A stretch of 30,205 nt of DNA, from the IMG/VR virus record IMGVR_UViG_3300017746_000085, positions 1-30,205 of that record; one strand, written 5' to 3'. The notes beneath the pieces are model-generated. The model was not told where the DNA came from. It saw only the letters and a list, made by a program, of their open reading frames with translations, and did no database searches. The position numbers and the translations under genes are program-made. This document shows positions 1 to 30,205 of the stretch, one piece after another (the first letter of the stretch is position 1; the number at the start of each line of letters is the position of its first letter). Origin of the DNA: a virus.

Positions 1-1
1 A

Positions 2-151
2 AGATTTGGTAATATTAAAATAATATTAGATCCAGATGCGGAAGAGCATTGGGAAAAAGTTAAAATTGTAGATGATAAATTTTCCCAAGATAAAAAAGAC
101 GCAGATCAAGCAAAAATGGATACGTTGAAATCGTGGGGAACAACATCATGA
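2..151 (+). CDS. 3' end of an unidentified gene (partial)
   Basis: The frame is open from the window edge and ends at a TGA that overlaps the next ATG (ATGA). The 49 visible residues are charged, rich in Asp, Lys and Glu, with a section HWEKVKIVDDKFSQDK and the C-terminus SWGTTS. No domain is recognisable in so short a tail. The four-base overlap with the following gene suggests translational coupling within one operon. The reading frame has no internal stops and AT-ended codons like its neighbours, so it is probably real. Confidence 0.6.
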   Translation, partial: RFGNIKIILDPDAEEHWEKVKIVDDKFSQDKKDADQAKMDTLKSWGTTS

Positions 152-291
152 ATTGGATAAATAGCTGGAAAGCATATAATAAAAAAAGAGTATTTGAAGT
201 TAATATTAGAATAGGTACATTAACTATATTAGAAATAATAACTTCTCCTAAATTAAAAATAATGATTTTAAACTTTGGAATTGAATTATGA
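148..291 (+). CDS. 47-residue hypothetical protein
   Basis: A short frame beginning MNWINSWKAYNKKR, with ATGA overlaps at both ends (148 with the upstream stop, 288 with the downstream start). GGGGA lies a few bases upstream of the ATG and could serve as a ribosome binding site. The C-terminal half is mostly Ile and Leu (RIGTLTILEIITSPKLKIMI) and may be a beta hairpin or weakly membrane-associated. Function unknown. Its position in a chain of overlapping start and stop codons is the main argument that it is a gene. Confidence 0.55.
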   Translation: MNWINSWKAYNKKRVFEVNIRIGTLTILEIITSPKLKIMILNFGIEL

Positions 292-446
292 ACTTAAAAG
301 ATAAAATGAAAAAAATTGGTACAAAAAATCTTAATGAAACTGAGATATTGTCAGAACAATCTGTATTATCAACGTTGCGAGAACTAGTAATTTTAAATAA
401 AGCAATGTTAGCCCAATTAGAAAAAATGCCAAAAAAAATTCAATGA
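288..446 (+). CDS. 52-residue hypothetical helical protein
   Basis: Begins MNLKDKMKKIGTKNLNETE and is predicted by eye to be largely helical, with a heptad-like stretch (VLSTLRELVILNKAMLAQLE) that could be a short coiled coil. It overlaps both neighbours by four bases (ATGA), the same arrangement as the preceding pair, so these small genes are probably translated in series with the 171-residue protein that follows. No family recognised. Confidence 0.55.
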   Translation: MNLKDKMKKIGTKNLNETEILSEQSVLSTLRELVILNKAMLAQLEKMPKKIQ

Positions 447-958
447 TTAAACTCAAAAACATATTAGAACAATCTATAGGATTCCAAGTTCCAGGAACTC
501 CTAAACAAAAAAATATTGGACGTAAAACACGTCAGGAATTTGCTAAGTTTTTTAATAACTTTGAAGCAGGTAATACAAAAACTGCTATATCGGGGTATGC
601 TGAGCAAATAATGAGATCAGATGCTCCTGATGAAATTAAAAAAAATGCATCTGACATATTAAATGAAATGGAGCAAGTAGCAATTGATATCCAAGATGAA
701 TTACATACAAGACAAATAAGTGACGACGAAGTTGCTGAAACAATATTTGATTATGTTAATTCAGAAATGGATGCATCAGATTCAATTGAATTTGAACAAT
801 TGTTATGGTACGACAATCAAATTGATTCTAGTATCAACTCCGGGATGATAGAGAACGCCGTTGCTATAATGGATCAGTTACTTCACCAATTAGAATTTAT
901 ACGTGGTTTTATCTTACAAGAATTTCCAAAAATAACTCCGGCCGGATTTAAAAGATAA
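443..958 (+). CDS. Putative virion-internal protein with MIKLK leader
   Basis: 171 residues. The N-terminus MIKLKNILEQ is nearly the same as that of at least three other proteins in this window, although the rest of each protein differs. In T4, packaged internal proteins carry a short N-terminal amphipathic capsid-targeting helix that the prohead protease removes after (L/I)-x-Glu; here I7-L8-E9 fits. The remainder is acidic and mostly helical, with no recognised enzyme motif. The stretch GRKTRQEFAKFFNNF near residues 26-40 is basic, the rest strongly acidic. The start overlaps the preceding stop by four bases. Packaging is inferred from the shared leader only. Confidence 0.75.
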   Translation: MIKLKNILEQSIGFQVPGTPKQKNIGRKTRQEFAKFFNNFEAGNTKTAISGYAEQIMRSDAPDEIKKNASDILNEMEQVAIDIQDELHTRQISDDEVAETIFDYVNSEMDASDSIEFEQLLWYDNQIDSSINSGMIENAVAIMDQLLHQLEFIRGFILQEFPKITPAGFKR

Positions 959-983
959 AATTAATCTAGAAACATAAACGTTT

Positions 984-1124
984 ATGAAACATACAAGGTT
1001 TACTACTACCCGTACATACATACTGTGCGGAAAGTGCAAAAACAAATGGAGTTCAGAAGGATATTTTGTTAAAAATACATGTCCTGTGTGTAAACATGAA
1101 GATATAACTATTAATAGTTTATAG
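984..1124 (+). CDS. 46-residue zinc-ribbon miniprotein
   Basis: A tiny frame starting MKHTRFTTTRTYILCGKC. It has two CxxC knuckles, CGKC (residues 15-18) and CPVC (33-36), separated by about 14 residues including W22 and Y27. This is the normal spacing of a four-cysteine zinc ribbon. Nothing else is present, so it may bind nucleic acid or a protein partner. It sits directly before the 1140 gene, whose N-terminus also carries a zinc ribbon of the CxxC-x15-CxxC type. Confidence 0.6.
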   Translation: MKHTRFTTTRTYILCGKCKNKWSSEGYFVKNTCPVCKHEDITINSL

Positions 1125-1134
1125 TAATATTTAT
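1125..1134 (+). promoter_or_regulatory. Late-promoter-like element (TAATATTTAT)
   Basis: TAATATTTAT ending five bases before the ATG at 1140. The same ten-base element, or a close variant, precedes nine other genes in the window, almost all virion genes. No -35 box is evident, as expected for gp55-type late promoters. If transcription starts about seven bases downstream, the mRNA here would begin at or very near the start codon. Confidence 0.55.
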
Positions 1135-1139
1135 ATAAA

Positions 1140-2279
1140 ATGATTAAGCTCAAAGCCATATTACAAGAATTAATCGTAGGAGATAAAATACAATGTGATA
1201 ACTGTGATTGGAATTGGAAAATTGCAGACGGTGGAGATGATTTATATATGTGTCACAAATGTGGACATGACAATACTCCAAAATTAACAGAACAATCATA
1301 TGGTATGGCAGGGATTGGTAGTTCTAGTATGTATCCATCTGCTCAAGCAGCAAAATCTTTAGAAAAAACTCTGAGTCCCATTGTTAAAGATGCAACGGAA
1401 TGGATTAAAAAAAACGATCATCTTTTATTAGACTTATCAGCTTTAATAGTATCTGTGATACCAGGTGGTATGCCAACAGCTGTTGGATTAGAATTAACAA
1501 ATGCTGCGTTATATTTTAAAAAAGGCGACAAATTAATGGGAACTATATCTACTGTATTTGCTGCTCTACCTATTATAGGATCAATTCCTGGTGTGAAACA
1601 AGCTATAGGATTTGGTTTAAAAACAGGAACTAAATATTCTTTAACTCAAATAAAAAAGATTCTAGAAGTAGTAGTTAAATTTAAAAATAAAATACGAAGA
1701 CAAATCTTAGCAATAGAATCGATGATTAAAAAATTTCCTCATTTGAATCTAGATAAATACTTAAACGATTTAATTGCTGGAAAAATTGATTCTAAAACTT
1801 TTTATAAAAATTTTAAAGGTTATAATAATACAATGAAAGTTGTAAAAATAGATAAAGCTATGCCTTTGCAACATGTTTCTCCAGATCCTAATTTAACAAT
1901 TAACAAATTAAACTTAACTGGATTTTTAGATAATATTAAAAATTTATCTCGTCCAAATTCTTTTAAGAGAAGGATAGGCACAGATGCATTAAATAAACCG
2001 GGTGGATTATATACTACAAATCCACAAACTGCATCGCCATTTTATCAGCCAACAGGAAAAAAACCATATTATAATTTTGAATTAAAATCCGGATCCAGAG
2101 GACTAGATTTACAAAATACTGGAGGAATAATTGATGGAATATCTGTTGGAAATTTAACTAAATATATGAATGATGGATTTGATTTTATAATAGGAAAAGG
2201 AATGTTAGGCAAACCTGAAGTAATTCCTTTAAATAAATCTGTAATACAAAATTGGAGAAGGGGAGTTCCATTTAAATAA
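1140..2279 (+). CDS. Toxin-like virion protein: leader, zinc ribbon, ART-like C-terminus
   Basis: 379 residues. (a) MIKLKAILQE leader, residues 1-10, with L8-Q9-E10 fitting the T4 prohead protease rule. (b) Zinc ribbon, cysteines 19, 22, 38 and 41 (CDNC and CHKC). (c) Hydrophobic helical segment around residues 95-165, with SVIPGGMP, ALYFKKGDKL and ALPIIGSIPG; this resembles the linker found ahead of toxin domains in polymorphic toxins. (d) C-terminal 140 residues starting PLQHVSPDP and containing GGLYTTNP and KPEVIPLN, laid out like the H-Y-E class of ADP-ribosyltransferases (candidates H245, Y291, E360). Known precedent: T4 Alt is a packaged, injected ADP-ribosyltransferase. The domain order is seen; the enzymatic activity and target are inferred. 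It could instead be an ART-like fold without activity. Confidence 0.7.
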   Translation: MIKLKAILQELIVGDKIQCDNCDWNWKIADGGDDLYMCHKCGHDNTPKLTEQSYGMAGIGSSSMYPSAQAAKSLEKTLSPIVKDATEWIKKNDHLLLDLSALIVSVIPGGMPTAVGLELTNAALYFKKGDKLMGTISTVFAALPIIGSIPGVKQAIGFGLKTGTKYSLTQIKKILEVVVKFKNKIRRQILAIESMIKKFPHLNLDKYLNDLIAGKIDSKTFYKNFKGYNNTMKVVKIDKAMPLQHVSPDPNLTINKLNLTGFLDNIKNLSRPNSFKRRIGTDALNKPGGLYTTNPQTASPFYQPTGKKPYYNFELKSGSRGLDLQNTGGIIDGISVGNLTKYMNDGFDFIIGKGMLGKPEVIPLNKSVIQNWRRGVPFK

Positions 2280-2280
2280 T

Positions 2281-2556
2281 ATGATAAAACTACAAGACAT
2301 ATTAAAAAGTATTCCTAATCAAGAAATAATTGAATCTGAAGATGGTCAATGGGAATATCCAGGCAGAATAACAAGAATACCAAGTAATCGAATTACAATG
2401 CAGCCAAATCCATTAACAAAAAAACCTATACAACATATATTATTAATAATAGGAGATCAAAGCGGAGAGAAAAAAATAGGAATACCAGGAGGACCTAATT
2501 TATTTTTTCCAAATGATCAATCAGTAACTGAATATCCTATTAAACGTTACAAATAG
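2281..2556 (+). CDS. 91-residue hypothetical protein with MIKLQ leader
   Basis: Starts one base after the preceding stop codon. The N-terminus MIKLQDILKSI is a variant of the MIKLK leader; the first possible (I/L)-x-Glu cut would be in EIIES near residues 16-20. The body is beta-rich (HILLIIGDQSGEKKIGIPGG), with several prolines and glycines. No family recognised. Its placement immediately after the toxin-like gene raises the possibility that it is a partner or immunity-like protein for it, but nothing in the sequence shows this. Confidence 0.65.
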   Translation: MIKLQDILKSIPNQEIIESEDGQWEYPGRITRIPSNRITMQPNPLTKKPIQHILLIIGDQSGEKKIGIPGGPNLFFPNDQSVTEYPIKRYK

Positions 2557-2564
2557 ATATTTAT
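2555..2564 (+). promoter_or_regulatory. Late-promoter-like element (AGATATTTAT)
   Basis: AGATATTTAT followed by ATAAAAGGAG and the ATG at 2581. It overlaps the last codons of the preceding gene. The Shine-Dalgarno GGAG begins only six bases after the element, so a transcript from it would have a leader of about 10 bases with the ribosome site at its very 5' end. Confidence 0.5.
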
Positions 2565-2580
2565 ATAAAAGGAGATTAAA

Positions 2581-3033
2581 ATGAATGAGCAAAATGCATA
2601 TGGTAAAGAAGAATATAATGATGATATACAATTTAAAAAATTGCTAAGAAAATTAGTTAGTATAGCTATAAACAAACAAGGAAGAGCTGTTACATCATTA
2701 GATATAGCAAAAAATGTATACAATATTGCTGCAGATTTTATGAATGCTAAAGGAGCATTTCGAAATAGAAAAGAACCTATAGCTATGCCAAATGTCCCAA
2801 AAGCTCCAGAAGGATTAAAATATTCTAATATTGAAGTTGGCCCTTTAACTCGTATGGAAATAAAAGAATGGACTGATAAATCTCATGGGACCAAGCCTAA
2901 AAGATGGTCAAAAGATTTTAATAAATCAGATGGAACTGGATTAACTGATTTTGAAAAAACAAATGTCAAGAAAGAAGACACTAAATTTTCAGAACAAATG
3001 AAAAGATTCAGAACAAAAAATATGAAATGGTAA
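2581..3033 (+). CDS. 150-residue hypothetical protein, probably virion-associated
   Basis: Preceded by GGAG eight bases before the ATG and by a late-promoter-like element. The N-terminal third is helical (FKKLLRKLVSIAINKQGR, SLDIAKNVYNIAADFM). The C-terminal half is basic, polar and probably extended, rich in Lys, Asp and Thr, ending RFRTKNMKW. No catalytic motif seen and no family recognised. The late-type promoter places it with structural or packaged proteins. It overlaps the next gene by seven bases. Confidence 0.7.
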   Translation: MNEQNAYGKEEYNDDIQFKKLLRKLVSIAINKQGRAVTSLDIAKNVYNIAADFMNAKGAFRNRKEPIAMPNVPKAPEGLKYSNIEVGPLTRMEIKEWTDKSHGTKPKRWSKDFNKSDGTGLTDFEKTNVKKEDTKFSEQMKRFRTKNMKW

Positions 3034-3221
3034 AAGATTTAAAATTTGATTTAATTAAAATAGCTGATATTGATAATAATGATATTTATATAAATAAAAG
3101 CCATATTTCAAGAATTAAACAAAACAGCACAGGAATTGTTGAAATATTATTAGTAAATGAAGTAACAATATACACAAATGAATCTAATTTAGATTTATTG
3201 GCAGATAAATTATCAAAATAA
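3027..3221 (+). CDS. 64-residue beta-rich protein (FlbD-like fold?)
   Basis: The pattern is an N-terminal strand, then INKSHISRI, then IVEILLVNEVTIYTNES, then a short final helix. This resembles small FlbD-type proteins (Ile-Asn-x3-Ile, then strands, then E-S and a helix), but the similarity is by eye only. The start overlaps the upstream gene and there is no good ribosome site, suggesting translational coupling. Function unknown. Confidence 0.6.
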   Translation: MVKDLKFDLIKIADIDNNDIYINKSHISRIKQNSTGIVEILLVNEVTIYTNESNLDLLADKLSK

Positions 3222-3229
3222 GGAAAATA

Positions 3230-3415
3230 ATGAGTTCAATCGAAATATTTGAAAAAATTGAAGAACATTGGGGAGTGTTTTGTGAAAATCATTCTCGATT
3301 TAATCAAAAACAAGTTAAAGCTGCTGGTGTTAGAGCAAGAAAATCAATTGGAGAAATTAAAAAATTAGCTTCTCAATACAGAACTGCTTGTTTAACAGAA
3401 TCAAAAGAAATATGA
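3230..3415 (+). CDS. Hc1-like (histone H1-like) small protein, copy 1
   Basis: 61 residues. The central and C-terminal part, with RARKSIGEIKKLASQYR, matches the Hc1-type histone-like family common in Bacteroidota: a basic helix after an Ala-Gly pair. A second copy lies at 5959-6129 with RARKAVGEIKKLVTDYR in the same place, and the DNA is also very similar there, so the two are paralogues. The N-terminus (IFEKIEEHWGVFCENHSRF) differs from copy 2. AGGAAA lies shortly before the ATG. A DNA-binding or DNA-packaging role is inferred from the family and not shown. The stop overlaps the next ATG (ATGA). Confidence 0.7.
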   Translation: MSSIEIFEKIEEHWGVFCENHSRFNQKQVKAAGVRARKSIGEIKKLASQYRTACLTESKEI

Positions 3416-5409
3416 GTACTTATTTACAAAATATAATACGTGAAGAAATGCTAAAAGCTCTCAAAGAAGAAGAATTACCATTAAGTCCATTCACAGAAGC
3501 AGAAGAAAAGTTTTTAGCAAAGTTTGTTGAGTTAGGTACTCAATCATTAGGTATACTTTACACCGCAAATGATGTAGGAATTCGTGAATTTTTAATGAGA
3601 AGTGGTAATGACTTCAATTTAACACCAGATATTTTATCAAAACTAATGGAAGATGGTATTGTTTCTATTGTACCTTATGGTGGATATGCTAGAAATGAAG
3701 ATTATACTATTAAATGTAACTTGCCATTAGATGAATTAGAAGGTTTAAGCTCCGGGGATGCTAAACCAGAAGGCGATGACACTGCTACACCAGATGATGC
3801 TGGTGCAGAAACACCTGATTTACCGGCAGAACCACCTCAAGAATCTATTTCAGCCGCAGATTTATCAAAATTATTGGTATCAGAACAAAAAAGACATACT
3901 AGTACAAGAGTTTATACTAATAAATCTAGAGCATTAAGAAGATTACCTAAAGGTTATGTGGTATATCTTGAAAAAATTATTAAAATACTTGGACAAAAGC
4001 TCCATACCGACTTGGAAAAGCAACATTTAGTTGCTGATATATTAGATAACTTAGCTCATAATTTTGGATTGACACCAAAACAAGTATATAAGTCATTTAT
4101 ATTTTATAACTCACAAAATAGATTGAAAAATGTTGTAAGAGAACAATTAGAAAACGATGAAGACATGATTAAATTAAAAGAACTATTAGAACAACAAAAA
4201 ACTATCACAAAAACATTACCATCTGTTAGTTTTGATGGAGTATTTTTACCTAATTATATAACTCCTAGTGATAAATGGAAAGCAGTAGCTGATGAATTGG
4301 TTATAGAGATTAAAAAATATCAAAAACAACTATATACTCTTGCAAACATAAAAATTAGCATTAATGGTGGAGCATCTCCAGATGCAGCAACAAATGGATA
4401 TACAGGACCTAATCCACCTAATCATAATTTTCAAACAGTTGGACAGCAAAAAGGTGGATTATTACCGGCAGATTGGACAAATGTTAGAAATGCTAGAGTA
4501 AATATAGGAGAGCCTGAAGGTAATGAGTTTCTAGCATTAAATAGAGCTTTAAATTTAAAAAAATTATTGATACCATATTTAAGCAGCAAATTAGGAGAAA
4601 AAATTCCAGAATCTAGTATAATAGCCACCGGTAAAGCGGGGGTTGCACGAACTGTACATGCAACTATTACTCCTACTGTAACAAAAACAGATCAACCAAC
4701 CACCAAAATCAAATATGTTATTCAATATCCATGGTATCAAATTGGGAATGACAAAAACATGGTTCTTGTAGATGGCAATATTGCTGCAGGCTGGAGACAA
4801 AATAAAAAAGCAACAATGTCTACAAAATGGTATCAATCAACAATAACAGATAAAAACATTCGTTATAGCGGATTTCAAAAAGGCGGACAAGCTAGTGGTT
4901 TAATTAATGCGTATGCTTTTATAAAATTAAATCCAGCTAGATATAATGGATCATTTGCAATTTATAATGATGAAAAATCATGGCTAGCAGATGTTAAAAA
5001 AATGACACAATACGCACCTGGACTTCAAGTTGGAGAATTAACGTTTGGACCTCCTAATAGTAATAAGAACCTACCAGGATACAGAGGAGCAGATGGATAT
5101 CTAGATAAAACCGGAAAAAGTGATTATACTGGATTAGCTAAATTTAACATGGGAAGTAAAGATTATATAGTATCATCTGGAATTCCTTATTACTTATTTA
5201 AACCACAAGGTGATAAAGCATTTTATATGGCAGATTTATTTAAAGCAAAAAGCGAACGTAATGCTCCTGCAGATGGAGCTCGAGATTCTGAAGGTAATAG
5301 ATCTTTAATTAGAGGATCTCAATATTCTGTTGTAGATAGTAAAGGAGTCAAGAATCCTAATGCATTAGTATATACTGGCAAAACAACTATCAAAACATTT
5401 AAATCATAA
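3412..5409 (+). CDS. Large virion protein with internal second leader and OmpA-like part
   Basis: 665 residues from the ATG at 3412, chosen because it forms an ATGA overlap with the upstream gene; the frame is open a little further upstream but without a better start. N-terminal helix MSTYLQNIIREEMLKALKEE; acidic, Pro-rich linker around residues 115-150 (EGDDTATPDDAGAETPD); helical section to about 250. At residue 252 (base 4165) the sequence MIKLKELLEQ appears in frame, the same motif that starts other proteins here. Then comes a section around residues 310-410 with IKISINGGAS and LNRALNLKKLL, resembling the OmpA-like peptidoglycan-binding fold. The remainder is beta-rich and unrecognised. 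It looks like a fusion of two former proteins, or a gene with an internal start. Confidence 0.75.
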   Translation: MSTYLQNIIREEMLKALKEEELPLSPFTEAEEKFLAKFVELGTQSLGILYTANDVGIREFLMRSGNDFNLTPDILSKLMEDGIVSIVPYGGYARNEDYTIKCNLPLDELEGLSSGDAKPEGDDTATPDDAGAETPDLPAEPPQESISAADLSKLLVSEQKRHTSTRVYTNKSRALRRLPKGYVVYLEKIIKILGQKLHTDLEKQHLVADILDNLAHNFGLTPKQVYKSFIFYNSQNRLKNVVREQLENDEDMIKLKELLEQQKTITKTLPSVSFDGVFLPNYITPSDKWKAVADELVIEIKKYQKQLYTLANIKISINGGASPDAATNGYTGPNPPNHNFQTVGQQKGGLLPADWTNVRNARVNIGEPEGNEFLALNRALNLKKLLIPYLSSKLGEKIPESSIIATGKAGVARTVHATITPTVTKTDQPTTKIKYVIQYPWYQIGNDKNMVLVDGNIAAGWRQNKKATMSTKWYQSTITDKNIRYSGFQKGGQASGLINAYAFIKLNPARYNGSFAIYNDEKSWLADVKKMTQYAPGLQVGELTFGPPNSNKNLPGYRGADGYLDKTGKSDYTGLAKFNMGSKDYIVSSGIPYYLFKPQGDKAFYMADLFKAKSERNAPADGARDSEGNRSLIRGSQYSVVDSKGVKNPNALVYTGKTTIKTFKS

Positions 5410-5424
5410 TAATCACAAATAAAT

Positions 5425-5453
5425 TTGGATTTACAATCTTTTTTTCTTATTAT
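5425..5453 (+). promoter_or_regulatory. Possible sigma70-like promoter for the CAP gene
   Basis: TTGGAT (5425-5430), 17-base spacer, TATTAT (5448-5453). Predicted start of transcription is near 5460, about 10 bases before the ATG at 5471. The region is very AT-rich, so chance matches are possible. The spacer contains a run of seven T. Confidence 0.35.
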
Positions 5454-5470
5454 ATATAAAAATTAAAGAT

Positions 5471-5893
5471 ATGAAAAAATTACTTCTAATATTGTTATTA
5501 CCATTATCGGTATATTCTCAAGATATTGATTTTTCTAAAACTCCTCAAACTAGCGTTGATTCTTTAAGATATTATATGCATCAAGAATTAAATGAGTATA
5601 GATTACAAAACAATGTTAAAGAATTGGAATTATCTGATAGTTTAAACGAATTAGCTCAATCTTGGGCGAAGACAATGTTTGAAACTGGTGATTTTAAACA
5701 TAGTAACTTGTATCCATCTGGTGAGAATATTCAATATGGCGGCAGACATATTTTTACTCTTAAAGAGTTTTCATATTGGACATTACAATCATGGAAAGAC
5801 TCTCCCGGCCATGATGCAAATTTAAAACGTAGTTATTTTATAAAAGTTGGATATGGCTTCTATGAAGGATATAAAGTACAAATCTTTGAATAA
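5471..5893 (+). CDS. Secreted CAP-domain (SCP/PR1) protein
   Basis: 140 residues. Residues 1-16 form a signal peptide (MKKLLLILLLPLSVYS, then Q17), a form typical of Bacteroidota. The mature part is a CAP domain: ELNEYRLQNNV, SDSLNELAQSWA, FKHSN with H77, GEN with E85, and SPGHDANL with H114, then VGYGF. H77, E85 and H114 match three of the four residues of the CAP cavity. The protein stops at VQIFE, slightly before the usual end. CAP proteins act outside the cytoplasm; in bacteria their roles are poorly known. For a phage a periplasmic or surface role (wall, exclusion of other phages, host interaction) is possible. No lysis motif is present. Confidence 0.8.
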   Translation: MKKLLLILLLPLSVYSQDIDFSKTPQTSVDSLRYYMHQELNEYRLQNNVKELELSDSLNELAQSWAKTMFETGDFKHSNLYPSGENIQYGGRHIFTLKEFSYWTLQSWKDSPGHDANLKRSYFIKVGYGFYEGYKVQIFE

Positions 5894-5913
5894 TGAAAAA
5901 GTTTCATTATAAT
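5886..5913 (+). promoter_or_regulatory. Sigma70-like promoter (early/middle type)
   Basis: TTGAAT (5886-5891), 16-base spacer, TATAAT (5908-5913). The -35 box overlaps the stop codon of the CAP gene. The same boxes and spacing occur at 30061-30088 before the primase-like gene. It would drive the block of small genes from 5959. Confidence 0.5.
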
Positions 5914-5958
5914 ATAATAAGTAAATAATATAAACAATAAAAAAAGGATAACAAAGTT

Positions 5959-6129
5959 ATGGCAACATCACAAGAATTATATGTACAAATAAAGGATTTA
6001 TTTGAAACATTTGATACAGAACACAATAGCACAACTAAAGCCGGAAAAGGTAGAGCAAGAAAAGCTGTTGGTGAAATTAAAAAACTAGTAACTGATTACA
6101 GAAAAGCATCTGTAGCAGAAAATAAGTAA
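5959..6129 (+). CDS. Hc1-like (histone H1-like) small protein, copy 2
   Basis: 56 residues, starting MATSQELYVQIKDLFETF. The basic helix RARKAVGEIKKLVTDYR is shared with the 3230-3415 protein and fits the Hc1-type family. AGGA lies about 10 bases before the ATG. It heads a group of small genes behind the 5886 promoter, unlike copy 1, which lies among late or virion genes. This suggests expression of similar DNA-binding proteins at two stages, an inference from position. The gene is too short to be certain of function. Confidence 0.7.
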   Translation: MATSQELYVQIKDLFETFDTEHNSTTKAGKGRARKAVGEIKKLVTDYRKASVAENK

Positions 6130-6147
6130 AACAATAAAAAAACAAAT

Positions 6148-6345
6148 ATGGGTTATTATACCGCAAGAGTCCAATTGAAAGATGATTCAACTGGCAAACT
6201 AAAAAAAGTGACTGAAATGTATTTAGTCGAAGCAATGTCTGTTACTGAAGCAGAATCTAAAGTAGTTAAAGATTTTGGATCTACTACATTAGAGTTTGAA
6301 GTGAAAGCAGTGTCTGTAAGTAAAATCATTAAAATTATAGAATAA
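6148..6345 (+). CDS. DUF4494-like protein
   Basis: 65 residues with the pattern GYYTARVQLKDD, then KKVTEMYLVEAMSVTEAE, then FEVKAVSVSKIIKIIE. This matches my knowledge of the DUF4494 family (Y-x-V, T-E-x-Y-L-V-x-A-x-S-V-T-E-A-E, S-K-I-x-E-I), small proteins frequent in Bacteroidota and their phages. Function is unknown for the family. It shares a single base with the next gene (TAATG). No promoter of its own is seen. Confidence 0.75.
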   Translation: MGYYTARVQLKDDSTGKLKKVTEMYLVEAMSVTEAESKVVKDFGSTTLEFEVKAVSVSKIIKIIE

Positions 6346-6635
6346 TGTATAAAGAAGGCGAAACAGTAATTGTAACTGAGAAACTTAGTAAAACAGAAGA
6401 AAAACATTCAGTAGGTACTATAATGAAACCATTCGTTCATAAAAAGCAAACCTTTTATGATGTCTTATTAGAAAGGAGAACGGCTTTATCCTATTTGAAT
6501 ACAGCTAGATCATCTAAACAAGCGTTTATCAATAGAGATCTTACGAAAAAGCTAGTAGACTCCGGCAACGTCGAATCTACAATACCATTTAAACATATGG
6601 TAGACAATGAATTACTTCCTATAATCATTGCCTAA
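6345..6635 (+). CDS. 96-residue hypothetical protein, beta-barrel-like start
   Basis: The first 50 residues (YKEGETVIVTEKL, HSVGTIMKPF, TFYDVLLERR) look like a small SH3/KOW-type barrel, with a Gly-Glu-x-Val start, followed by a helical, basic section (ARSSKQAFINRDLTKKLVD). It overlaps both neighbours by one base through TAATG junctions. No specific family recognised. GC is slightly higher than in the surrounding genes. Confidence 0.65.
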   Translation: MYKEGETVIVTEKLSKTEEKHSVGTIMKPFVHKKQTFYDVLLERRTALSYLNTARSSKQAFINRDLTKKLVDSGNVESTIPFKHMVDNELLPIIIA

Positions 6636-6940
6636 TGGCTAGACCCAAATTATCAAATTTACAAAAATTACAAAATAGAGTCAGAAAAAGATATCCTGGC
6701 TCTATTTGTATACAGGATTCTATTGGCCAGTATTATATAAAATGGAATGACGAAAATTTAAACGATACATTCCTTTTAGAAAACTGCTTAACAGAACTAT
6801 TAGCATGGGAACAGGCGAGTATAACCGCCAAACACGAACAGCACATTAATCGTACCCACCCTATGAAGAAACTAGTATCAGAAGAACAAAAACACCAAAA
6901 TAAAGAACGTATAACAAGAAGAATTAGAAAATATGAATAG
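6635..6940 (+). CDS. 101-residue basic hypothetical protein
   Basis: Starts MARPKLSNLQKLQNRVRKRY, then a small beta section (SICIQDSIGQYYIKWND), then a long basic and glutamine-rich helix ending ERITRRIRKYE. The overall charge suggests nucleic-acid or protein binding, but no known domain is recognisable. Start overlaps the preceding stop by one base and the end overlaps the next gene by eight bases, so it is part of a tightly coupled operon. Confidence 0.65.
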   Translation: MARPKLSNLQKLQNRVRKRYPGSICIQDSIGQYYIKWNDENLNDTFLLENCLTELLAWEQASITAKHEQHINRTHPMKKLVSEEQKHQNKERITRRIRKYE

Positions 6941-7319
6941 TATAAATCACCCATGGGGAATATCAGATAAGTTTAAAAAACGGTATGGAAAAATATGGTC
7001 TGAAATGGACTTTGAAGTAGCAAAAATTAGTAATTATCATTTTAAACAAGATCCGATGAATACCATAGTAGGAACAATGTTTTTATGTGGACAACATATA
7101 ACAATGAAATATAAACACTTAATATCGTCTGCTAATAGTATACAAGGATATGCACAAGCTGCTTATTTTGAAAAAGCTGAAAAAGATACAAAATTTAAAA
7201 TTGAATTTTCAAATAAGCCATTTATACTTAAAAAACATGAAATTGGACGATTATCTCAAACTTTAGCTGATTCGTTGCATACTATCAATGTAGGATATCA
7301 GATTGGTTCATATTTATAA
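6933..7319 (+). CDS. 128-residue hypothetical protein
   Basis: Starts MNSINHPWGISDKFKKRYGK within the end of the upstream gene. Mixed helical content, with one cysteine (MFLCGQH) and several aromatic residues; no catalytic pattern or membrane segment. AT-ended codons and a clean end before the next short gene support it. No family recognised. Confidence 0.65.
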   Translation: MNSINHPWGISDKFKKRYGKIWSEMDFEVAKISNYHFKQDPMNTIVGTMFLCGQHITMKYKHLISSANSIQGYAQAAYFEKAEKDTKFKIEFSNKPFILKKHEIGRLSQTLADSLHTINVGYQIGSYL

Positions 7320-7330
7320 TAAAGTATTAT

Positions 7331-7489
7331 ATGAAACAATACAAGTATTTTTTTATATCAGATCTCAATAAAGAAGCGATTGGTAAATTTCAAGCCGCTG
7401 ACATACACTCGGCAAGAAAAATAGCTGCAGACAAAAAAAATTTAACAGTAACTAAATTTGTTAAATTATTTAATATAGAAGAAGTATAA
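7331..7489 (+). CDS. 52-residue hypothetical protein
   Basis: Starts MKQYKYFFISDLNKEAIGKF, then SARKIAADKK, and ends FNIEEV. The strand-strand-helix look resembles the DUF4494-like protein at 6148 only loosely (a Y-x-F start followed by A-x-x-I-H-S-A-R-x-I-A-A). Its stop overlaps the next start (TAATG), as with several other pairs in this block. Function unknown. Confidence 0.6.
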   Translation: MKQYKYFFISDLNKEAIGKFQAADIHSARKIAADKKNLTVTKFVKLFNIEEV

Positions 7490-7926
7490 TGATTAATTAT
7501 TCAGACATACATGTAGATCTACATGAATATAGTTATTTTAAAGAACTGTCTGGAGTTGACAAAATTCAATATCTAATTGAAATATATGATCTAGAAATAA
7601 AAAAACAAAATATTGATCCAATTCAGTTAGCTAATGGCTTAAATGAATTTTTTGATCATATTGATGAACCTGAAGAAGAATTAGAATTTGATAGTTATCA
7701 TTTGCAAGGAAAAGAACGAGTAGATGTCATGATTGATACTGACAATATTTTAATTGAATCAAATAGTTTAAAAGCTGTTCGACATATTAAATATAAATGT
7801 ATTGATTCTGGTTATATACTAAAAAGAGATAAAGAAACTGAAAAAGTATTTAAAAAAAATAAAGTAGGTCGATATTTAAGAATATATAATATAATTGGTA
7901 CAGAGAATCATTTATGTTATAGTTGA
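7489..7926 (+). CDS. 145-residue acidic hypothetical protein
   Basis: The first half is acidic and helical (KIQYLIEIYDLEIKKQ, EFFDHIDEPEEELEF); the second half is basic and beta-rich (AVRHIKYKCIDSGYIL, GRYLRIYNIIG). No family recognised. It is the last gene before an intrinsic terminator whose stem begins in its stop codon, so it probably closes the 5959-7926 transcription unit. Confidence 0.65.
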   Translation: MINYSDIHVDLHEYSYFKELSGVDKIQYLIEIYDLEIKKQNIDPIQLANGLNEFFDHIDEPEEELEFDSYHLQGKERVDVMIDTDNILIESNSLKAVRHIKYKCIDSGYILKRDKETEKVFKKNKVGRYLRIYNIIGTENHLCYS

Positions 7927-7948
7927 GATACGGTAGGTCTCAATTTTT
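7923..7948 (+). terminator. Intrinsic terminator
   Basis: Stem TTGAGA (7923-7928) and TCTCAA (7938-7943), nine-base loop, then TTTTT (7944-7948). It overlaps the stop codon of the 7489 gene and separates the small-gene operon from the hsp20 gene. Confidence 0.6.
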
Positions 7949-7993
7949 AGTAATAAATAAACAAACGGTTAGCTAAATGCAACCAATAAACAC

Positions 7994-7999
7994 AGGAGG
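7994..7999 (+). promoter_or_regulatory. Strong Shine-Dalgarno (AGGAGG) of hsp20
   Basis: AGGAGG six bases before the ATG at 8006, the best match to the anti-Shine-Dalgarno in the window, where most genes have weak or no such site. This predicts high translation of the Hsp20 protein. Confidence 0.7.
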
Positions 8000-8005
8000 T
8001 TTAAA

Positions 8006-8419
8006 ATGACAAATTTTAAAGAAACATTTCTATTCAACGATTTTGATTTAGTTTGGAAAAACTTATTCGATCAAAAATCATCCTATTTACCAGTAAGAAC
8101 AAATAAAATTAATTATCCAGTTGATATTTACAAAACGGATAATGGAATACAGTTTGAAATTGCTGCAGTAGGAAAAGACAAATCAGACATTGAAATAATA
8201 ACGGAAGGCGAAACTTTAAGAATAAAATATCAAAAAGACGTTGAAGAACAACGAGACTTTATTCATAAAGGAATAGCAAACCGGAACTTTGATTTTGCTT
8301 GGAAAATATCTAAGGAATTAGATTTATCTAAAGCAGAAGCTATCATGGAGAAAGGATTACTATTAATTAGTATTCCATATACAAAAGACAGAGCACCAAA
8401 ACAAATAGTTATAAAATAA
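8006..8419 (+). CDS. hsp20: Small heat-shock protein, Hsp20/alpha-crystallin family
   Basis: 137 residues. Short N-terminal region (LFNDFDLVWKNLF) followed by an alpha-crystallin domain from about residue 33: PVDIYKTDNGIQFEIAAVG, then the IRNFDFAWKI-like region (RNFDFAWKISKELDLSKAE) and the hallmark A-x-x-x-x-G-L-L-x-x-x-x-P (AIMEKGLLLISIP). The C-terminus has an I-x-I motif (IVIK) used for oligomer contacts. Such proteins are ATP-independent holdases that keep unfolded proteins soluble. Similar genes are known in marine T4-like phages, where they may protect virion assembly. It follows a terminator, so it must have its own promoter, which I could not define in 7949-7993. Confidence 0.92.
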   Translation: MTNFKETFLFNDFDLVWKNLFDQKSSYLPVRTNKINYPVDIYKTDNGIQFEIAAVGKDKSDIEIITEGETLRIKYQKDVEEQRDFIHKGIANRNFDFAWKISKELDLSKAEAIMEKGLLLISIPYTKDRAPKQIVIK

Positions 8420-8425
8420 GTTATA

Positions 8426-8629
8426 ATGAGACCTACCCCCTCAATGTATATTTTACCAACCGTAGAATATCAAAATAAACGTTTTAATATTAAAAGATTA
8501 GTTCGTGAAGATCCAAATGAAAATATAGAATATTGGAAAAATGTAATAGATCATGATGTAGTTTTAAGAAAAGATAACTACTTATGGTTTTTAACTGAAA
8601 TTTTGGACGTTGAAATTATTGAAGAATGA
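8426..8629 (+). CDS. 67-residue hypothetical protein
   Basis: Starts six bases after hsp20 stops. MRPTPSMYILPTVEYQNKRF, then IEYWKNVIDHDVVLRK, then LWFLTEILDVEIIEE. It looks like a small alpha-beta protein with a helical, acidic end. It overlaps the next gene by four bases (ATGA). No family recognised. Confidence 0.65.
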   Translation: MRPTPSMYILPTVEYQNKRFNIKRLVREDPNENIEYWKNVIDHDVVLRKDNYLWFLTEILDVEIIEE

Positions 8630-9126
8630 AAAAACAAAAACTTCCAAAATATATACAAGAAAAATTTAAAAAAGCCCAATTTAAAGTAGGAGATAAAGTT
8701 AAATACGAATTCCTAGGAGATGATGGTTGGGGAATAATAACTAAAATACAAAAATTCAATGAAACAGTTAGCTATATGGTTAAGACAAGGAATTATTCAT
8801 ATCCTTGCGGCCTTCAAATTAAAGAATTCAGTAGTTACTACGCCGGAAGTATCGACTACGAAGCCTCAAAAAATCAAAGAAATGATGAATCATCCAGACG
8901 TACAAAGAATACGAAACGAAATGATAGTGAAGCAAGGAAACGAATTTCTAGATCTAGTAGCAATACAATATCAAATACAAAAATTAGACACAGGTCAAAG
9001 AATGATTCTAGGAATGGCAATGGAGACAACAGCAAAACAGATGAAACAAGCACAGCAACAATTAAAAACATTGAATTAGAAGATGCTATATCTAAGCAAC
9101 AAAGCTTTTTAAGAAAATTTACTTAA
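8626..9126 (+). CDS. KOW/SH3-like protein overlapping a second frame
   Basis: 166 codons. The first 65 residues are convincing: FKVGDKVKYEFLGDDGWGII and YPCGLQIKEF read as a small KOW/SH3-type barrel. From about base 8825 the codons become C-ended and the protein turns into a Lys/Arg/Ser/Asn-rich stretch, the usual look of a wrong frame, while the +1 frame (8759-9079) reads like a normal protein. The last 18 codons (ELEDAISKQQSFLRKF) look natural again. So this may be a gene with a real nested overlap, or the N-terminal part of a protein joined to the other frame by a +1 shift near 8815-8830. Confidence 0.5.
   Translation: MKKQKLPKYIQEKFKKAQFKVGDKVKYEFLGDDGWGIITKIQKFNETVSYMVKTRNYSYPCGLQIKEFSSYYAGSIDYEASKNQRNDESSRRTKNTKRNDSEARKRISRSSSNTISNTKIRHRSKNDSRNGNGDNSKTDETSTATIKNIELEDAISKQQSFLRKFT
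8759..9079 (+). CDS. Nested or frameshifted helical protein
   Basis: 106 codons from the first ATG; in-frame ATGs near 8879-8882 are alternative starts. The part from about residue 35, with HPDVQRIRNEMIVKQGNEFL, LVAIQYQIQKLDTGQRMI and TTAKQMKQAQQQL, is a believable long helical protein, while its first 20-25 residues are less so. It lies entirely within the 8626 gene in the +1 frame. It is either an independent nested gene or the C-terminal half of the 8626 product read after a +1 shift. At three places where an A- or T-ending codon would create a stop in the other frame (one Ile, two Asn codons) a C-ending codon is used. Confidence 0.5.
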   Translation: MKQLAIWLRQGIIHILAAFKLKNSVVTTPEVSTTKPQKIKEMMNHPDVQRIRNEMIVKQGNEFLDLVAIQYQIQKLDTGQRMILGMAMETTAKQMKQAQQQLKTLN

Positions 9127-9129
9127 ATA

Positions 9130-9159
9130 TTCGGATTTTATTAATATTTTTATTATAAT
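9130..9159 (+). promoter_or_regulatory. Weak sigma70-like promoter
   Basis: TTCGGA (9130-9135), 18-base spacer, TATAAT (9154-9159). It lies in the 97-base gap between the overlapping genes and the 9224 gene, together with a late-type element at 9189. The -35 match is poor. Confidence 0.3.
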
Positions 9160-9188
9160 AGACTTATAAGTGCTGTTATTTACGTTAA

Positions 9189-9198
9189 CAATATTTAT
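9189..9198 (+). promoter_or_regulatory. Late-promoter-like element (CAATATTTAT)
   Basis: CAATATTTAT followed by ATAAATA, 25 bases before the ATG at 9224. This is the longest spacing to a start codon among the smaller late genes, leaving room for a normal leader with GAAAG upstream of the start. Confidence 0.5.
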
Positions 9199-9223
9199 AT
9201 AAATAAAAAAGAAAGAACATGTT

Positions 9224-9403
9224 ATGAGCAATTTAAAATATAAAGAAAAAATTACAGACGACCTTACAGATGCGTATGAAATTATCAAATCTGTAGGAAG
9301 AGGAATTGAAACTGGTAAAATTGATATTCATTCAGCAATGATTAATTTATCAGAATCTTTAAGAAAATTAGATTCGGCTAAGGCCTTTATAGACCGTGAA
9401 TGA
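9224..9403 (+). CDS. 59-residue helical hypothetical protein
   Basis: Starts MSNLKYKEKITDDLTDAYEI and ends LDSAKAFIDRE; two amphipathic helices with no cysteines or special motif. Its stop overlaps the ATG of the membrane protein gene (ATGA), so the two are probably made together. Function unknown. Confidence 0.65.
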   Translation: MSNLKYKEKITDDLTDAYEIIKSVGRGIETGKIDIHSAMINLSESLRKLDSAKAFIDRE

Positions 9404-10473
9404 AACGATCATTTCCATATGTTGTATTAATATCATCACTAACATTAGCAGTAAGTGCTGCATATTATAGTGTATTTGGAATAAGTAAGTTATTTTCAGC
9501 TCAAGCTATAGCAGTTGCTATAATGGCCGGCGCATTAGAAGCAGCTAAACTAATAACTGCGACTTATTTACATCGATATTGGAAGTATCTTAATTTATTA
9601 TTTAAAACATATTTAACTAGTGCTGTTGTAATTTTAATGTTTATAACATCATTAGGCATATATGGATTTTTAACTTCTGCATATCAAACTACTGCGAACG
9701 ATTTATTTATAATGGATAAACAAATAGCTGTAATTGAAATGAAAAAACAAAGATTTCAAGATCAGTTAAATGGTTATACAAATGAAAAAGTTATGTTAGC
9801 TAATTCTATATCAGAATTAACTAAAGGGTTATCTAATAATAAAATACAATATCGAGATAAAGAAACAAATCAAATTATTACAACTACTTCATCTTCTACA
9901 CGAAGAGTTTTAACTGCTCAATTAAATGATATGAAAAAAGATCGTAATATGGTTTCAATAAAGATTGAAAAATTAACAGACTCAATTACGTCATATGATT
10001 TAAATATATTAGATATTGAATCAAATTCAACAGTTACTGCAGAAATTGGTCCTTTAAAATATGTTTCTGAATTAGTAGAAAAACCAATGAATCAAGTAGT
10101 AAATTGGTTTATATTAATATTCATATTTGTATTTGATCCATTAGCAATAGTATTATTAATTGCTGCAAATAAAGCGTTTGATATAAAGTCATTAACAACT
10201 AAGAAAAATATATATGGAGAAACTGTTAATAAAGACACATTTAGACCACCACATCCATCAGATGCAGCAGAAATAGATGACGAAAAAGATTTAATGTTTA
10301 AGGATGCTATAGCATCTCCTTTATCTGATACTGAAGATTTTCTTGAACAGGATACTGAAGCAAGAATGAATATAATTGGTCAAAATGGAAATGATGGATT
10401 ACATTATGATGAAAATGATGAAGATGATATTCCCCCATTAAGACAAGGTCCTACGGGTCAAGTAATAACATAA
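9400..10473 (+). CDS. Four-TM membrane protein with periplasmic or cytoplasmic coiled coil
   Basis: 357 residues. Hydrophobic helices at about 5-28, 33-57, 71-91 and 233-256. Between the third and fourth lies a long helical, coiled-coil-like section (about 100-225). The tail after residue 260 is acidic and Pro-rich (HPSDAAEIDDEKDL, DENDEDDIPP). The first three helices carry conserved-looking small and charged residues (AGALEAAKLITATYL, SLGIYGFLTSAY). I believe similar proteins occur in marine T4-like phages, without known function. Its large size and coil argue against a simple holin. A role in the host inner membrane, such as exclusion or a membrane-anchored assembly platform, is possible. 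Confidence 0.75.
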   Translation: MKRSFPYVVLISSLTLAVSAAYYSVFGISKLFSAQAIAVAIMAGALEAAKLITATYLHRYWKYLNLLFKTYLTSAVVILMFITSLGIYGFLTSAYQTTANDLFIMDKQIAVIEMKKQRFQDQLNGYTNEKVMLANSISELTKGLSNNKIQYRDKETNQIITTTSSSTRRVLTAQLNDMKKDRNMVSIKIEKLTDSITSYDLNILDIESNSTVTAEIGPLKYVSELVEKPMNQVVNWFILIFIFVFDPLAIVLLIAANKAFDIKSLTTKKNIYGETVNKDTFRPPHPSDAAEIDDEKDLMFKDAIASPLSDTEDFLEQDTEARMNIIGQNGNDGLHYDENDEDDIPPLRQGPTGQVIT

Positions 10474-10484
10474 AATAAAAATCA

Positions 10485-10643
10485 ATGAAAAAAATAATTC
10501 AAAAAAGTAAAACAACAAAGAAATTACAATGTAGATGCGAAAATTGTACTAATATAGTAGAAGTTGCTTCAACATCATTATCTGTTATATGCTCATTGTG
10601 CACATTTAAAATGGCAGAAGGTATATTGGAATATTCCAAATAA
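10485..10643 (+). CDS. 52-residue zinc-ribbon miniprotein
   Basis: Starts MKKIIQKSKTTKKLQCRCEN. Two cysteine pairs, C-x-C-x-x-C (CRCENC) and CSLC, separated by about 15 residues, fit a small zinc ribbon. Basic N-terminus and mixed C-terminus ending EGILEYSK. It is the second zinc-ribbon miniprotein in the window (see 984). Its last codons contain a perfect 14-base palindrome that coincides with a -35 box. Confidence 0.6.
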   Translation: MKKIIQKSKTTKKLQCRCENCTNIVEVASTSLSVICSLCTFKMAEGILEYSK

Positions 10644-10654
10644 TTTATTATAAT
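10626..10654 (+). promoter_or_regulatory. Sigma70-like promoter with palindrome over the -35 box
   Basis: TTGGAA (10626-10631), 17-base spacer, TATAAT (10649-10654), the best promoter match in the window. The -35 box is the left half of the perfect palindrome TTGGAATATTCCAA (10626-10639), which could be an operator. Transcription would begin near 10661, six bases before the HD-domain gene. Confidence 0.5.
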
Positions 10655-10666
10655 ATAAATAAAAAT

Positions 10667-11449
10667 ATGTTAGAAGCAGAAAAAATCAAATCCAACTGGG
10701 ACGAGTATAGAAATAGAGTTAATACTTTATTTCCAGAAAGAGCAGACAAATTAAATAAATTATATGATGAATATGAAGACAGAATTGTAATGATGCCTGC
10801 TTCGTCAGTAGCACATTATCATAATGCATTTGCAGGCGGATATATAGATCACGTTCTTAGAGTAATGGATTGTGTAGAAAAACTATATAACTCATGGGAA
10901 AGTATGGGATCGGATATGTCTGGTTATGAATATAATGAAATGATGTTTGCTGCTATGCATCATGATTTAGGGAAATGTGGATTTCCAGGAAGCGGAAGAG
11001 AAGTATACCAAGTTGAAACATCAGATTGGCATAGAAAAAATATGGGAAGGATGTATAAACATAATGAAAATATTCCTTTTAGTATGGTACCAGATCTTTC
11101 AATATATTTACTTCAAAAATATCAAATTCAAATGTCGTGGAATGAATTTCAAGCTATTAGAATACATGATGGAATATATGATGATGCTAATAAACCATAT
11201 TTTATTGCAAGATCAGCACAAGCTAAATTAAAAACTAATTTGCCATTATTATTACATCACGCAGATCATATGGCTTCTCAAATAGAATATGAAAGATGGA
11301 GAAGTTTTAAAAATAATTCTCCAAAGCCTGTTTCACCAAAAGCAAAAGCTACTAAAAAAAGTGCTTTAAAGAACTTAGCAGAACAGAATCCTGAAATTGA
11401 TAAATCTATTGTAGATATTTTTAGTGATTTTAAAGAAGATAAAAATTAA
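10667..11449 (+). CDS. HD-domain phosphohydrolase
   Basis: 260 residues. HD-superfamily signature: H62 (GGYIDHVLRV), H99-D100 (MHHDLGK), H167-D168 (RIHDGIYDD) and D200 (LLHHADHMAS). These are metal ligands of HD phosphohydrolases, which cleave phosphate esters in nucleotides, nucleic acid ends or cyclic dinucleotides. The N-terminal HNAFAGGYIDH section is reminiscent of YhaM-type HD proteins; no nucleic-acid-binding OB domain is attached here. The C-terminal 45 residues are basic then acidic and probably disordered. Substrate unknown. Candidates are nucleotides or a host signal nucleotide, the latter being an attractive counter-defence role but unsupported. Followed two bases later by the next gene. 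Confidence 0.85.
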   Translation: MLEAEKIKSNWDEYRNRVNTLFPERADKLNKLYDEYEDRIVMMPASSVAHYHNAFAGGYIDHVLRVMDCVEKLYNSWESMGSDMSGYEYNEMMFAAMHHDLGKCGFPGSGREVYQVETSDWHRKNMGRMYKHNENIPFSMVPDLSIYLLQKYQIQMSWNEFQAIRIHDGIYDDANKPYFIARSAQAKLKTNLPLLLHHADHMASQIEYERWRSFKNNSPKPVSPKAKATKKSALKNLAEQNPEIDKSIVDIFSDFKEDKN

Positions 11450-11451
11450 TT

Positions 11452-11754
11452 ATGAATTCATTGTTAATATTGTGTATTGTATTATTGTCAGGTACTGTAG
11501 CATATTTTATATATAGAGCATATGTTTTAGCTGGTGTATTTTCTGATTTAGAAGAGTATACAAAAGAATTAGAAGATATGACTCAATATATGTATACACA
11601 AATAAATGAATCATTTAAGTCAATGAAAGAAATAGATCGATTAGGAGCTTTTGAAAAAGACGATGAAGCTGGTACAACGTTTGCAATGTTAAAAGACGTT
11701 ATTGATAATTTAGAAGAAGAATTTAATGGGAAGAAAAAAGAAAAAGTCAAATAG
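11452..11754 (+). CDS. 100-residue single-pass membrane protein
   Basis: A hydrophobic helix at about residues 3-26 (LLILCIVLLSGTVAYFIY) is followed by an acidic, helical domain (LEEYTKELEDMTQYMYTQ) that could form a coiled coil. The N-terminus is short, so the rest could lie on either side of the membrane. It follows the HD gene by two bases and overlaps the late sigma gene by 29 bases. Function unknown; spanin or lysis roles are not indicated. Confidence 0.7.
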   Translation: MNSLLILCIVLLSGTVAYFIYRAYVLAGVFSDLEEYTKELEDMTQYMYTQINESFKSMKEIDRLGAFEKDDEAGTTFAMLKDVIDNLEEEFNGKKKEKVK

Positions 11755-12427
11755 ATATTGGACTAAAATTACAGAAGGATCTATATCAGCATATAATAGA
11801 TCAGCTGAACATCGGGTATTAAAAGAAAAAATATATAGACGATTTATATTTCCTGCTTTTATGAAATTATCAGAAAATCTTATTAATAAGATGAAGTGTG
11901 AATATATTGATTCATCTTTCAAAGACTTACAAACTGATTTAGTTACATATTTAACTATTAGATTAGATAAGTTTAATCCAGATGCAGGAAGAGCATATTC
12001 ATATTATACCCGGACATCATTTAATTACTTAATTGCTGAAAATCAAAAAGGATATGCAAAACTAAAAAAAGAATCAGAACCAATAAATATTGATGAACAA
12101 CGAAATGTTATGACTGAAATGCATAACACCGAAATGGCAGAAACATTAAAATATTTTATGGATGCATATGTTGAGTATTGTTATAATAATATAAATTTTA
12201 TATTTACAAGTCAGACTGATATACATGTTGCTGATTCTATATTACATATCTTTGAAGAACGTGAAAATATTGAGCAATTTAATAAAAAAGCTTTATATGT
12301 ATTTATACGAGAGCGTACCGGATTAGAAACAAATAATATTACAAAGGTAATAAAAGTTTTAAAACAAATATATTCAACAAAGTTTTTAGAATATGAACAA
12401 ACTGAGTTCGTGAATTTACCCTTCTAA
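11726..12427 (+). CDS. gp55: gp55-like late RNA polymerase sigma factor
   Basis: 233 residues. Basic start GRKKKKSNRYWTKITEGSI, then two sections typical of T4 gp55-type sigma factors: IFPAFMKLSENLINKMKCEY (residues 41-60) and DLVTYLTIRLDKFNPDAGRA (71-90) continuing YSYYTRTSFNYLIAENQKGY, which is the sigma region 2-like core-binding and -10-binding part. In T4, gp55 directs host RNA polymerase to late promoters that have only a -10-like element (TATAAATA). Here the repeated TAATATTTAT elements ahead of virion genes are the likely target. It is longer than T4 gp55 (185 residues), with a helical C-terminal extension. The start lies inside the previous gene. Confidence 0.8.
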   Translation: MGRKKKKSNRYWTKITEGSISAYNRSAEHRVLKEKIYRRFIFPAFMKLSENLINKMKCEYIDSSFKDLQTDLVTYLTIRLDKFNPDAGRAYSYYTRTSFNYLIAENQKGYAKLKKESEPINIDEQRNVMTEMHNTEMAETLKYFMDAYVEYCYNNINFIFTSQTDIHVADSILHIFEERENIEQFNKKALYVFIRERTGLETNNITKVIKVLKQIYSTKFLEYEQTEFVNLPF

Positions 12428-12434
12428 TATTTAT
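12425..12434 (+). promoter_or_regulatory. Late-promoter-like element (TAATATTTAT)
   Basis: TAATATTTAT beginning in the stop codon of the late sigma gene, 19 bases before the ATG at 12454, with AGGAG between. It opens the long baseplate block. Confidence 0.6.
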
Positions 12435-12453
12435 ATTAAAAGGAGTCCATATT

Positions 12454-12888
12454 ATGGATGTTAATGATCATTTATTTAAAGATAAAAGTTTTTCTGATTT
12501 AATGTCAGATGTATATCACAATTCTAAAAAGAAAGATAGACAAATTAATCAACTAATATCTCAATTACAACCATTAATTCGTACAGCATCTGATGCTACT
12601 ATTATAGTACCATTAATTAAAGAATATCTAGATGTTGCTGTTAAAAATGATGATCATTTAGTAAAGTTGACCGCAATTGTACAGCGATATATATCAACAC
12701 AACAAACTATAACTGGAGAAAATTCTTTATTAAGTGAAGATGAAAAGACTCAATTATTAAAAATTGCTGAAGATGAGTTTGAAGAAGAATTAACAGATGA
12801 AATTGATAAAATTCAAAATGAAGATAAAGAATTACAAGAAAAAATTAACAATGTAAAAGAGTCATTGGAGAAAAACAATGATAGTTAA
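12454..12888 (+). CDS. 144-residue acidic helical protein heading the baseplate block
   Basis: Starts MDVNDHLFKDKSFSDLMSDV. Helical throughout; the last 50 residues are strongly acidic and coiled-coil-like (EDEFEEELTDEIDKIQNEDK). AGGAG lies 10 bases before the ATG. No named T4 homologue recognised. The position directly before the spike gene, and the 11-base overlap with it, suggest an assembly or structural role. Confidence 0.7.
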   Translation: MDVNDHLFKDKSFSDLMSDVYHNSKKKDRQINQLISQLQPLIRTASDATIIVPLIKEYLDVAVKNDDHLVKLTAIVQRYISTQQTITGENSLLSEDEKTQLLKIAEDEFEEELTDEIDKIQNEDKELQEKINNVKESLEKNNDS

Positions 12889-13873
12889 TTTTTTATTAGC
12901 AGAAGTAATAGAAAATACAGTAACTGACACTTATAAGTATGATTCGGATGAAGTTAATAATGTATCTACTATATTAGTTCGAACATATGACGAAGATAAA
13001 GTTCAAGAATTAATTTGTAAGCCGGCAAATGCTAGAAATAATGAAATACCTTTAGTAGGAGAACATGTATTAATATTTCAAGGAACAAATGAATTCAGCA
13101 CTGCAGATAAATTTCGAAGACAATGGTATTATTTTCCAGCATATAATGTACAATCGGATATAAATAATAATGCATTACCTGGTATTGCAGAAATTCAAAC
13201 TTCAAATGTTAATGCAACTGGCACTCAAAATGATTTAGGAAAATCCTTTAAAGAAAAGTCAATATCTAAACTACAATATTTTGAAGGGGATTCGATTCTA
13301 GAAGGACGATTTGGTAATAGCATTAGATTAGGAAGTACTGTTAATAACGGACATTATACATTAAAACCTACCTGGTCTAGTACTATAGACGGAGATCCTA
13401 TAATAATAATATCTAATAAACATTTAGATAAAGATAATAAAGAATTTACTATAGAATCATTTAAAAATGACTCATCTGCATTTTATTTAACATCTATGCA
13501 ACAGTTAACTGATTTAAAATTACATCAATCACCTACTAAATCTGAAAATGTTTCTAAATTTAAAGGCTCACAATTAGTTGGAGATGCAAATAGAATAATT
13601 TTACGAGCTAAAACCGATTCTATTATCCTAGATAGTCCTAATAGAATAACATTAGGAGCTCCTGAAATACGTATTGGTAAAGAAAATGCTGAACATCCGT
13701 TGGTAAAAGGAGATATTTTACGAATGATACTAAATGATTTAGTTGCAGTACTTAATGCAGGGGTTATAGGCCCTGCAGGAATGGTTTCGGTTCCATTACA
13801 ACAAGGTAAATTAATAAGCTTATTAAACAAAATTGGCAAGTTAAATAGTGTAAATCACTATTTTGATAAATAA
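12878..13873 (+). CDS. Putative baseplate spike/hub protein (gp5-like, no lysozyme)
   Basis: 331 residues. The first 110 include EIPLVGEHVLIFQGT and RRQWYYFPAYNVQSDINN, a layout typical of the OB-fold of T4 gp5/VgrG-type spikes. Then EGRFGNSIRLGS and GDPIIIISN, also typical. The final 100 residues have short strand repeats (RIILRAKTDSIILDSPNRI, APEIRIGKENAEHPLVKGD), as in the beta-helix of spike proteins. T4 gp5 has a lysozyme domain between these parts; none is seen here. GGAG lies 8 bases before the start. The spike pierces the outer membrane during injection. The assignment is by pattern, not alignment. Confidence 0.65.
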   Translation: MIVNFLLAEVIENTVTDTYKYDSDEVNNVSTILVRTYDEDKVQELICKPANARNNEIPLVGEHVLIFQGTNEFSTADKFRRQWYYFPAYNVQSDINNNALPGIAEIQTSNVNATGTQNDLGKSFKEKSISKLQYFEGDSILEGRFGNSIRLGSTVNNGHYTLKPTWSSTIDGDPIIIISNKHLDKDNKEFTIESFKNDSSAFYLTSMQQLTDLKLHQSPTKSENVSKFKGSQLVGDANRIILRAKTDSIILDSPNRITLGAPEIRIGKENAEHPLVKGDILRMILNDLVAVLNAGVIGPAGMVSVPLQQGKLISLLNKIGKLNSVNHYFDK

Positions 13874-13887
13874 GAAAGAAGAAAGTT

Positions 13888-14940
13888 ATGGCAATTTCCG
13901 CCCCATTAGACAGAATACCAGCATTACCATCAATAGCCGTTGGTTTATTAATAGATCAAATAAATAAAGCAATAGGAAAAATACAAAAAGCTATAGAAGA
14001 TACAATTTCTGCAGGAGCAAAACTTCCAGATAGTTGTGATTGTGATGATCCTAGGATACAGGATTTATTAGAGCGAATTAAACAGATACAAAAAATGGTT
14101 GCAGCAATATTAAAAATACTACCAATAATTGATAAAATTGTTAAATTATTAAAAACATTATTACGAATAGCAAATGCTATTAAAGTTTCTATATTTTTTA
14201 CCCCTATAGTAGGACAAGCTGCTTTATTATCCGAATTAGTTGCAGTTCAAAATATGCTTCTAGCAAATGCAGGAACAGCTGTTAAACAATTATCAACTAT
14301 TCCAACATCAGTAAATACATCATTACAGTCGACTTTAGCTAATTTAGCAAATGTTGCAATAAATTTAAGCTCTAGATGTGGAGATCAAGTAAATGGAGAT
14401 AGCGACGGTAGTGGAGATTTAGTTACTAATCAAGATTTGCAAAACGCTATTAATGCCCATGACTTTTCTGATAGTGTTCCTGAAACTCCCCCAGCTGGAA
14501 AATGGGAGCTTATTGATGATGGCGGCGATGGAGATCCTATAGATCCTAAACCTGGAGTGCCTCCTTCTCCTAGAAGTCCATATACTGATGCAAATGGAAA
14601 TAGATGGGCTTGGAACGGGGAAATTGATCCTAGTAGTGGGGTTGGTTGGGGTACACAAAAAAGTAGAACAGATGATGCTGAGTTTGGAAGTGAATTCTAT
14701 ACAGAAATAAATGTTGGTATGGATGATATGCTAAGTAGACTTGATTCAATTCAAGAAATAGTTGATTCGCAGCAAGATCTATTAACATCATTACAAGAAG
14801 CTCCCGCTCAATCATATAGTGGAAAAGGCGGTCCGAAAGCCGATTTAGGTAAGTCTGGAGATTATTATCTCGATACAACGACAAGCGTAATATATGGACC
14901 TAAAAATAATAATGGCTGGCCAACACCTGTAAAGTATTAA
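13888..14940 (+). CDS. Virion protein with fibre-type C-terminal motif
   Basis: 350 residues. N-terminal two fifths helical and hydrophobic (KMVAAILKILPIIDKIVK, IFFTPIVGQAALLSELVA), with a CDCDD site near residue 50. Then a Gly/Pro/Asp-rich linker (DGDGDPIDPKPGVPPSPRSP, residues about 215-235). The C-terminus has KSGDYYLDTTTSVIYGPK followed by NGWPTPVKY, a motif common at the ends of phage collar and tail fibre proteins (G-D-Y-Y-x-D-x-x-x-x-x-x-Y-G-P-K-x-x-x-G-W). It could be a baseplate or fibre-attachment protein between the spike and gp25 genes. No exact T4 counterpart. Confidence 0.7.
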   Translation: MAISAPLDRIPALPSIAVGLLIDQINKAIGKIQKAIEDTISAGAKLPDSCDCDDPRIQDLLERIKQIQKMVAAILKILPIIDKIVKLLKTLLRIANAIKVSIFFTPIVGQAALLSELVAVQNMLLANAGTAVKQLSTIPTSVNTSLQSTLANLANVAINLSSRCGDQVNGDSDGSGDLVTNQDLQNAINAHDFSDSVPETPPAGKWELIDDGGDGDPIDPKPGVPPSPRSPYTDANGNRWAWNGEIDPSSGVGWGTQKSRTDDAEFGSEFYTEINVGMDDMLSRLDSIQEIVDSQQDLLTSLQEAPAQSYSGKGGPKADLGKSGDYYLDTTTSVIYGPKNNNGWPTPVKY

Positions 14941-14943
14941 AGT

Positions 14944-14953
14944 TAATATTTAT
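14944..14953 (+). promoter_or_regulatory. Late-promoter-like element (TAATATTTAT)
   Basis: TAATATTTAT followed by AAAAAAGAAG, 17 bases before the ATG at 14971. Confidence 0.55.
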
Positions 14954-14970
14954 AAAAAAGAAGAATCATT

Positions 14971-15432
14971 ATGGAACAAAAAAAATTTATACAAGTTTTA
15001 AGAAAAATAGTAAAAGAAGAAGTTAGATCTGTTATTAAAGAAGAGTTAACTGAAATTTTGCATGAAGGGTTACAATCAACCGTAAATGAATTAACAAATA
15101 AACAACCAATAACAAAAAAACCAAACAAAGTTAAAAAACATGGTATGTTTAAAGAAAATAAATTTGCAAATATTTTAAATGAAACTGAAGTAACTAGAGA
15201 ACAATCATCTCCTTCAGATTATGCTAATTTAATGAATGAAGATATTGTCATGAATTCAAGCAATGCTAGAAATTTTGGAATGCAAAGAACATTGCAAAGT
15301 GGAAATACTCCGAGTATTCAAGATGTTGAAACTGGCCAAAATATAGTTGTAGAAGATAAAGCAGTAGCAAAAGCTATGACACGTGATTATAGTGCTTTAA
15401 TGAAAGCAATAGATAAAAAGAAAAATAGATAA
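14971..15432 (+). CDS. 153-residue virion protein, helical N-terminus
   Basis: N-terminal helix with alternating Lys/Glu and Val/Ile (FIQVLRKIVKEEVRSVIKEE) then LTEILHEG, which could be a leader of the packaged-protein type (L-H-E) or a coiled coil. The rest is polar and probably extended, ending RDYSALMKAIDKKKNR. I believe similar proteins precede gp25 in marine T4-like phages, without an assigned role. It joins the gp25 gene by a TAATG overlap. Confidence 0.7.
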   Translation: MEQKKFIQVLRKIVKEEVRSVIKEELTEILHEGLQSTVNELTNKQPITKKPNKVKKHGMFKENKFANILNETEVTREQSSPSDYANLMNEDIVMNSSNARNFGMQRTLQSGNTPSIQDVETGQNIVVEDKAVAKAMTRDYSALMKAIDKKKNR

Positions 15433-15875
15433 TGGCATATAAAATTGTTGAAGTAGACACTAACGCAGAAAATACAAATGTTGCAATAGGAGTAAAGTTT
15501 CCGTTTAACGCCCCCGGGGTGTTTGCAAAATCATTTACTACTTTTGAGCAAGCTTCAACAAATATTAAAAGCTTATTATTAACAAGAAAAGGCGAACGAT
15601 ATGAACAACCTAACTTTGGAACTGAATTATTAAATTTAGTATTTGAACCAAATATTTCAGAGTTAAAAGATTTTGTATCTACTACTATTAATGATGCAGT
15701 TAATTTTTGGCTACCATATATTACAATTACAGAATTAAATATTGTTACCGGCGATGACGATCCAAATCTAGTACATAATCTTAAGATATCTATTAGTTTT
15801 ACAGTAACTGGATCAAATTCTGAAGAAACAATTACAATATTTGCAGGCCAAGACGGAATACTTAGAATAGAATAG
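15432..15875 (+). CDS. gp25: Baseplate wedge protein gp25-like
   Basis: 147 residues (T4 gp25 has 132). Residues 48-73 carry the family hallmark: LLLTRKGERYEQPNFGTELL then NLVFEP, matching L-L-x-x-x-G-E-R-x-x-x-P-x-F-G-T-x-L. The C-terminus is a beta section (NLKISISFTVTGS). gp25 connects baseplate wedge to the tail sheath and belongs to the family that includes phage P2 gpW and type VI secretion TssE. It is followed eight bases later by gp6, the T4 gene order. Confidence 0.92.
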   Translation: MAYKIVEVDTNAENTNVAIGVKFPFNAPGVFAKSFTTFEQASTNIKSLLLTRKGERYEQPNFGTELLNLVFEPNISELKDFVSTTINDAVNFWLPYITITELNIVTGDDDPNLVHNLKISISFTVTGSNSEETITIFAGQDGILRIE

Positions 15876-15883
15876 GATAAATT

Positions 15884-17764
15884 ATGGAAGTATCAAAAGA
15901 CGTATCATATTTAGGAAAAGACTTTGGTCAATTTCGTAAAAATTTAATAGATTTTACAAAACAATATTTTCCTAATGATTATACTGACTTTAATGAGTCA
16001 TCACCTGGCATGATGTTTATGGAAATGTCAGCATATGTTGGAGATGTTTTAAGTTATTATGCAGATAATAATCTTAAAGAATCATTATTAGAACAAGCAT
16101 CAGAAAGAAAAAATATATATGACTTAGCTAGGTCATTGGGATATAAAAGTAAAAATGCAATTCCAGCTTATACTGATATTGATATATTCCAATTAGTACC
16201 AGCAACAGGAAGTGGTAATCTTAATGCACCAGATTTTAATTATTGTTTATCAATTAAACCAGGCATGCAAGTAAAACAAAAAGACGGACCTGCAGAATTT
16301 AGAACATTAGATTCAGTAGATTTTTCTTTTAGTTCATCATTTAACCCAACCGAAGTAAGTGTATATGAAAGTGATGACACAACAAAACAACCAGTATATT
16401 ATTTATTAAAGAAAAAAGCTCAAGTTGTATCTGGAGAAGTAAAAACTGCAACGTTTACATTTACTACTCCTAAGCAATATGATAAAATAGTATTAGATGA
16501 TACAAATATTATAGATATTCTATCATGCGAAGAATCAGACGGAGATAATTGGTATCAAGTTGATTATTTAGCACAAGATACTATTTTTAATGAAGTTCCA
16601 AATTTATTAGAGAATGATCCAGATTTTGTTCAATATAGAAGTTCAAGTCCTAGTTTATTAAAACTTCGCAAAACGTCAAAACGATTTATTACAAGATTAC
16701 GAAGTGATAAAAAAATAGAACTTCAATTTGGAGCAGGAATATCAGATAATAATGATGAAGAAATTATACCAAATCCAGATAATGTTGGAAATGGTCTTGC
16801 TGGATTTCGTAAACCAATTGATGTCGACATAGATCCTTCTAATTTTTTATATACTAGAGCTTATGGAGCAGCTCCTGCTAATACAACGTTAACTGTTACA
16901 TATACAGTTGGAGGAGGAGTAAAAGATAACGTACAGGCTTCAGTTTTAACTAATGTTGAAAAAGTAGAATTTGATGATGATCCAAATGCTACAACTAGTA
17001 CGGCTATGACAAACTTTGTTAAATCTAGTATAAGTACTACAAATGAAAACCCTGCTCGGGGAGGTAAATCTGCAGATACATTGCAAGACATAAAAAATAA
17101 TGCATTATCTAATTTTGCAACTCAGAATCGATTAGTTACTAAAGATGATTATATTATTAGATGTTATTCAATGCCAGCAAAGTTTGGAAGTATTTCAAAA
17201 GCATATATAGTTCCAGATGATCAATTATCACAAAATCAAATGGAAGAAACAAGAATTCCAAATCCATTGGCTATGAATTTATATACTTTAGGAGTTGATA
17301 ATAATAATAATTTAACAACTCTTAACGATGCAATTAAAACTAATTTAAAAAATTATTTAGATTATTATAGAATATTAACAGATGCTGTTAATATATTAGA
17401 TGCATTTATTGTTAATATTGGTATAGACTTTGAAATAACGGTTAATACAAATTATAATAGTAATGAAGTCTTATTACAATGTATTAATTTATTAAAACAA
17501 TTCTTTTCAATTGATAAATGGCAAATTAATCAGCCAATTATTATGTCAGAAGTAATGAATGTGCTAGGAAATACGGCTGGAGTACAATCTGTTGTTGATT
17601 TAGACTTTAAAAATTTATATGATACAGCTAATAAGTATTCTGGAAATGTATATGATTTAGAAAGCGCTACAAAACAAGGAATTATTTATCCACCTTTAGA
17701 CCCTGGTATATTTGAAATTAAATTCTTAAATAAAGATATTAAAGGAAGGGTAGTAAATTTTTAA
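15884..17764 (+). CDS. gp6: Baseplate wedge protein gp6-like (baseplate J family)
   Basis: 626 residues (T4 gp6 has 660). N-terminal pattern LIDFTKQYFPNDYTDFNESS followed by PGMMFMEMSAYVGDVLSYYA (about residues 23-65) is typical of gp6. Middle beta sections. Then LSNFATQNRLVTKDDYIIRC and GSISKAYIVPDD (residues about 405-450) match baseplate J-type proteins. In T4, gp6 forms the dimeric ring that links wedges and holds the baseplate in its pre-contraction state. It directly follows gp25 and lacks its own late element. Confidence 0.9.
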   Translation: MEVSKDVSYLGKDFGQFRKNLIDFTKQYFPNDYTDFNESSPGMMFMEMSAYVGDVLSYYADNNLKESLLEQASERKNIYDLARSLGYKSKNAIPAYTDIDIFQLVPATGSGNLNAPDFNYCLSIKPGMQVKQKDGPAEFRTLDSVDFSFSSSFNPTEVSVYESDDTTKQPVYYLLKKKAQVVSGEVKTATFTFTTPKQYDKIVLDDTNIIDILSCEESDGDNWYQVDYLAQDTIFNEVPNLLENDPDFVQYRSSSPSLLKLRKTSKRFITRLRSDKKIELQFGAGISDNNDEEIIPNPDNVGNGLAGFRKPIDVDIDPSNFLYTRAYGAAPANTTLTVTYTVGGGVKDNVQASVLTNVEKVEFDDDPNATTSTAMTNFVKSSISTTNENPARGGKSADTLQDIKNNALSNFATQNRLVTKDDYIIRCYSMPAKFGSISKAYIVPDDQLSQNQMEETRIPNPLAMNLYTLGVDNNNNLTTLNDAIKTNLKNYLDYYRILTDAVNILDAFIVNIGIDFEITVNTNYNSNEVLLQCINLLKQFFSIDKWQINQPIIMSEVMNVLGNTAGVQSVVDLDFKNLYDTANKYSGNVYDLESATKQGIIYPPLDPGIFEIKFLNKDIKGRVVNF

Positions 17765-17766
17765 TT

Positions 17767-17776
17767 TAATATTTAT
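17767..17776 (+). promoter_or_regulatory. Late-promoter-like element (TAATATTTAT)
   Basis: TAATATTTAT followed by TTAAAAAG, 17 bases before the ATG at 17794 and right after the gp6 stop. Confidence 0.55.
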
Positions 17777-17793
17777 TTAAAAAGACTATAATT

Positions 17794-18954
17794 ATGTTTA
17801 AAATAATATATCCATCTAATGATGCTACCTTATATGAAGGCAAACCTACGTATAATACCGGCATCGATGAAATTTTAGAAGTAGGAAAACATTTAACAGT
17901 TGCAGTTACTTCTAGTCACTCATTATCACGAACTTTACTCAAATTTGATATGGCAGATGTTAATTCAGCGTTAACAAAATATACTAAAACGGTTAATGAT
18001 TGTAAATTTATGTTGCAATTATATACAACTCATACTAAAAACTTACCTGCTAGTTTTACGATTGACGCAAACGTTGTAGGACAAGATTGGACTAATGGCA
18101 CTGGATTTTTTAATTCTAGTACTGCAATTATAGATGGATGTTCATGGAATCAACCTGGTTCTGGATCAATTTCTTGGATATCTAGTAGTCAAAATATTAA
18201 TATGCCTACTGGTAGTACATTATATGTGTCTGGATCTGGTAAAGGCGGAAGTTGGTTATATGAATCCGGTTCTGCTGCTTCAAGTGGTAGCGCTACATTA
18301 TATTCACAATCATTTGACGATACTAATTTAAATGATACATCAGTTAGACCAACTGATATCAATATTGATGTTACTGACGCTATTAAATTATGGATATCTG
18401 GAAGTGGTGGGTATACAGTACCAAACTATGGATTTATTTTAAAATATTCAGATGCAGACGAATCTAATGCTGGTGTTGCTGGAGATATTAGATTTTTTAG
18501 TAGAGATACTCATACTATATATGTTCCTAGATTATTAATGTACTTTGATAAATCTAGTTTTGAAACAGGAAGTTTAGATCCAATTGATTCTAATTCATTT
18601 TCAGTCTATACGGAATTAAAAAAATCGTATAAAGATGAAGAGGTAACAAAAATTAGACTGTATGGTAGAGATAAGTATCCGCAGAAATCTCCCACTAATA
18701 CATTTCCATTACAAACTATTAAGTATATTCCTAGTAGTTCATTATACTCGGTTATAGATGCCGCTACAGACGAAGTTATTATACCTTATGAGACAGAGTA
18801 TACAAAAGTTAGTTGTGATAGTACTAGTAACTTTATTTATCTAGATATGACAGGATTAATGCCAGAAAGATATTATAGATTGGAATTTAAAATTGTTAAT
18901 GGATTCCTAGATGAATATATTAATGACAAACTATTTTTTAAAGTTACTAGATAA
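17794..18954 (+). CDS. Virion protein with DNRLRE-like domain
   Basis: 386 residues. The N-terminal 230 resemble DNRLRE-type beta-sandwich proteins: YPSNDATLYEGKPTYNTGID, SLSRTLLKFDM, INIDVTDAIKLWISGS and PNYGFILKYSDA (N-Y-G-F-x-L-K). Gly/Ser-rich loops lie between. The C-terminal part has strands ending MTGLMPERYYRLEFKIVNG, similar to Ig-like or fibronectin-type modules. The position after gp6 corresponds to baseplate wedge genes 7/8 in T4, but I see no direct similarity to either. Probably a baseplate-associated or receptor-contacting structural protein. Confidence 0.75.
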   Translation: MFKIIYPSNDATLYEGKPTYNTGIDEILEVGKHLTVAVTSSHSLSRTLLKFDMADVNSALTKYTKTVNDCKFMLQLYTTHTKNLPASFTIDANVVGQDWTNGTGFFNSSTAIIDGCSWNQPGSGSISWISSSQNINMPTGSTLYVSGSGKGGSWLYESGSAASSGSATLYSQSFDDTNLNDTSVRPTDINIDVTDAIKLWISGSGGYTVPNYGFILKYSDADESNAGVAGDIRFFSRDTHTIYVPRLLMYFDKSSFETGSLDPIDSNSFSVYTELKKSYKDEEVTKIRLYGRDKYPQKSPTNTFPLQTIKYIPSSSLYSVIDAATDEVIIPYETEYTKVSCDSTSNFIYLDMTGLMPERYYRLEFKIVNGFLDEYINDKLFFKVTR

Positions 18955-18974
18955 TTATTCATAATTTTTTAGTT

Positions 18975-18984
18975 TAATATTTAT
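18975..18984 (+). promoter_or_regulatory. Late-promoter-like element (TAATATTTAT)
   Basis: TAATATTTAT, then AGATAT, then the ATG at 18991: only six bases between element and start codon. As at 1125, a transcript from this element would be leaderless or nearly so. Confidence 0.55.
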
Positions 18985-18990
18985 AGATAT

Positions 18991-19467
18991 ATGATTCAAA
19001 CTAAGTTAATTAACATATTAAAACAATTACCTAGAACTTCTGCTAAAGAAACAGAGAAGATTGTCAATCGTGAAGCTAAGTCAGTAGAAAAAATAGTAGA
19101 TGAATTTTCAGTTAGTGATCGAGCCACTTCTGTAGGTAGTCCGGGGGATGGGGACGAATCATTACTTTCTTATGTAACAGAATATAGTACTGATAGCACC
19201 AATATTGATGAAACTCCAAAACGTACAAAAAAAGACCCAGTTTATTTTGATAAAAAAGATAAAAGATTTCAATATAAAGACAAAGATCGAAAAAACAAAA
19301 AGAAAAAGAAGAAATCAAAACCAATAAGTACGCCTACACCTACACCTGTTGAATATGCTATGTATTTACAATATAATAAAAAAGGTATTTTTTTTAAGAC
19401 AAATTTAAAAGACTTAAACAATCGTGATAAAAATGGATCAGTTATTATAAATATAGGAGATGAATAA
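18991..19467 (+). CDS. 158-residue hypothetical virion-region protein
   Basis: N-terminus MIQTKLINILKQLPRTSAKE is related in style to the MIKLK leader but has no early (I/L)-x-Glu. The middle is acidic and low-complexity, followed by a Lys-rich run around residues 85-110 (KDRKNKKKKKKSKP) and TPTPTP. The last 40 residues form a beta section (YAMYLQYNKKGIFFKTNL). Probably a flexible structural or accessory protein. It shares one base with the next start (TAATG). Confidence 0.65.
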   Translation: MIQTKLINILKQLPRTSAKETEKIVNREAKSVEKIVDEFSVSDRATSVGSPGDGDESLLSYVTEYSTDSTNIDETPKRTKKDPVYFDKKDKRFQYKDKDRKNKKKKKKSKPISTPTPTPVEYAMYLQYNKKGIFFKTNLKDLNNRDKNGSVIINIGDE

Positions 19468-21050
19468 TGGCTAGTTATTCAAATAGTAAATCTAAGAATA
19501 AAAAGGTAGATCAAGTAAAAATGGGTCGTCCAAAAAAGAAATTTACAAAAAATAAACCTAAAAAACGAAAGATTGACTCAGTTATAACTAAAAAAGAAAA
19601 TGAATCGCGTCGTTTATTAAGCAGAGCTGATAAAAATAATATACCTGCTAATAATGAAAATTCAATAATATTTGAACAAATAAGAAAAAATTACACAAAC
19701 AGGTCAGTTGTTAAAAATATTGATACAGCATTTAGTTATTATAAATTTCCGCCAACCACAAAGCTTAATGTAGCTGATTTTTCAATACCAGATCAAAATA
19801 TTGATATATTAGAAAATGTACAAAAAAGTCTAGAAAAAGATGCACCAGATAATATAAGCGGATATCATCAAATACCTATTTCAGTTTATCCTAAATTAGG
19901 GGAGGGCCAGTATAAAAGAACTAGTGTAAGATGGCAATCCACGTGGAATATTTATGAAAAGAATGGGACTGGTTGGGGAGAAGGTAAAAGAGCCGCTCCG
20001 TTTTTCCAAACAATATATGGACAGCCATTAATAGACGGCAAGTTTTATTTGACGCCAGACATTATAAAATCTTGTCAAGAACAAGGTAAAGTTATCAAAT
20101 TTAAAATACAATTTAGGTTTCAAATGAAAGGTTCTGATGAGGCAACGATGAGGCTGAGATATGCAGCGGGTAAACCTGAAGTAAAATATAATCCTCCTCC
20201 GGTAGAAGGAGTTCCGTATCCATATGATTATGATACTGAATTTAATATATGGCTTAGTAGGCGTTCTGCGGTATCTGGATGGCATTATGATAGTCCGACT
20301 GGAAATGATGGAAAATCTATATATGATGCACATGGTCGGGTTCAAGCAAGTATCAATTATAGAAGATATAGAGAATATCGAGGGAGGCAATGGGCCATAG
20401 ATAATCCAGGTAATAAGAACCAATCTATCCCATGTAATCTGCATTATATAATAGATCCTAGAGTAATGAAAGAATTTGATTATTGGGAAGTTGAAACAAA
20501 TGGTAGTAACGGAGGTTATTATCTGACAAACGCTTGTTATTGGGAAGTACAATTTATTGATGATCCTGGAAAAGGTGTTGCTGATTACAATCAAAGAAGC
20601 AAATATTATGGTAAACAAGTAATACTTCCAAAAAAGAAATATGGCGGATATGATATACGCACACAAGATTTACTTCCAGCTATTGGACCTGGATCTCCTA
20701 ATAAAGAACAATTAGCTAAAAATGCTGCAGCTGCAGCAAAGGCAGCAAGAGAGAAAAAAGCAAAAGAAGACGCGGCATATAGAGTTTGGCAAGACCGTGA
20801 ATCTAAACGAATTGCAGCAGTTAAAGCATCACTAGCAGCAAAAGCAGCAGCAGCAAAAGCAGCCTTGGACAAAGTGTTTAAAGATAAAGGTAATACAGAA
20901 GCTGATAAGGCGACTGGAGAATCATCATTTACATCTACTATACAGCCAAATCCACTATCCCAAGCGGAACTAGATGCTATTAAAGCTAAACAAGCTGCTC
21001 AAATAAAGGCAATGTTGGATAAACTTCCATTTGGAAAAAAAGGTGGATGA
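19467..21050 (+). CDS. Large virion protein with basic head and Ala/Lys-rich tail
   Basis: 527 residues. Basic N-terminus with GRPKKKFTKNKPKKRK (about residues 20-35), which contains an AT-hook-like GRP core. Central 300 residues are an aromatic-rich beta domain (RWQSTWNIYEKNGTGWGEG, KFKIQFRFQMKGSDEATMRL, CYWEVQFIDDPGKG). The C-terminus is an Ala/Lys helix from about 410 to 475 (AAAAAKAAREKKAKED), then QAELDAIKAKQAAQIKAML. GC in part of the central domain is visibly higher than in neighbours (27 of 60 at 20161-20220 against 13 of 60 at 17281-17340), which suggests module exchange. Role unknown; a receptor-binding or baseplate-periphery protein is possible. Confidence 0.7.
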   Translation: MASYSNSKSKNKKVDQVKMGRPKKKFTKNKPKKRKIDSVITKKENESRRLLSRADKNNIPANNENSIIFEQIRKNYTNRSVVKNIDTAFSYYKFPPTTKLNVADFSIPDQNIDILENVQKSLEKDAPDNISGYHQIPISVYPKLGEGQYKRTSVRWQSTWNIYEKNGTGWGEGKRAAPFFQTIYGQPLIDGKFYLTPDIIKSCQEQGKVIKFKIQFRFQMKGSDEATMRLRYAAGKPEVKYNPPPVEGVPYPYDYDTEFNIWLSRRSAVSGWHYDSPTGNDGKSIYDAHGRVQASINYRRYREYRGRQWAIDNPGNKNQSIPCNLHYIIDPRVMKEFDYWEVETNGSNGGYYLTNACYWEVQFIDDPGKGVADYNQRSKYYGKQVILPKKKYGGYDIRTQDLLPAIGPGSPNKEQLAKNAAAAAKAAREKKAKEDAAYRVWQDRESKRIAAVKASLAAKAAAAKAALDKVFKDKGNTEADKATGESSFTSTIQPNPLSQAELDAIKAKQAAQIKAMLDKLPFGKKGG

Positions 21051-21063
21051 TAGTAAATTAATT

Positions 21064-21073
21064 TAATACTTAG
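21064..21073 (+). promoter_or_regulatory. Variant late-promoter-like element (TAATACTTAG)
   Basis: TAATACTTAG, eight bases before the ATG at 21082. It differs from the usual element at two positions, but its place between a stop and the start of the largest virion gene is the same. Confidence 0.35.
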
Positions 21074-21081
21074 AATATAAT

Positions 21082-24000
21082 ATGTTAACGCAGTACACAA
21101 ATAAAGATAAACTTTTAAATGAATCAAAAGCAACTAATGCTGAGAGGTATGATGCAAACGATCTAGATCTATTTAAAGAATCGTTATTTCAATATGGGGA
21201 AGTAAATCTAGGGACTGCTAATGCATCAAATGAATTTCATGTTTATTCTGGAGATACATGGATTACTGGAAAACACAAAGTAGATCTTGAAAATTTTGAT
21301 CAAGCAGCTTTTACTAAAGATGGAGCTCAAATACAATTAACAAGTCCTGTTAAATTTAATTTAAGTCAAGAACTTAGAAAGTTAGAATTAACATCTGGCA
21401 ATTATAGAATAATATTAAACTTTTTTGTAAATATACTTGGAAGTTATAATGCCCCATTAATGGCAATCGATGATATATCTCCAGATAGAACAGAAGTACG
21501 TTTACGTGCAATTGACGAAACTAATCCAAAATTTTTATTATCAATTAATCAATATATTAATAATGTTGCTGGAAGACAAACTGCATTAACAGACAATAAT
21601 AATTTTAGTTTTCTATTAAATTTTTCAAGAAATAAAACAAATTTATTTGTTAATAGTGTAGTTGTAGGAAAATATTTATTTGTTAAGTTATATAAACCAC
21701 TAGATGATGATATTGAGAAAAACTTTAAATGTTGGATTGTTAGAGAAAATAAATTACCATATGTAGATAATATTTCTGTTTCAGAAGTATTAGATCAGAT
21801 TACATTTAATGTGTTGCAAGGAACAAATTGGGAAGCTTCTGCAGAACAAGATACATCAAATGCAACAACTTTAAAATCATGGAGCGATTTATTAGGGTCG
21901 TCAATGCAAACATCTCAACAAATAATTGATAGTTATTTTTCTGGTAGTTTAGGCGGGGTTAAATTAAATATTGATTTTGGTGATTTTAATAATTTTGTCT
22001 TTTATAGTTCAGCAACAGAACGATTGGATAATTTTAAATATAAAATTGAATTATTAGAATACTATACTGCTCAATCTGCATCGGCTGGATTATTATCTGG
22101 ATCAGCAGCTATAGCAAATGCAGCCGATTTCAATAATTTATATACAAATTTAATTGGAGGAATGGATCAATTTGAGCAATATTTATATTATGATTCATCT
22201 TCAAAAATATTCACTCATGATATTCCAGTAGCTAATCCAGTTGTAGAATTTGTTACTGGAAGTTATATAAGCCCAGCTCCTAAATCTAATAGTACTTATC
22301 CGTTTGAGTTATATTCTGTAACAAGCAGTAATTTTGAATCTTGGTATACTGGAATACATGAAAGTGCTTCTATATATGATCTTAGAAATAATAATCGATT
22401 AATAAGAAGTATTCCAGAGTTCATGTTGTTAGATGAAAATAATGAACAATTATCTACATTTGTTAACATGTTAGGGCATCATTATGATATATTATATACA
22501 TATATAAATGCAATGACTTTAATTAATTCTAGAGATGAGCATCCTAAACAAGGTATGCCAAATGAATTATTATATACTGTAGCTAAACAATTTGGATGGA
22601 AATTGACTAATGGTGCACAATCAACTGATTTATGGGAATACACATTAGGTACTGACAGTAATGGAACACCACTAACTGGTTCAAATAGTGTAGGAGATCC
22701 ATCATTACCACTTCGTGATGTTACATATGGTATATGGCGAAGAATTGTTAATAACATTCCTGGATTATTAAAAAATAAAGGAACTAAACGTAGTGTGCAA
22801 GCATTATTAGCTTGTTATGGAGTACCTCAATCATTAATAACTATTCAAGAATATGGCGGTCCACGACTTAAAAGGCCTCCATCATATGAAAAATTAAATT
22901 TTGATTATTCATTAGATTTAATTAAAAATACAACCGGTGTTGTTAGAGTTGATTATAATCAAACAATTGGAGCAGTTGAATTAAGATTTAGAACTGATAA
23001 TGTTTTAAAGAATCCATTAGTTCCAGGAACAATGAATTTATTCTCAGCCGGCGGCAATGATGTAACTTTAGAATTTTCTAGAGGAACAATGGGAAGAATA
23101 CAAATCAACGGCACTTCATCAGCTGAAATTGAAATGTTTGAAGGTGATTATTTAACTGCATTATTACGTACTGGTTCTAATAATAGTATTGAAGTATTAG
23201 CAAAAAAATCAAAATTTGGAAAAATTATCAATACTGTTTCTGCATCAGCAACTGGCTCATTTTCTAATCCTGGGACTGTATTAATAGGAGGCACATCTGG
23301 CGGAAGTCGTTTATTAGGACAAGTACAAGAATTACGTATGTGGACCGGTAGTTTAAATGATGCTCCATATACTAATCATACAAAAGCTCCGTCTGCATAT
23401 GATGGAAATGTAGATGCATATGACGAATTAGTTTTTAGAACTCCTTTAACTCAAAAAATTAATCACGCAGCTACTAGTAGTTTAACTGGAGTACAACCTG
23501 ATATTGGAACAACTATATCAGCATCATTTACCGGATCTGGATATCCAGCGTGGACAAATAGTACTCCATATGATTCTATAGAAGAAACATATTATTTTGA
23601 TGGAATATCATTAGGGGGCGGTACGTTTGATGATAATAAAGTAAGAATTGAATCAACTGAGTTACTTAACACATTAAATGTAGAAAATAGAGCTACTAGA
23701 AATGGATTTGATACTGCTCCTTTAGATTCTAATAAGTTGGGAATATATTATTCTCCTCAAACAATGATCAATGATGATATTATTGCTCAATTAGGATTTA
23801 CAATATTGGATGATTTAATTGGAGATCCACGTGCAAAAGAAAATAGATATACATACCCTGATTTAATTAATACGTCTCGTGAGTATTGGAAAAAATATTC
23901 AACTAAGAATGATATGAATTCATATCTACGAATATTTTCTTTATTTGATTTATCTTTCTTTAAGCAATTAGAACAATTATTACCTGCTAGATCTGAAAAA

Positions 24001-25014
24001 ATATTAGGATTATTAATACAGCCAACTATTATTGAAAGAAGTAAAGACACTGCATTAACAGAAATATCAAAATTAAATCAAACTCATTTATCTGAAATAC
24101 ACGTACCTGATTTTGTTATTCCTAGTGCAAGTAGACTGAATCCAGAAGGTGATATATTCAGAGATTTTGAAATTTTATCTGGCTCTCAAGAAAATTTTGT
24201 AACAGAATTATTTGCCGCTCCAGACATAAATGATAACAAAGTGCAGATATTTGCGTCGGCTTCATTACCTGCAGTTGGAGACAATCTTGTAGAAGGCAAA
24301 TGGCAATCATTTGCATCGTCTTCATTACCGGTAATTGGGGATAACCTCATGCAAGGAAAATGGCAATCATTTGCTTCAGCTTCATTGCCTGTAATAGGAG
24401 ATAATCTCATAGAAGCAACCGATCAATTTATTGCGTCAGCTTCATTTGATACAAACCCGGATATAGATGGTGCTTATCAAACAACTGCATCTGGATCTAT
24501 TGAAACTACTAAGACAGACGTTACTAGTATTGCATTAATAGATTATGAGTGTAAATTACAAAATAGTAACTTAGAATTTTTTAATATAGAAGGAACAGCT
24601 GTAAATTATAATGCAAGATTAATAACCAATAAAGATCCGTATGCTGGAACTGTATATTCACACACTAGTATAATTTTTTCTGGCAGTTCGTTTGTTACAT
24701 CATCTACACCTTATTGGGAGTCAGAAGCTATATCTTTATTCATAACTAGTAGTAGATTATCAGAATTTAACAAAACTAGATATAAATTAGGTATTACTGG
24801 ATCTGAATTACGAGTAGCTGAATTTCAAGATTATCTTCCTACCGGAATAGCTAATCATAGATTTAACGGCTGTAAAATATCTAGTCCAGATTATAATGTT
24901 AATTCAAAAGACACTCCAGATGGAAAGCCAGTTATTGAAGTTTCTATAACTACAGGAAATAAATTATATATAGAGCCGCCTGGAAGTAAAGGATTATTTG
25001 ATGTTAAAGGATAA
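21082..25014 (+). CDS. 1310-residue baseplate/tail structural protein with LamG-like module
   Basis: The size and position after gp6 suggest a role like that of T4 gp7 (1032 residues) in the wedge, but no direct match is visible. Conserved-looking helical section around residues 450-580: SIPEFMLLDENNEQLSTFVN, LGHHYDILYTYINAM, NIPGLLKNKGTKRSVQALLA and CYGVP. Around 640-770 there is a LamG/concanavalin-like module (VLIGGTSGGSRLLGQVQELR, MWTGSLND). Near residues 1055-1130 is a three-fold 20-residue repeat (see 24244). The C-terminus is beta-rich and ends GSKGLFDVKG. I believe similar giant proteins occur in marine T4-like phages. A carbohydrate-binding role of the LamG module is inferred from the family. 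Confidence 0.75.
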   Translation: MLTQYTNKDKLLNESKATNAERYDANDLDLFKESLFQYGEVNLGTANASNEFHVYSGDTWITGKHKVDLENFDQAAFTKDGAQIQLTSPVKFNLSQELRKLELTSGNYRIILNFFVNILGSYNAPLMAIDDISPDRTEVRLRAIDETNPKFLLSINQYINNVAGRQTALTDNNNFSFLLNFSRNKTNLFVNSVVVGKYLFVKLYKPLDDDIEKNFKCWIVRENKLPYVDNISVSEVLDQITFNVLQGTNWEASAEQDTSNATTLKSWSDLLGSSMQTSQQIIDSYFSGSLGGVKLNIDFGDFNNFVFYSSATERLDNFKYKIELLEYYTAQSASAGLLSGSAAIANAADFNNLYTNLIGGMDQFEQYLYYDSSSKIFTHDIPVANPVVEFVTGSYISPAPKSNSTYPFELYSVTSSNFESWYTGIHESASIYDLRNNNRLIRSIPEFMLLDENNEQLSTFVNMLGHHYDILYTYINAMTLINSRDEHPKQGMPNELLYTVAKQFGWKLTNGAQSTDLWEYTLGTDSNGTPLTGSNSVGDPSLPLRDVTYGIWRRIVNNIPGLLKNKGTKRSVQALLACYGVPQSLITIQEYGGPRLKRPPSYEKLNFDYSLDLIKNTTGVVRVDYNQTIGAVELRFRTDNVLKNPLVPGTMNLFSAGGNDVTLEFSRGTMGRIQINGTSSAEIEMFEGDYLTALLRTGSNNSIEVLAKKSKFGKIINTVSASATGSFSNPGTVLIGGTSGGSRLLGQVQELRMWTGSLNDAPYTNHTKAPSAYDGNVDAYDELVFRTPLTQKINHAATSSLTGVQPDIGTTISASFTGSGYPAWTNSTPYDSIEETYYFDGISLGGGTFDDNKVRIESTELLNTLNVENRATRNGFDTAPLDSNKLGIYYSPQTMINDDIIAQLGFTILDDLIGDPRAKENRYTYPDLINTSREYWKKYSTKNDMNSYLRIFSLFDLSFFKQLEQLLPARSEKILGLLIQPTIIERSKDTALTEISKLNQTHLSEIHVPDFVIPSASRLNPEGDIFRDFEILSGSQENFVTELFAAPDINDNKVQIFASASLPAVGDNLVEGKWQSFASSSLPVIGDNLMQGKWQSFASASLPVIGDNLIEATDQFIASASFDTNPDIDGAYQTTASGSIETTKTDVTSIALIDYECKLQNSNLEFFNIEGTAVNYNARLITNKDPYAGTVYSHTSIIFSGSSFVTSSTPYWESEAISLFITSSRLSEFNKTRYKLGITGSELRVAEFQDYLPTGIANHRFNGCKISSPDYNVNSKDTPDGKPVIEVSITTGNKLYIEPPGSKGLFDVKG
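24244..24480 (+). repeat. Tandem 60-base coding repeats
   Basis: Three in-frame units of exactly 60 bases (24244-24303, 24304-24363, 24364-24423), each coding for 20 residues of the type QSFASASLPVIGDNL plus five more, followed by a degenerate fourth unit to about 24480. Synonymous differences between units show they are not brand new. They form a Ser/Ala-rich spacer in the 1310-residue protein. Confidence 0.85.
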
Positions 25015-25054
25015 TAATAATAAAAACAATAATACAGCATTTTTTTTTAGAACG

Positions 25055-25064
25055 TAATATTTAT
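25055..25064 (+). promoter_or_regulatory. Late-promoter-like element (TAATATTTAT)
   Basis: TAATATTTAT followed by ATAAAAAAAAGGGAA, 20 bases before the ATG at 25085, with AGGGA as ribosome site. A run of nine T precedes the element (about 25040-25048). Confidence 0.6.
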
Positions 25065-25084
25065 ATAAAAAAAAGGGAATAACA

Positions 25085-25747
25085 ATGGGATACTTAGATA
25101 ATACTTCTGTAACAGTAGACGCAATCTTAACAAATAAGGGACGTGAATTACTAGCTAAAGGAGATGGTTCTTTTAATATAACACAATTTGCGTTAGCAGA
25201 TGATGAAATTGATTATGATTTATGGAATCCAAATCATTCATTAGGAACAGACTATTATGGTATAGTTATTGAAAATTTACCATTAACAGAAGCACTTCCA
25301 GATGAAACTCAAGCAATGAAAAGTAGATTGCTAACATTAGATAATAATACTACAACAAGAATACCAACGGTACAAGTAGACAAAACAAGTATAACATTAA
25401 ATGCAGGACAGTCAGCTGTTATACAAGCTTCGACATTTGGATTAAATAATGCAAATTCTACATTTGGATATTCAGCAATTTTATCTGATTCATCTACTGC
25501 ATTAATTACATCTGCTGTAGGACAAGAAATTACTAGTAATATTTTACCAACTGTACCTAGCATTTCTGCAAATGCAGAAGCTACTAGTGTAGCAGCATTG
25601 AGTAAAGGTGGATTTAGGTTAGTAGGAAAACAATTATCAAAAGACAAAACAGCTACTATTACGATCGTAGGAAATGAAACCGGCGGTAGCACTAGTATAA
25701 GTTTAACTATAAAAGCTGTTAATTTAGCAACTGCACAAAGAGGTTAA
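25085..25747 (+). CDS. 220-residue virion protein with Ig-like C-terminus
   Basis: The N-terminus GYLDNTSVTVDAILTNKGRE, then LLAKGDGSFNITQFALADDE, is a pattern I associate with structural proteins of marine T4-like phages. From about residue 95 there is an Ig-like (Big-type) beta-sandwich (VQVDKTSITLNAGQSAVIQA ... ATITIVGNETGGSTSISLTI). No enzymatic motif. Ig-like modules in phages decorate tails or capsids and may bind cell-surface sugars. Followed after 13 bases by the next gene, which has GGAG upstream. Confidence 0.75.
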   Translation: MGYLDNTSVTVDAILTNKGRELLAKGDGSFNITQFALADDEIDYDLWNPNHSLGTDYYGIVIENLPLTEALPDETQAMKSRLLTLDNNTTTRIPTVQVDKTSITLNAGQSAVIQASTFGLNNANSTFGYSAILSDSSTALITSAVGQEITSNILPTVPSISANAEATSVAALSKGGFRLVGKQLSKDKTATITIVGNETGGSTSISLTIKAVNLATAQRG

Positions 25748-25760
25748 TAGGAGTTAACTA

Positions 25761-27140
25761 ATGAATAAAAAAATAATAGATTTAAAAAAATTACCAAATC
25801 AAGGAGCTGTTTCACCAGAAGTTGCGAGAGCAATTGAAGCTACTAGTCCAGATGCGGCAACAGCTCAAGCTAGAATTGCTGAGTTAGAAGCATTATCTAA
25901 TTCAGAAGGCGTTACTGTTGGGCAAAGTGCTCAAGTAGCAGGAAATATTTCAAATGATTCAGTTGTACAAGATCCTAGAACTGGTGGAGATATATCTCCA
26001 GCTACTATTGCAGAAATACAAAGACAAGCTGTTGACGATTATGTTACTCAGATACAAAATCAAAATGCTATATTAAATGGTGGAAAAACATTTCAAGTAT
26101 TTGATTTATCTGAAGCAAATGGTGATGTTATAGATGCAACAAAAGAAATAGTAACGGCTGGATTATGGAGTGATAACTTAACAGAATTAAGAACTTATTT
26201 TACACAATCAATGACGGCTGCTCAATCTCCGTATTATGTTAATGTATTTCAAAAATTACCTTCTGCAACTGGATCTGCAATACAATATGCGTTAGCATAT
26301 GGAAATGCATTAGGAAGTGGATCTGTACTTAGTGATAGTATTGATGACTCTGCAACAAGAGCTATTTATAGTCAATATAAACAATTATTATTACCAAAAG
26401 GAGTTAATAGATTTTTAACACCTGCTTCAGGAAGTACTGATTCTATATATGTTGTTAACTTCCAAAGAAATAGAACTAAAGAAAAATTAGATCCAGGAAA
26501 TTTTGAATTACCATTATCTACTTTATCTTCATCGGCTGCTTTAGACGCAACTGGTAGTGTTGAAGTAAGTGGTTCTGCATTAACTATTACATTAATTGAT
26601 GATTCAACTATAGCATCTGCTTCAAATGAAGATGCTGGTAATGTATATTATGTTGTTTCTGGTAGTATTGCTAATGGAGTACATAACCCAGCTGCTCCTG
26701 TATATTACGGACTTGTATATTGTGATCATAGTACTATTATTTTAGATGGTAATATTTTAGATAATAAAATGGGATTCCAAACTAATACAGGATCAAATTC
26801 AAATGGAAGTAATCATTATAGATTGCATCATTCAATATCTGGATCATATGTATCAGGTCAAAAAGGATTTAAAGCAAGAAATAAAGAAACTGTTTCTAGC
26901 ACATTTTATTTTGTTAGAGTAAAAAATGGAGATTTTAATTATTCTAATAATCCATCTTATGTAACTGGAGACCAAGGTGATATATTCCAAGATGACTTTA
27001 TTGGAGATCCAAAAGCGTATATAACCACTGTTGGATTATATAATGACTCTAGAGAATTATTGGCAATAGCAAAACTAAGCAAACCATTAATTAAATCTAA
27101 AAAGAGAGAATTAAATATTCGTGTAAAACTTGAATATTAA
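25761..27140 (+). CDS. 459-residue virion protein
   Basis: N-terminal 90 residues are helical and Ala/Glu-rich (ARIAELEALSNSEGV). The middle is helical and beta mixed, with FQRNRTKEKLDPGNFELPLS (about residue 235). The final 80 residues, with FVRVKNGDFNYSNNPSYV and ITTVGLYNDSRELLAIAKL, form a module that is also found at the end of the next protein (27199). GGAG lies 9 bases before the ATG. Probably a tail or baseplate structural protein; no T4 equivalent recognised. The gene ends just before a hairpin terminator. Confidence 0.75.
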   Translation: MNKKIIDLKKLPNQGAVSPEVARAIEATSPDAATAQARIAELEALSNSEGVTVGQSAQVAGNISNDSVVQDPRTGGDISPATIAEIQRQAVDDYVTQIQNQNAILNGGKTFQVFDLSEANGDVIDATKEIVTAGLWSDNLTELRTYFTQSMTAAQSPYYVNVFQKLPSATGSAIQYALAYGNALGSGSVLSDSIDDSATRAIYSQYKQLLLPKGVNRFLTPASGSTDSIYVVNFQRNRTKEKLDPGNFELPLSTLSSSAALDATGSVEVSGSALTITLIDDSTIASASNEDAGNVYYVVSGSIANGVHNPAAPVYYGLVYCDHSTIILDGNILDNKMGFQTNTGSNSNGSNHYRLHHSISGSYVSGQKGFKARNKETVSSTFYFVRVKNGDFNYSNNPSYVTGDQGDIFQDDFIGDPKAYITTVGLYNDSRELLAIAKLSKPLIKSKKRELNIRVKLEY

Positions 27141-27153
27141 TCATTGATTTTAT

Positions 27154-27192
27154 CCCCGTTATATTTATATAAAAAGAATATAGCGGGGTTTT
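27154..27192 (+). terminator. GC-clamped hairpin terminator enclosing a late element
   Basis: Left arm CCCCGTTATATT (27154-27165), 11-base loop, right arm AATATAGCGGGG (27177-27188), a 12-pair stem with a single T-G wobble, then TTTT (27189-27192). It is the strongest hairpin seen in the window. The late-promoter-like element at 27159-27168 lies in its left arm and loop. The GGGG of the right arm is about 10 bases before the ATG at 27199, so the fold could also affect translation. Confidence 0.7.
27159..27168 (+). promoter_or_regulatory. Late-promoter-like element (TTATATTTAT)
   Basis: TTATATTTAT followed by ATAAAAAG, 30 bases before the ATG at 27199, within the hairpin at 27154-27192. Confidence 0.45.
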
Positions 27193-27198
27193 ACTATT

Positions 27199-28860
27199 AT
27201 GCCAAACATTATTAAAGATAAAAACGGAACGTATCCGCAAGTATTTAAACGTGTAGGACAATCAGATACTAAAATTACTCCAATACAACTTAATAAGACG
27301 TTTACAATGAGGTCTGGAAGTTTAGATGATAATCATTTATCATTAGAAGCAAATTATGTTCCAGAGATACCAGAAATTAATCCTTTTACCAACGAAGCAT
27401 ATTATTTTAATCAACAATTATTTAATCCATTTGGCAAAAATCATCAAAATGGATCATTTCCATTTAATATATACTATTCTATTAATCATTTATTCTATAA
27501 ACATAAAGATAATGCATTACAAACTCACGGATTAATATGTCCTCCAGCTAAATCTACTAAGATACTGTATCAATCTGCTTCAGTTTTTAGTATACCTCAA
27601 ACACAAATGGGGCTAACAATTAAACGAGGATCATTTATTTATAGTGGATCTTATAATTTACATTCCGATGAATATGAAAATATTATTGATTCTGGTATTA
27701 TAACAAGTTCATTTGTTGGAGATGAATTATTTTATGAAGGATTTAATGAGTATTTTGATTTACGTCGAATTACTGAATATGTAACAGCTTCTAATGTTAC
27801 ATTTCCAAAAGGAGTTACGCATTCAGATGGAGATAAAAATCCAATTGGATATTCGGCATATTTTTCTGGATCTGGATATATGGAAATATCTAATCCTGGC
27901 ATTAGATACGCTCCATTTGATAGAGATCATGATTATGCACTTTCGTTTTATATATACAGTGGATCAAATACCGGAACTACTAATCAATTAATAATAGGAA
28001 AACAAAGAAATAAAGATAGTGATCAATATCCATTTAAAATTGAATTAAGTGGTAGTAACCAATTGGTATTTTCTATACAAGGAACAAAAGTTTTAAATAA
28101 TCAAATTACTTCATCTGCATTTGTTTCTAGTAGTTGGACTCATGTTGTTTGTCAAAAAACTGGTAGTACTATGGAAATGTATGTAAATGCTTCGTTACAT
28201 AGTTCATTAACATCTAATTCATTACTTAGTAATGATCAAATAAATAATTTTAAAACATCTTCAGTAGCTATAAATAATATAGACTCTATAAAATTTGGAG
28301 GAAATCAAGTATTTAGATCAGGAGTTCATGATGGTACTGATTATTTCAATGGATATTTAGATGAAATTCGAATCTATAATAAAGCTTTAAATCAATCAGA
28401 TGTTAATTCATTAGCAGATCGTACAGAAGGCGGAGGCTTATTGCAAACAAATAGAGTTGGAAATGCATTTCATGAAAACGGATTATTTGTAATAACTAGT
28501 CCAGATGTTCGATATGACGATGCAATAACATTTGCATATTCCGGCAGTTATAAAAGCACAACTAATATATTTGAATTTTCAACATTATGTAAAGTAGAAC
28601 AAGGTGATTTTAATTTGACAACAAATCATAGTTCAACAAATGATGATAATGAGACATATATGTCCCATGTTACGTCTAGTGCTTTCGAACCATATATAAC
28701 TACGATTGGATTATATAATGAATATGCTGAACTATTAGCTATAGGAAAATTTGCAACGCCAGTAAAAAATCGTAATGATATTGATATGAATTTTCTAGTA
28801 CGTTGTGATTTAGATCAAGATAAATTTGCAAATATAGTAGACGATAATGAATTTGATTGA
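27199..28860 (+). CDS. 553-residue virion protein with LamG-like domain
   Basis: The N-terminal 200 residues are a beta-rich region with Asn/Phe-rich stretches (FNQQLFNPFGKNHQNGSFPF). Around residues 215-410 is a LamG/concanavalin A-like lectin fold: AYFSGSGYMEIS, YALSFYIYSGS, SSSWTHVVCQKTGSTMEMYV and FNGYLDEIRIYNKALNQSDV (G-x-L-D-E-I-R-I-Y-N-x-A-L). This last motif is diagnostic of the family. The C-terminal 85 residues repeat the module of the preceding protein (VEQGDFNLTTNHS ... ITTIGLYNEYAELLAIGKF). It likely binds polysaccharide at the host surface as part of the tail or fibres; this is inferred. Confidence 0.8.
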   Translation: MPNIIKDKNGTYPQVFKRVGQSDTKITPIQLNKTFTMRSGSLDDNHLSLEANYVPEIPEINPFTNEAYYFNQQLFNPFGKNHQNGSFPFNIYYSINHLFYKHKDNALQTHGLICPPAKSTKILYQSASVFSIPQTQMGLTIKRGSFIYSGSYNLHSDEYENIIDSGIITSSFVGDELFYEGFNEYFDLRRITEYVTASNVTFPKGVTHSDGDKNPIGYSAYFSGSGYMEISNPGIRYAPFDRDHDYALSFYIYSGSNTGTTNQLIIGKQRNKDSDQYPFKIELSGSNQLVFSIQGTKVLNNQITSSAFVSSSWTHVVCQKTGSTMEMYVNASLHSSLTSNSLLSNDQINNFKTSSVAINNIDSIKFGGNQVFRSGVHDGTDYFNGYLDEIRIYNKALNQSDVNSLADRTEGGGLLQTNRVGNAFHENGLFVITSPDVRYDDAITFAYSGSYKSTTNIFEFSTLCKVEQGDFNLTTNHSSTNDDNETYMSHVTSSAFEPYITTIGLYNEYAELLAIGKFATPVKNRNDIDMNFLVRCDLDQDKFANIVDDNEFD

Positions 28861-28862
28861 TT

Positions 28863-29408
28863 ATGATAAAATTAAAAAATATATTAAATGAAATATCTGA
28901 AGAAGAATCTAACAGATTATTATCAAAAATAAGAAATAAAGAATTTAAATTTTTTAATTCTGGCGATAATGGAAAGATATATAGTATTAATGGAGAAGAT
29001 TTATTAATGAAAATAACTTCAGAACCAGATGAAACTGCGGTTGCTGATGTTATAGTAGGAAGATATAATGAATTTAATGCATTTATACCAGTTGTTTATT
29101 CTGACAGTATGAATAACATGTATATAATGAATCGAGCTAGTAATTTGTCTTCTACTATGTTACAAGAAATTTCAAATTTTTATGAAAATTATAAAGAATA
29201 TGCTAGAAGTCAAGGAGTTGAAACTAGTATATTTGATTATTTTAATAATGATGGCGCTAGAAACTTAAATGAAAATATATCTAGTTTTATAAGAGCGTTA
29301 GAACAACAAGTAAAAAACACCGGAATTGGCGATTTTGAATTATCATTAGATTTTAAACCAGACAATATAATGAGCTGGAATGGTAATTTAGTAATGGTTG
29401 ATTGGTAA
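28863..29408 (+). CDS. Minimal protein-kinase-like protein with MIKLK leader
   Basis: 181 residues from the ATG at 28863; a TTG two codons earlier is possible, but the ATG reproduces the MIKLKNILNE leader of other proteins here (L8-N9-E10 fits the prohead-protease rule). Kinase landmarks in order: Gly-rich loop SGDNGKIYSI (33-42), Lys in LLMKIT (K50), hinge-like YIMNRAS, catalytic loop LDFKPDNIM with D163, K165 and N168, metal-binding Asp in VMVDW (D180). The spacing from D163 to N168 is that of protein kinases. The protein ends immediately after D180-W181, lacking the activation segment and the rest of the C-lobe. It could phosphorylate host proteins after injection or be an inactive binder. 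T7 gp0.7 is a known phage kinase that modifies the host. Confidence 0.7.
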   Translation: MIKLKNILNEISEEESNRLLSKIRNKEFKFFNSGDNGKIYSINGEDLLMKITSEPDETAVADVIVGRYNEFNAFIPVVYSDSMNNMYIMNRASNLSSTMLQEISNFYENYKEYARSQGVETSIFDYFNNDGARNLNENISSFIRALEQQVKNTGIGDFELSLDFKPDNIMSWNGNLVMVDW

Positions 29409-29420
29409 AGGAAAAAAGTT

Positions 29421-29900
29421 ATGAAGAAAAATCACTGGCATACTGCTGGCAGTAAACAACGTCAAGCAGCATATAAATATGGTTATAGATCTGGATTAGA
29501 ATTAAAAGTAGCAGATCAAATAAAAGAAGCAAAATATCCTGTAAATTATGAAACAGAAACGTTACAATATATAGTTCCACAAAAAAATTCAAAATATACA
29601 CCTGATTTTATATTTACAAAAAAGAATGGTATTTTAATGTATATTGAAACAAAAGGAAGATGGACTAGTACTGATAGACAAAAGATGAAAAATATATTAG
29701 CTTCAAATCCTGATATAGATTTAAGAATAATATTTCAGAATCCAAATCAAAAAATATCCAAAGGTTCAAAAACAACATATGAAGCATACGCAATTAAAAT
29801 TGGAATTAAACATATTGCAAAAAAAGATATGCCAATGGAATGGTTAGAAGAATGTTGTAAAATAGATGAACAGCCAACTATAAATAATTTTTTTAGTTAA
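29421..29900 (+). CDS. T7 endonuclease I-like Holliday junction resolvase
   Basis: 159 residues. Active-site pattern of the T7 endonuclease I family: E27 in YRSGLELKV, D62 in YTPDFIF, E76 and K78 in YIETKGRW (35 residues between the first two, as in T7; the third is 4 residues further on). Also TSTDRQKM, IFQNPNQKISKGSKTTYEA and PMEWLEE, each with a counterpart in the T7 enzyme. The enzyme resolves branched DNA before packaging and degrades host DNA in T7. T4 uses the unrelated endonuclease VII for this, so this is a mosaic substitution. AGGAAA lies 8-10 bases before the ATG. Last gene of the late block. Confidence 0.9.
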   Translation: MKKNHWHTAGSKQRQAAYKYGYRSGLELKVADQIKEAKYPVNYETETLQYIVPQKNSKYTPDFIFTKKNGILMYIETKGRWTSTDRQKMKNILASNPDIDLRIIFQNPNQKISKGSKTTYEAYAIKIGIKHIAKKDMPMEWLEECCKIDEQPTINNFFS

Positions 29901-30003
29901 TGGTTTGATCTTTGAAATATTTTTATTATTTTTTTTATGTAAGTATGTATTTAATATAAAGATGAAATCTTTTAATATATGTTAATTTATTAAATGATGA
30001 ATC

Positions 30004-30036
30004 GTTAGACCAATAATGTAATGTATTGTGTCTAAC
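30004..30036 (+). other. Intergenic hairpin
   Basis: Left arm GTTAGACCAATA (30004-30015), loop ATGTAATG, right arm TATTG, a bulged T, then GTCTAAC (to 30036): 12 pairs with one bulge. No T-run follows, so it is not a classical terminator. It lies in the 196-base gap (29901-30096) between the resolvase and the primase-like gene, about 25 bases before a sigma70-like promoter. No other gene or RNA is seen in that gap. Confidence 0.5.
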
Positions 30037-30060
30037 TTATAATATAGTAATCCAAATTCT

Positions 30061-30088
30061 TTGAATTATACTAAAATTTTCTTATAAT
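30061..30088 (+). promoter_or_regulatory. Sigma70-like promoter for the primase-like gene
   Basis: TTGAAT (30061-30066), 16-base spacer, TATAAT (30083-30088), identical boxes and spacing to the promoter at 5886. Transcription would begin at about 30095, two bases before the ATG at 30097, giving a nearly leaderless mRNA. Confidence 0.5.
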
Positions 30089-30096
30089 ATTATTAT

Positions 30097-30205
30097 ATGA
30101 CAAACCTAAAACTACTTCAACTGTTAGAATCAGTATTAGGTAAAGGTAAACAAACATCAGGAGATAATATTGCATTTTTTTCTCCATTTGTTTCACATCC
30201 TTCTC
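30097..30205 (+). CDS. DNA primase-like protein, N-terminal fragment
   Basis: 36 residues before the window ends: MTNLKLLQLLESVLGKGKQT then GDNIAFFSPFVSHPS. The pattern L-L-x-x-V-L-G-x-G-K-x-T, then N-x-A and P-F-x-x-H matches what I recall of the N-terminus of T4-type (gp61-like) DNA primases in marine phages, where the last part is usually a zinc site written CPFCxH. Here both cysteines of that knuckle are replaced (SPFVSH). Only a fragment is visible, so the call is tentative. The start is supported by a promoter at 30061. Confidence 0.45.
   Translation, partial: MTNLKLLQLLESVLGKGKQTSGDNIAFFSPFVSHPS

Follow-up and report, generated by a model that had tools for sequence, protein, structure and literature searches.

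Does a stretch of 500 bases in an AT-rich phage genome encode two proteins in overlapping frames of one strand, or is a single gene read there, shifted or broken? Two open reading frames raise this question, an outer frame (f0) and a frame inside it (f1) in the +1 register of f0. Both lie and extend as a preliminary description of the locus had claimed (Table 1); it had left open whether they form a nested gene or a +1 frameshift. The sequence evidence indicates that the stretch probably encodes two proteins, and does so in a large group of uncharacterised environmental phages.

The window, by which we mean the whole stretch of DNA analysed, is a virus record of 30,205 bases, AT-rich with a GC content of ~0.29. 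Its source is a large tailed phage. T4-type baseplate genes are present, namely a gp25-like gene at 15432 (Pfam E 5e-12) and a gene for a gp6-like protein at 15884, the nearest annotated relatives of which are found in Microcystis phage Mel-JY01 (51%) and Flavobacterium phage immuto (41%). The ATG of f0 overlaps the stop of the preceding ORF (ATGA).

Table 1. Position of the overlapping frames and their parts within the window
Feature	Position	Strand	Description and basis
f0, outer gene	8626..9126	+	166 aa; predicted SH3-like barrel, disordered linker and C-terminal helix (AlphaFold2 model); full length kept in 81 distinct relatives
f0 SH3-like (KOW-like) barrel, residues ~7-77	8644..8856	+	Invariant YPCG[IL]QI motif; AlphaFold2 mean pLDDT ~89; invariant columns
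f1, probable nested gene, +1 frame	8759..9079	+	106 aa; stop TAG 9077-9079 included; f1-profile match in 80/81 relatives
Putative internal ATG of f1	8759..8761	+	133 nt past f0 start; six codons past last in-frame f1 stop
Overlap part A1, f1 codons 1-33	8759..8857	+	f0 amino acids constrained, f1 merely stop-free; codon-position pattern and stop avoidance
Overlap part B, f1 helical core / f0 disordered linker	8858..9076	+	Three predicted helices, pLDDT 89-97 over most
f1 Ile codon ATC	8873-8875	+	Precedes AAA; ATT would give an f0 stop
f1 Asn codon AAC	8915-8917	+	Precedes GAA; AAT would give an f0 stop
f1 Asn codon AAC	8939-8941	+	Precedes GAA; AAT would give an f0 stop
f0 C-terminal helix (ELE.AI.KQ..FLR.F) and stop	9052..9126	+	Mostly past f1 stop; f0-type constraint resumes

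Relatives of the pair

Searches of IMG/VR, first with f0 and f1 separately and afterwards with alignments as queries, yielded about 100 loci. A profile scan of all fetched loci identified 81 distinct f0 homologues, with identity down to ~30%, and 80 of them contain a nested f1 match, in the +1 register every time. When f1 only was used as the query, IMG/VR returned nested copies exclusively, and the profile scan detected no free-standing f1 among the fetched loci. Complete sequences of the pair were available from 76 distinct relatives.

The sole f0 homologue without f1 is that of locus L070, in which the whole overlap region is missing. Positions 475-738 of this locus encode a stand-alone barrel protein of 87 aa, which ends after the barrel and is ~70% identical to the barrel of f0; the neighbouring genes differ from those of the other f0 loci. 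Horizontal transfer or truncation of the barrel, with no nested gene attached, is a possible origin. A barrel-only search with this protein retrieved known loci and one new locus, L215, which likewise holds a nested f1.

The phages carrying the pair are represented by contigs of up to 173 kb. The four genes upstream (window 6148, 6345, 6933 and 7489) have homologues in 56/56 long loci, which makes the pair a syntenic core feature of this phage group. In the close clade the pair adjoins a gene for a phage-encoded Hsp20 small heat-shock protein (window 8006-8419), which, unlike most genes in the window, is preceded by a strong Shine-Dalgarno sequence.

The two-frame layout bears on the idea that an assembly or sequencing indel near 8815-8830 has broken one continuous gene. 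The window sequence looks as such an indel would make it look, with f0 reading well up to ~8820 and f1 thereafter. However, the identical 166-aa f0 protein is encoded on three other IMG/VR contigs from separate metagenomes, which excludes an indel error, and about 80 diverged relatives keep the same layout. Moreover, conservation of f0 resumes past the f1 stop, and a single continuous fused frame is present in none of the relatives. We therefore give this explanation practically no credence.

A tblastn search of INPHARED revealed no homologue of f0 or f1 except a 51-residue match in a Listeria phage (E 0.05), none was found in GTDB genomes, and f0 is absent from the nearest cultured phages by baseplate gene (Mel-JY01, immuto). 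A match of f1 in Mel-JY01 (E 0.0012) was judged to be due to chance, as it covers a 37-residue stretch of an ordinary, non-nested ORF. Family searches of Pfam and PHROGs gave weak, inconsistent matches alone, with no Pfam match for f0, and neither a PDB sequence search nor Foldseek against PDB and BFVD returned anything for the pair at E <= 0.001. Within the searched collections and literature, f0/f1 is an undescribed pair of a known kind, that of overprinted nested genes. Gene callers tend to discard long same-strand overlaps, and f1 would thus normally be missed.

Selection on both frames

The length of a frame alone is insufficient as proof, since other genes of these phages hold sporadic +1 frames of 85-168 codons. 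Almost all of these belong to one gene family, which we take to be UvdE-like (L071, L073, L092, L096, L106, L153, L194 and others). Their extent varies, and they look like an effect of composition, without any sign of function. They warn against inferring a nested gene merely from the length of a frame, and they lend some colour to the view that at our locus, too, a single frame is translated while the other is open by composition or chance. In contrast to these variable, sporadic frames, the extents of f0 and f1 are conserved in about 80 relatives.

Variability was measured as mean pairwise differences per f0 codon position 1/2/3; the third position of f1 is the first of f0, and the second of f1 is the third of f0. 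In 18 ungapped relatives, the values were.16/.13/.31 before the overlap,.13/.10/.32 in its first part,.35/.29/.135 in the f1 core and.23/.14/.43 after the f1 stop. Position 3 of f0 is hence the most variable one in the SH3-like barrel and the least variable one in the f1 core, where position 3 of f1 varies most. The same flip is present in 29 disjoint pairs drawn from the 76 sequences. Together with the register relation it indicates that selection on protein sequence targets f1 within the core and f0 outside it. Residues 1-33 of f1 show no amino-acid constraint of their own, the frame being merely stop-free, and the C-terminal helix of f0 past the f1 stop is conserved across the clade.

Stop codons are avoided in both directions. 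Under synonymous recoding of f1, ~5.3 f0 stops are expected across the core, and given f0, ~2.5 f1 stops are expected before it; none is observed in either case. The joint chance over 19 clusters (below 70% nucleotide identity, treated as independent) is ~10^-53 for f0 being open in the core given f1 and ~10^-36 for f1 being open before the core given f0, both to be read as orders of magnitude and not as exact values, the per-sequence estimates having a floor of 1/4001. For the window sequence itself, the whole f1 frame is open in ~1% of synonymous recodings with the f0 amino acids fixed, and f0 is open across the core in <0.1% of recodings with the f1 amino acids fixed.

Avoidance is evident at the level of single codons as well. 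The preliminary description had drawn attention to three C-ending f1 codons at sites where a T would stop f0. They are present (Table 1), and the argument extends well beyond the window. Among C/T-ending codons of the f1 core in the 76 relatives, C is used in 257/257 cases where T would create an f0 stop, compared with 227/712 elsewhere; conversely, an effect missing from that description, f0 avoids TA endings that would stop f1, such endings occurring in 0/468 Ile/Leu/Val codons in the overlap before the core and in 65/162 in the f0-only 5' part, and in both counts it is the contrast with the control contexts that is informative, the zeros merely restating that the frames are open.

As had been suspected, selection keeps both frames open; conservation in about 80 relatives and stop avoidance bear this out. 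Translation of a single frame is effectively refuted by the joint stop avoidance, and the codon-position flip with f0 conserved on both sides of the f1 core speaks against it as well. We consider it scarcely tenable.

Probable expression of f1

The best explanation overall, and on the sequence evidence a very probable one, is an overprinted dual-coding pair in which f1 is translated from its own internal ATG. One stretch of mRNA would then give rise to two proteins. Translation of f0 from 8626 would yield an SH3-like barrel followed by a basic disordered linker and a C-terminal helix. By starting also within the gene, on the +1-frame ATG at 8759, ribosomes would make f1, the conserved part of which is a predicted helical core of ~73 residues encoded by the DNA of the f0 linker.

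An f1 ATG is located at +103..+145 in 76/76 complete relatives. In 56/76 of them the first ATG follows an in-frame f1 stop by no more than 7 codons, and the stop-free stretch starts there; f1 is stop-free over ~33-85 codons upstream of the conserved core. The f0 residues make the ATG nearly inevitable (expected in 17.9/19 clusters) and alone suffice to explain it. Its presence is therefore permissive, not positive evidence for initiation, and we dropped its conservation as an argument. A start at a second pair of ATG codons (8882/8885) was rejected, as the pair is missing in L060, L061 and L065 and f1 is open well upstream of it.

No Shine-Dalgarno sequence precedes the f1 ATG, which counts against an internal start, but an SD-like core was found at just 11/34 window genes checked. 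The ribosomes of Bacteroidota are reported to be blind to Shine-Dalgarno sequences (PMC9976891). Similarity to Flavobacterium phages hints at a host from this phylum; if this is so, the missing Shine-Dalgarno sequence would be no obstacle to an internal start.

The missing Shine-Dalgarno sequence suits a different mechanism, a programmed +1 ribosomal frameshift (or transcriptional slippage) that fuses the f0 barrel to the f1 core, with unshifted ribosomes producing f0. Close to where the barrel ends, f1 indeed takes over the constraint from f0, which is what a fusion predicts. With a shift at that site, f1 need not be open upstream, yet the 2.5 expected stops are absent in all lineages. A shift further upstream would have little room, having to take place after the last f1 stop and before the ATG (<=7 codons in 56/76). 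Moreover, the A-run near 8870 is not conserved, inspection of the close clade by eye revealed neither a stop codon nor a common slippery motif in f0 at the switch, and f0 does not end with f1 but goes on to encode a conserved C-terminal helix of its own. Frameshifting is thus improbable, and we infer that internal initiation at 8759 is to be preferred. Of the two readings initially offered for the locus, the nested gene is strongly favoured by both frames being kept in about 80 relatives, and the frameshift is disfavoured.

Predicted structures and possible function

In the AlphaFold2 model of f0, the SH3-like barrel (residues ~7-77) is followed by a disordered linker (91-145) and a C-terminal helix (143-163). 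In the model of f1, the three helices of the core are predicted with confidence, and the N-terminal helix that precedes them is predicted poorly. The ordered core of f1 coincides with the disordered linker of f0, so that the models suggest a clean division of labour, with a folded protein in one frame and a disordered linker in the other. The protein encoded by f0 is basic (pI ~9.9 in the window; mean pI 9.8 over 19 representatives), its linker consists to 61% of S/N/T/R/K/G, and the f1 core is near neutral.

Like ribosomal L24 and chromo/Tudor domains, f0 would be a small all-beta barrel of the KOW/SH3-like type with a KxGDxV entry strand. It differs from them in lacking a significant sequence or fold match, and the f0 family is set apart by its invariant YPCG[IL]QI motif and its linker-helix tail. 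The sequence match to chloroplast L24 is weak (E 0.31), as are the structure matches found by Foldseek (best E 0.05; several SH3-type barrels at probability 0.95-0.99). The term KOW-like used in the preliminary description is apt as an impression of the fold and finds no significant match to a KOW family. Given its pI of ~9.9 and its barrel plus basic tail, f0 might bind nucleic acid, RNA polymerase or the ribosome or another ribonucleoprotein, and f1 might be a co-expressed helical partner or regulator of f0. These tentative roles for the pair are drawn from a weak fold resemblance.

Comparison with known overlapping genes

The embedded two-component spanins of phage lambda, Rz and Rz1, are a close parallel in layout. 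Rz1 lies within Rz in the +1 frame, such pairs occur in many phages, and they are usually missed by gene callers (PMC6139136). As in lambda, the smaller gene lies wholly inside the larger one, in the +1 frame, starts part-way and ends near the end of the outer gene. Unlike Rz1, an outer-membrane lipoprotein with a signal peptide, f1 carries neither a lipoprotein signal nor a lipobox cysteine, and f1 of the window has no cysteine. Unlike Rz, f0 begins MKKQKLPKYIQEKFKKAQFKVGDKV... and has no hydrophobic segment and no N-terminal transmembrane domain; it is a basic barrel protein. A spanin identity was rejected, as the defining features are absent, and the likeness is limited to the coding architecture.

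Surveys of viral overlaps report +1 as the commonest register of internal overlaps (PMC8227390). Of the overprinted viral genes described there, those on the same strand in the +1 frame resemble f0/f1 in that one protein is disordered in the overlap and codon usage differs between the frames. However, the curated cases are mostly from small genomes, and f0/f1 phages reach contigs of 173 kb. A further difference is that the ordered protein is that of f1, whose codon usage is the less typical of the two. With 76 distinct complete sequences, the overlap is unusually well sampled, and in phages with large genomes the saving of space is no obvious motive. It is therefore a good case for studying how overlapping genes start and persist.

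Origin of the overlap

In the core, f0 has a codon typicality of -0.22 and f1 one of -0.42, ordinary genes scoring 0.00 +/- 0.16; the wrong-frame references are -0.35 (f0 register relative to f1) and -0.55 (+1). On this measure f0 is somewhat more likely to be the older frame, and the barrel of L070 exists without f1. The evidence is weak, since the frames constrain each other and the distributions are almost identical.

It is conceivable, if unlikely, that f1 arose de novo within the disordered f0 linker, has since evolved into a folded helical protein and has become an obligatory partner of f0. In that case a de novo phage gene would have persisted for a long time throughout a clade of large phages, and its codon usage would still bear traces of its birth. 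The reverse order, to which we attach equally limited credit, makes f1 the older and once separate gene; the barrel gene would have lost its stop and run through f1 in the other frame, with linker and tail added later. The f1 core is ordered and conserved where f0 is disordered, and the barrel protein of L070 ends before the overlap, as this order of events would have it. Against it stand the core codon usage, which is more typical for f0 than for f1, the lack of a free-standing f1 in our searches and the clade-wide conservation of the f0 C-terminal helix. This alternative concerns the origin of the pair and not its present two-protein state.

Other genes of the window and its relatives

Further observations concern genes apart from the pair. 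The gene at window 5471-5893 encodes a CAP-domain protein (cysteine-rich secretory protein family; Pfam E 2e-11) with a signal-peptide-like N-terminus. The gene at 21082-25014, for a large structural or tail protein, contains a repeat unit of ~20 residues, FASASLPVIGDNLxxGKWQS, at 24186-24410. The otherwise unrelated proteins of the window genes at 443, 1140, 2281 and 28863 have a common N-terminal motif, MIKL(K/Q)xIL.., and a different common N-terminus, MKNxLAENMxRFGxKNL, is found in the relatives L073 and L074. By analogy with the internal proteins of T4, such motifs could be a capsid-targeting or processing signal.
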